A stretch of 42,102 nucleotides of DNA from a virus, in the IMG/VR virus record IMGVR_UViG_3300036790_000204, positions 1 to 42,102 of that record; one strand, 5' to 3'. A program made the translations under genes and the position numbers. A model generated the notes under the pieces. It searched no databases, was not told the DNA's origin, and worked only from the letters and a program-made list of their open reading frames with translations. Every line of letters starts with the position of its first letter. The first letter of the stretch is position 1. Shown here in pieces: positions 1 to 42,102 of the stretch.

Positions 1-262
1 CCGCGTAAGCGGCCCGGTAGTCGCCCGCCTTCAGGGCGGCGATCACGTCGGCGTTCGGCGCGCCCCTCGGCGCGGGGCGCCGCCAGTCCGCCTCCGCCGG
101 GGTCACGCACACCGGCCGCCAGCCGAACTGGCGGAGGGCGGCGATGAACTCGGCGGCGAACGGCTCCGCGTCGGGGCCGAGCGGGTTTACGTCCCCGTGC
201 TCCCTGCGGAGGCGGTGGACGAGGGCGGACACCGCGCGGCGGTCTTCCTCCTGGTCGGTCAC
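1..262 (-). CDS. Hypothetical protein, 3' end outside window
   Basis: The frame is open from GTG at 262 leftwards off the window, giving at least 87 residues starting VTDQEEDRRAV. The GTG sits in a GTGA overlap with the stop of the gene at 259-879, which decides the start and argues for coupled translation as the next gene of the leftward early operon. The visible part is acidic and helical (FIAALRQFGWRP near the middle) with no catalytic motif I recognise. Function unknown. Confidence 0.6.
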   Translation of the reverse strand, partial: MTDQEEDRRAVSALVHRLRREHGDVNPLGPDAEPFAAEFIAALRQFGWRPVCVTPAEADWRRPAPRGAPNADVIAALKAGDYRAAYA

Positions 263-879
263 GATCGCCCCGCCTCCCAGATCCGGCGCATGGTCGCGCA
301 GTCCGGGCACGGAACGTACTTGTCGATGTCCAGGTTGTGGACGTACCGGCTGCTCTTGCCGCACCGGCCGCACCACGGCGGAGTCCGCTCGGCCTCGCGC
401 TCGGCCTCAAGCCGGGCGTAGTTCGCGCTGGTTTGCGAGACGGCCCGCAGCAGTCCGGCGAGGCGGGTCGCGGTCAGCGGCAGCGCCTCGCGTCTCGGCG
501 CCGCCTTGACGACGGCCAGCGACACGCCCCGCATCGCCAGCAGCCCCCAGTCCTCGGGAAGCTCCCCGGCCTTGACGATCGCGGCGTCGTGCACCACCAC
601 CCACCAGTGGTTCACGTAGGGGATGAACTCGGCCGCCTTCTCGGGCTCTTTCAGCTCGCGCAGCCAGTCGGAGCGGCTGACCTTGATCTCGTGCCCGTGC
701 AGCGCCAGCCCCTTGCTCGGCCACAGGTCCATCGCGACGAAATCGGCGGTCCGGCGCGCGTCGAAGCCGGCGGCCGAGCGGACCTGCGCGGCCACGGCGA
801 ACCGCTGGCCATTGCCGCCCCGGAAGCCGTAGCGGTCGCGCAGGGCGGCCGAAAGGTCGGCCTCGGTCATCGCGGTCAC
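259..879 (-). CDS. PD-(D/E)XK nuclease-like phage protein with C-terminal zinc ribbon
   Basis: A 206-residue protein. The N-terminal half carries a pattern I associate with a small phage family of the PD-(D/E)XK fold: an acidic residue in FVAMDLWPS followed by the E-x-K strand HGHEIKVSRSDWLREL, then a hydrophobic core (VNHWWVVVHDA) and the GLLAM segment. The C-terminus has CGRCG and CPDC pairs, a probable zinc ribbon. GTG at 879 overlaps the upstream TGA (GTGA), so I prefer it to the ATG nine bases later. It lies in the early DNA-metabolism operon with Rad52-like and exonuclease genes, so a nucleic-acid-processing role fits. Nuclease activity is inferred from one motif only. Confidence 0.65.
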   Translation of the reverse strand: MTAMTEADLSAALRDRYGFRGGNGQRFAVAAQVRSAAGFDARRTADFVAMDLWPSKGLALHGHEIKVSRSDWLRELKEPEKAAEFIPYVNHWWVVVHDAAIVKAGELPEDWGLLAMRGVSLAVVKAAPRREALPLTATRLAGLLRAVSQTSANYARLEAEREAERTPPWCGRCGKSSRYVHNLDIDKYVPCPDCATMRRIWEAGRS

Positions 880-1349
880 CGCCCCCGCCTCGCCTTCAGC
901 GCCTCGGCGAGCAGCCGCCGGTTCCGGTTGTCCCACGCCCGCAGCTCGCGGGCGAGGATCTCCCTGTTGCGCGCCGCCTCGGCCGGGGTCACCGGGTCGT
1001 ACCAGGGTTGGGGCACCCGGACTTCAACCCCGCGGTCGACCGCGTTGGCTACGCACACCGGGCACGGGTCTTCGCCGAGCGCCTCGTGCAGTCTCAGGGC
1101 GAGGATGGTCCCGCATCCGTTGCGCATGACCCGGCAGCCGCGGATCTTGGGAAGGGCGAAGTCTGGGAGCTTCCCCCTCCGGACGCCGGGCCGCTGGCAC
1201 TGCGAGGCGGCCAGTCTCCGGGCGTTGCGGGCTAGCGCCTGGTCGAGCGTGTTGCGGGGCACGCCGAGCCGCTCGGCGGCCTGCGTCCGGGTCAGCCCGT
1301 ACGACTCGAGCTCGGCCGCCTGGGCGACGAGCACGGCAGCGGCGGTCAT
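876..1349 (-). CDS. Small helix-turn-helix and cysteine-rich protein
   Basis: A 157-residue protein starting at an ATG in an ATGA overlap with the upstream gene. Residues about 15-45 (YGLTRTQAAERLGVPRNTLD) look like a helix-turn-helix. The middle holds scattered cysteines (SQCQRP, GCRV, GCGT, PCPVCV) that could bind zinc. The C-terminal third is charged and helical. I recognise no named family. A DNA-binding accessory protein of the early operon is the simplest reading. Confidence 0.6.
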   Translation of the reverse strand: MTAAAVLVAQAAELESYGLTRTQAAERLGVPRNTLDQALARNARRLAASQCQRPGVRRGKLPDFALPKIRGCRVMRNGCGTILALRLHEALGEDPCPVCVANAVDRGVEVRVPQPWYDPVTPAEAARNREILARELRAWDNRNRRLLAEALKARRGR

Positions 1350-2341
1350 GCGAGCCTCACATTCGTGGGGTGGCAGTTGGGGCAGCGGGCCGGGTTGTCG
1401 CCGTCACGGCCGAGCTGGCGGGTGTACTCGTCGCACTCGCCGCACCAGTCCGGCACGTCGGCACTCGCGTTGAGCAGGTCGGCTAGCAGCAGGTTGTAGA
1501 CATCGCGCTCGGCTTTGATCGCCTTGATGACGTAGGCGGGGCGATGGTGAACCGGGTTGCCGCCCTTGGCCGCCCGGGCGAGAACCACGGCGATCACCGA
1601 GCGGGATTCGTCGTCGGTCACGGGCCTGCCGGACCGTTCGGCGAGCAACTCTGCGACTTGGGTTATCAGTCCGTCGTCATCGGTCTCGCGCGCGCCTGCG
1701 TCAGCTACCTGCAGATGATTGATAACCCCAGCTGTAAGAGATCTCCCTATCTCCTTCCCCATCCCCGGGGGGTTCGCGATGGGTTCCGCTGAGCTATCGG
1801 CGACCGCTCGCGAACCCCCCGCGAAGTCGTCCGGAACCCTTCGCGAACCCTTAACGAACCCTTCGGGAACGGTCTCGGAACCCTTCCCGAAGGGTTCAAG
1901 CGAGACGAGCAGCTCAGCCGCGATACGCCGGCACTCGGCGTTCGCCCGAGTCAGGTCGAGACGCCGCACCTCGAGCAGCAGGGCACCTTTGAGCCGTTCA
2001 GACGCGCAAGCGACCGCAGCCGCCGCGCCGGCCTTGAAAACGTTCGGCTGACGCCACACATCGTCGCGGCGCATCAGCGACCGCACCAGCAACTCGCCCG
2101 TCTCCTCGTCGGCGAGGACATAGCGAGTCGCCTCGAGTTCGGCCACGCGGGCGCCGACGTCGGGTGCCTTGACGGCGAGCGCCCGCGCCCATCTCGGCGG
2201 ACGGAGCGGGATCACGCCAGCCTGGTCTAGATCAGACTGCGAGAGCAGGAACAGGTACATCAGCCGGGCATTTTCGGAAAGCGCCCGGAAGTCCTCGTCA
2301 TCCCAGATGCAGGCCAGCACGCGCCCGTAGCTGCGTGGCAT
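1346..2341 (-). CDS. Replisome-organiser-like winged-helix protein with zinc ribbon
   Basis: A 331-residue protein starting MPRSYGRVLACIW. The first ~110 residues (DDEDFRALSENARLMYLFLLSQSDLDQAGVIP and following) resemble the N-terminal winged-helix domain of phage replisome organiser or DnaD-like proteins. Residues ~165-215 are a Gly/Ser/Pro-rich linker with repeated EPFGKGS/GFVKGS-like units. The C-terminus has CGEC and CPNC pairs. An in-frame upstream start would add 37 low-complexity residues lying within the HNH gene, so ATG 2341 is preferred, although it still overlaps that gene by 82 bases. Probable role: recruiting host replication proteins to the phage origin (inferred). Confidence 0.65.
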   Translation of the reverse strand: MPRSYGRVLACIWDDEDFRALSENARLMYLFLLSQSDLDQAGVIPLRPPRWARALAVKAPDVGARVAELEATRYVLADEETGELLVRSLMRRDDVWRQPNVFKAGAAAAVACASERLKGALLLEVRRLDLTRANAECRRIAAELLVSLEPFGKGSETVPEGFVKGSRRVPDDFAGGSRAVADSSAEPIANPPGMGKEIGRSLTAGVINHLQVADAGARETDDDGLITQVAELLAERSGRPVTDDESRSVIAVVLARAAKGGNPVHHRPAYVIKAIKAERDVYNLLLADLLNASADVPDWCGECDEYTRQLGRDGDNPARCPNCHPTNVRLA

Positions 2342-2952
2342 AACACCGGCTCGCTCTGCAAGACACCGGAAGCGAAATCGTCGTCGTTGGCGGCGACGCA
2401 CCGTGCGGCGTCCTGCTGTATCTCGGCGAGCTTGCGCCACGCGACCCCGCACATGTAGCGGAACTTCTCGCTGCCAACGACCTGCTTGCGTCCCATGGCG
2501 AGGTCGACGCAGTCCTCAAGAATGGCCAGCGGCAGCCCGGCAGCGACAAGCTGGTCCACGGTCAGACCCCAGTCGGAGGGGCGTGGTACCGTGCCGCCCC
2601 CGTCGTTGAAGGTCCACGCGTCCCACCACTTGGCGAACTGGTAACGGCCGGCCGCGCGCGCGTCGAGGTCGGCGAGTGCCCGGTCGGCTGCGGATCGCAT
2701 AGCACGCGCCCATCGCACGGCGTCGTCGTCGACATCGGCGATAAGCGGGGCGTCGGGGCTGCTCGAGGTCTTCCCGCTGTTGCAGGCGGCGCACGCGGCT
2801 ACCAGGTTTGACGGATCATCGGTACCGCCGAGCGCCTTCGGCACCACGTGGTCGACAGCCAGCTCGACGCCGGGTGCCTTGGCCCCGCAGTACCGGCAGG
2901 CGTATCCGTCCCTGCGCAGCACCTCGTAGCGGAGCCGTTTCGAGATTGCCAA
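2260..2952 (-). CDS. HNH endonuclease
   Basis: A 230-residue protein with a canonical N-terminal HNH module: LRRDGYACRYCGAK (first Cys pair), ELAVDHVVPKALGG (the catalytic DH), PSNLVAACAACNSGKT (Asn and second Cys pair). After residue ~70 comes a helical domain of unknown role. The start is TTG, preceded by a GGGGG Shine-Dalgarno-like stretch. The last 82 bases overlap the next gene's start, so the C-terminal tail may be dispensable. It is the first leftward gene after the operator region at 3039-3119. Phage HNH proteins act as packaging-associated nicking enzymes or as homing enzymes; the sequence does not say which. Confidence 0.85.
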   Translation of the reverse strand: MAISKRLRYEVLRRDGYACRYCGAKAPGVELAVDHVVPKALGGTDDPSNLVAACAACNSGKTSSSPDAPLIADVDDDAVRWARAMRSAADRALADLDARAAGRYQFAKWWDAWTFNDGGGTVPRPSDWGLTVDQLVAAGLPLAILEDCVDLAMGRKQVVGSEKFRYMCGVAWRKLAEIQQDAARCVAANDDDFASGVLQSEPVLCHAATGACWPASGMTRTSGRFPKMPG

Positions 2953-3038
2953 CGCGCTGCCCCCGTTCCGATCATCTGTTCAAGCCCCCGCTTGCTGACT
3001 GCCGTCGCTCGCGACCAGCTGTCACGCGCGGCTCACAA

Positions 3039-3119
3039 TGCCACATTGACTAGGCATCGTCAAATAGGCCACACTGATTAGGCCATACGGTAAACTCAGG
3101 AAGGCCACATCCGTGTGGC
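3039..3119. promoter_or_regulatory. Operator-like triple repeat between divergent genes
   Basis: The divergent 160-base gap holds three copies of a GCCACA-type element: GCCACATTGACTAGGCAT at 3040-3056 and GGCCACACTGATTAGGCCAT at 3068-3087, direct repeats 29 bases apart, then a perfect palindrome GCCACA-TCCG-TGTGGC at 3104-3119. The palindrome covers the Shine-Dalgarno region and start of the rightward regulator gene, as expected for autoregulation. A TTGACT at 3046-3051 could be a -35 element, but no convincing -10 stands out. Confidence 0.5.
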
Positions 3120-3421
3120 ATCATGAGCACGTGGAACCGGAGCCCGAATTGACCGAGCTGGACGAAGCGCTTGCCGACACGCGGCCCGACGCCGACGAGC
3201 GTCGCCTGATGCGCGTCGCCGCAGCGCTCTACGTGGCCGTCCGGGTGCGCGGGCACCGACAGGTCGACCTCGTGAAGCGCACTGGGATGAGCAGGGAAAC
3301 GATCCGCCGTCACGTCGAAGACGAGCGCATCCGGCGCGGCGAGATCGAGCCCACGGCGCGGTACCTCCGCGACCAAGCGCGGAAGGCCGAGCCTAAGAAG
3401 CGCAGCACCCGCAACGGCTGA
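3113..3421 (+). CDS. Small helix-turn-helix regulator
   Basis: A 102-residue protein with an HTH at residues ~50-75 (RQVDLVKRTGMSRETIRRHVED) and a basic tail (KAEPKKRSTRNG), matching a small DNA-binding regulator. GTG at 3113 follows AGGAAGG by eight bases, so I chose it over GTG 3131, which has no comparable ribosome site. It is the only rightward gene inside the leftward early block and faces an operator-like palindrome overlapping its own start, so it probably controls itself and the HNH-led operon. It ends three bases before the convergent stop at 3424. Confidence 0.65.
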   Translation: MWHHEHVEPEPELTELDEALADTRPDADERRLMRVAAALYVAVRVRGHRQVDLVKRTGMSRETIRRHVEDERIRRGEIEPTARYLRDQARKAEPKKRSTRNG

Positions 3422-3423
3422 TC

Positions 3424-3534
3424 TCACCCCCGCCACCTGCCCACCGCCTCTCCCAAGAGCGAGCAGGCAAGCAAGACGGCGCACAGCGCCGAGGGGATCA
3501 GGACGGCAAGCGGGGGACCGAGCATCGCACTCAC
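3424..3534 (-). CDS. 36-residue membrane peptide
   Basis: GTG at 3534 is in a GTGA overlap with the upstream membrane-protein gene, and the frame closes at TGA 3424. The product is one hydrophobic helix (LAVLIPSALCAVLLACSLLG) followed by a short basic tail (GRWRG). The coupling supports translation. Single-helix peptides of this kind occur in phage early operons; a holin or antiholin role cannot be told from sequence. Confidence 0.5.
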   Translation of the reverse strand: MSAMLGPPLAVLIPSALCAVLLACSLLGEAVGRWRG

Positions 3535-3809
3535 CGGCGCCACCGCCGGATCCTGCGGCCGATCGGCCCGCGCCACCGCCCGGCAACCCGCACCGCGATC
3601 AGCGCGCCGAGCATGACCAGCGCCACACCGGCGCCCAACCGGTCGCCCCTAGTGAAGAGGCAGCCCATGGCCAGCGCCAGCGCCAGATCGCGGAGCGGGA
3701 ACGCCCAGCCGCGCAACCGCCTTCCGAGAACGCCGAGCAGCGCCAGGAAGCCGACGGCGGCAACCGCGAACGCCGAGCACTCAAGCGCCGTGGCCACGGT
3801 CACCGTCAC
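3531..3809 (-). CDS. Small membrane protein, two to three helices
   Basis: A 92-residue protein starting at GTG 3809 in a GTGA overlap. Hydrophobic segments lie at residues ~6-28 (LECSAFAVAAVGFLALLGVL), ~38-52 (LRDLALALAMGCLF) and ~60-75 (GVALVMLGALIAV), with arginine-rich loops and a very basic tail (RRIRRWRR) that should face the cytoplasm. No family recognised. It is coupled to the 36-residue membrane peptide downstream, so the two may work together in the envelope. Confidence 0.6.
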   Translation of the reverse strand: MTVTVATALECSAFAVAAVGFLALLGVLGRRLRGWAFPLRDLALALAMGCLFTRGDRLGAGVALVMLGALIAVRVAGRWRGPIGRRIRRWRR

Positions 3810-4297
3810 CCCGCGCCTCCGAACAGGACAAGCTGAACCGGCTTCCCGCCGACCGCCTTAACCTGCGTGACGGCCTCGACCCGGTACGACGTCTGGTGAG
3901 CCAGCGTCGCGCCGCAGCTGAGATAGTCCCCGGGCTTGAGCCGGTGGTGAAACACTGGCTCGCACCCGCACGCCATGCGCGTGGCGTACATCGGCTGCCC
4001 GTCCGCCCAGTGGCGGAAGTCGGGGCACCCGCAGTCGCAGGGCCGCAGATTGGCGGCCAGCCCGGCGAGAATAGGCCCTGGCGCGGCGACGTGGCGGCCA
4101 GAGGAGTGCCGGCAGGCGCAGACTTCCCCGGCTTCGGCCGCCGTGGCGAACGGCATCAGCCCGCAGACCTCAAGCAGCCCGGGTCCGACCGTGGTGTCGT
4201 GCACCCACGGATACGTTCCGTCCGCTTCGGGGCCGTCGGCCAGCCAGATGAAGACGCCCCGGTCGTGTGGGCACATTCCCCTGGTGCAGACGCTCAC
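3806..4297 (-). CDS. Conserved-looking cysteine-rich protein of unknown function
   Basis: A 163-residue protein. GTG at 4297 makes a GTGA overlap with the methylase remnant upstream; the longer open frame would add arginine-rich shadow sequence. The first part reads like a ligand or RNA-binding domain (GVFIWLADGPEADGTYPWVHDTTVG), followed by Cys/His-rich stretches (VCACRHSSGRH, RPCDCGCPDFRHW, MACGCEPVFHH) that probably bind metal, and a beta-rich C-terminus (GDYLSCGATL, VQLVLFGG). I do not recognise the family. Confidence 0.55.
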   Translation of the reverse strand: MSVCTRGMCPHDRGVFIWLADGPEADGTYPWVHDTTVGPGLLEVCGLMPFATAAEAGEVCACRHSSGRHVAAPGPILAGLAANLRPCDCGCPDFRHWADGQPMYATRMACGCEPVFHHRLKPGDYLSCGATLAHQTSYRVEAVTQVKAVGGKPVQLVLFGGAG

Positions 4298-4434
4298 GCC
4301 GCACCTCGAGCCGCCGCGCGCGCTCGAGCAGCTGCGCGCGGATGAACTCCAGCGACGTCGTAGCCGGCCAGGTGGTATCCCCACCCTGCGCCCCCGGCGT
4401 TGCAGAACAAGTCGAGCAGCCGCGGGCGCCTCAT
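4294..4434 (-). pseudogene. Truncated cytosine-C5 methyltransferase (46-residue remnant)
   Basis: ATG at 4434 overlaps the stop of the full-length methyltransferase (ATGA). The product begins RPRLLDLFCNAGGAGWGY and continues HLAGYDVAGV, which is motif I (LDLFCxxGG, SAM binding) and the next helix of a cytosine-C5 methyltransferase. After ~31 residues it turns into an Ala/Arg run and stops at TGA 4294. No catalytic Pro-Cys motif remains. The remnant keeps coupled starts at both ends (ATGA before, GTGA after), so it may survive as a relay for translation. It cannot be an active methylase. Confidence 0.6.
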
Positions 4435-6143
4435 GCGAGCACGGCCGCAACCGCGTTGCCGAGCCAGTGGGCGACATTAGCGCTCACCGCGTTCCCCGCC
4501 TGCATAGTCTGCTCGCCCTGGTTGCCCGTCACTATGTAGGAGTCGGGGAACCGCTGGGCGCGCAGGTGCTCGCGGGGCTTCAGCATCCGGAACCGGCAGT
4601 CCGCGACGTCCGGGTTATCGGGCTGCACCAGCCCGGCCGACTCGCGAGTTGCCAGCGTGTGCAGCGGCCCGGCGGTCGTCGTCGCGCGCCCGCGCCGGTA
4701 GGGAACCACCAAGGCGTGATGGTCCTGCGCGGTAATCGGGCTGACCGGCTGGTCGACCCGCGAGACATTCCGCTCCGGGGTGAGGTAGCCGCCGTAGTTC
4801 TTCAGCAGGAACGAGTCCGGCACGGTCAGCCCGTGATGCGCACCGGAAGTCGCCACTGTCGACAGAGGCTCGTCAACGCCCTGGGCTACCTGCCTGTTGC
4901 GCAAGACGGCGAAGAACGGCGGCACGGTCAGCCCGTGGTTGCGGCCGGTGGTCATCGTCGCCAGGGCGTCGCCCGCGACCTCGGTGGGGGCGTTCTTCGG
5001 TCCGCGCAGCATCGTGACGAACGGCTGAGTGACAAGCGCGTCGGTGTCACGCGTGACGCGGGTCCGGAACGGCTCGCTGGTGCGAGTCCCCGGCTGGTCG
5101 TGGTTCGCGCCCCCCACCGGGAGCACCATCCCGCCCGATACCGCCAGCGCCTCAGCCGGAGTGCCGGTCCGCGCGTTCAGGGGCCTTTCCACCGGCCATG
5201 CCCGCACATAACCCGAACCGGGCCGCTCGTAGGTGTTTCCGCCAACCGCGACCGTGACCGGCTGGGCGAACATCGTCAGCCCCGCGCGGACGCGCCGGAT
5301 CGTCGCCGGGGCGAGCCCTTCCGGCTTGGCCTTGGTTTTTGGCCGGTCGCCGATCCGCGTCCCGAGGTCGCTCCAGTCGATCGCCGACGCGGCGGGCAGC
5401 ACGAGCGGCTCGGCGGCCGAGTGCCCGCAGGCGGTGTTGCTGCAGCAGTACACGTACTGCTGCCCGTACTTGCCGATCTTTCGTGCGCCCGGCTTTTTCC
5501 ACGCTTGGAACGACTCGACCACGGCCTCGCACTTGAAGCACCACGCCAGCGGCCTGGGCGAGACGTCCGGCAGGGCGATGCCCTTGCGGGTGAACACGAT
5601 GTAGAGCCGGTCGCGCCACTGCGGGGCGTGCGGGTTACCGTCGCCGCCGACGTGCGCCGACGACACGCTGACGAACTGGTGGTTGTAGCCGAGCAGGATC
5701 ATGCCGCCGAGCCACCAGTCGAACAGCTCCCAGTCGGCCGCCTCGGTGACGTTCTCGATGATGACCGCCTTATAGCGGTGCACCTCGGTCGCCCTGATCA
5801 CGTCGTGGAATGTCGCACGGGTCCGCTCGAGGCCTGCCTTCGGCACGTGGCCGGACTCCTCGAGCAGGTCAAGCTGACCGGGTGCCCGTCGCGCGCGCCC
5901 CCCGGCGGGCGAGATCTCTGTGCAGATCGGCGACGCCCACAGAATGTCGGTGCGTGGCAGGCGCCGCATGTCGTAGTTGCTGACGTCCGCGCAAAGGTGC
6001 TCGGCGTCGCGGAAGTTCGCCGAGTGCGTCTCGATCGCGCGTTCCCAGTGGTTGGCGGCGAGTTTCAGCTCGAGGCCGGCCTCGGTCAGCCCGATCGACG
6101 AGCCTCCCGCCCCGCAGAACACGTCGGTATAGGTGAGGCTCAT
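4431..6143 (-). CDS. DNA (cytosine-5-)-methyltransferase
   Basis: A 570-residue protein. Motif I is TDVFCGAGGSS at residues 6-16; the catalytic motif IV is SPICTE with Cys74; motif VI is IIENVTE (~128-134); motif VIII-like QWRDRLYIVF follows at ~175; motif X is QAGNAVSANVAHWLG near the C-terminus. It transfers a methyl group from SAM to C5 of cytosine, probably shielding phage DNA from host restriction. A CFKC...CCSNTACG cluster (~residues 205-245) may bind zinc. Residues ~300-520 contain about six imperfect repeats of the form PL-x-T-x-x-T-x3-HGL-x-VP, which enlarge the target-recognition region well beyond a minimal enzyme. Coupled at both ends. Confidence 0.9.
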   Translation of the reverse strand: MSLTYTDVFCGAGGSSIGLTEAGLELKLAANHWERAIETHSANFRDAEHLCADVSNYDMRRLPRTDILWASPICTEISPAGGRARRAPGQLDLLEESGHVPKAGLERTRATFHDVIRATEVHRYKAVIIENVTEAADWELFDWWLGGMILLGYNHQFVSVSSAHVGGDGNPHAPQWRDRLYIVFTRKGIALPDVSPRPLAWCFKCEAVVESFQAWKKPGARKIGKYGQQYVYCCSNTACGHSAAEPLVLPAASAIDWSDLGTRIGDRPKTKAKPEGLAPATIRRVRAGLTMFAQPVTVAVGGNTYERPGSGYVRAWPVERPLNARTGTPAEALAVSGGMVLPVGGANHDQPGTRTSEPFRTRVTRDTDALVTQPFVTMLRGPKNAPTEVAGDALATMTTGRNHGLTVPPFFAVLRNRQVAQGVDEPLSTVATSGAHHGLTVPDSFLLKNYGGYLTPERNVSRVDQPVSPITAQDHHALVVPYRRGRATTTAGPLHTLATRESAGLVQPDNPDVADCRFRMLKPREHLRAQRFPDSYIVTGNQGEQTMQAGNAVSANVAHWLGNAVAAVLA

Positions 6144-6517
6144 GCCGCGTCTCCAATTGGCGCTGATTCTGAGATGACGATGCGGAGGCGCCCCATCGGG
6201 CGTGTGGCGGCCGAGATCTCCCCGGTCACCGTGAGCAGATCCGCCCGGCTGGCGATCACGTGGGCGACGTACAGGCCCTTGGCGATCTCCGGGGCGACCG
6301 CGGCGGCGATCTGCTCGCCGGACCAGTCAGGCCAGCTGCTCGGCGGCGCGTAGACGACGTGCGCTGTGACAGAGCCGAGCAGGGGAACGCCGGCGTTCTT
6401 CGCCCCGCAGAACACGGCGGCCGCGACGGATCGCGGGCCTAGGCCGGCCGGAAGGTCGAACGTCCACGGGCCGGCCGCGGGGCACGGCCGCGGCGCGGGC
6501 TGCGTGCGGGCGGTCAC
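6140..6517 (-). CDS. Hypothetical protein
   Basis: A 125-residue protein from GTG 6517 (GTGA overlap with the upstream gene), ending in an ATGA overlap with the methyltransferase start. It has a proline-rich N-terminus and alternating hydrophobic strands (SVTAHVVYAPP, LYVAHVIASRADLLTVTGEIS, GRLRIVIS) suggesting a small beta-rich fold. No motif recognised. Its position directly ahead of the methyltransferase suggests a partner or a neighbouring accessory gene. Confidence 0.55.
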   Translation of the reverse strand: MTARTQPAPRPCPAAGPWTFDLPAGLGPRSVAAAVFCGAKNAGVPLLGSVTAHVVYAPPSSWPDWSGEQIAAAVAPEIAKGLYVAHVIASRADLLTVTGEISAATRPMGRLRIVISESAPIGDAA

Positions 6518-7548
6518 CGGCCCGGCCTTTCCTGATCGTTTCGGGCCGGGCCGTCCGCAAGCCCCTCAACTTGGGACGGCCCGGCGGCGCGCACATCGGC
6601 AAGGGGAACCTCAGCCCCGTGCGCGCCAGCCCCCGAACCAGGCCCCTCAACCTGGCCGGGGGAGTCAGTGGAATCGGTGCGCTCGTTCAGGTAGGCGCGG
6701 GCGATCTTGAGTCCGGGGTCGTTGTCGCCGCCGGTCGCTTCCGCAACGAACGCGGCCTCAAGCGGGCTGAGCGACTCGTAGTAGGCGGCGCTCTCGTCGA
6801 GCAGGTCCGCGACAGCTAGCGCCACCATCGGGTGCCATGAGGCAATGTGGACCGCGATCGCCTCCGGCATCGGGCCGGCGAAGAAATGCGGGGAATGCCA
6901 GTCCTCTTCTTGGTCGTGCTCGTACACCGCGTGCGTCACGAACGCGTCGCCGGTCGGCTCGTACTGCCCGTCGGCCATCTCGGTGCCGCCGTCGCCGAAC
7001 GGGTACGGGGCACCGGGAACCTCCCGCGGCTCGGGGAACTCCCGCCATTTCGTGTTGGCGACGGTCCCCCACGGGAACCACTGGCCGCGGCCGTCCTCGG
7101 TCAGGCTCATCGCCGCTTCGGCCTGCTCGCGCATCTGCTTGGCCGCCCGCCTCAGCAGGGCGGCGGGGGTCTCGGGCTCGGTCATGGTGTTCTCCGGTAG
7201 GTCGAATAGCGGCTCCATCTGCGCGGCGAGCTCGGCCGCGCGTGTGGCCTGCCTGGTCTGCGCGTGGTGGTCGCGGTCGTAGTGGAGGTGACAGCCCTGG
7301 CACATCGCGCGAAGGTTGTCGGGGTCGCAGTTCTCGGGCGTGTGATCGAGATGCGCGGTTGTCAGCACGACATTGCTGCCGGTCCCGTACGCAGGCTGGC
7401 CGTGGACATTCGGGCAGCGGCCCTCGTGCGTGCCGCGACCGCACTCGCCGAGGCACTCGCATCGCCAGCCGGCGCGCTCCTTGATGGCAAGCGAGATCGC
7501 CGGCCAATCCGGCGGGTACCTGCGCTTCTCGGACTCGCGGATCGGCAT
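6514..7548 (-). CDS. HNH domain fused to an actinophage conserved domain
   Basis: A 344-residue protein starting MPIRESEKRRYPPDWPA at ATG 7548, which shares one base with the previous stop. Residues ~1-110 are an HNH module: RAGWRCECLGECG, VLTTAHLDHTPENCDPDNL (catalytic His/Asp), MCQGCHLHYD. From residue ~122 (MTEPETPAALLRRAAKQ) a second domain begins, with the patterns FVTHAVYEHD, AIAVHIASWHP and MVALAVADLLDESA typical of a common actinophage protein of unknown function. An internal ATG at 7185, preceded by GGAG six bases upstream, marks the junction, so a shorter second product may also be made. The C-terminal ~50 residues are a Gly/Ala/Pro-rich tail. Confidence 0.75.
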   Translation of the reverse strand: MPIRESEKRRYPPDWPAISLAIKERAGWRCECLGECGRGTHEGRCPNVHGQPAYGTGSNVVLTTAHLDHTPENCDPDNLRAMCQGCHLHYDRDHHAQTRQATRAAELAAQMEPLFDLPENTMTEPETPAALLRRAAKQMREQAEAAMSLTEDGRGQWFPWGTVANTKWREFPEPREVPGAPYPFGDGGTEMADGQYEPTGDAFVTHAVYEHDQEEDWHSPHFFAGPMPEAIAVHIASWHPMVALAVADLLDESAAYYESLSPLEAAFVAEATGGDNDPGLKIARAYLNERTDSTDSPGQVEGPGSGAGAHGAEVPLADVRAAGPSQVEGLADGPARNDQERPGR

Positions 7549-7937
7549 CAGCTGTTGTCCTGCGCCTCTTCGCGCTGAACGCCGCGTAGCCCGGCCCCAG
7601 CGACCCTGAAAGTGCGCGCCCAAGCGCCCGGCCAGCGGATGTCGGTCCCTTTCACGTCGAACTCGGCCGCCAGCCGCGATGCGATGCGGCGGAACTCGAG
7701 CGCGACAACGCCGGGCAGCTCGGCCCGCTCGATTGCCGGGATGCTCTCTCTTGCCCGCTCGAGGCGCCTGCGGTGCAGCCGCCCGGTGACCGTCGACCGC
7801 CGCCGCCACGCTGCGAGGACCGCCGCGGGCGCCCGGCGAACCAGCTCGGCCCCCTTCGCCCCCCTCGAGGCGACGACGAGCGCGGCCGTCCACAGCGCGA
7901 CCACCGCCGCGAACGCCGCCCACGTCAGCGCGTGCAC
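7548..7937 (-). CDS. Single-helix membrane-anchored protein
   Basis: A 129-residue protein from GTG 7937. Residues ~4-24 (LTWAAFAAVVALWTAALVVA) form one membrane helix; the rest is a basic, helical cytoplasmic domain (RRRSTVTGRLHRRRLERARE) ending with a beta-like stretch (GTDIRWPGAWARTFRVAGAG). Its start overlaps the preceding small membrane gene by 13 bases. No family recognised. Confidence 0.55.
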   Translation of the reverse strand: MHALTWAAFAAVVALWTAALVVASRGAKGAELVRRAPAAVLAAWRRRSTVTGRLHRRRLERARESIPAIERAELPGVVALEFRRIASRLAAEFDVKGTDIRWPGAWARTFRVAGAGLRGVQREEAQDNS

Positions 7938-8056
7938 GAGTCACCGCGCTTAGTGGGGTACAGCCGCAAGGACACCCACACGACCAGGGACGGGACGCCG
8001 AGGCCGGCGCCGATGATTACCGCGTAAGCCCACGGCTCGGCCAGGAACTGGCTCAC
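7925..8056 (-). CDS. 43-residue membrane peptide
   Basis: GTG at 8056 lies in a GTGA overlap with the gene upstream and the frame closes at 7925. The product has one membrane helix (YAVIIGAGLGVPSLVVWVSL) and a short tail ending TKRGDSCTR. It overlaps the following membrane-protein gene, so three consecutive frames here are coupled. Role unknown. Confidence 0.5.
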   Translation of the reverse strand: MSQFLAEPWAYAVIIGAGLGVPSLVVWVSLRLYPTKRGDSCTR

Positions 8057-8373
8057 GTCGGGTCACCGGCCTTCCGGTGCAGGGACTCGGCGGTGAGGCT
8101 GAGTGTGTTCACCAGCGTGACCGCCGTGCTGATCGGCGTGGCACCGCCGTCGAGCAGCCGGTTCATGAGGTCAGTCAGCATCCCGGCCGACTTCGCCAGC
8201 GCCCGGGCGAGCTGTGCCTGCCCATCGGGGAACTCCTCGGCGAGCGCTGCCGCGAACTGCTCGGCGACTGGCAGCGTCACCTTGACCGCGCGGCCGCCGC
8301 GTAGGCGCCCAGCTCGAGCGGCGGCGAGCATCTGATCGGTGTTGGCCCTCATCGCGGCACTCCGGGCGCTCAC
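8053..8373 (-). CDS. Small helical hypothetical protein
   Basis: A 106-residue protein from GTG 8373 in a GTGA overlap. It is mostly amphipathic helix (AARAGRLRGG, VAEQFAAALAEEFPDGQAQLARALAKSAGMLTDLM) with a serine/threonine-rich end (TAVTLVNTLSLTAESLHRKAG). No motif recognised. It sits between an HTH/zinc protein and membrane peptides of the early operon. Confidence 0.55.
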   Translation of the reverse strand: MSARSAAMRANTDQMLAAARAGRLRGGRAVKVTLPVAEQFAAALAEEFPDGQAQLARALAKSAGMLTDLMNRLLDGGATPISTAVTLVNTLSLTAESLHRKAGDPT

Positions 8374-8792
8374 GCCGCGCACCTCGCAGTCCACCCCGGG
8401 GCGCCGTTCCGGCCGCAGATCATGCAGTCATGGCCGGCCGCGGGCGAATCCGAGCAGTTCCCGCACCGCACCCGCGCGCCTTCCGCCCCGCACGTCTGGC
8501 AGCGGAGCCCCCGCGGCGGCGTGTCGAGGCAGCTCGGGCACTGGCCGGGAAGCGCCAGCAGCGACAGCGGCGGCACCCGGAACACCCCGGCGATCAGGAA
8601 CAGGTCTTCGACCGAGAACATCCGGTTGCGGAGCCCGTGACCGCCGTTGGCGGCCTGCTCGGCGTTGAACAGCGTCGTGAGGCTCCAGCCCATCCGGTCG
8701 GCGAGCTCCTGCCGGCCCATGCGCTCCGCGCGGCGCAGCCGGGTCATGTTGTCCGACAGCACCTGGTTGGCGGTCTTCCCCCGGGCGTTCAC
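8370..8792 (-). CDS. XRE-type helix-turn-helix protein with zinc ribbons
   Basis: A 140-residue protein starting at GTG 8792 (GTGA overlap). Residues ~14-60 form an XRE-type HTH (DNMTRLRRAERMGRQELADR followed by MGWSLTTLFNAEQAANGGHG), then a short hydrophobic linker, then a run of Cys pairs: CPSC, CQTC, CGNC and CMIC, which should make two zinc ribbons. DNA binding is likely; the double ribbon could instead mediate protein or RNA contacts. It could be a regulator expressed from within the early operon. Confidence 0.7.
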   Translation of the reverse strand: MNARGKTANQVLSDNMTRLRRAERMGRQELADRMGWSLTTLFNAEQAANGGHGLRNRMFSVEDLFLIAGVFRVPPLSLLALPGQCPSCLDTPPRGLRCQTCGAEGARVRCGNCSDSPAAGHDCMICGRNGAPGWTARCAA

Positions 8793-9220
8793 GACGCGCC
8801 GCCCGGTACGGGCCACGAGTGCCGCAGCAAGCCCGCGTCGTAAGCCCACCCCAGTTTCGACTCGGGCGTGAACGTCACGTGGTCGTGACACGGGCGGCAC
8901 GGGGCGGTCGCGTTGCCCGGGTCGGTGATCGACCCGCCCCGCCCGCGGCCGAGCGGCTCGTGGACGTCGTCGGCCCACCGCCCGCACCGGCCGATCACGT
9001 CGGCCGGCACCGAGTCCGGAGCGATCTGGAATAGGGCGTACACCGCGCAGATGGGTCGCTCCGGCCAGAGCTGGTCGACCATCGCGCGCCGCTGCCGGTT
9101 CTCCCGCTGCCGCTTGTCGCTCACCGGGCGGATCCGGCCGCTTCGCGCCAGGCCGGCCGACCGGACCGCCCCGCGCTCGTTCCTCGGCCAGCCGGCGCGC
9201 TTGAGCTCGGTGCGCTTCAC
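8789..9220 (-). CDS. HNH-like endonuclease, short form
   Basis: A 143-residue protein starting VKRTELKRAGWPRNE at GTG 9220 (GTGA overlap). The basic N-terminus is typical of phage HNH proteins that begin KRTxLKR. The C-terminal half carries the degenerate HNH pattern RCGRWADDVHEPLGRGRGG with His in VHEP, then DPGNATAPCRPCHDHVT with the Asn, Cys pair and last His. Third HNH protein of this operon. Catalysis is plausible but the metal site is less canonical than in the protein at 2260-2952. Confidence 0.65.
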   Translation of the reverse strand: MKRTELKRAGWPRNERGAVRSAGLARSGRIRPVSDKRQRENRQRRAMVDQLWPERPICAVYALFQIAPDSVPADVIGRCGRWADDVHEPLGRGRGGSITDPGNATAPCRPCHDHVTFTPESKLGWAYDAGLLRHSWPVPGGAS

Positions 9221-9876
9221 CGGGCGCCCTCGATCACATCGAGCATCGCGACAGCCATAGCGACGTCGCCGTCCGCGGTGTGCCGCTCGAAGCCGTTCGG
9301 GTCGACGCCGAGGGCCTCGGCGAGCGTGTCGGTGCTCGCGTCGATCGGCGGCCGGCCGTAACCGGGGTTGTCGCTGCTGCACAGGTACCCGTAGGCGATC
9401 GACTGGATGCAGCGGACCCGGTAGTGCCACGGCTGCTCCGGCTGCCCGAAGTGCGCCAGGAACGCGGACAGGAACCGCCCGTCGAACGACGGGACCGCGG
9501 CGACGATCGTGGCGTCCGCCAAGATGCCCGGCAGGACGCATGCGAGATCAGCCGCGTTCGACCAGCACTGGTAGCGGGTCTGGACGGCGAGATTCCATAC
9601 ATCCATCAGCGGGGCGTCTCTGTCGGCGTGGGGCCCGTAGCGGGCGCGGATCTCCTCCGGTTTCGCGTGGCGCATGGACCTGGTGCGCTCCCAGTAGCGG
9701 CCGACCTCGAGCGCCTCCGGGTCGGCGATGTCCGTGACCGGCTTCATGCGCCATAGGAACTTGGCGCCGGTGCTCCGGTTCTGGATCGCCAGTTCCCAGA
9801 TGACCCCGGAACCACCCTCGTACTCGGGTGTCAGCGACGTGGTTTCGGCGTCGACTATCAGCACAGGCCTAGGCAT
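9217..9876 (-). CDS. DnaQ-like 3'-5' exonuclease (DEDD fold), copy 1
   Basis: A 219-residue protein with the RNase H-fold exonuclease signature: Exo I at LIVDAETTSL (Asp9, Glu11), Exo II at AVPSFDGRFL (Asp132), Exo III at ERHTADGDVAMA (His199 and Asp204), the DEDDh arrangement. It would remove nucleotides from 3' ends, for proofreading or recombination. Unlike minimal DnaQ domains it has a long insert between Exo I and II (residues ~20-120). It overlaps by eight bases a second exonuclease gene upstream, so the pair is co-translated. Confidence 0.8.
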   Translation of the reverse strand: MPRPVLIVDAETTSLTPEYEGGSGVIWELAIQNRSTGAKFLWRMKPVTDIADPEALEVGRYWERTRSMRHAKPEEIRARYGPHADRDAPLMDVWNLAVQTRYQCWSNAADLACVLPGILADATIVAAVPSFDGRFLSAFLAHFGQPEQPWHYRVRCIQSIAYGYLCSSDNPGYGRPPIDASTDTLAEALGVDPNGFERHTADGDVAMAVAMLDVIEGAR

Positions 9877-10624
9877 CCTGGTATCCGTTCGTCGTGGCCC
9901 CGGCGGGGCGCACTGGCCACCAGCCGTCGACCGTGTCCGCCTTGGCGTGCTCTCCCTTATCGCGGAAGTGCTTGGCGAGGCTCGCCGCCTGGGCGCGCTT
10001 CTCCGTGGCCTGCCACGCCATCAGCTCGGCCGTGGGCATCTGCGCGATCCTCGGATGCCGGGCGCAGATCATCCACGTCACCCGGGCGGCAGTCACGGCG
10101 TCGCCCGTGGCGTTGTGCGCCTGGTCCTGCTTGACGCCGTAGTGCGCGGCGGCGAGGGTCAGCGTGCGCTTGCCCTTCCGGTACCGGTCGACGCCCTTGT
10201 CGACGACCAGCGGGTCGAAGATGAGCGCCCCGGTCGCGGCGAGCTCGCGGCTGAACTCGCCGATCTCGTGACGCGTGCTTTCTCGGTCGAGCATCGTGAG
10301 GTCGAACGCCGCGTTGTAGACGATGATCGGGACGCCCTGGCGGGCGGCCTCGAGGATCGCCTCGCAGACCTCCCCGACCGCCTGCGCGGCGGGCAGCCCG
10401 TTCGCGCGGGCGTGCTCGGTGGTGACGCCGTGGATCTTCGCCGCGGCCGCCGGGATGTCGACGCCGGGCCACGCCAGCCACTCGGCGACCTTCGGCGGGG
10501 TCTTCCCCGCTCCGTCGACCAGCGCCGTGCACGCCGTGACGAGACGATCGGTCTCGACGTTCGTGCCGGTCGTCTCGAGGTCAGCCGAAAGCATGAACCC
10601 CCGATGCCAGCCGGCGCCCGTCAT
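9869..10624 (-). CDS. DnaQ-like 3'-5' exonuclease (DEDDh), copy 2
   Basis: A 251-residue protein starting MTGAGWHRGFML at ATG 10624 (ATGA overlap). Exo I is SADLETTGTN (Asp15, Glu17), Exo II is IIVYNAAFDLTML, Exo III is AHNATGDAVTAA; IHGVTTEHA matches the conserved helix after Exo I in DNA polymerase III epsilon. It is closer to canonical epsilon-type exonucleases than its neighbour at 9217-9876, so the two probably diverged early rather than duplicating recently. Location next to the Rad52-like gene suggests 3'-end processing for annealing recombination. Confidence 0.85.
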   Translation of the reverse strand: MTGAGWHRGFMLSADLETTGTNVETDRLVTACTALVDGAGKTPPKVAEWLAWPGVDIPAAAAKIHGVTTEHARANGLPAAQAVGEVCEAILEAARQGVPIIVYNAAFDLTMLDRESTRHEIGEFSRELAATGALIFDPLVVDKGVDRYRKGKRTLTLAAAHYGVKQDQAHNATGDAVTAARVTWMICARHPRIAQMPTAELMAWQATEKRAQAASLAKHFRDKGEHAKADTVDGWWPVRPAGATTNGYQDA

Positions 10625-11346
10625 TGGGTGCTCTCCTTGGGCTCCCCGGCGGTGAGCGCGAGCGCCCCGCCGAGCACCGACGCGCGCAGCTCCGGGTCGG
10701 CTTGCAATGCGGCCATGACCGCCGCGCGCCGCTGCTCGGACTCGGCGCCGATGAACGCGAACGCCCCGGTGGGCTTGTTCTGCGTCTCGGTGACGAGTTG
10801 CAGCCGCTCGCCGGTGTCGGGGTCGAACAGCCACCCCTTCGGGGCGTGCTCGGCTACCTGCTGCGCTTCCTTCAGGTACGCCGTGAGCGCAGAGGGCCGC
10901 ACCCGCGACGACATGAGATCGGGCAGTTCCGCGGCGATCAGCGCCAGCGCCCCCGGGTCGTTCAGCGCGCCCGGCGCGACGTGGACGCGGATCAGGTCGG
11001 GGCGCTTCTCGAGCAGCAGGTCGATCAGCCGCTCGTCATGCTCCGCGCCGGGGATCGCCACCGGCTCGAGGGCATCCGGGTTCCGCTCGGCCACCCACTC
11101 ATGAAGCCCGGTCTCGTCGATCTCGGTGTTCTTCGCGCCGGCTTTGATCGACAGGTGCGCGATAACCTGGCCGCCCAATTCGACGGGTACCTGCAGCGCG
11201 CCCCGCGATGAGGTGACCCCGGTCTCGGACACCATCGTGTGGAATTCCGCCTCGGCGTCTTTGCGGGCGGCCTCGTACTCGGCGGCGACGCCGAGGGCGA
11301 TCGCCTCAAGGGCGGTGACGCGCAGCGCGGCGCTAGGCGTCGTCAT
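10621..11346 (-). CDS. Conserved actinophage recombination-operon protein
   Basis: A 241-residue soluble acidic protein. The N-terminal helix (EYEAARKDAEAEFHTMVSE) is followed by a beta-rich part (ALQVPVELGGQVIAHLSIKAG) and a helical C-terminus with GWLFDPDTGERLQLV. I do not recognise a catalytic motif. It overlaps the Rad52-like gene by 14 bases and is coupled to an exonuclease gene, so a role in the same recombination process is likely but unproven. Confidence 0.6.
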   Translation of the reverse strand: MTTPSAALRVTALEAIALGVAAEYEAARKDAEAEFHTMVSETGVTSSRGALQVPVELGGQVIAHLSIKAGAKNTEIDETGLHEWVAERNPDALEPVAIPGAEHDERLIDLLLEKRPDLIRVHVAPGALNDPGALALIAAELPDLMSSRVRPSALTAYLKEAQQVAEHAPKGWLFDPDTGERLQLVTETQNKPTGAFAFIGAESEQRRAAVMAALQADPELRASVLGGALALTAGEPKESTQ

Positions 11347-12328
11347 TCGTGGCTCCTTCCAGCGCCGTTGCGCGCTGCTTGACCAGCGCGATCAGTTCGG
11401 TGCCCGCGGGCGGCGTGATGACATTCGATGAGACCGCCCGCAGGACCTCGACCTTCATCGGCCGCATGCAGTCAGCGCCGGCGGCGGCGAGCCGGGCCTT
11501 AAACGACTCGGCCCAGTCGGGCTGAGCCGCGTCCCCTGGACCATCCGGGTCGGGCTGCCGCGACTCGCTGTCGATCTCGGCCGCGCGGGCGTCGAGCATC
11601 CCTGCTATCCGGGCGACGTCGGCCGGGTTCAGTTCCCCGCCGTCCCGCAGCTTCTCCATGTCGGTGCGGATGCCGGCCAGCGCGGCGCTGCTGTCCGCCG
11701 CGCCGGTGCGCTTCCGCCAGCCGCGCATGTCCGCGTAGGGGATGCCCTCGTCGGGGATTTCCGCGCCGCCTCCGTCCTCCTGCTCGGGGTTGACGTCGGG
11801 CACGTCGTCGGTGTCAGCCGGCTTATCGGCTTGGGGGCGCACCAGCGTCCAGCGCACCACCGGCTCGAGCGACCCCTTGTTGTAGAGGGACAGGCCGAAC
11901 TGGTCGCCGAAGTTGATCGCGCACCGGCGCAGCGCGTACGTCTCGCTGTTTGTCACCGCGTTGCCGTGGGACTCGCCGAAAGACGGGTGGGAGTTTTCCC
12001 CGATGTGGGTCGCCTCCTGCACCGACAGCGGCGTCCCGTCCGGCGCTTTCACCGTCAGGCGCATCCGGGTCCGGTAGACGACGTTCCAGCCGTTGCCGCC
12101 GGTGCTCAACTTGACCTGCGCCTCGCGGATGAGGGTCTGGTCAACGACCTCAGCAGACCACCGGCCGAAGCCAAACACACGGGTCAGCTCGGCCCGGATG
12201 TCGTAGCCCTCCATGTGGGCTTGGCCGTTGTCATTGCGGCGCGTCACCCGCTTGCGGTTGACGGGCCTAAGCAGGAGATCAACCTGCGCCGGGCTCAGGT
12301 ACGAAGGATCAGCCGCAGTCTCGGTCAT
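11333..12328 (-). CDS. Rad52/Rad22-family single-strand annealing protein
   Basis: A 331-residue protein. The first ~170 residues match the phage Rad52-like annealing core: LSPAQVDLLLRPVNRKRV, EGYDIRAELTRVFGFGRWSA, VYRTRMRLTVKAPDG, EATHIGENSHPSFGESHGNA, TYALRRCAINFGDQFGLSLY. Such proteins anneal complementary single strands during phage recombination and replication. Residues ~175-331 are an acidic linker followed by a helical C-terminal domain. The start at 12328 overlaps the previous stop. With the two DnaQ-like exonucleases and the PD-(D/E)XK-like protein it makes a plausible self-contained recombination module. Confidence 0.85.
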   Translation of the reverse strand: MTETAADPSYLSPAQVDLLLRPVNRKRVTRRNDNGQAHMEGYDIRAELTRVFGFGRWSAEVVDQTLIREAQVKLSTGGNGWNVVYRTRMRLTVKAPDGTPLSVQEATHIGENSHPSFGESHGNAVTNSETYALRRCAINFGDQFGLSLYNKGSLEPVVRWTLVRPQADKPADTDDVPDVNPEQEDGGGAEIPDEGIPYADMRGWRKRTGAADSSAALAGIRTDMEKLRDGGELNPADVARIAGMLDARAAEIDSESRQPDPDGPGDAAQPDWAESFKARLAAAGADCMRPMKVEVLRAVSSNVITPPAGTELIALVKQRATALEGATNDDA

Positions 12329-12984
12329 CGTCCGGCCTCCCTCTGCGCGAGCGCCACAGACGGAACCACGATCAGGGGGGTCACGCCGGCCATCTCGCCG
12401 ATGAGGAGAAACCAGACGCCGAGAACCTGCTCATCGGTGGCTGACTCGCGGACCTGCGAGAACGCGATCATGAGGTTCTCGGAGTCGTCCCGCCGAACCG
12501 CGCAGTCGCCGCACCAGCCAGTCGTCTTCCCGATGCACGCCCTGCAGTCGTCGGTCGCGGCGGTGCCCGCGATCATGTAGTCGATCAGGACCGAGACGCG
12601 CTCCTTGAGGGCGCTGCCCGGCTTCCGTGGCGCGGCCACCGGCGGGAGCTTGCCGAGCGCCGCCAGCATGTCGCCGTCGGGCATCCACTCGGGACGCTCG
12701 CGCTCGCTCTCGTCCTCTTTCATGCCGAGTGCGACCGCGACCCGCCGTCTGGCGTCCTGCTGGTCGGAGGCGCTGTAGACCGCCGTGTGGATCGCGGCGG
12801 CGAGCAGCGCGTCGACGTTGCCGGTTCCGGCCAGCTGCTTGACCGCCTCATCGCGGGCGTCCCACGTGACCCCGGACAGGAAGTCGCGCAGGTTGGCGTC
12901 GTAGCCGATCAGCGGGGAGATGCGGGCGATCAGGTCGTCGTCGCCGAGTCGCCGGCGGGGCGGCATCGCGGCCTGGACGCTCAT
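12325..12984 (-). CDS. Hypothetical protein with cysteine cluster
   Basis: A 219-residue protein starting MSVQAAMPPRRR at ATG 12984 (ATGA overlap). It is largely helical (LGDDDLIARISPLIGYDANL; AVKQLAGTGNVDALLAAAIH) with a possible zinc site CRACIGKTTGWCGDC near residue 155 and a hydrophobic C-terminus (VWFLLIGEMAGVTPLIVVPS). No family recognised. It lies between a conserved unknown and the Rad52-like gene. Confidence 0.6.
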   Translation of the reverse strand: MSVQAAMPPRRRLGDDDLIARISPLIGYDANLRDFLSGVTWDARDEAVKQLAGTGNVDALLAAAIHTAVYSASDQQDARRRVAVALGMKEDESERERPEWMPDGDMLAALGKLPPVAAPRKPGSALKERVSVLIDYMIAGTAATDDCRACIGKTTGWCGDCAVRRDDSENLMIAFSQVRESATDEQVLGVWFLLIGEMAGVTPLIVVPSVALAQREAGR

Positions 12985-13448
12985 GCGGCCACCGTCGCGT
13001 CCTGCTCGGCGTTCGCGGCCGGGGCGAGGATCGGGCTGCAAACCCAGGAGACATCCTCAACGGTCTTGGTGACCTCGATCTCGGGCACCGCCGCGAGCGC
13101 CTCGGGGTCCTTCACCTTCTCGGTGACCTCGCGGGTTCCGGTGACCACCCGCTCGCACACCGCGTTGCGGTAGGCGACTAGTTCCACGTTCAGGCCGTGC
13201 AGCTTCCCCGCCAGCCGGAACGTCGCCCCCTCGCCGTCGCCCTCGTACTCCTTGCGGAAATCGCACGGGTAGGCGCGGGCTGCCGTGGCCAGTTCGGCGC
13301 GCGGGTTCTCGGTGTGCAGGAAGTAGGTGACGATCGGGGAGGTGATGCCCTGATAGGGCAGCGGCACGTCCGGGTTGCGCTCCAGCACGTCGGCTAGGGC
13401 GCGGAGTCCCATGACGTAGCCGACGCGCTTCGGGTCGATGTCGTTCAC
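12981..13448 (-). CDS. Conserved actinobacterial hypothetical protein
   Basis: A 155-residue protein from GTG 13448, preceded by a GAAGGGAA Shine-Dalgarno-like stretch. The N-terminus (YVMGLRALADVLERNPDVPL) and the charged repeat-like part (TGTREVTEKVKDPEALAAVP, then EIEVTKTVEDVSWVC) are familiar from proteins carried by Streptomyces phages and mobile elements, with no known function. It is the first gene of the leftward early operon, the one closest to the repressor region. Confidence 0.65.
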   Translation of the reverse strand: MNDIDPKRVGYVMGLRALADVLERNPDVPLPYQGITSPIVTYFLHTENPRAELATAARAYPCDFRKEYEGDGEGATFRLAGKLHGLNVELVAYRNAVCERVVTGTREVTEKVKDPEALAAVPEIEVTKTVEDVSWVCSPILAPAANAEQDATVAA

Positions 13449-13501
13449 TGCGTTGCGTTCCCTTCGGTTAGATTTGCGGGTGCGGGTGCGTTCCCGCTTC
13501 C

Positions 13502-13527
13502 GGTCCCGGCGGTGGCTCGCCGGGGCC
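13502..13527. terminator. Hairpin after the repressor gene
   Basis: GGTCCCGGCG at 13502-13511 pairs with CGCCGGGGCC at 13518-13527 with one mismatch and a 6-base loop. It lies just past the repressor stop at 13536 and before the first early gene. No T-run follows on either strand, so it may only attenuate transcription from the repressor promoter into the early operon. Confidence 0.35.
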
Positions 13528-13535
13528 GGTCCCTT

Positions 13536-13844
13536 TCACGCTGCCTTGGCCTGCTGCTTCGCCTCGGCTGGTGTCTTTGCCTTGCGGGGGCGCCTCGCGG
13601 GCTTTGGCGCGAGGGCGTCGGCGTGCATCAGGTCGGCCGGCTTGCGGTTGAGCGCCTCGGCTAGATCCCGCAGCCTCGGCAGGTGGCAGCCCCAGTCGCC
13701 GTTCTCGTAGTGGGTGATCTGGGTTTGCGTGGTGCCGGCTTTGGCCGCGAGCTCCGCCTGGCCCATGCCTTCGGCGATGCGCGCTAGGCGGAGCTTGTCG
13801 CCGTCTAGGTAGCGGGGCCGTGGTGGCTCTGCGTCAGGTTCCAT
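13536..13844 (-). CDS. XRE-family repressor, candidate immunity repressor
   Basis: A 102-residue protein starting MEPDAEPPRPRYLDGDKLR. Residues ~17-70 are a clear XRE HTH (KLRLARIAEGMGQAELAAKA, then GTTQTQITHYENGDWG). The C-terminus is a basic Lys/Ala tail. It is transcribed away from a second regulator gene across 146 bases holding operator repeats. A -10 element TAACTT lies seven bases upstream of ATG 13844 with TTGTGT 17 bases further, so its mRNA is probably leaderless. Short length without a dimerisation domain would also suit a Cro-like protein. Confidence 0.75.
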   Translation of the reverse strand: MEPDAEPPRPRYLDGDKLRLARIAEGMGQAELAAKAGTTQTQITHYENGDWGCHLPRLRDLAEALNRKPADLMHADALAPKPARRPRKAKTPAEAKQQAKAA

Positions 13845-13850
13845 GCACGG

Positions 13851-13983
13851 CAAGTTACACGTGAGCACACGTGAACACAACTTTGGCGCACAAGCGTGCG
13901 TGTTCAAGTGTGCTGCGTGTGACAGAGCACGACAAAACGCCACGCCGTCACGCCCCGGAATACGTGATCGCACGTGATAGCGT
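13851..13983. promoter_or_regulatory. Divergent promoter-operator region of the regulatory switch
   Basis: Leftward promoter: TTGTGT (13880-13875), 17-base spacer, TAACTT (13857-13852), then 7 bases to ATG 13844. The spacer is exactly filled by two 10-bp direct repeats, CACGTGAGCA (13858-13867) and CACGTGAACA (13868-13877). A near-perfect inverted copy TGTTCAAGTG is at 13901-13910. Rightward: ACGTGATCGC (13962-13971) and ACGTGATAGC (13972-13981) precede and overlap a TAGCGT -10-like element (13978-13983), 7 bases before GTG 13991. The rightward -35 (CCGGAA) is poor. Repressor binding to the 10-bp repeats would block both promoters. Confidence 0.65.
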
Positions 13984-13990
13984 GGCTTTC

Positions 13991-14518
13991 GTGACCGACG
14001 CGACTGGCACGCCCATCGGCCGGCTGATACGGACATCCCGCACGGCCGCCCGGCTCAACCGCAAAGAGGCGTCCCACAAGACCCCGGGCGTAAGCTACGA
14101 AACGTGGGGCGTCATCGAGCGCGGCCACGACCGGGCCGGCAACGTCCCGCGTGCCGAGGCCGCCACGCTCGCCGACATGTGCGCGTCGCTCGGCATCACC
14201 CCCGAGCAGGTCGAGGCGGCCGATCCCGAGGACGGGGCGCCGGTCGCGGAGTTCATGCGCGAGGCGATCCGCCGGGGCACGCTGCGACTCGTGCCGGCCG
14301 TCCCCGACGAGCTCGGCGACGACGCCGGCGACGCGCTCATAGAGCTGTTCATGGCCGAGCGCGCCGACCGGGACGTGCTGGAATTCATGTGGCGCGACGA
14401 CACGGACTCCGACGGCAGGCCGATCCCGCGCGCGGAGCGGCTGCGCCGAATGTCCGACTGGGTGCGGAAGACGCAGCAGCGGCAGGAGCCGCCGGCCGGC
14501 CGGTCGCGGCGCGGATAG
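13991..14518 (+). CDS. XRE-type regulator, divergent partner of the repressor
   Basis: A 175-residue protein starting at GTG 13991, with no Shine-Dalgarno sequence but a TAGCGT element seven bases upstream, suggesting a leaderless mRNA. Residues ~9-75 are an XRE-like HTH with an insert (IGRLIRTSRTAARLNRKEAS, YETWGVIERGHDRAGNVPRA, ASLGITPEQVEAA). The C-terminal half is acidic and helical and ends in a basic tail. It is the probable opposing regulator (Cro- or excision-control-like). Which member of the pair enforces lysogeny cannot be decided from sequence. Confidence 0.7.
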   Translation: MTDATGTPIGRLIRTSRTAARLNRKEASHKTPGVSYETWGVIERGHDRAGNVPRAEAATLADMCASLGITPEQVEAADPEDGAPVAEFMREAIRRGTLRLVPAVPDELGDDAGDALIELFMAERADRDVLEFMWRDDTDSDGRPIPRAERLRRMSDWVRKTQQRQEPPAGRSRRG

Positions 14519-14663
14519 TTAAGATCTCGTTCAGATCTAGTTAAGATCCGCCAGATGCGTAACACAGCGTGAGGCTTAGGTAACAATACGTAATACCCAC
14601 AGCCCAGCGGCACGACCCCTCGCAGCCGCCACCCTCACGGCCTGAGAGGAAAAACCCCCGAGC
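14519..14663 (+). promoter_or_regulatory. Intergenic region with AGATCT repeats
   Basis: Right after the regulator stop lies TTAAGATCT-CGTTC-AGATCT-AG-TTAAGATC (14519-14549), two AGATCT palindromes flanked by TTAAGATC repeats, followed by an A/T-richer stretch (TAACAATACGTAATACCC). It could be a promoter with an operator for the gene at 14664. No standard -35/-10 pair stands out. Confidence 0.35.
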
Positions 14664-15680
14664 ATGGACGACGTGACCGCGCACGCAGTGCGCGCACTGC
14701 AGGCTGCCATCGAAACCCGCGACACCGTGACCACGCTCCTGCACGCCATCGAAACCGAGCGCGCATCGGCGATCGTATTCGCCGCAGCCGTCCTACAGGA
14801 AACCCGCCCCGCCCTCGCCCGCTTCGAGAACTCGATAGAGATGCTGCTCGCCGCCGCCCGGTCCGGCCGCCACGACGGGTACCGCGCCGGACTCGCCGCG
14901 CGGGACCGCCAGGGGGAGAGGACCGGGCGCCCCCCACGGCCCGGCCCCCACCTCCGCGCGCTCCCCGGCGCCTTACGGCACCCGCGCGACCGCCCCGACG
15001 ATCCGCGGGCCGCGCACCCGGCAAAGACGCCTGCGCACCCACGGCCGCCCCTGCACGCGCACGTCCTCGACCGCGTAGTCGGCCGGCCCGTCGAACTCGA
15101 GCCCCGCCCCCTTCGCCCACGCCCGCACGTCCTCGGCGCTGTGCGACAGCAGCCCGGCCTCGCGCCCCGGATCCGGCGTCGACTCGGCGGCCGCTATCGC
15201 GATCGTCGACCCGCGCGGCAGCGCGTGCCGGTACGCGTCCGCCATGCACGCGGCGCGCGCCGCGTCGGTCAGCCACGACGCCATCCCCCACTGCAGGTGC
15301 ACCGGACCGGGCGGCATCCCCGCCTCGGCCGCCGCCTCGAGCAGCGCGGCCGGCCTCAGCAGGGAGCCGGCGAACGAAGCGAGCGCGCCGACTTCCCCCA
15401 TGAACGACTGCGCCCGCAGGGTGACCGCGACGTCATCCGGGTGCGGGTAGCCGCACCAGGCGCCCGCGTTGACCGCCCCCCGGTGAAGGGGGTCGCCGCG
15501 CGACGGCAGCCCGGCGCCACCGAAGATGACCGCCCGCGCGCCCGCGTGCGCGGCCTTCTGCGCCGCCCAAGCGTGCCAGGAGTCGCAGAAGCGGATCATG
15601 CGGGGCGCGGCCGGGCACGCGGCCGTTATGCGCTCGGCCAGCCTGCGCTCGCCCGCGAATCCCCGGTTTCCGCCGCGTAG
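14664..15680 (+). CDS. Small helical protein whose frame runs antisense through a methyltransferase
   Basis: The first ~90 residues (MDDVTAHAVRALQAAIETRD...VLQETRPALARFENSIEMLL) form a convincing helical protein with coiled-coil character. No stop follows until 15680, and from about residue 100 the translation is Pro/Arg/His-rich, the antisense of the methyltransferase-like gene at 14973-15716. Either the original stop was lost at a module junction near 14930-14970, or a 338-residue fusion is made. Only the first 300 bases are credible coding sequence. A weak GAGAGGA ribosome site lies ~14 bases upstream. Confidence 0.4.
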   Translation: MDDVTAHAVRALQAAIETRDTVTTLLHAIETERASAIVFAAAVLQETRPALARFENSIEMLLAAARSGRHDGYRAGLAARDRQGERTGRPPRPGPHLRALPGALRHPRDRPDDPRAAHPAKTPAHPRPPLHAHVLDRVVGRPVELEPRPLRPRPHVLGAVRQQPGLAPRIRRRLGGRYRDRRPARQRVPVRVRHARGARRVGQPRRHPPLQVHRTGRHPRLGRRLEQRGRPQQGAGERSERADFPHERLRPQGDRDVIRVRVAAPGARVDRPPVKGVAARRQPGATEDDRPRARVRGLLRRPSVPGVAEADHAGRGRARGRYALGQPALARESPVSAA

Positions 15681-15716
15681 CTCGTCTAGTAGTCGTGACG
15701 CCGCTGTCACGTCCAT
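14973..15716 (-). CDS. S-adenosyl methyltransferase-like protein (DUF574-type)
   Basis: A 247-residue protein. The order of elements matches the actinobacterial DUF574 SAM methyltransferase family: RLLDELRGGNRGFAGERRLA (family N-terminal GGxxxFxxDRxxA), ARAVIFGGAGLPSRGD in place of the usual D-x-GxGLPT SAM loop, LLRPAALLEAAAEAG, WLTDAARAACMADAYRHALP before the PGS strand. The canonical acidic residue of the SAM loop is not evident, so activity is uncertain. Substrate unknown. It starts at ATG 15716 with GGGGAG 12 bases upstream, next to a strong hairpin. Confidence 0.6.
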   Translation of the reverse strand: MDVTAASRLLDELRGGNRGFAGERRLAERITAACPAAPRMIRFCDSWHAWAAQKAAHAGARAVIFGGAGLPSRGDPLHRGAVNAGAWCGYPHPDDVAVTLRAQSFMGEVGALASFAGSLLRPAALLEAAAEAGMPPGPVHLQWGMASWLTDAARAACMADAYRHALPRGSTIAIAAAESTPDPGREAGLLSHSAEDVRAWAKGAGLEFDGPADYAVEDVRVQGRPWVRRRLCRVRGPRIVGAVARVP

Positions 15717-15735
15717 GGTGAAAGCATCTCCCCGC

Positions 15736-15779
15736 GGGATTCGGCTGCCCTGCGTCTCCCCCGCCCGCAGCCGAATCCC
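15736..15779 (+). terminator. Strong hairpin followed by T-rich sequence
   Basis: GGGATTCGGCTG (15736-15747) and CAGCCGAATCCC (15768-15779) are perfectly complementary with a 20-base loop. On the plus strand TTGTTTGTGG follows, so it can end rightward transcription from 14664 onward. On the minus strand it forms just upstream of the ribosome site of the methyltransferase-like gene and could affect that gene's translation. Confidence 0.55.
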
Positions 15780-15780
15780 T

Positions 15781-15840
15781 TGTTTGTGGTTAATTAACTT
15801 TTCTACACCACAAATTAACTATCTGCACTCGATTGCGCCA
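15781..15840. promoter_or_regulatory. AT-rich segment with inverted and direct repeats
   Basis: In a ~70% GC genome this stretch is conspicuously AT-rich. TTTGTGGT and ACCACAAA form an 8-bp perfect inverted repeat around TAATTAACTTTTCTAC, and TTAATTAACT/AATTAACT is a direct repeat. It lies upstream of the leftward methyltransferase-like gene, so promoter with operator is likely. A site-specific recombination core is an alternative. I see nothing in the remaining ~90 bases to 15933. Confidence 0.4.
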
Positions 15841-15933
15841 AGTGAATAGTCCCGCTCCGAGCGTGGATTCCATGAAAGAACGCATGACGTGCTTTGCGTT
15901 CACTTGCGGAGATCGCATTTGCACGTGCGGCCG

Positions 15934-16383
15934 CTAACGCGCGAGCGCCGCCAGCTGACTGCGGAGCGCGCGGAGATCAGCGCCGTCGATCGTCATCGGG
16001 CGCGGGTCGCCAACCCGAGTCCCCTGGCGAACCGCATACCACCGGCCCGGCTCGCGCCCCCCGTGGGGCGACGACTCCCAGACGCGCCAGCCGGGGAACT
16101 CCGCCTCGATCGCGTCCGCCTCGGCCGCCTCCCGGTCGAGCCGCTCCAGCTCGTCCATCAGCACCCGCAGGTCGACGCGCCTCGCGTGCCTGCGCGCCCC
16201 CCGGATCGTCACCAGGCAGTGCAGGAACGGCAGATCGGACTTCAGGTCGAACTCCGCGTCGGCGTGCTCTGCGATGAACGCCCGCATCCGGCTCACCTGC
16301 CGGTCGTGCGCCAGGCCGCCCGCGCCGGGCAGAGTGCTCTCGGGGAGGACCACGGAAAGCCGGCGCGCCGCCTGCGCGCTCAC
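15934..16383 (-). CDS. Hypothetical protein
   Basis: A 149-residue protein from GTG 16383, in a GTGA overlap with the gene upstream. It has a helical N-terminus (DRQVSRMRAFIAEHADAEFD), a middle with FLHCLVTIRGARRHAR, and a C-terminal WRVWESSPHGGREPGRWYAV segment followed by DGADLRALRSQLAAL. The last part is familiar from small actinobacterial proteins of unknown role. Forms a two-gene unit with 16380-16619. Confidence 0.55.
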   Translation of the reverse strand: MSAQAARRLSVVLPESTLPGAGGLAHDRQVSRMRAFIAEHADAEFDLKSDLPFLHCLVTIRGARRHARRVDLRVLMDELERLDREAAEADAIEAEFPGWRVWESSPHGGREPGRWYAVRQGTRVGDPRPMTIDGADLRALRSQLAALAR

Positions 16384-16619
16384 GACGACACCGTGCCAGG
16401 GCCGTGCTCATCGCGGACCTGCTCGTCCAGCTTCTCGGGCGTCGCATCCCACAGCAGCGCCCCTATACGGTCCTTGCGCGCAGCCCAGTACTCGTTGCGC
16501 TCGTAGTCGAACCCGAAGTCGTAGTCGTGCTCCCAGTTGAGCCGCAGGACGCTGAGCGCCCGTTCCTCGACCCCGGCGCCCCTGGCGGCCGCGCTGCCGC
16601 CGTCCTCTGCCGTTTCCAT
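16380..16619 (-). CDS. Small actinobacterial hypothetical protein
   Basis: A 79-residue protein with a core (LSVLRLNWEHDYDFGFDYER, then NEYWAARKDRIGALL) resembling a widespread short family of actinobacterial genomes of unknown function, in which a Tyr/Trp-rich beta sheet is followed by helices (ATPEKLDEQVRDEHG). ATG 16619 is the first start after the palindrome array at 16689-16781, so the two-gene unit is probably controlled from there. Confidence 0.55.
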   Translation of the reverse strand: METAEDGGSAAARGAGVEERALSVLRLNWEHDYDFGFDYERNEYWAARKDRIGALLWDATPEKLDEQVRDEHGPGTVSS

Positions 16620-16688
16620 CCTGCGTCACCCCATGCTGCGTTTCGTTTCCCGTGAGTGGGAGGAAGATTAGGCGACGTCAGAGGGGGG

Positions 16689-16781
16689 ATGGTTTCCGTG
16701 CGGAAACCATCCGGAAAGAGAGCTTTCCGTGATTGCCTCACGGGAGGGGTTTCCCGAAGGAAACGGTTTCCGCGCGGAAAC
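16689..16781. repeat. Array of four GTTTCC/GGAAAC palindromes
   Basis: Four inverted repeats with a common TTTCC core occur in 93 bases: ATGGTTTCCG-TG-CGGAAACCAT arms at 16689-16698/16701-16710; CGGAAAG-AGAG-CTTTCCG at 16712-16729; GTTTCC-CGAA-GGAAAC at 16749-16764; GTTTCCG-CG-CGGAAAC at 16766-16781, touching the stop of the XRE-TPR gene. They lie between that regulator's end and the promoter region of 16619-15934. Multiple operator sites for a dimeric regulator fit best; a multi-hairpin terminator of the XRE-TPR transcript is an alternative. Confidence 0.6.
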
Positions 16782-17968
16782 TAGATGACGCCCATGCGCC
16801 ACGCAAGGCCGCGAAGATCATTCCCCGGCGCCTGGTCAATCATGAACGCCACAAGATCCCGGATCAACGGCGAATTCCGCACCTGATCAGGGGAAAGCCG
16901 CTCAGCCGTCTTCAGCGCCCGCACGGCGTCCGAGTGCCTGCCGAGCATCGCATGCGCCCGGGCCGACTCGATCCGCAGCGCAGCCCGACGGTTGTTGCTC
17001 GCCAGCGCGCGCGGGTCGACCTTGTCGGCGTGCGCGAGCGCCTGCCCGGCGTTTCCGGCCTCCACCGCCAGCGACGCCAGCCACACCCGCGCGTTGGACG
17101 GCCCGGCAAGCTCCCACGCGTCGGCCCGGTCCTCCATCCGCGACGCGAGCCGCATCGCCTCGGCCCCCTGGTCGGCGGCCCCGTCATGGTCGCCCTGCAC
17201 CGCCCGCGCCAGAGCCGCCGATAGCCGCAGCATGACCAGCACCTCGAGCGCCATGCCCCCCTGCCCGGCGTGGGCGTCCATCCGATCGGCCGCCTGCGGC
17301 GTCGTCATCAGCGCCCGCGGCCGGTTCGCCGAGCTGCGCGCATGCGCTGCCCCGAACGCCGCCGCGCCCTCCCACACCGGGTCGCCGAGCAGCGCCGCGG
17401 CCTGCCTGCCCCGCTCGGCGGCCACCCACGCGAGATCAGGCTGGTTGGCGTACCGGAGGGTGATCACGGCGTTCGCCGTGGCCGGCACCAGCAGCCGCAG
17501 CGCCTCGTCCCGGCTCGACCCGCCGGACGCCGCGTGGACCTCGAGCTCGCCGATCAGGGTGGGCAGCAGAGGCAGCAGTGCATCCCAGTCCGAGACGCGC
17601 AGCGCGGCGTCGGCCTGGTCGTTCAGCTCCGCCAGCACGGCCACCGGGCGTGCGCCCATGTCCGGCGGGTCATCGGGCGCGGAGTCGAGCAGCGCCGACC
17701 GCAGCGGGTTCAGGTTCAGGGAACGGCGGCCGGCCTGAACTTCCGGAGCGGGCTCGCCGAGCAGCGCGTCGGCGGACACCTCGAGCGCGTCGGCCAGCGC
17801 CCCGATGTCGCTGCGCTTGTCCAGCGGCAGCCGGCCGTTCTCGATCTTGGACAGCCACCCCTTGGTGCGCCCGACGCGGCCCGCAGCTATCTCGAGGGAG
17901 AGCCCTTTCGCGCGCCTCGCTCTGCGCACTGCCATCCCTATGCGGCCGCGATCGCTGTTAGACTCCAC
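16781..17968 (-). CDS. XRE-family regulator with C-terminal TPR-like domain
   Basis: A 395-residue protein. Residues ~9-62 form an XRE HTH (MAVRRARRAKGLSLEIAAGR, GRTKGWLSKIENGRLPLDKR). Residues ~110-395 are a chain of Ala-rich helix pairs (DLAWVAAERGRQAAALLGDP; ADAWELAGPSNARVWLASLA; VEAGNAGQALAHADKV) that look like TPR repeats. This layout is common in actinobacterial regulators in which TPRs bind a peptide or small ligand. The start lies next to a 13-bp inverted repeat (17969-18030), probably its autoregulatory operator. The target genes are not identifiable from sequence. Confidence 0.8.
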   Translation of the reverse strand: MESNSDRGRIGMAVRRARRAKGLSLEIAAGRVGRTKGWLSKIENGRLPLDKRSDIGALADALEVSADALLGEPAPEVQAGRRSLNLNPLRSALLDSAPDDPPDMGARPVAVLAELNDQADAALRVSDWDALLPLLPTLIGELEVHAASGGSSRDEALRLLVPATANAVITLRYANQPDLAWVAAERGRQAAALLGDPVWEGAAAFGAAHARSSANRPRALMTTPQAADRMDAHAGQGGMALEVLVMLRLSAALARAVQGDHDGAADQGAEAMRLASRMEDRADAWELAGPSNARVWLASLAVEAGNAGQALAHADKVDPRALASNNRRAALRIESARAHAMLGRHSDAVRALKTAERLSPDQVRNSPLIRDLVAFMIDQAPGNDLRGLAWRMGVI

Positions 17969-18064
17969 GACAGAACCTCGCCTGTTGCTGGAAGACTCGA
18001 CATCTGCCAGCGTACGCGCGAGGTTCTGTCATGTGCGCTGTACGTGGTCAACGCGTTATGACAG
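17969..18064. promoter_or_regulatory. Promoter/operator region of the XRE-TPR gene
   Basis: GACAGAACCTCGC (17969-17981) and GCGAGGTTCTGTC (18018-18030) form a perfect 13-bp inverted repeat with a 36-base spacer, starting immediately before ATG 17968. A second inverted repeat CTGTCAT (18026-18032)/ATGACAG (18058-18064) overlaps it. The spacing of about three helical turns between half-sites suggests looping or two dimers. The stretch is less GC-rich than its flanks. Confidence 0.5.
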
Positions 18065-18071
18065 CCAGCGG

Positions 18072-18332
18072 CTAGGCGTCGGCCTCGAATAGCACGTGCA
18101 TCCCGAGCTCGGTTCCGTCGGCGAGCGTCGCCGTCACCCGGTCGGCCAGTCCGCAGGCAAGGTGAGCGGGCGTCTCGTGCACGGTGACCTGTCTGACGTC
18201 GCAGCTCGCGGCGAGCGCCATGGCCAGCGCGTAGCCGGCAGAGCGACGCGGTGCGGGCTCGGGCAGCTCGCCGTCAAAAAGCGTGTTCACACCGCCACGA
18301 TAGGCGACACACCCGACATTCGCGGGCGTCAT
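18072..18332 (-). CDS. Hypothetical protein
   Basis: An 86-residue protein from ATG 18332 in an ATGA overlap with the DUF6221-like gene. It contains NTLFDGELPEPAPRRSAGYA and a C-terminal beta-like segment (DRVTATLADGTELGMHVLFE). No family recognised. Last gene of the 19269-18072 unit. Confidence 0.5.
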   Translation of the reverse strand: MTPANVGCVAYRGGVNTLFDGELPEPAPRRSAGYALAMALAASCDVRQVTVHETPAHLACGLADRVTATLADGTELGMHVLFEADA

Positions 18333-18895
18333 TCGCCTGACGCGGCTTCCCCGATACCGGCGTCGGGCTTCCACGCCGGGCTGCAGTCGTCGTGGTCAGA
18401 CCAGATGCCGGCGAGATGCCGCAGCGCCAGCGGAGGCGCAGGCTCCGGGCGCTCGCCGTCCCCCCTCGGCCGCCGCCAGTACGACTCTTCGGTGTAGTCG
18501 AACCTTTCCCAGCCGTCGTTTCCGCGCGCGGTGTTGCGCTCCCAGCCGTCGCCGTCTGGCGCGTCGTCGGCGCCGTCCCACGCCTTGCGCTGGCCGGAGG
18601 TGGTCGCGTAGTCCCATGCCGGGTTGGCGCACCGAGCGTGCATCTGCTCGTCGGTTTCGGGCTCGCGCCCGGCCGGGGCGTGCATCGCGACGATCGCCCG
18701 CATGGCCTCGACCTCGCGCAGCACGCCGTGGCACGTGGCCTCGACATCCCGCCAGGAATGCCAGCCGGGGATCTCGCAGCCGAGGAAGCGCGGGCCTTTC
18801 AGGGCCGCGATCGTGTCCTGCGCGACGGCGAGAAGCTCGCGGGCACCGCGCTCCCGGTCATCCAGTCGCGCCGTCAAGAACTCGACGATCGTCAT
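18329..18895 (-). CDS. DUF6221-like protein, long form
   Basis: A 188-residue protein starting MTIVEFLTARLDDRERGARE at ATG 18895 (ATGA overlap). The N-terminal helix, the central HSWRDVEATCHGVLREVEAM segment with RAIVAMHAPAG, and the C-terminal LALRHLAGIWSDHDD segment match the actinobacterial DUF6221 family of unknown function. It has an insert rich in Trp, Asp and Glu (residues ~105-150). It is a paralogue of the neighbour at 18892-19269; both start with the same 11 residues. Confidence 0.65.
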   Translation of the reverse strand: MTIVEFLTARLDDRERGARELLAVAQDTIAALKGPRFLGCEIPGWHSWRDVEATCHGVLREVEAMRAIVAMHAPAGREPETDEQMHARCANPAWDYATTSGQRKAWDGADDAPDGDGWERNTARGNDGWERFDYTEESYWRRPRGDGERPEPAPPLALRHLAGIWSDHDDCSPAWKPDAGIGEAASGE

Positions 18896-19269
18896 GCGGG
18901 ATGCCCCGGCGGGTAGTCGGGGTGGTCGGACCACACTTCGGCGCGGTCCCAGATGCACGCCAGCACCATCGACGCCAGCGGCGGGAACAGGACTCGGTCG
19001 AGGAGCGTCTTCGGGTTTCGCAGGGTCTCGTAGCGGGCGATGATCGCGCGGTCGGCCTTGACCTCGCGGAGCGCCCGCTGGGGGTCGTTGAGGGCGATGT
19101 GGTCGGCGTCGGCCCCGCACGCGTTGGCCGCGCACGCGCCATCCCAGTGCGGGTCGTCGCACGTGATGATGATGTCGTCGCCCGTCGCGCGCCAGTCGCC
19201 GGGCGTCGCCGCCTCGGCCGCCGCCGCCCGCTCGTTCAAGCGCGCCGTCAGGAACTCGACGATCGTCAC
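18892..19269 (-). CDS. DUF6221-like protein, short form
   Basis: A 125-residue protein beginning MTIVEFLTARLNERAAAAEA. It shows the family features: the N-terminal EFLxARL helix, NDPQRALREVKADRAIIARY and the C-terminal LASMVLACIWDRAEVWSDHP. Function unknown. Found here as a tandem pair with the longer paralogue downstream, between an XRE-TPR and a GntR regulator. Confidence 0.65.
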   Translation of the reverse strand: MTIVEFLTARLNERAAAAEAATPGDWRATGDDIIITCDDPHWDGACAANACGADADHIALNDPQRALREVKADRAIIARYETLRNPKTLLDRVLFPPLASMVLACIWDRAEVWSDHPDYPPGHPA

Positions 19270-19273
19270 TGAT

Positions 19274-19879
19274 TCATCCTGTGCTCGGGTCGGGGGCGCC
19301 TTTCGCTGCCGCCGACACCGCGGTCACCCGCAGCGGGCCGAGTGCCGCCCGCGCCGCGATCGCCGCCACGGACAGCGCCGCGTCGGGCTCTGCGGATTCC
19401 ACTGTCACCCGGACCACGATGCTGCCGTGCACCCGCTCAGTTCTCGCGTCGCTGACCGCCGGGTGCCGCTTGGCCGCCGCCGGCAGGGCCGCGTCAACCC
19501 TGGCGGCCTCCTTGTCGGCCTCGCCGCCCTCCGGCAGCCGGGCGAAGAAGTCAGCGAGCCACAGACGCCGGGCCGGAACAGTCATGCCGCGGCGTGGCAC
19601 CGCCTCGAGGAGCCCCTCGCCGACGAGCTGCCGGAAAGCCTGCTGGACAGTGTGCTGGCTGACCCCCGTCTCGACGGCCAGCTCGGGGCCGGACGGGAAC
19701 CGCGCGCCGAGGATGTCGAAGTCGCCTGCCAGGATGCGGACGCGTAGCCAGTCCGCTACCTGCTCGTAGCCCGAGGCGCTTGTGGTGACTCTCAACCGGC
19801 TCCCTTTCCCGCGCGCACCGCTGTTCCGGAACATCGTAGAGCCAGCGGCCTTAGAGGCTCTCTTTGAAGGGCTTGACAT
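19274..19879 (-). CDS. GntR-family transcriptional regulator
   Basis: A 201-residue protein. Residues ~38-105 are a GntR winged helix (YEQVADWLRVRILAGDFDIL, FPSGPELAVETGVSQHTVQQ, LVGEGLLEAVPRRGMTVPAR). The C-terminal ~90 residues are short for a FadR- or HutC-type effector domain. ATG 19879 is preceded by GAGGAAA. It is divergent from the transfer-like module and faces an operator region. In conjugative elements such as pSAM2, GntR-type KorSA represses transfer genes, so a similar role is inferred here. Confidence 0.8.
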   Translation of the reverse strand: MSSPSKRASKAAGSTMFRNSGARGKGSRLRVTTSASGYEQVADWLRVRILAGDFDILGARFPSGPELAVETGVSQHTVQQAFRQLVGEGLLEAVPRRGMTVPARRLWLADFFARLPEGGEADKEAARVDAALPAAAKRHPAVSDARTERVHGSIVVRVTVESAEPDAALSVAAIAARAALGPLRVTAVSAAAKGAPDPSTG

Positions 19880-19937
19880 CGGCGTTTCCTCGGTTAGCCT
19901 AAGACTGCAAGATAAGCCTTAGCCACTAAGGCTAACC
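19873..19937 (+). promoter_or_regulatory. Rightward promoter and GntR-type operators
   Basis: TTGACA at 19873-19878 and TAGCCT at 19895-19900 (16-base spacer) make a plausible promoter reading into the transfer-like module. GGTTAGCCT (19892-19900) is the inverse of AGGCTAACC (19929-19937). Inside them sits the perfect palindrome GCCTTAG-CCA-CTAAGGC (19916-19932). The palindromes overlap the -10 and the start of transcription, as expected for repression by the divergent GntR protein, whose own start codon overlaps the -35. Confidence 0.6.
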
Positions 19938-19957
19938 CATCCCACGAAGGAGCGCCC

Positions 19958-20005
19958 ATGGGCAAGATCCTGATCGAGACCGTCCCCAAGCAGGGCGGCA
20001 AGTAG
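19958..20005 (+). CDS. 15-residue peptide, first frame of the transfer-like module
   Basis: ATG 19958 follows a perfect AAGGAG (19946-19951) by six bases, the best ribosome site in this region, and encodes MGKILIETVPKQGGK before TAG. The good initiation signal directly after the regulated promoter suggests a real micro-protein or a leader peptide. Basic with a short hydrophobic core; no family recognised. Confidence 0.5.
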   Translation: MGKILIETVPKQGGK

Positions 20006-20089
20006 CTCGCACGCAAGCAGGCCGCCACGGCGACCCAATCACCGTGACGGCCCTAGCACCCAAACCGAACCAGCCGATCGGGGCACCTG

Positions 20090-20197
20090 ATGATCACCGT
20101 AATCCGCAACGCGATCCGCGCCTACCGCTGCAGCAAGTGCGCCGGCACCTCCACCTACGCCGCCGTCTGCTGCGGCGAGCCGATGTCGGGGGGCTGA
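20090..20197 (+). CDS. 35-residue zinc-finger-like peptide
   Basis: ATG 20090 to TGA 20197 encodes a basic peptide with CSKC and CC spaced by 10 residues (YRCSKCAGTSTYAAVCCGEP), a plausible treble Cys cluster. A GGGG stretch precedes the start. It lies between the 15-residue peptide and the membrane protein at 20201. Probably a small DNA- or protein-binding element of the module. Confidence 0.45.
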   Translation: MITVIRNAIRAYRCSKCAGTSTYAAVCCGEPMSGG

Positions 20198-20200
20198 GCG

Positions 20201-20596
20201 GTGAGCCACAACGACTGGCTTCAGGACTGCGAGCTTGCCGACCCGGACACGGCCGTCGTCGTCCACATCCACGACGGCCGCCCGTTCCGCCGGCTCACCG
20301 CTGCCTGCGGCGCGAGCCTCCCCGCCGAGGACGACAGCAACGCCCCCAGCCCCGACGCTCCCCTGTGCGTCCGCTGCGCAAAGGAATGCTGGCGGGCGGA
20401 AAGCCAGCCCCGCTGGACGCTGAGCCGCGCCGTGACCATCGTGGTCGTGGTCCTGCTCACTGCCGCCTCGGCTTACATCGGCTACCGCGTCGCCCAGTCG
20501 AGCGCCCCGGCCCCGGTCAACGTCCCCGCCTACTTCTGCCCCGCCGGCCAGCACGTGGCCAGCGTCTCGGGCGTCTGGCCGGTGTGCGCCCGATGA
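20201..20596 (+). CDS. Single-pass membrane protein with cysteine motif
   Basis: A 131-residue protein from GTG 20201 preceded by GGGGGG. The N-terminal half is soluble with a CGASLP...LCVRCAKECW cluster (possible zinc site), then a membrane helix at ~residues 75-95 (AVTIVVVVLLTAASAYIGYR) and a short extracellular tail with two Cys. It ends in an ATGA overlap with the next gene. Similar small membrane proteins occur in Streptomyces plasmid transfer regions. Confidence 0.6.
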   Translation: MSHNDWLQDCELADPDTAVVVHIHDGRPFRRLTAACGASLPAEDDSNAPSPDAPLCVRCAKECWRAESQPRWTLSRAVTIVVVVLLTAASAYIGYRVAQSSAPAPVNVPAYFCPAGQHVASVSGVWPVCAR

Positions 20597-21108
20597 ACCG
20601 CGCCGACCGCGCCAAGTGGAAGCGCGCCGAGACGATCGATGACCTTGCCGCGCTGGTGATCTCGTGGCTGAACGGGGACATCGAGCAGACCCCGAGCCAC
20701 ACCGGGGGACCGGAGACCGAGACCATCCCGCTTATCCCGGTGCTGACCCGCGCCAACCGCGCCGGGTTCCTCACCGAGATCAGCCAGCGCGCCGACGGCG
20801 ACGACGAGGCGTGGGTGGCCGGCTTCGCATCCGACGCCGCCCTGCTCGGCCTGCTGGCCGCGACCGCCGGGACGCCCCTGATCGTCGCCGCCTGCCGTGG
20901 CACGGTCCACGACTGCGACCGGGCCGGGATCTGGTGGTACTGCCCGTGGAAGGAAGTCGCGAACTTCTGGGCCGAGCGGTGCCCGCACGTCAAAGACGAG
21001 CTTTACGCCTGCTGGTACGTCACCGTCCGCGACCCCGAGCCGGGCCGCAACAACGTGCTGTGGCCAGCTCTCGAGGCGTTCGCCCTCGCTTCGCGGGTGA
21101 TCTCGTGA
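20593..21108 (+). CDS. DUF6919-like protein, copy 1
   Basis: A 171-residue protein starting MNRADRAKWKRAETIDDLAA. It resembles a Streptomyces family of unknown function that I recall as DUF6919: DLAALVISWLNGDI, IPLIPVLTRANRAGFLTEIS, GTPLIVAACRG, WWYCPWKEVANFW and a C-terminal ALEAFALASRVIS. A paralogue lies at 21440-21958, with about the same length and the same last nine residues. Coupled by ATGA before and GTGA after. Confidence 0.65.
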   Translation: MNRADRAKWKRAETIDDLAALVISWLNGDIEQTPSHTGGPETETIPLIPVLTRANRAGFLTEISQRADGDDEAWVAGFASDAALLGLLAATAGTPLIVAACRGTVHDCDRAGIWWYCPWKEVANFWAERCPHVKDELYACWYVTVRDPEPGRNNVLWPALEAFALASRVIS

Positions 21109-21443
21109 CCGCCCCCGACCGGGACAACCTCGCCGAGTACGAGGTCGAGCTAGACGCCAAGCCCGTCACTGGCCTCTCGATCCTCAAGGGCGTGGCCTAC
21201 TTGATGCCGTCGACCTCGGCGCAGGCCGCTTTCTGCGAGGCGCTCGTCGAGTGCCGCGAGATCGCCCGGCGCAACCTCAAGGGCAGCCGCGCCTACCGCC
21301 AGATCTTCGGCGACGACGAGAGCGAGCCGATCGCCAAGTGCCACGAGACGCCCGGCGACGACGACCACGGGGCGACTAGCCGACTCGAAGCCGATGTGGC
21401 CCGGATGGTCCGCGAGGGCCGCAAGAACTGGAGCGACCAGTGA
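21105..21443 (+). CDS. Hypothetical protein between the duplicated genes
   Basis: A 112-residue protein from GTG 21105 (GTGA overlap). Segments YEVELDAKPVTGLSILKGVA and MPSTSAQAAFCEALVECREI are followed by an acidic, charged C-terminus (ADVARMVREGRKNWSDQ). No family recognised. It ends in a GTGA overlap with the second DUF6919-like gene. Confidence 0.55.
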   Translation: MTAPDRDNLAEYEVELDAKPVTGLSILKGVAYLMPSTSAQAAFCEALVECREIARRNLKGSRAYRQIFGDDESEPIAKCHETPGDDDHGATSRLEADVARMVREGRKNWSDQ

Positions 21444-21958
21444 CCGCCGACCTGACCCTCCCGGACCCGTGGGGTTCCGCGACAAGCCTCGACGACCTCG
21501 GCGACCTGATCGTCGCATGGCTCGACGGGCGCATCTGGAGCACCCCGGCCCTGCAGGGGCCCCCCGACCCCGAGATCATGCCTCTCGCCGACAGCCTCAG
21601 TGCCGCTGCCCGCTCCGGGCTGCTCGTCATCGGCGCCCGCGCCGCAGACGACCACGACGGCGCCTGGGCCGACGCCCTCGCCACAGACGAGACCGTCGCC
21701 CGCCTCCGCGCCGCAGCCGCCGGCACGCCCCTCGTCACGGCCGCCTGCCGCGGCGTCACCCACGAGTGCGGCCGCACCGGCTGGTGGTTCTGCCCGTGGA
21801 AAGAGCAGACCGACTGGTGGGCGTCCCGCTGCCCCCTCGTCTGGAAGCAGGTCTACGGCCTCTGGCACGTCAGCGTCTTCGACCCCGAAGGGTGCCGCAG
21901 CGGGCGCCTCGGGGCCGTCCTCGACTCGTTCGCCCTGGCATCGCGGGTGATCTCGTGA
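21440..21958 (+). CDS. DUF6919-like protein, copy 2
   Basis: A 172-residue paralogue of the gene at 20593: SLDDLGDLIVAWLDGRI, MPLADSLSAAARSGLLVIGA, GTPLVTAACRG, WWFCPWKEQTDWW and LDSFALASRVIS align in order. Divergence elsewhere suggests an old tandem duplication or two independent acquisitions. Function unknown. Coupled by GTGA to the 40-residue frame that follows. Confidence 0.65.
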   Translation: MTADLTLPDPWGSATSLDDLGDLIVAWLDGRIWSTPALQGPPDPEIMPLADSLSAAARSGLLVIGARAADDHDGAWADALATDETVARLRAAAAGTPLVTAACRGVTHECGRTGWWFCPWKEQTDWWASRCPLVWKQVYGLWHVSVFDPEGCRSGRLGAVLDSFALASRVIS

Positions 21959-22077
21959 TCACCCTCGACCTGCGCCCCGCGCGCGATGACCAGCCGGACG
22001 GCCCCCCGCGCGACGGGTGCATCCTCTGCGCCGCCGTTGCCGGCCCTGGCTGCCCGTACCACGGGAGCGCCCGATGA
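21955..22077 (+). CDS. 40-residue cysteine-containing peptide
   Basis: GTG 21955 (GTGA overlap) to TGA 22077 encodes a peptide with CILCAAVAGPGCPYH, a C-x2-C-x7-C-x2-H arrangement that could bind zinc. Its end overlaps the WhiB start (ATGA). Both couplings support translation. Confidence 0.5.
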   Translation: MITLDLRPARDDQPDGPPRDGCILCAAVAGPGCPYHGSAR

Positions 22078-22358
22078 TCGCCGCCGTATCCGACATCCGC
22101 AACTGGCAGGCGCGCGGCCTCTGCTCCAAGCTCCCCGCCGCCGACCGGGTGTTCTTCGGGGCTGACGGCGAGTCGCCCGAGGATCAGGCAGCGCGGGAGG
22201 CGCAGGCCGTGCAGGTCTGCGACCGCTGTCCCGTGCAACTGCGCTGCGCCCTCTGGGCTCTCCGCACCGGCGCCGACTTCGGCGTCTACGGCGGCCTCAC
22301 CGAGAAAGAGCGCGCCGACATGAAGCGCGACGGAACCCGCAAGGAGGCTGCCGCATGA
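22074..22358 (+). CDS. WhiB-like iron-sulfur transcription factor
   Basis: A 94-residue protein with all Wbl features: Cys17, Cys49, Cys52 and Cys58 (C...C-x2-C-x5-C) to hold a 4Fe-4S cluster, a GVYGG turn (residues 70-74, G[VI]WGG in the family) and a basic C-terminus ([14 protein letters not shown]). Wbl proteins bind the primary sigma factor and alter promoter choice, and respond to redox or NO. Actinophage and plasmid Wbls are known to tune host or element transcription. ATG 22074 is chosen by the ATGA overlap. Confidence 0.9.
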
Positions 22359-22588
22359 GCGCCCGCCTGCTCGCCGTCGCCCTGATCGCGGCCGCGTTCC
22401 TGCTCGGGCCGCATTTCGTCGCGGCGCTCGCCCTGTTCGCGTTCGCCGCCGTGACGCTCCTGTTCGTCCACATGGCCGCCCTGCTCACGGTCCTGACCAT
22501 CGGGACCACGGTCGGGCTGCTCTTGCTCATCGCCGGATCACTTCGGCGATCCGGGTTCCTGCTCGTCTCCAGGAGGCTCGCATGGTAA
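22355..22588 (+). CDS. Small membrane protein
   Basis: A 77-residue, very hydrophobic protein with two helices ([20 protein letters not shown] and [20 protein letters not shown]). It starts in an ATGA overlap with WhiB and its last seven bases overlap the translocase start. Position right before the TraB-like gene recalls the small spread (Spd) membrane proteins of Streptomyces plasmids. Confidence 0.6.
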
Positions 22589-25026
22589 ACCGCGACCGGG
22601 GTCGCGACCACGACCGCGACCGCGACCACGAGAACGTCGTCCCGATCCGGCCGGAGGACGACGACGACCTGCAGGTCATCGCCCCGGCCGACGACGACGA
22701 CGAGAGCGGGCCCATTAAGCTCGGCGGGGCAATCGAGCCGGCGCCCAAGCCGGCGCGCGACGAGCAGGCCGACGTGCCGCGCCGCGCCGAGATCATCCCC
22801 GCAGCGTTCAGCCGCGCCCAGTGGAAGCAGACCCTTACGGATTGGGCGCACGAAACCGGGTTCCGCGTCGCATTCCACGGCGTTCGCATCCCTTTCAAGT
22901 ACGTGCCCGGCTCTCTCTTTTACACCGTCCGCGGGGGCACCCGCCTCGGCCGCAGCTGGGGCACGTGGGTGTCGGCGCCGACTCTGAAACTCGCCGAGTC
23001 CGCCGCTGTGGTTAAAGGCAACGCCGGCCACGCGCAGATCCTGCAGGCTCACACGGAGGGCCGCAGAACCCGCAAGATGCGCTGGCAGATCACCGGCGGC
23101 GTGGCGCTCGCGGCCGGCGTCGCGGCGGCGGCGATCGCCGGCTGGACCCCGTGGGAGGTGCAGGACACCCTCGCCGCCGGTGCAGCCGGCGTAGTCGCCT
23201 ACCACGGGCGCCCGGTCGACGGGCCGCTCATCCCGCGCGCGGTGCTGCCGCCCGCCTACCAGGTGCCGACACCGGAGCTGATCCAGAAGGCGCTCGGGAC
23301 GGCCATACCCGCCATCGGGAAATACCTCGAGAGGAAAGGCCCCCTCGACAGGAAGAACACTCTCGACTGGGTGTCCGACGTCCACCGCGACGGCCCCGGG
23401 TGGGCGGTCGAGCTCGACCTGCCCGAGGGCGTGACGGCAAAGCAGGTCATCGCCAAGCGCCCCGAGCTGTCGTCGCTGCTGCGCCGGCCGCTGTCGGCCG
23501 TGTGGCCCGAAGGCGTTCCCGGCGAGCACGAGGGGCGCCTGTACCTGTGGATCGGCCGCCACGACATGTCGAAGATGAAGGCGCCGCCGTACCCGTTCCT
23601 CAAGGGCGGCACGTTCGACTACTTCCAGCCGGGCCCGTTCGCTTTCACCCCCCGCGGCGTCCCGGTCCTCGAGAAGCTGTTCGGCAAGAACTGGCTGATC
23701 GGCGGGGCACCCGGCAACGGGAAGACATCCGCGGTGCGGGTGCTCGCGTGCAACGCCGCGCTCGACCCGACCTGCGAGATCTGGGTTCACGAGCTGCTCG
23801 GCAAGGGCGACCTTGACCCGTTCGGCCTGGTCGCCCACCGGTACTGCTCGGGACTCGACCGGGAGTCGCTCACCTACGCGGCGCAGTCGCTGGAACTGCT
23901 GGTCAAAGAAGTCGACCGGCGCACCGGCATCCTCAAGAAAATCCCGCTGGTCGAGCGCCCCGACGGGTCCATCACCCGGGAGATCGCCGCCAAGTACGGG
24001 CTTAACCCGCTGGCGGCGATCTTCGACGAGATCCACAACGTGTTCCTCGACGAGGAACTCGGCCCCAAGGCCAAAAAGCACATCAGTCACCTCATCAGGT
24101 CGGCCCGGGCACTCGGCATCACGATCATCGCCGCGACCCAGCGACCCGATAAAGACTCGATCCCGACCAACATGTCGGGCATCGTCACGACCCGGTTCTG
24201 CCTGAAGGTGCCGGACTGGCTGAGCAACGACATGATCCTCGGCACCGGCAGCAACAACGCCGGCTTCTCGTCGGTCGCGTTCAGGCAGGAGACCGACGCC
24301 GGCCTCGGCTGGCTCAAGGGCACCGCCGACCCGATGCCCGTCAAGACCTACAACCTCAAGCTCACCCACACCCACAAGATCTGCGTCCGCGCCCGCGCGC
24401 TGCGGGAAGCGGCCGGAACGCTGTCGGGGTACGCGCTCGGCGAGGACGACAGCACCAGGTCGCTGCTCGACGACACGCTCGGAGTGTTCGCCCCGGCCGA
24501 AGCCTTCCTGTACCGGGAGACGATCGCCACCCGCCTCGCGCAGCGCTATCCCGGCACCTACGCCGGCCTCACAGCCGACGCGCTGTCATCCGACGTGCGG
24601 GCGCTCACCGGCCGCGGCATGGACGACGGCCGCGAACCCGGCGGGAACACCCTCAAGGGCATCAAGCGCACCACGATTCAGGACGCGATCGACAATGGCC
24701 CGGCGACCGCCGAACCCCCGGACGAGCCGGCCGCCGACGACCAGACAGCACCCGAGTCGGCACCGGCGGACGACCCCGCTGCGATGGGCCCGCTCGAGCA
24801 GCTGCTCTACGCGGCCGAGCTGGTCATCATCCCGCAGCACGGCTCGACTCAGATGCTCGGCCGCAAAATGCGCGTCGACCGCGCCCGCGCCGGCGAGCTG
24901 ATGGACGAGCTCGAGCACTGCGGCGTCGTCGGACCCGATAAGGGAGCGAAGGCGCGCGAGGTGCGCAAAAAGCCGGCCGAGCTCAAGCAGGTTCTCGCCG
25001 AGATCCGGGAGACCGTCGATGCCTAG
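22582..25026 (+). CDS. FtsK/TraB-type DNA translocase
   Basis: An 814-residue protein. The N-terminus is charged (acidic DDDD runs). A membrane segment lies at ~168-190 ([17 protein letters not shown]). The motor domain has Walker [12 protein letters not shown] (~374), Walker [12 protein letters not shown] (~477) and the sensor-like [18 protein letters not shown] (~512). The C-terminus (~735-800) is an FtsK-gamma-type winged helix ([20 protein letters not shown], then [20 protein letters not shown]), which in TraB/FtsK reads 8-bp DNA signals. In Streptomyces, TraB alone moves double-stranded plasmid DNA between cells. The gene is in a WhiB/Spd/mIHF context, so conjugative transfer fits better than chromosome segregation. 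Confidence 0.9.
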
Positions 25027-25072
25027 GACAACGGGATGCCCCACGGGAACGGATGTGGTTTGGGCGCTGAGG

Positions 25073-25210
25073 CCGCAACAATCTGTTGCGCCAGCGCAAC
25101 ACGCGCTGACCTGCGAAAACACGAATCCGCGCAACAAACCGCGTCCTCGGCTAGGGGTGCGCAACACACTCCGCAACACGCTGACCTGCGGAAACACGGC
25201 CTGCGCAACA
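25073..25210. repeat. Cluster of 8-bp repeats, candidate clt/TRS locus
   Basis: Directly after the translocase stop, (C/G)CGCAACA occurs at 25073-25080, 25094-25101, 25129-25136, 25159-25166, 25171-25178 and 25203-25210 on the plus strand, plus one inverted copy at 25084-25091. A longer imperfect repeat, CGCAACACG(CG)CTGACCTGCG then (A/G)AAACACG, is at 25095-25123 and 25172-25198. In Streptomyces plasmids, TraB's winged helix binds clustered 8-bp repeats in the clt locus near traB. Position, unit length and partner domain all fit. An iteron-type replication origin is the main alternative. Confidence 0.6.
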
Positions 25211-25283
25211 ATCCGGCTCGACGGGGCCCCGATCAGGGCCGAAACCCGCGCCCTAGGGCCATGCACCGGAAGAGGGGGGCTTT

Positions 25284-26507
25284 TTGAAGGCGCGGCTAAC
25301 GCTGTGGCACTGCGGGCGCTGCGGGAAGGCACGCGGACGGCACCACCTGTGCTCGGGCGGCCGGAAGGGACGCGACCGGATCAAGCTCCGGATGGCGTTC
25401 ACCTGCCCGTCATGCGGCGCGAGCACGCCCAACCCGCTGACGCACCGCTGCGTCAAAAAGTCGGACTTCAAGCGCCGGAAAGCCGCAGCGAAGCGGCACG
25501 ACCAGGCCGAGGCCCGGAAGCGGAGACGGCGCGCGGCGGCCGCCCGGAAACGGGCGCGGCTCAGAGAGCGGAAGCGCGCGCGGGCGGAGCGCCGCAGGCT
25601 GCAGCGCGCCGCCACGGCGGCCGCCCGGAAGCAGTCGGCGCGCGCCCGCTCCCACAACGCGAACAGGCACGAGCCGGCCGACTGCCGCGACGAGAACTGC
25701 ACAAGCAAACCCTGCGCCTGGTATCGCGCCGGGAGGACGGACGGCCTGGTGATCGGCCGGGCCGAGGGCTACGGCGACGGGTTCACCGACGGGTTCGCCG
25801 AGTGCCTGTCGCAACGTTTAGGGGGCTGCCATGGGCGACGTGATCCTGAAGGCGATCCCGGTGCTATTCGTCGTCGGCGTGCTCTACCTGGCGCTGCTGC
25901 TGATCCACCCGATGCACGAGTGCCCGCGGTGCGGCGGCGCGCGGGTGATCAGGAACGGCCGGAACGTCAAAGCCTGCAAGAAGTGCAAGGCGACCGGCCG
26001 CGCGATCCGGTTCGGCGCACCGTTCGCACACAAGCTCGCCCGCGAGCATGTGTGGCCGTGGATCCGCGCCCGCATGGAGGACACGGCCGAGCGCAGGCAG
26101 GAGGGGCCGCGATGACGCTTAAGGGCAGTTTCCAAGGGTCATTCCAGCTCAAGCAGGCACGCGCCCCGGTTCTGCGCCTGCTGCTGCCGGCGCTAGCCGC
26201 CGCGCTGGCCTGCTGGCTGGCCATGGCGCTCGCGTGGCTGCTCGCGGTCATCGTCGGCGCGTTCGGGCTGGCGATCGTCGGGGGCAGCCTGTGGCTGCGC
26301 CATTGGTCGCGCCGCGCCGAGGCCGGATTCGCGGCCAGTCAGCTCGCCAACCCCGTGCGACCCGCGATCACAGCTTCGGCGCAGCCCGCGCCGATGATCG
26401 TCAACCACTACCACGGGCCCGTCACCGTCCACGTGGGACCGGGGTCGGACCCATCGGCGTTCGGGGCGGTCCGGCCCCTCGCCATCACCACCGAAACAGA
26501 GGAGTAG
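25284..26507 (+). CDS. Arg-rich double zinc-finger protein, frame lacks its own stop
   Basis: TTG 25284 follows AGAGGGGGG. The first ~180 residues are convincing: HCGRCGKARGRHHLC and FTCPSCGAS...HRC zinc sites, a long Arg/Ala/Lys helix (residues ~55-120), then DCRDENCTSKPCAW and GYGDGFTDGFAECL. No stop follows in this frame, which reads on through the gene at 25831 as Arg/Pro-rich shadow and joins the membrane protein at 26112 in phase. A TAG in the +1 frame at 25819-25821, just before the next ribosome site, suggests the natural end was lost by an indel. Similar proteins accompany TraB in AICEs. Confidence 0.5.
   Translation: MKARLTLWHCGRCGKARGRHHLCSGGRKGRDRIKLRMAFTCPSCGASTPNPLTHRCVKKSDFKRRKAAAKRHDQAEARKRRRRAAAARKRARLRERKRARAERRRLQRAATAAARKQSARARSHNANRHEPADCRDENCTSKPCAWYRAGRTDGLVIGRAEGYGDGFTDGFAECLSQRLGGCHGRRDPEGDPGAIRRRRALPGAAADPPDARVPAVRRRAGDQERPERQSLQEVQGDRPRDPVRRTVRTQARPRACVAVDPRPHGGHGRAQAGGAAMTLKGSFQGSFQLKQARAPVLRLLLPALAAALACWLAMALAWLLAVIVGAFGLAIVGGSLWLRHWSRRAEAGFAASQLANPVRPAITASAQPAPMIVNHYHGPVTVHVGPGSDPSAFGAVRPLAITTETEE
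25831..26115 (+). CDS. Membrane-anchored zinc-ribbon protein
   Basis: A 94-residue protein. Residues ~7-27 (AIPVLFVVGVLYLALLLIHP) form a membrane helix, then CPRCGGAR...ACKKCKATGR makes a zinc ribbon like those of small proteins in Streptomyces AICE and plasmid transfer regions. The ribosome site is the AGGGGG just upstream. Ends in ATGA overlap with the next membrane protein. Confidence 0.65.
   Translation: MGDVILKAIPVLFVVGVLYLALLLIHPMHECPRCGGARVIRNGRNVKACKKCKATGRAIRFGAPFAHKLAREHVWPWIRARMEDTAERRQEGPR
26112..26507 (+). CDS. Membrane protein, spread-protein-like
   Basis: A 131-residue protein from ATG 26112 (ATGA overlap). Two adjacent helices (LLLPALAAALACWLAMALAW and LLAVIVGAFGLAIVGGSLWL) are followed by a basic patch and a His-rich beta segment (MIVNHYHGPVTVHVG). 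The layout recalls Spd proteins that help plasmids spread through mycelium after transfer. Assignment is by context, not by a family motif. The same frame is open upstream into 25284. Confidence 0.6.
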   Translation: MTLKGSFQGSFQLKQARAPVLRLLLPALAAALACWLAMALAWLLAVIVGAFGLAIVGGSLWLRHWSRRAEAGFAASQLANPVRPAITASAQPAPMIVNHYHGPVTVHVGPGSDPSAFGAVRPLAITTETEE

Positions 26508-26511
26508 CGAG

Positions 26512-26664
26512 ATGGCCAAGGACGAGAACGACAAGAAGTGCCAGCAGCAGGTCGAGTTCGGCAACGGGGGCGGCATCAAAACCTGCGACGACAAGCCGAA
26601 GCCGGGCGCGCCCGAGGAAAACTGCGACTACCACGACCAGGTGCGCAGGGACGGCAACCGGTAG
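26512..26664 (+). CDS. 50-residue charged peptide with cysteines
   Basis: ATG 26512 lies ten bases after GAGGAG. The product starts MAKDENDKKCQQQVEFG and contains CDDKPKPG and NCDYHDQVR, giving three Cys and one His that might bind zinc. Stop TAG at 26664. It looks like a short accessory peptide of the transfer-like module. Confidence 0.5.
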   Translation: MAKDENDKKCQQQVEFGNGGGIKTCDDKPKPGAPEENCDYHDQVRRDGNR

Positions 26665-26701
26665 CCGGGGGGCGCCACCACCGAGACAAAGGAGCAGTGA
26701 C

Positions 26702-26857
26702 ATGGCAATCCCCAAGGGCTACGGCCGCGCGGACGCGAGGCTCGCCGACGGCCTGGAAAGGGCCGCCACGGCGGCGGACGCCGACCGGATCGCCAAGGCC
26801 GACGGCCACGCCGACCGCGACGCGGCCGAGAAATGGCTCGAGGAGCGGTCCGGGTGA
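26702..26857 (+). CDS. 51-residue helical peptide
   Basis: ATG 26702 is preceded by AAGGAG. The product (MAIPKGYGRADARLADGLER and onward) is a single amphipathic charged helix without Cys. It ends in a GTGA overlap with the next frame. No family recognised. Confidence 0.5.
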   Translation: MAIPKGYGRADARLADGLERAATAADADRIAKADGHADRDAAEKWLEERSG

Positions 26858-26937
26858 GCGGCCAGAACGACGCCATCGGCGTCACCGACGACAAGTGGGC
26901 CGAACAGCAGCAGGGCAACCAGGAAGGGAAGCGCTGA
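26854..26937 (+). CDS. 27-residue peptide
   Basis: GTG 26854 (GTGA overlap) to TGA 26937 encodes VSGQNDAIGVTDDKWAEQQQ with a basic end. Coupling at the start, and the next ATG one base after the stop, make translation plausible. Its last codons contain the AGGAAGGGAA ribosome site of the following gene, so it may simply be a coupling frame. Confidence 0.4.
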   Translation: MSGQNDAIGVTDDKWAEQQQGNQEGKR

Positions 26938-26938
26938 C

Positions 26939-27280
26939 ATGGGCTGGCTCATCGCGCTAGGCGTGCTCTACCTGCTGTTCCACGGCCCACCACTACAGGA
27001 GGCGTCGGCGTCGGGGCCTGTCTGTTTGGGCCAGTATCCCTGGGCCATTTGGAACAAGAATCTCAAAAAGGTTCTGATCGGTTCTGATCACCCAGCAGGG
27101 CGGCCAGCCTCCCCACTGGCCGCCCGACCGGGCAATCAGCACCAGGGGACAGCCCGACCCCCCCATCGAACAGGAGGAACACCATGCCACTACCCGATCT
27201 CACCCCCGAGCAGCGCGAGGCGGCACTCGCGAAGGCGGCCGCGACCCGAACCGCCCGCGCCGAGGTCAAGAACCGGCTGA
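26939..27280 (+). CDS. Short membrane peptide with uncertain C-terminus
   Basis: ATG 26939 follows AGGAAGGGAA. The first ~16 residues (MGWLIALGVLYLLFHG) are a credible membrane helix. The remainder is low-complexity, crosses an A/T-richer regulatory stretch and hairpin, and overlaps the mIHF gene in another frame, so it may be a truncated gene whose stop was lost. Confidence 0.35.
   Translation: MGWLIALGVLYLLFHGPPLQEASASGPVCLGQYPWAIWNKNLKKVLIGSDHPAGRPASPLAARPGNQHQGTARPPHRTGGTPCHYPISPPSSARRHSRRRPRPEPPAPRSRTG
27070..27125 (+). promoter_or_regulatory. Tandem 10-bp repeat and hairpin upstream of mIHF
   Basis: GGTTCTGATC is repeated in tandem at 27070-27079 and 27080-27089 within an A-rich stretch (AACAAGAATCTCAAAAAGG). 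It is followed by the perfect hairpin GGGCGGCCAG (27098-27107)/CTGGCCGCCC (27116-27125). The repeats could be operator half-sites and the hairpin a transcript-end or leader structure ahead of the mIHF gene. No T-run follows the hairpin. Confidence 0.4.
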
Positions 27281-27501
27281 AGACGGGCGACGTCACCCTG
27301 ATGTCCGTCATCGACGACGCCGACCCGCTGATCGTCGGGCGCATGAAGGTCACGGCGCTGCTGCAGGCGGTGCCCGGCATCGGCAAGGCGCGGGCCGCGC
27401 AGATCATGGCCCGCATCGGGATCGCCGAGACGCGCCGGGTCGCCGGCCTCGGGAAAGCCCAGCGCGCCGCCCTCGCCGCCGAGTTCGCGCCGGCGGCCTG
27501 A
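27184..27501 (+). CDS. mihF: Actinobacterial integration host factor (mIHF)
   Basis: A 105-residue protein, the usual mIHF length. The opening PLPDLTPEQREAALAKAAAT, AEVKNRLKTGD, then MKVTALLQAVPGIGKARAAQ with IMARIGI (helix-hairpin-helix, residues ~54-80) and RRVAGLGKAQRAALAAEF match the family end to end. mIHF bends DNA and supports recombination, nucleoid structure and, for phage L5, integration. An element-borne copy could serve site-specific recombination, transfer-DNA architecture or host takeover. AGGAGG precedes ATG 27184. Confidence 0.92.
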   Translation: MPLPDLTPEQREAALAKAAATRTARAEVKNRLKTGDVTLMSVIDDADPLIVGRMKVTALLQAVPGIGKARAAQIMARIGIAETRRVAGLGKAQRAALAAEFAPAA

Positions 27502-27515
27502 CCAACCATCGACAG

Positions 27516-27540
27516 CCGGGGGCGCAGCTTGCGCCCCCGG
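27516..27540 (+). terminator. Perfect GC hairpin after mIHF
   Basis: CCGGGGGCGCA (27516-27526) and TGCGCCCCCGG (27530-27540) pair perfectly around a 3-base loop, 15 bases after the mIHF stop. There is no T-tract, which is common for actinobacterial terminators. It separates mIHF from the DUF2637-like gene. Confidence 0.55.
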
Positions 27541-27560
27541 CGGCAACCGGAAGGAAGACG

Positions 27561-28763
27561 TTGACCGACTACCGGGAGGAACGGAGGCGCGACCGGGCCG
27601 CCGCCGCCCAGATCAGGCGCGACGACGAGGCCGCTGGCGCGAAGCTGCGCGCGACCGAGGCGAAGGCGAAGCTCGAGCGGAAAGCGACCGCCGGCAGGGC
27701 CCGCGCCGCACGCTGGCAGGCGCTCGGCCGGTGGGTCGCCGACCGTTCGGCCGACCTGCTGCTCGCGCCGGTCATCGTCGTCGGCGCGGTCCTGGCGTGG
27801 ACCGGGATGGCCGCCTACGGCGAGGAAGAGTACGGCACGCCCGGCCTGCTGCTGCCGGCGCTGTCGGAAGGCGGCATGTGGGCGTTCGCCATGGCCACCA
27901 CCCTGACCGCCCGCAGGCACCCGGACCGGCCGCTGTGGGCGTTCCGCCTCGGAACCATCGTGTTCGCCGGATACGGGGCGGCGCTCAACTTCCTGCACGG
28001 CGACTCGGCCGGCGGACTGGCCGAGGGCATCGCGATGGCGCTCGTGTCGGTGGCGGGGGTGACCGCGCACCAGCTCGTCACGGCAGGGCCGAAGCTCAGC
28101 CGGCAGGACCGCGAGCGGCGCCGGCTGCGGCGGGCTGCGGAGCGACGCGAGCGCACGGCGATGCGGGCCGCGCTGCGGGACTCGCGGGTCGTCATCGGGG
28201 CTGACGGAAGCGCGCGGATCGTCGTCGCCGAGGGCGTCGCCACACTCGACCGCGGATGGCTCCGGACCCGGCTCGAGATCGACGCCGGGAACCCGGCCGG
28301 GGGCGCCGCGGAACCAGCCACCGAGGCAGCTCCGGAGGGATCGCCGGAAGCTCCGGGGCGACCCTCAATCGCGCCGCCGCATCCCCTCACCGTCGCCCTC
28401 ACCTCAAGCCCGCACGGCACCCTCAGAATGACCTTCGCCCGGCCCGCAGCGATGCCCTCAATCGGGCCCGCGCAGCGGGTGCCGGAACCGCAGGTCAGCG
28501 CCCCCGAAACGCCCTCACCGGAACCGGCGCCGGCGCCCCCGAAAACAGCTTGCGAGACACCCTCGCCGCGCCCTCGCGCGACGGCGCCGAGGGGCCGCGC
28601 GAAATCCCGCGCCAAGGTGGACGCGCTCATCGTCGCCGGCGGCATGACCAACGCGGCGATAGCCCAGCAGGCGGGAGTCTCCGTGGCTACCGTCGAGCGT
28701 CGCAAGGCAGCGCTCCGCGAGGCAGCCGAGGTGACCAACCTCGCCGACCGCCGCCGCGCGTAA
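27561..28763 (+). CDS. DUF2637-like membrane protein with C-terminal HTH
   Basis: A 400-residue protein from TTG 27561 (AGGAAG upstream). The order is: charged coiled-coil (residues 1-55), about four membrane helices (VIVVGAVLAWTGMAAYG; GGMWAFAMATTLTARR; RLGTIVFAGYGAALNFLHG; EGIAMALVSVAGVTAHQLV) as in DUF2637 proteins of Streptomyces mobile elements, a basic stretch, a Pro/Ala linker (~255-340), and a terminal HTH (VDALIVAGGMTNAAIAQQAG, then VSVATVERRKAAL). DUF2637 proteins are found near transfer genes and thought to be Spd-like; coupling a membrane domain to a DNA-binding domain suggests anchoring DNA at the membrane (inference). Confidence 0.75.
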   Translation: MTDYREERRRDRAAAAQIRRDDEAAGAKLRATEAKAKLERKATAGRARAARWQALGRWVADRSADLLLAPVIVVGAVLAWTGMAAYGEEEYGTPGLLLPALSEGGMWAFAMATTLTARRHPDRPLWAFRLGTIVFAGYGAALNFLHGDSAGGLAEGIAMALVSVAGVTAHQLVTAGPKLSRQDRERRRLRRAAERRERTAMRAALRDSRVVIGADGSARIVVAEGVATLDRGWLRTRLEIDAGNPAGGAAEPATEAAPEGSPEAPGRPSIAPPHPLTVALTSSPHGTLRMTFARPAAMPSIGPAQRVPEPQVSAPETPSPEPAPAPPKTACETPSPRPRATAPRGRAKSRAKVDALIVAGGMTNAAIAQQAGVSVATVERRKAALREAAEVTNLADRRRA

Positions 28764-28805
28764 CCGAACCCTGCCATCCCAGTGATCCCAACAGGAGGAA
28801 CAACC

Positions 28806-29255
28806 ATGACCGTGCAACCCGACACCGAGACCATCCCGGCCGAGGAACCGTGGGACCGCACCAGCGGACCCGTGCACGCCCAGTTCGGCCTGACCTACGC
28901 CAACTTCCTGATTTGGCACCGGGCGCACATGCAGTCGATGCCGCTGGAGTGGCAGCGGCGGTTCGTCGACCTGTCCGAGGAGTTCAGCGCCGCCTACCCT
29001 GTCGCGGGCAGCCTGTGCTACGAGGTCGCCACCGTTCGGGACGCCTACGTGAACGAGCTCACCGACGACGAGATGAGGCAGCTCGGCGTCGAGCGCGGCG
29101 ACGACGGGGAGGGCTTTTACAGGTCCGGCTGCGAGTTGAACGAGCACGAGCACATCGGCGTGCCGGTCCCCGACCCGGTGCCGCACTACAGGCACGCCTA
29201 CCTGCCGCCCGACGAGGCCGCTATCGCAGCGGTCAAGGCGCAGCGCGAGAGCTAG
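28806..29255 (+). CDS. Hypothetical protein
   Basis: A 149-residue acidic protein from ATG 28806, preceded by CAGGAGG. Distinct stretches are FGLTYANFLIWHRAHMQSMP, LEWQRRFVDLSEEF and HIGVPVPDPVPHYRHAYLPP. No recognised family or membrane segment. Last gene of the rightward transfer-like module, followed by a bidirectional terminator. Confidence 0.6.
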   Translation: MTVQPDTETIPAEEPWDRTSGPVHAQFGLTYANFLIWHRAHMQSMPLEWQRRFVDLSEEFSAAYPVAGSLCYEVATVRDAYVNELTDDEMRQLGVERGDDGEGFYRSGCELNEHEHIGVPVPDPVPHYRHAYLPPDEAAIAAVKAQRES

Positions 29256-29266
29256 CCCCGCGAAAC

Positions 29267-29303
29267 CGAGAGCCCGGCAGACGGAATGGCCGCCGGGCTC
29301 TCG
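29267..29303. terminator. Bidirectional terminator between convergent genes
   Basis: CGAGAGCCCGGC (29267-29278) and GCCGGGCTCTCG (29292-29303) are perfectly complementary (12 bp, 13-base loop). It sits between the stop at 29255 (rightward) and the stop at 29311 (leftward), where a shared terminator is expected. Confidence 0.7.
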
Positions 29304-29310
29304 CGCGCGC

Positions 29311-29847
29311 TTACCGCCGGGATCTGCGTGGCTTTGGGACTCCGGGCGCACCCTGACCGGTGCGCCTGGCATCCCACAGTGCCCAGTCTCCCGGCTCGCC
29401 CCCGGCAAGATAGACGCGCTCGGGCAGCCAGCCGAGGTCGGGAACGCCGCCGCGACCGGGCCGCAGCTCGGCGTCTGCGGCCGGCCAGTCATGGTAGCGG
29501 CGCAGCCACCCGGATGATGTCGACGGATCCCGGCCGAGCAGAGCGCCGACCCCGCCGATTGTGAGGTACCGGACGGGCGCGGGCCGGGGGAGCGCGGGCG
29601 GCCGGTCGGGGGCGTTCCGAGCGCCCTGGCCGGGGCGCGAAGCGTTCCACGCTCTCACCTCGGCCTCGCGATCGGGCGACCATCCGCGGTCGAACCCTCC
29701 GTGCCGGCCGGGCTCAAACCGGGCGTCCTCGGCCGGCCAGTCGTCATACCGCTTGAGCAGGACCGACGCTGAGCGCGGCGCGACGCCGCACCACGCCCCG
29801 AACACGGACGCGCCGACGTACACGGCGGCGCCCTGCCTCGCCGTCAT
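29311..29847 (-). CDS. Protein with two tandem HTH-like domains
   Basis: A 178-residue protein from ATG 29847 (ATGA overlap). It consists of two homologous halves. Half 1: YVGASVFGAWCGVAPRSASV, LKRYDDWPAEDARFEPGR, AEVRAWNASRPGQGARN. Half 2: YLTIGGVGALLGRDPSTSSG, LRRYHDWPAADAELRPGR, GDWALWDARRTGQGAPG. Each starts with an AlpA/MerR-like HTH and ends with a conserved R-x-GQGA element. Two HTHs in one chain suggest recognition of a two-part site without dimerisation. Excisionase or regulator roles are both possible. Confidence 0.65.
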   Translation of the reverse strand: MTARQGAAVYVGASVFGAWCGVAPRSASVLLKRYDDWPAEDARFEPGRHGGFDRGWSPDREAEVRAWNASRPGQGARNAPDRPPALPRPAPVRYLTIGGVGALLGRDPSTSSGWLRRYHDWPAADAELRPGRGGVPDLGWLPERVYLAGGEPGDWALWDARRTGQGAPGVPKPRRSRR

Positions 29848-30536
29848 GCGTTGCCCGCGCATGCGGAAGCCAGCAAGGCGCTGCTCATCGCCGCAGCGGC
29901 GGCGGGGCGGCCGGTGTCCGCGAAGCCGCATGCCAGAGCCTCGAGCATGGCGAGCGCGACATGGGGGTCGAGGTCGTGAAGCTCGATGTCGACTTTCGTG
30001 CCCGAGTTGGTGTCGGTGACGTCGGCGTGATGCTTCCATCCGCTGCTAGGGAGCCGGACGCGGATGCTGCCGGGCGTCCTGCCGAATCCGCGCCGTTCGG
30101 AGCCGGGGACGGCGGCCGTGATCTGCGCGGTGATGCGCTCCCGGTCGGCGGCCGCCAGTTTCTCCGCCGTGACGTCGGCGACGGCCTGCTTGAGCAGCGT
30201 CTCGTACCCGGGTAGCAGTCTCCTGCGCAGGTCGGCCGCCGCTTCGCGCGGGTCGCGGCGGAGCGCGATCGTCGCCTCGCATCGTTCGCCGCGCCTCAGC
30301 CGCCAGCTTGGGGGGAACGCGCCGGTGACGCGGACGCGCCCTTCGGCGACGAAGCCGGGGGCGGTGCTGAGGCTGAGGCGGCGGCCGTCGTGGTGCTCTG
30401 CGAAGACCATGGTCGAGGACGGGCCGGGCGAGTACCGCCATCCGTCGCCGAATGCGGCGGCGATCCCGGCGGTGAGGCGGCGTAGCTGGGCGGCGGTGTC
30501 GTATGCGTCGAACTGGGCCAGGCTGATGTTGCGCAT
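29844..30536 (-). CDS. Hypothetical protein
   Basis: A 230-residue protein starting MRNISLAQFDAYDTAAQLRR at ATG 30536, with a run of G ~12 bases upstream. A longer frame exists to 30608 but lies over the promoter, so I reject it. The N-terminal half is beta-rich (STMVFAEHHDGRRLSLST; GRVRVTGAFPP), the middle helical and basic, and the C-terminus contains HHADVTDTNSGTKVDIELHD. No family recognised. It is the first gene of a two-gene leftward operon ending with the double-HTH protein. Confidence 0.55.
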   Translation of the reverse strand: MRNISLAQFDAYDTAAQLRRLTAGIAAAFGDGWRYSPGPSSTMVFAEHHDGRRLSLSTAPGFVAEGRVRVTGAFPPSWRLRRGERCEATIALRRDPREAAADLRRRLLPGYETLLKQAVADVTAEKLAAADRERITAQITAAVPGSERRGFGRTPGSIRVRLPSSGWKHHADVTDTNSGTKVDIELHDLDPHVALAMLEALACGFADTGRPAAAAAMSSALLASACAGNA

Positions 30537-30579
30537 GGGCTGGCGGTCCCCCCCGTAGTGTTGAGTGTTTACAGGGTCA

Positions 30580-30608
30580 AAGTTATGGACCGCGCCAACA
30601 ACTGTCAA
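30580..30608 (-). promoter_or_regulatory. Sigma70-like promoter for 30536-29311
   Basis: On the minus strand TTGACA (30608-30603), a 17-base spacer and TAACTT (30585-30580) make the best consensus promoter I found in the window. It drives the two leftward genes starting at 30536. A consensus promoter facing away from both flanking late blocks is the pattern of genes expressed in the prophage or element state. Confidence 0.65.
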
Positions 30609-30680
30609 CTTAGACGCGCAACACTCCCGAGAGGCACCAGGTCACCACCACAGCGACGCAAACCCCGCACCCGACGCATC

Positions 30681-30917
30681 ATGACCGCCGTGACCGCAGC
30701 AATCGCCGACCTCGCCACCCACCGCAGAAACCGCCTCGAGCAACGCGCCGACCCAACCCACCCAGCACTCCGCTGGACCGCCGGAACCAACACCGAATGG
30801 GCACACCGCCGCCGCCACGACGCAACCGCATGGTGCGGCGCACCCGGCACCCTCACCATCGCCCCCACCGACACCGACCGCTGCCCCGCCTGCTACGGAT
30901 CCAGCCCCGGAAACTAA
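30681..30917 (+). CDS. Small protein with Cys motif
   Basis: A 78-residue protein starting MTAVTAAIADLATHRRNRLE. The C-terminal ATAWCGAPGTLTIAPTDTDR-CPACYG pattern, one Cys then C-x2-C, resembles short actinophage proteins placed before the terminase genes. The coding strand is strikingly C- and A-rich compared with neighbours. Function unknown. Confidence 0.6.
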   Translation: MTAVTAAIADLATHRRNRLEQRADPTHPALRWTAGTNTEWAHRRRHDATAWCGAPGTLTIAPTDTDRCPACYGSSPGN

Positions 30918-30919
30918 CC

Positions 30920-31324
30920 ATGCCCGCCCCCAAACTCACCCCCGAGATCCAACAGGCGATCACCACCGCGATCGCCCAAGGCGCCAACGCAACCCAGGCC
31001 GCCAGAACCGCGGGCATCGGCCGAAGCACCCTCTACACATGGGCACAACAGGGCGCCAGACCCGGCGCCGAGAAAAACCGGCGCGCGATCAGCGAGGCCC
31101 TGGCGCGCGCGCGCGCGGAAAAGTCCCGACGGGCCGTGACCCGCGAGACGATCGCCGACGACCGCGGGCGCACGGTCGGCACCAGGGTCACCAGGCGGCT
31201 CCGGAACGGCGTGACCGAGGTCACCGAGGACTACCAGCGGCCGGACCGCCGCGCGCTCCGCAGGCAGCTCAGGCAAGCCCATCAGGGCGACCCGCTCGAG
31301 GCGCTGTTCGGCGTGACCGCGTGA
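30920..31324 (+). CDS. Helix-turn-helix protein, terminase-small-subunit-like
   Basis: A 134-residue protein starting MPAPKLTPEIQQAITTAIAQ. Residues ~10-45 are a resolvase/terminase-type HTH (GANATQAARTAGIGRSTLYT, WAQQGA), followed by a charged helical C-terminus. Two bases separate it from the previous stop and it ends in a GTGA overlap with a second HTH protein. HTH proteins directly upstream of the large terminase usually recognise packaging sites. Confidence 0.65.
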   Translation: MPAPKLTPEIQQAITTAIAQGANATQAARTAGIGRSTLYTWAQQGARPGAEKNRRAISEALARARAEKSRRAVTRETIADDRGRTVGTRVTRRLRNGVTEVTEDYQRPDRRALRRQLRQAHQGDPLEALFGVTA

Positions 31325-31902
31325 CCGGCCGCCCGAAGCGCCCGAGGTGGCTCACGGCCGACTCCGAGGCCGAGGTGATGGCCTCCGTTGAGTCGGGGAA
31401 CACGATCACGACCGCCGCGGCGGCCGCGGGCATCGACCCGGCCGACCTCTACAAGTGGGCTTCGGAGGCGGTCGCCGACGATCCGGCGTTCGCCCAGTTC
31501 ACCGCGAAACTCAGGACGGCCCGGGCGAAGGCCGAGCAGGTGATGGTGCAGGCGGTGACCGAGGACGCCAAAGGCGGTTTCCTGGTCCGCCGGTACACCA
31601 AGATCTACCCGAACGGCGATGAGGAGACCGACGAGTCGTTCAGCCCGCCGAACGGGCGTATAGGCCTCGAGTGGCTGAAAGCGCGGAACGGCCAGCAGTG
31701 GGGGAAACCCGACATGGCGTCGGACATGCTCGGCGAGGACGCATCGGCGGGGCCGGGCGGCGCGGCGCAGGAGGCGGGGACGATCGAGGCGCTCGCCGCC
31801 CGGCTGCACCAGCTGATGCGGGCGAACGCCGAGGCCGAGGCGCCGCAGGACGGGCCGCCGGCGGTCGCCGGGCAGGTCATCCCACCGGAATCAGGCGCCT
31901 AG
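31321..31902 (+). CDS. Terminase small subunit (probable)
   Basis: A 193-residue protein from GTG 31321. The N-terminus has a terminase-small-type HTH (LTADSEAEVMASVESGNTIT, TAAAAAGIDPADLYKWASEA), then a helical region (TAKLRTARAKAEQVMVQAVT), a beta part with RRYTKIYPNGDEETDESFSP and GLEWLKARNGQQWGK, which is the PDR-like C-terminal feature of phage small terminases. It immediately precedes the large terminase by one base. It would bind the packaging start site and load the large subunit. Confidence 0.75.
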   Translation: MTGRPKRPRWLTADSEAEVMASVESGNTITTAAAAAGIDPADLYKWASEAVADDPAFAQFTAKLRTARAKAEQVMVQAVTEDAKGGFLVRRYTKIYPNGDEETDESFSPPNGRIGLEWLKARNGQQWGKPDMASDMLGEDASAGPGGAAQEAGTIEALAARLHQLMRANAEAEAPQDGPPAVAGQVIPPESGA

Positions 31903-31903
31903 G

Positions 31904-33640
31904 ATGCCCGTTCAGGCTCCGCCCGCGACAGCTCGCGAGGGGGTGAAGTCGACGGCGGCGGCGCGGCTGCTCGCCGACCTGATGGGCGTCGGCCCCGACG
32001 TGCGCCGGGAGTTCATCCGCGGGCTGTCGCTCGCCGAACTGCACCAGGTGCTCATCGCCGCGGACCGGGAGATGGGGACGCCGTACGGGCTGTGGGAGGA
32101 CGACCCGGTCGGGTTCATCGAGGATGTGCTGGACGAGTCGCTGTGGTCGGTGCCGAAGCAGATCATGCGGGCGGTGGCGAGGGAAAAGCGGGTCGCGGTC
32201 CCGTCGTGCTTCGGGTCGAGCAAGTCGCACTCGGCGGCGCGGCTGGCGTTGTGGCGGGCGTTCACGAGCCCGGTCGGGCCGACGCTGATCGTGACGCTGG
32301 CGCCGAAGTGGTCGCACGTCCACCGGCAGCTGTGGCCTGAGATACGCCGGGCGCACGCGAAGGCGCAGCTGCCCGGCGTGGTCGACATGGCGCAGCTCAA
32401 GATCCCGTCGCGGACCGGCGTCGACACGGTGGTGGCGTACGGCAAGGCGGTGCAGCCGTGGGATGAGGCGGCCGTGCAAGGGATTCATGCAGCCCGACTT
32501 CTCCTGATTGTTGACGAGGCGGGCGGTATAGGCCATGTGATCGGCCGGAACCTCCGCGGCATGCTCGTCGGCGAGGGAACCGGGATGCTCGCGATCGGCA
32601 ACCCGCCGACCGATGACGAGTCGGGATGGTTCGAGGGGCTGTGCGCGAACCCCGAGGTGACCACGATCCCGATCAGCGCCTACGCCACCCCGAACCTGTC
32701 CGGGGAGGTGGCGCCGCGGTGCAAGTCGTGCCCGCCGGAGATGCCCCCGCATTCGCTCGCGACGCACCTGGTCGACCAGGCGTGGGTAAGCGAGGCGATC
32801 GCCGACAACGGCGCCGACTCCAATTTCGTGACCGCGAAGGTCCACGCCCGGTTCCCGCAGGGCGGCCCCGACCGGTGCATCCCGTCGGCGTGGATCGAGG
32901 GCGCCTGCGACAGCCCCGAACCCGACGTCGAGCCCGGCAAATCGGCGCGGCTGTGCGACCTCGGGCTGCCCGACGAGACCGAGCCGTGGGTCGTGGCGAT
33001 GGGCGCGTGGGTGCGGCTCGGCGTGGACGTCGCCGCGGACGGCGGCGACTCGTTCGCGATCTCCCGGGTGACCGGCGACCTGGTGCAGCGCACCCACGTC
33101 AGCGCGGGCCCGGCCAACGCGAACGCGGTCGACGTCGCCGGCGTGGTGCTGCGGGAGATCCGCCGCGCCGAGAACCTCCGGCGCAGGCTCGGCACCGTGG
33201 CGCGGGTGCGGGTGAAGATCGACGGCATCGGCGTCGGGTGGGGTGTCTGCGGCGTCCTCACCGCGTGGGCGTCGGAGGGCCTCCACGACGCCGAGATCGT
33301 GCCGGTGATCGTGTCGGAGGGCACCGACCTGCCGCCGGACTCGGCGACGCTGCGCCCGTACCGCAAGCGCGATGAGATGTGGCTGGCCGGCCGCGCGCTG
33401 ATGCAGCCGTCCCAGGCGGCGCCGGACGGGCTGATCAGGCTCCGCTGCGGGGGGAAGGTCGCCGCGCAGCTCCGCGGGCCGTCGATGTCGACCAACATGA
33501 CGGGCTACACGGTGATCGAGTCCAAGAAGTCGATGAAGGCACGCGGGCTGCGGTCGCCCGACGAGGCCGAGTCGGCGCTGCTCGGCCTCTACGAGCCGGG
33601 CGCGAAGAAGCGGAAGACGGCGAAGCTGATCAGCTCGTAG
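31904..33640 (+). CDS. Terminase large subunit
   Basis: A 578-residue protein, usual size. The ATPase domain has a deviant P-loop PSCFGSSKSHS (~100-110), a Walker B LLIVDEAGG (~200-208) with the catalytic Glu, and IGNPPTDDESGWFE as the coupling region. The C-terminal RNase H-like nuclease shows LGVDVAADGGDS (Asp ~372), VRVKIDGIGVGWGV and the terminal SPDEAESALLGLY acidic motif. It cuts concatemeric DNA and pumps it into the prohead through the portal encoded at 35980. The first P-loop Gly is replaced, as in several phage terminases. Confidence 0.88.
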   Translation: MPVQAPPATAREGVKSTAAARLLADLMGVGPDVRREFIRGLSLAELHQVLIAADREMGTPYGLWEDDPVGFIEDVLDESLWSVPKQIMRAVAREKRVAVPSCFGSSKSHSAARLALWRAFTSPVGPTLIVTLAPKWSHVHRQLWPEIRRAHAKAQLPGVVDMAQLKIPSRTGVDTVVAYGKAVQPWDEAAVQGIHAARLLLIVDEAGGIGHVIGRNLRGMLVGEGTGMLAIGNPPTDDESGWFEGLCANPEVTTIPISAYATPNLSGEVAPRCKSCPPEMPPHSLATHLVDQAWVSEAIADNGADSNFVTAKVHARFPQGGPDRCIPSAWIEGACDSPEPDVEPGKSARLCDLGLPDETEPWVVAMGAWVRLGVDVAADGGDSFAISRVTGDLVQRTHVSAGPANANAVDVAGVVLREIRRAENLRRRLGTVARVRVKIDGIGVGWGVCGVLTAWASEGLHDAEIVPVIVSEGTDLPPDSATLRPYRKRDEMWLAGRALMQPSQAAPDGLIRLRCGGKVAAQLRGPSMSTNMTGYTVIESKKSMKARGLRSPDEAESALLGLYEPGAKKRKTAKLISS

Positions 33641-33655
33641 CAAGGGGGGTTGGCG

Positions 33656-33904
33656 TCAGGAACGCGCCGCGGGGCGCGTCGCCCGACGGCGCCTCACCGC
33701 TCGGGCGCAGCTCACCGCCGCCCCCGCGAGCACTATCGCGACGGCGACCGCGAGCGCCGCCGCGATGACGTAAAGCCAGTAGTCGACAACCGCGGTGATC
33801 ACGCCCGCGACCACGATCACGCCGAGAGCCAGCCCGCACCCGGGGCAGCCGCAGCCGGTCGACACCGTGGCCGGCCCGGCGTGCGCCCCCACCCGAACGC
33901 CCAT
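33656..33904 (-). CDS. Small membrane protein, leftward
   Basis: An 82-residue protein from ATG 33904 with GGGAGGG upstream. It has a GCGCPGCG Cys cluster, then two membrane helices (LALGVIVVAGVITAVVDYWL and YVIAAALAVAVAIVLAGAAV), and an Arg-rich tail. It is transcribed against the late genes, so it is probably a moron-type insertion expressed from its own promoter (a weak TAGCGT at ~33945 could serve). Role unknown. Confidence 0.5.
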   Translation of the reverse strand: MGVRVGAHAGPATVSTGCGCPGCGLALGVIVVAGVITAVVDYWLYVIAAALAVAVAIVLAGAAVSCARAVRRRRATRPAARS

Positions 33905-34147
33905 GACAACCCTCCCTGCCGGCGTCGATCGCGCCGACAACTTGACGCTAGCCCCGTGCGCCATGTTGCGAACGGCAGGCGCGCGGACGATCATGAAACT
34001 ACGCACAGCGACATCCACCCCCGGATCGGCTACCCCGGGTGACGGCTCTGCCGCTGGCCCTAGGGAACACGACTCGGCCGCTTACCCACCCCACGGCCGC
34101 CGGGTTCCCCTGACACGCACACGAGGCACTGCGCGCAGGGGGTGGTC

Positions 34148-34771
34148 ATGGCGGAAGCCACGGCAACGAAAACAGCAAGACCAGCGGCCAGGACGACGGC
34201 GAAACCACCGGCGAACCCCACGCCCAGACCGGCGGGGCAGGACAACGGGCACAAGTGGGTCGGCGCCGCGACCGTCACCCTCACCCTGCCCCAGGCGAAG
34301 CGCGCGGACCTGCGCGGCTCGATCCGGGTGCCGGAGGAAACCCGCATCGACATCCTCGAGACCTACTGCAGCATGTGCCGCAAGCCGTTCGACGAGGTGG
34401 CCGACGTCGAGTGCGCGCACCGCAGCGACCCTGAGATGTTCCACGGCGGCCCCATCGGGCAGCGCGCAAAACGCACCGGGCACAGTATGCCGGGCCATGA
34501 CTGCGTCAAACTCGGCTGCAACACGGCAGCTGTCTACGCCGCCCGGCGCGAAGAGGCTGCGCGCCGCAACGGGCTTGCGCCTGATGTCCGCAAGGAACAA
34601 ACGGCAGCGCCCGCCCCGCAAGCTCCAGCCAGTCGGAAGACTACGCGGAAAAGCCGCTCCACTGCTCCCCGCAAAACACCGGCGGCACAGCCTGCGGTAA
34701 TACCAGTGTCGCGTGCTCGGGCGAAAAAGGGCAGTCAGCAGCAGAATCCGCTCGTTCTCTTGCTTTGGTGA
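34148..34771 (+). CDS. Zinc-binding protein, C-terminus possibly altered
   Basis: A 207-residue protein from ATG 34148 (AGGGGG upstream). A low-complexity Lys/Pro/Ala N-terminus precedes a beta part (ATVTLTLPQAKRADLRGSIR) and a zinc-binding domain (YCSMCRKPFDEVADVECAHR...HDCVKLGC). Then follows a basic Ala/Pro tail ending QQNPLVLLLW. The last ~70 bases are less GC-rich than the body and abut the homing endonuclease region, so the original 3' end may have been replaced. The 243 bases before this gene (33905-34147) show no other credible gene. Confidence 0.55.
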   Translation: MAEATATKTARPAARTTAKPPANPTPRPAGQDNGHKWVGAATVTLTLPQAKRADLRGSIRVPEETRIDILETYCSMCRKPFDEVADVECAHRSDPEMFHGGPIGQRAKRTGHSMPGHDCVKLGCNTAAVYAARREEAARRNGLAPDVRKEQTAAPAPQAPASRKTTRKSRSTAPRKTPAAQPAVIPVSRARAKKGSQQQNPLVLLLW

Positions 34772-34808
34772 AACATCATCGATCCCCTAGCCGCGTCTCG
34801 GCCAGCGA

Positions 34809-34820
34809 TAGAATAACCAC
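34809..34820 (+). promoter_or_regulatory. -10 element placed for a leaderless mRNA
   Basis: TAGAAT (34809-34814) ends six bases before ATG 34821, so transcription would begin about at the start codon. There is no Shine-Dalgarno sequence in front of the homing endonuclease gene. No clear -35 (CCTAGC at the expected place). Confidence 0.4.
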
Positions 34821-35894
34821 ATGGGAGGACGACCGCTAAGCGCAGGCCAGATCGCCGAGGTACTGCGGCTGTACGGAGAAGGCCACTCGCAGGATGAAGT
34901 GGCTCAGATAGTAGGGATCACACAATCGGGTGTATATAGGGTTATGAAGCGGAGCGGTGTGCCCGTGCGCCCTCGGCCTCCCCGCCAGCCGCGTGTTAAG
35001 GTCGCCGCCGCCGAACGCCGACCGCGTCCACGGAAGCTCGGCAACGAACAGGCGCAGCGCGTAGTCGCGCTGTATGCCGAGGGCATGACACTCAAGCAGA
35101 TAGCTCCGAAGGTAGGGGTCAGTTGGAGCACAGTGGGTGAAACCCTTCGGCGGGAAGGGGTGACGTTGCGGGGCATCAAGGCGGCTACGCGGAGACTCGC
35201 TGTTGATGAACACGCCTTCGATGTCATCACCCCGGAATCCGCCTACTGGGCCGGTTTTTTCTTCGCTGACGGAACTATCTACAGAGCGCCGGCGGCCAAC
35301 TCAGATCATGTCTGCATCCACATATCGGAATGCGATCGCAAGCATCTAGAGCAGTTCCGCTCATTTCTGGGTTCCAGCCACACGATATATACGAGCCCGG
35401 CGGCCACATTCGTACGTAATGGGCGTACTTACACAGCAAAACCGACCGTCGAATTCAAGGTAGCTTCCGATGCTCTCGCGGATCGCCTTCGGGCGCTCGG
35501 GCGGTACAGCGGCCCTATAGCGGGAGAGCTCACAAGCTCGCGAGATTTCTGGCGCGGAGCCATAGACGGCGACGGTTCCCTCGGAACTTACCCAAACCCA
35601 TACAAGCCGTTGACGACATACCCGCGTATCGAGCTAGTGGGATCCGGCCGACTCCTAGATGAGTTTCTTGCGTTTCTGGATTCGCACGGCCTTGCCGGCC
35701 GCATGACGGTACGGGAACGCAAGGGAGCGAACATGTCTGTCGTGGGCACTTCCGGAACGCTGGTACCCCAGATCGTCGACCTGCTTTACCGAGACGCCAC
35801 AGTGTCCCTCGACCGCAAGGCGCAGCGTGCCGCCGTGATTATTGGGACGCTAACGCCCCGGCATCGGGAAGACGCCTTCGCCGCCATCGCCTAG
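34821..35894 (+). CDS. LAGLIDADG homing endonuclease with two N-terminal HTHs
   Basis: A 357-residue protein. Two HTH motifs come first (AEVLRLYGEGHSQDEVAQIV with GITQSGVYRVMKRSGV; VVALYAEGMTLKQIAPKVGV with SWSTVGETLRREGV), then two LAGLIDADG motifs, YWAGFFFADGTI (~144-155) and FWRGAIDGDGSLGT (~243-256), each with the catalytic acidic residue. GC is visibly lower (about 57%) and codon use differs from neighbours, so it is a recent arrival. It is free-standing between late genes, not inside an intron or intein, and would cleave an allele lacking the insertion near the packaging genes. Confidence 0.88.
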   Translation: MGGRPLSAGQIAEVLRLYGEGHSQDEVAQIVGITQSGVYRVMKRSGVPVRPRPPRQPRVKVAAAERRPRPRKLGNEQAQRVVALYAEGMTLKQIAPKVGVSWSTVGETLRREGVTLRGIKAATRRLAVDEHAFDVITPESAYWAGFFFADGTIYRAPAANSDHVCIHISECDRKHLEQFRSFLGSSHTIYTSPAATFVRNGRTYTAKPTVEFKVASDALADRLRALGRYSGPIAGELTSSRDFWRGAIDGDGSLGTYPNPYKPLTTYPRIELVGSGRLLDEFLAFLDSHGLAGRMTVRERKGANMSVVGTSGTLVPQIVDLLYRDATVSLDRKAQRAAVIIGTLTPRHREDAFAAIA

Positions 35895-35979
35895 GCGACA
35901 GCGCGCCCTGCGACGTTAGCGGCGCTCCCGGCCTAGCCTGCCCCGCAGACCGCACCACGCGAACCCAGGGGAGGCACTG

Positions 35980-38490
35980 TTGGCCCGGGGCGCTCTCCCG
36001 TCGGCGTTCGCGACGATCACGAAGATCATCCCGCCCGCGTTCCGCCGCCACACGACTCACCCGGCCGAGCAGTCGAGCGAGCTCAAGGTGGTGCTCGGCG
36101 ACTACTACGGGGCGCTCGGCGCGACCGGCCTGTTCGGGCCGAGCCGCTCCCGGCCGTGGCCGGTCGAGCGCGCGGTCGCCGAGGGATACGAGCGGATCAT
36201 CTGGGTTTTCCGCTCCGTCCAGACGATCACCGGCCAGTCGTCCCGGTTGCCGTTCCGCCTTAAGCAGGGCGACCAGGTCCTCGACGACCACCCCTTGTAC
36301 TGGGTGCTGAACAAGCAGGCCAACCCGATGGAGACCGGCCGCCAGTTCCGCACCCGCCTCCTCGCCCAGGTGCTGCTGTCCAAGCGGGGCGCGTTCGTCC
36401 AGATCACCCGGGCGCGGAACGGCGACATCTGCCGCCTCGACCTGCTGCCGCCCGGCCGCACCCGCCCGGTGCCGGGCATCCCGAGACCCGGCATCCCGGC
36501 CGAGCTGATCGACCATTACGAGGTGCTCCGCGCCGACGGGTCACGGGCGTTCATCCCGGCCGAGGAAGTGACGTGGTTCCGCGAGCCGCACCCCACCGAC
36601 CCCTACTCGGGGGTGACGCCGCTCGAGGCCGCGGGCATGTCCGTCGAGCTCGATTTCTTCGCGCGCCTCTACAACCTCACGTTCATGAAGAACGACGGGC
36701 GCCCGGGCGGGATCGTCGGCATCACCGGCGAGATGGACGAAAAGGAGATGAAGAAGCTCGAGGAGACGTTCGGCCGCGGCCCGGCCGAGGCGGGCAAGCT
36801 GACGGTGATCGCCGGCGAAGTCTCCTACGTCGACTCGGTGGTGCGCCCGAGAGACGCCCAGTACGGCACGATGGCCGCAAATTCAAAGGTGGAGATACTC
36901 GACGCCTTCGGAATTGCCGAGACGATGATGGGCAATTCAAGCGGGCGCACATTTGACAATGCTGGCCAAGATGGATTGAACTTCTGGCAGATCACGATGC
37001 CGCCGCATCTCGACATGCTGGTGACCGGGTTCGACGGGATGTCCGACCCGGACCTCGAGGGGTTTTTCGATGTCAGCAGCGTCCCGGCCCTCGCGGCGGC
37101 CGAGGCGGCGAAACGGGCCGAGGCGCGCGGCGAGTTCGGCCAGGGGCTGATCAGCGTGGACGACTACCGGATCGCGACCGGGAAGGAACCCTACGACCTA
37201 CCGGCGACCCGCGCGCTGATCCTCACCGGCGGCACCACCCTCGTGCCCACGTCGGCCGCCGACCAGAAAGCGCTCGGCGGCGCCCTCATCCCTCTCGGCC
37301 AGGCGGCGGCCAGCGCGCAATCACCCGGCGGACCCCCGGCACCCCCGTCGGCCGCCGCGACCGGCGCGCGGCCGCGGTCGGCCATCCCCGCCCCCCGCAA
37401 CGCGGGGAACGGCGCGGGCGCGGGCCCGGGCGGCGACGGCGAGACCGGCGACGACCCCGACGGGGACGCGGACGGCGACGGGAACGGGGACGCCGCGGAA
37501 ACGACCGAGGGTCCGCAGACGAAATCGGCGCCCGTCATCCGCCTCCCGTCCCGCAGCGCCGCACCGGGGCCGCGGCGGCTGATCGCCGCCTGCCAGGTCA
37601 AGGCCATCCCGACTGCGACCGCGCAGCCGTCCCAGGGCACCAGCGGCACGCAGGCAGACGAGAGCGAAGACGCCAGCGGGCCCGCGCAGCAGCAGCAGCT
37701 CGAGGCCGCCCTGTCGGCCGCGCTGACCGCGCTCGCCGCCACGTGGACGGCCCGCACCGCCGCCAGGCTGAGCTCCCCGAAAACCCGCAAGGGCACCCGC
37801 CACTGGCAGCCGGACCCGCAGATGCCCGCAGACACCCGCGCCGGCACTCAGCCGCTCGACCCGACTGACGCCGCCGACCCGGCACGGTGGCAGACAGAGG
37901 CCGAGGACACCGCCCGGCCGCTCCTCACCGCAGCTGCGATCGCCGCCGCCGCGGGGCTCGCCGCGCACCTCGCGCCCGGCACCCCGACCAGCGCGATCAG
38001 CGACGCCGCCGGATCCGCCGTCGGCACGGTCCTCGCGATGATCGGCGCCGCGGCCGCCGGGCTCGCCGACAAGACCGCCATGGCCATCGCGACCGCAGAC
38101 GACGCCGGGCAGCACATGGATGAGATCACCGCGCAGGCCCGCGACGTCATGGACCGCGAAGGCGCCACGTGGGCGGCCGGCGTCGCCGTGCAGGCCGCCA
38201 CGGCGGTGATCAGCGCGGCCCGCGACCTGATCGCATCCGCGATAAGCGCGCTCGACCCGTCGAAGTACATCGTCCGAACCTGGCGCACCCGCCGCGACCT
38301 CCGCGTCCGCGAGGCTCACCGGCTCGCCGAAGGGCAGCGGCAGCCGCCCGGCATGCCGTTCATCGTCGGCGGCGTCCCCCTGCGGTACCCGGGCGACCCC
38401 GCAGGGCCGCCGGAGCTGACCTACAACTGCCGGTGCCACGTCACTCATCGGCTGGGAAGGATCGGGAACGCGTATGCGCAATCGGCCTGA
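35980..38490 (+). CDS. Portal protein fused to MuF-like head-morphogenesis domain
   Basis: An 836-residue protein from TTG 35980 with CAGGGGAGG upstream. Residues ~30-430 match HK97-type portals: YERIIWVFRSVQTITGQSSR, DHPLYWVLNKQANPMETGRQ, IPAEEVTWFREPHPTDPYSG, NDGRPGGIVGITGEMDEKEM, then FGIAETMMGNSS and DNAGQDGLNFW. A Gly/Asp/Pro-rich linker spans ~445-540. The C-terminal ~250 residues are Ala-rich helices ending in the MuF/SPP1-gp7 motif YIVRTWRTRRDLRVREAHRL, FIVGGVPLRYPGDPAG, YNCRCHVTHRLGR. The portal is the DNA gate; MuF-type domains sit inside the prohead. Fusion of both makes it about twice the usual portal length. Confidence 0.85.
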   Translation: MARGALPSAFATITKIIPPAFRRHTTHPAEQSSELKVVLGDYYGALGATGLFGPSRSRPWPVERAVAEGYERIIWVFRSVQTITGQSSRLPFRLKQGDQVLDDHPLYWVLNKQANPMETGRQFRTRLLAQVLLSKRGAFVQITRARNGDICRLDLLPPGRTRPVPGIPRPGIPAELIDHYEVLRADGSRAFIPAEEVTWFREPHPTDPYSGVTPLEAAGMSVELDFFARLYNLTFMKNDGRPGGIVGITGEMDEKEMKKLEETFGRGPAEAGKLTVIAGEVSYVDSVVRPRDAQYGTMAANSKVEILDAFGIAETMMGNSSGRTFDNAGQDGLNFWQITMPPHLDMLVTGFDGMSDPDLEGFFDVSSVPALAAAEAAKRAEARGEFGQGLISVDDYRIATGKEPYDLPATRALILTGGTTLVPTSAADQKALGGALIPLGQAAASAQSPGGPPAPPSAAATGARPRSAIPAPRNAGNGAGAGPGGDGETGDDPDGDADGDGNGDAAETTEGPQTKSAPVIRLPSRSAAPGPRRLIAACQVKAIPTATAQPSQGTSGTQADESEDASGPAQQQQLEAALSAALTALAATWTARTAARLSSPKTRKGTRHWQPDPQMPADTRAGTQPLDPTDAADPARWQTEAEDTARPLLTAAAIAAAAGLAAHLAPGTPTSAISDAAGSAVGTVLAMIGAAAAGLADKTAMAIATADDAGQHMDEITAQARDVMDREGATWAAGVAVQAATAVISAARDLIASAISALDPSKYIVRTWRTRRDLRVREAHRLAEGQRQPPGMPFIVGGVPLRYPGDPAGPPELTYNCRCHVTHRLGRIGNAYAQSA

Positions 38491-38749
38491 CACCGGCGAC
38501 TCCGCGCTGATCTCGCTCGACCCGCGGCCTCCTGCCACATACGACGGCCCGATCCGCGACGCAGACGGCGACGCGCCTGCGCCGACGTTCGAGCAACTCG
38601 GGCACACTCCGCTGACATGGGACCACCTGGTGCCGTACGAGCGCGATCAGGGCGGCTACTGGCTGTACCACCCCGGTTGCGATGTCTACGGCAACGGCAA
38701 GATATGGGTCCGCGTCACACCCCCTGCCGATAAGGAAGGCACCACGTGA
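38474..38749 (+). CDS. Small hypothetical head-region protein
   Basis: A 91-residue protein whose start overlaps the portal end by 17 bases. It is rich in Pro, Asp and Tyr (DPRPPATYDGPIRDADGD; DQGGYWLYHPGCDVYGNGKI). It ends in a GTGA overlap. No family recognised. Confidence 0.55.
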   Translation: MRNRPDTGDSALISLDPRPPATYDGPIRDADGDAPAPTFEQLGHTPLTWDHLVPYERDQGGYWLYHPGCDVYGNGKIWVRVTPPADKEGTT

Positions 38750-39072
38750 CCACGCTGACGGTGTACGTCGCGATTGGCAACAGCGACGACAAGCTGACGC
38801 AGGCACGCTGGAATGAGCTCTGCACCCGTGTGCACCGCGCCGTGTTCGCGTACGCCGAGCAGGTGCACGGCGACTGGCAGTCGATCGGCAGCGCCCCGTA
38901 TCAGAACGCCTGCCTGTGCTTCGAGATCCCCGTCCCCGCGGCCGGGTCGCTGAAACGCGAGCTGGCGATCCTGGCGGCCGAGTTCGGCCAGGACGCGATC
39001 GCGTGGGCCGAGGCCGTGACCGAGTTCATCGGCCCGGCCGCCCCCAAGCTGGCACCTGAGCGCAGCGGGTGA
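38746..39072 (+). CDS. Small conserved hypothetical protein
   Basis: A 108-residue protein from GTG 38746. A beta strand (LTVYVAIGNSDDKLTQARWN), a helix (ELCTRVHRAVFAYAEQVHGD), another strand with CLCFEIPVP and a final helix (LKRELAILAAEFGQDAIAWA) give a ferredoxin-like alpha/beta order. I have seen similar short proteins in Streptomyces elements. Function unknown. Confidence 0.55.
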   Translation: MTTLTVYVAIGNSDDKLTQARWNELCTRVHRAVFAYAEQVHGDWQSIGSAPYQNACLCFEIPVPAAGSLKRELAILAAEFGQDAIAWAEAVTEFIGPAAPKLAPERSG

Positions 39073-39139
39073 CCTAAACCGCGACCTCCTGCCACGATCG
39101 GCCCGTCAAGCCAAGCGCCCGACCCGGAAGGCCGACCAA

Positions 39140-39649
39140 ATGACCACACCGCCAGAGCCCGGTACCGAGAACAGCCAGCACGGCGCGGTCTACAACGCGG
39201 CCGGCACCCAGCTCACCGCGTCCGCCGCGGCGTCCTACGTCAGCAGCTCCCCGGCGAACGACCCGCTCCTCGTCGTCTTGCAGGACATCTACGAGACCCG
39301 CGTGCCCGACGGCACCGTCTACCCGGCCGAGGAGAAGATCCTCAAGTTCGAAGCCGGGCAGACCGTCGCGACGAGCAAGTGGAACGCCGCGTGGCCGACG
39401 CCAACCGTCACCGCGATCACCCCGGCGACCGGCGCGCACACCGCCACGACCGCGGTCACGGTCACCGGGACGGGCTTCACGCCGGGCACCGCCATGCACG
39501 TCGGGGGCGCCGCGGTCACCAGCGTGACCGTGATCAGCCCGAACGAGCTCACCTGCACCATCCCGACCGGCTCGGCGGGCGCCGCGGACGTCACGATCAC
39601 CACCGACACCGGCACGACCGACCTCGGGAACATCTTCACCTACACCTGA
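39140..39649 (+). CDS. IPT/TIG-like domain protein, probable virion decoration
   Basis: A 169-residue protein with GGAAGG before ATG 39140. The first ~85 residues (HGAVYNAAGTQLTASAAASY) look like a virion-binding part. Residues ~86-169 are an immunoglobulin-like IPT/TIG fold: PTVTAITPATGAHTATTAVT, VTGTGFTPGTAMHVGGAAVT, VISPNELTCTIPTGSAGAAD, VTITTDTGTTDL. Such domains decorate phage capsids and tails and bind carbohydrates weakly. Head decoration is favoured by location between portal and head genes. Confidence 0.75.
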   Translation: MTTPPEPGTENSQHGAVYNAAGTQLTASAAASYVSSSPANDPLLVVLQDIYETRVPDGTVYPAEEKILKFEAGQTVATSKWNAAWPTPTVTAITPATGAHTATTAVTVTGTGFTPGTAMHVGGAAVTSVTVISPNELTCTIPTGSAGAADVTITTDTGTTDLGNIFTYT

Positions 39650-39699
39650 TCTACCGATGCCGTAAAAGCGGCGCACCTTCGGCAACGTGCGACGGCGTG

Positions 39700-39723
39700 G
39701 CCCCGTGCCGTAACCCACGGGGC
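39700..39723 (+). terminator. Hairpin downstream of the IPT/TIG gene
   Basis: GCCCCGTG (39700-39707) and CACGGGGC (39716-39723) pair perfectly with an 8-base loop, about 50 bases after the stop at 39649. No T-run. It may reduce transcription into the following head genes. The rest of 39650-39780 shows nothing recognisable. Confidence 0.35.
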
Positions 39724-39780
39724 ACCCCATCCCCGGTCGTGAATCCCAGCGCGCTTACGCGCCGCGAGACCGGAGGGGCG

Positions 39781-39837
39781 ATGCCAGCGAACGGCCGACG
39801 CCGCCCGGCCCGCGCCACGACGGGGGCACGCCGGTGA
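39781..39837 (+). CDS. 18-residue Arg-rich peptide coupled to next gene
   Basis: ATG 39781 is preceded by GGAGGGG six bases away and encodes MPANGRRRPARATTGARR; its TGA overlaps the next gene's GTG (GTGA). It probably serves to deliver ribosomes to 39834, although a functional basic peptide is possible. Confidence 0.4.
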   Translation: MPANGRRRPARATTGARR

Positions 39838-40694
39838 GCCGGATCTCAGCCATCCCACGCCCGGCAGGCATTCAGGTCAAAGTCGGGCCGAAGGGCTACA
39901 TTCACGGCTGGATATACGTTGGCGTCCCCGTCTACGGCGAGCACGTTCACCACGCGACGCTCGGCCCCGGCGTCGTCACCCACGTCACCGACCACCACGT
40001 GCACGTCCAGTTCCACCGCACCGGCGAGGAACGAATAATCCCCGTCGTCCACGACCCCGAGCACGTGCGGCGCCTCGAGTCGATGTCAGACGACGACATC
40101 TACAAGCACCTCATGTCCCGCGGCGAAGGGCACCACTTCGACCTCGGCGTCGCCGAGCTCGACCGCCGCGACCGCGTCGACAACGAGTCGAAGATCCACG
40201 CCCTGTACGACGAGGCGCCGACCAAGCCGGAAGACCGCGAACGGGTCTACCGCGGGCTGACCGACCTCGGGGAAAACCCCGAGGACGCTTACAACCACGC
40301 CTACGGGCTCCGCACCGACGAGCAGCGCAGGAAAGCCGTGACCGCGCAACTCCGCGAGCAGGGATACGGCACGGGCATCCGCCGCGACGGCACCACCTAC
40401 CAGGCCCGCGGATTCGAGGAACACGCCCGGCTCGCATGGAACGACGACGTCCAGCGCCGCGCCCTCGACGCCGAGAACGAGACGAACGGCTTCCTGACCA
40501 ACCCCGCGGGACGGGCCAAGGGAATCGACGGCTGGGATCTGTTCACCGGCCCCGAGTCGACCGCCCGGAAGTACGCCAGCCCGGAGCTTAAAGAGTACTG
40601 GGACAAGCACGGGCGCCCCACGTTCGACGACTTCACCCACCAGCTTCTCTACGGCCACGGCCGCAGACGACGGCAGGACGACTTCCTCACATGA
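39834..40694 (+). CDS. Phage protein with SH3/Tudor-like N-terminal domain
   Basis: A 286-residue protein from GTG 39834. Residues ~12-80 (GIQVKVGPKGYIHGWIYVGV, HHATLGPGVVTHVTDHHVHV, QFHRTGEERIIPV) form a small beta-barrel pattern like the SH3/Tudor domains of UvrD/CarD type, H-x-x-x-G-x-G-x-V-x3-V. The rest is charged and helical (DRVDNESKIHALYDEAPTKP; LLYGHGRRRRQDD). The next gene shares the N-terminal domain. Location among head genes suggests a virion or head-assembly role; function unknown. Confidence 0.6.
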   Translation: MSRISAIPRPAGIQVKVGPKGYIHGWIYVGVPVYGEHVHHATLGPGVVTHVTDHHVHVQFHRTGEERIIPVVHDPEHVRRLESMSDDDIYKHLMSRGEGHHFDLGVAELDRRDRVDNESKIHALYDEAPTKPEDRERVYRGLTDLGENPEDAYNHAYGLRTDEQRRKAVTAQLREQGYGTGIRRDGTTYQARGFEEHARLAWNDDVQRRALDAENETNGFLTNPAGRAKGIDGWDLFTGPESTARKYASPELKEYWDKHGRPTFDDFTHQLLYGHGRRRRQDDFLT

Positions 40695-42102
40695 GCGCCA
40701 GGCACGAGCGGACGGTCAAGGCAGCGCGGGCAGCGGGCGCGGCAGCCGGCATGCGGCACGCCAACGGCGAGCGCGTCACGGGGCCCGACCCGACGGCCGG
40801 TTCGCTGCTGGCGCGGAAGGCGGCGACGGCATGGCATCAGGGGTTCGCCGAGACGCACGGCGACGTCGGCGCCGCTACTAAGGAGGCACCAGTGCTCGAG
40901 GTCAAGGTCGGCCCGAAGGGCTGGTCCCACGGATGGGTGTACCACGGGGTACCCGGGGTCGGCGACAAGGTGCGCCACCCGTCGCACGGCGACGGCATCG
41001 TCACCGACGTGACCGACAAGCATGTCAGCGTCAGGTTCGGGTCGGGTGCCTCCCGCACATTCGAGCACTCCAAGACCGTGCCGGGCGGCAAGACAGGTTT
41101 CGTCACCCGCGGCGAGCACGAGTCGGCCATGCGGGGGGAAGGCCGGGCCGCGGCGCACGCCGCGACCGCCCGCGGGCTCGCCGCCGACGTGCGGTCGTCC
41201 CCGATCCGGTCGACTCTCATCAGCAGCCGCTCTTACGACACCCGGGAGATGGCCGCCCGGCACCTCGACCAGGCCGCGGCCCATTTCGACGCCGGCCGTG
41301 AGAGCGACGCGGTCGACGCCCTCGGCCACGCGAGCCGCGTTCTGGCCGGCCGCGCGTCCGAGGGGCGCATGGCCGCCAAGCTCGGGGACGCCGGCAGGCT
41401 CAAGCCCGCCGGGGGCGCCGACCCGACCGGCGAAATGGCCAAGGCGTTCCGCGACGAGTCCGCAGGCCACCACGAGCGCGCTGACGCCCTCCTGCGCACC
41501 GCCGCCGCGCATCCCGCCGCGGCAGCCCGCGAGGTCACCCCGACAGAGCACGGCGACAACGCCCGGAAGCTCGCCGCGGCTCTGCGCGGCACGCCCGCCG
41601 ACATACCCGTCAGCCGCGGCGCCGTGTCGCACGAGTCGGCGTCGGCCGCGCTCGAGTCGGCCGGCCGCCATTTCGACAACGGGGACGCCGAGACGGCCAG
41701 GCGGGACGTCGGCGCAGCCGGGGCGTCGATGCAGACGCACGCCGCGCTGCTCCGCACGCAGGCCGAAGGGCACGACGCGCAGGCCATGGCCACCCGGGGC
41801 GGCGCGTTCTCCGACGAGTGGAAGGGCCGCGCCGCCAGGGCGAGGGAAACCGCCGGGCAGCTCGACACGGCCGTGAACGGGGCGCGCGGCATCATGGCGG
41901 CCACCAAGCCGTCAGGCGCCCCCGCGCCCGCGGGGAAACCGCCTACGGCGGGAAACGCCAAGCTTGCCGAACACGCCGCCGGCGCCCGGAAACTCGCAAG
42001 CCAGATTCAAGGCACCACATCCGACGTCCCCACGCGCCACCCTGCCGCGGGCCGCGACCCGCTGGCCTCGGGTGTGCTCGGGCACGCAGCCGAGAGGTTT
42101 GA
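40691..42102 (+). CDS. Large Ala-rich repeat protein with SH3/Tudor-like domain, 3' end outside window
   Basis: The frame is open from ATG 40691 (ATGA overlap) to the window end, 470 residues so far. Residues ~1-60 are helical and basic. Residues ~68-130 repeat the neighbour's domain (LEVKVGPKGWSHGWVYHGVP, HPSHGDGIVTDVTDKHVSVR). From ~160 a unit recurs three times at 41168, 41561 and 41983 (periods ~131 and ~141 residues): an AR-x-LA start and an A-x2-HFD-type end (AAAHFD, AGRHFD, AAERFD). The Ala/His/Arg-rich helices suggest an extended coiled virion protein, perhaps scaffold-like or an injected protein. Confidence 0.65.
   Translation, partial: MSARHERTVKAARAAGAAAGMRHANGERVTGPDPTAGSLLARKAATAWHQGFAETHGDVGAATKEAPVLEVKVGPKGWSHGWVYHGVPGVGDKVRHPSHGDGIVTDVTDKHVSVRFGSGASRTFEHSKTVPGGKTGFVTRGEHESAMRGEGRAAAHAATARGLAADVRSSPIRSTLISSRSYDTREMAARHLDQAAAHFDAGRESDAVDALGHASRVLAGRASEGRMAAKLGDAGRLKPAGGADPTGEMAKAFRDESAGHHERADALLRTAAAHPAAAAREVTPTEHGDNARKLAAALRGTPADIPVSRGAVSHESASAALESAGRHFDNGDAETARRDVGAAGASMQTHAALLRTQAEGHDAQAMATRGGAFSDEWKGRAARARETAGQLDTAVNGARGIMAATKPSGAPAPAGKPPTAGNAKLAEHAAGARKLASQIQGTTSDVPTRHPAAGRDPLASGVLGHAAERF

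Follow-up and report, generated by a model that had tools for sequence, protein, structure and literature searches.

The non-coding gap adjoining the gene for a TraB-type DNA translocase contains an array of seven (C/G)CGCAACA octamers (positions 25073–25210 of the window, by which we mean the whole 42,102-nt stretch analysed here, the first part of a 106,102-bp IMG/VR virus record), and we consider it about 80% probable that this array is a clt, a putative loading site for the phage's TraB with the octamers read by that protein's own C-terminal domain. The interpretation, which is made by analogy, is supported because relatives share the layout, because plasmid pSVH1 has it likewise with a known TRS, and because the repeat motif follows the C-terminal domain of TraB. 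TraB binding to the array and DNA transfer are what we infer, loading and transfer here being carried over from pSVH1 and pWTY27. A first-pass annotation had also arrived at a clt; its TraB-type array right behind traB with a new octamer stands, but its proposed reader, a winged helix at the very end of the protein, is not supported as described.

Motif positions confirm the seven octamers within 138 bases, six direct (starting at 25073, 25094, 25129, 25159, 25171 and 25203) and one inverted (25084), and those at 25073 and 25084 make up a perfect inverted pair, CGCAACA-atc-TGTTGCG (25074–25090). The 257-base gap was likewise described correctly, since the translocase gene stops at 25026 and a TTG at 25284, with a G-rich ribosome site ahead of it, is the next start that is plausible. 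In the window SCGCAACA occurs 14 times, a number never reached in dinucleotide shuffles (mean 4.18), and the whole 106,102-bp record holds 17 copies, seven in the array and ten elsewhere. Of all 7-mer clusters in the window, that of CGCAACA is the most significant (7 copies vs 0.02 expected per 200 nt). The second strongest cluster, also tight, lies at 1772–1897, inside or beside an ORF at 1346–2341, and consists of five GAACCCTT/AAGGGTTC copies within 64 bases plus copies of TTCGCGAA. Behind the last octamer lies CCCTAGGG (25251–25258), which the four closest clts have conserved at their far end. An Rfam search at the array gave no match.

Judged by its sequence, the 814-aa product of the gene (22582–25026, plus strand) is a TraB-family motor of the FtsK/SpoIIIE type. 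The Pfam FtsK_SpoIIIE match is slightly below the curated cut-off (21.7 bits, cut-off 24), the protein is 33–36% identical to plasmid and chromosomal TraB homologues, the alignment to TraB relatives is clear and the motor of FtsK is matched in the PDB. No viral relative came up when exact peptides of the translocase alone were scanned for; a profile search did find such relatives. Conservation in the TraB family marks the usual C-terminal domain, the proposed octamer reader, at about residues 636–706 (24487–24699, plus strand). Modelled alone, from an alignment from which both rows originating from an annotated record were left out, it adopts a beta-alpha-alpha-beta-beta-alpha arrangement that is winged-helix-like; known structures, winged helices included, match it weakly (Z of 5 or less), and no known fold could be assigned by a convincing structure match. 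Ordinary TraBs end in this domain. In the window's protein an FtsK-gamma domain sits behind it (residues 744–794; 24811–24963, plus strand; PF09397, E 5e-12), whose fold matches FtsK gamma structures with a best Z of 10.2. There is thus indeed a winged helix at the terminus, but it is this added domain and not the usual TraB one. Among the surveyed TraBs the gamma extension occurs only in the window and in loci L019, L020 and L167. An FtsK-gamma domain fused to a PIF1-like helicase was also seen on a phage contig from human faeces (L016, 1008–3098).

How general is the layout? The TraB loci obtained with the profile comprise 48 viral and 80 genomic ones, and nearly all have repeats of their own following the traB stop. 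Each segment was scored by its best 7-mer cluster in 300 nt, with a threshold of 7. Of 131 loci, 78.6% reached this score directly behind traB, compared to 2.1% of 8,655 control windows from the same loci, and a clear cluster is absent in about 10–20% of TraB loci. The layout is common to most of about 130 related elements and the repeat motif differs between loci: CGCAACA in the window, L020 and L167; CGCGACA in L019 and L044; CCGCTACC in L021, L023 and L036; CCGTTACC in L025 and L027; CTAG-type motifs in many integrative elements; and AGGGAGGC in a distant group. As a positive control, pSVH1 shows five GACCCGGA right behind its traB stop, and binding of its TraB to this TRS is established (Vogelmann 2011, Reuther 2006, as cited in PMC3583192).

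The pSVH1 system resembles the window in its 8-mer array directly behind traB, its FtsK-like motor and a CTGACCTGCGNAAACACG core in the clt region; it differs in the octamer, in being a small plasmid rather than a phage and in a TraB that is about 30% identical, and no gamma domain was seen in the last 90 residues of pSVH1 TraB. In pWTY27 the clt also lies directly behind tra, and its 7-bp direct repeats have been shown to be bound by Tra and required for transfer (PMC3583192), but the repeats are TGACACC and CCCGCCC and the element is a theta plasmid. The clt of pJV1, another plasmid, has nine CCGCACA(C/G)(C/G) repeats as reported in PMC3583192, a cluster with a motif similar in appearance. 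AICE Tra modules share the TraB family and have, in our survey, CTAG-type arrays behind traB; they are integrative elements without virion genes, unlike the phage, and the part of PMC3218068 consulted does not describe clt arrays for them.

Which domain reads the octamer? Across 114 loci, similarity between motifs goes with sequence identity of the usual TraB C-terminal domain (Spearman 0.73); the partial correlation is 0.43 for the domain given the motor, as against 0.23 for the motor given the domain. A permutation test gave 0/500, which overstates the significance since the loci are related; for the same reason the correlation is a trend rather than a clean test. Covariation of the motif with the protein's own C-terminal domain fits TraB as its reader. 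Gamma domains load FtsK on 8-bp sites (KOPS), and a translocase ending in FtsK-gamma could in principle have its octamers read by this domain in a KOPS-like way. The window has the domain and the fold in common with the FtsK system, but here gamma is attached to TraB and is an unlikely reader of the array. L044 lacks gamma and yet has CGCGACA repeats, a motif nearly identical to that of gamma-bearing L019 (likewise CGCGACA) and to the CGCAACA of the window and of gamma-bearing L020 and L167. About a hundred TraBs without gamma have arrays, and no repeat cluster was found behind gamma-bearing phage proteins that are not TraBs, nor behind the FtsK-like proteins without a TraB domain of phages Gilgamesh, MagicMan and prophi_GD43-6. 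The usual TraB C-terminal domain thus appears the likely reader of the octamers, with gamma probably not reading them and being otherwise employed.

The array contains a second sequence element. The longer repeat noted earlier inside it is real, measuring 23 nt (25101–25123 and 25176–25198, 91% alike) and coming to about 27–29 when the neighbouring octamer is included; what had been missed is that it is a separate conserved element, CTGACCTGCGGAAACACG, outside the octamer system. Its core copies are CTGACCTGCGAAAACAC (25106–25122) and CTGACCTGCGGAAACAC (25181–25197), both on the plus strand and the only two in the 106-kb record. GACCTGCRNAAA is present in 29 of the 131 post-traB segments, across octamer classes, at 0.74 per kb compared to 0.014 elsewhere (54-fold), and the clt region of pSVH1 carries the copy CTGACCTGCGCAAACACG. 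The core also occurs outside clts: of 50 places at which viral contigs matched the 17-mer exactly, two adjoin TraB and many adjoin other clusters of repeats. In 15 actinobacterial genomes there are 17 copies of TGACCTGCGNAAACNCG vs 0 for the reversed pattern, and in a phylum-wide draw of 119 the numbers are 12 vs 2. Several chromosomal copies adjoin tRNA genes, mostly just behind them, and in mycobacteriophages Giles and Tweety the core lies in the last 150 bases at the right genome end, as an inverted pair in the former and a direct one in the latter. In one chromosomal locus (L209) the core TGACCTGCGGAAACACG sits between apparent CRISPR repeats (GTCCTCATCACCCCTACGAGGGATCGCAAC). A role as terminator was not upheld, since orientation to the neighbouring gene varies, and Rfam searches at core sites returned nothing but the neighbouring tRNAs. 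The element seems previously undescribed; a literature search with its letters matched only papers on unrelated subjects.

In other phages, similar repeats that have this core adjoin genes that are not traB, among them replication genes of the primase-polymerase type, so that an array with a core is by itself no proof of a clt. Could the octamers then be iterons of a replication origin, bound by the phage's replication initiator? The core-bearing clusters next to primase-polymerase-type genes in phages L172 and L193 speak for such an origin. We regard it as improbable, somewhat more so than reading by gamma, because most of about 130 elements, diverse in kind as they are, keep their arrays behind traB, because the repeat motif follows TraB, and because the recognised DNA-metabolism genes of the window (a Rad52-type annealing protein and an exonuclease) are on the left arm, at least 12 kb away. 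No initiator family was found among the neighbours of the array, namely traB, a zinc-ribbon-like ORF and small genes. Least probable of all is an operator cluster through which a regulator (WhiB-like, 22074–22358, or XRE, 16781–17968) controls traB or the genes behind it: the inverted pair is operator-like and the WhiB-like gene lies just upstream of traB, but six of the seven sites are direct and make no palindrome, the XRE gene is served by separate palindromes of its own (16691–16781), and family-wide the array is behind traB, not before it.

The carrier, whose nature the first-pass annotation had missed, is a large temperate tailed phage, of actinobacteria by its genes. Genes for terminase, portal and a head-maturation protein are present in the record, along with an HK97-type capsid gene (a capsid family match). 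A 1,608-aa ORF is the tape measure by size and place; a PF10145 match was sought in it and none was found. Both a serine recombinase and a tyrosine integrase are recognised from the translations. An exact 127-bp repeat at both ends of the record indicates a complete circular or terminally redundant genome and, together with the capsid, portal, tape-measure-like gene and two recombinases, a complete phage. The portal family is matched by 16 of the 30 viral records that have TraB (14 above its cut-off), and the capsid family by 8 of 16 tested, including the record of the window. That the window and its closest TraB relatives are of one phage lineage was not upheld, as the window's terminase and portal found no partners in the relatives' records; the TraB module therefore probably moved between phages, and TraB with its clt looks like a module moving between phages, plasmids and integrative elements.

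Several other features of the record were observed in passing. The gene at 22074–22358 belongs to the WhiB family. A small protein with an S13-like H2TH domain (PF22525) is encoded at 27184–27501 and is reminiscent of actinobacterial integration host factor, and operator-like palindromes GGTTTCCGTGCGGAAACC and relatives (16685–16781) adjoin the XRE-type regulator gene, which is on the minus strand. Outside the window, a protein at 54922–58770 of the record (L009) seems by eye to contain an intein (Cys start, VHNC-like end), and another at 101694–102587 (L012) resembles, also by eye, an SPFH/prohibitin-like membrane protein, encoded here by a phage.

In the mechanism that we propose, TraB's own C-terminal winged-helix-like domain would pick the (C/G)CGCAACA octamers, and with several octamers side by side, TraB hexamers would be loaded or oriented on no DNA but this. 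The prophage or the circular genome of the phage, as double-stranded DNA and perhaps with linked host DNA, could then be pumped into an adjacent cell or through the mycelium. For the added FtsK-gamma domain we propose an additional DNA contact with a different target, and the two CTGACCTGCG(G/A)AAACACG copies may represent a second cis element, probably serving something other than TraB. More tentatively, and with less confidence than an even chance would give, we suggest that a temperate tailed phage uses its own TraB and clt to pass from one hyphal cell to another as naked double-stranded DNA as well, this TraB having gained a second DNA-reading domain, and that the 17-bp CTGACCTGCG(N)AAACACG is a general actinobacterial signal that functions in clts whose specificities differ widely, and likewise next to tRNA genes and phage ends. 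TraB and clt are already known; new are the octamer, a complete tailed phage as carrier, the added gamma domain and the second element, which is also in a studied clt. If true, TraB/clt transfer, so far a matter of plasmids and AICEs, would extend to complete tailed phages. The more than 100 natural TraB–motif pairs are a data set for working out and testing the DNA-reading code of TraB, for which there is one lead: in five proteins of the window's clade, the position two residues before the conserved wing glycine is Leu in CGCAACA loci and Arg in CGCGACA loci.
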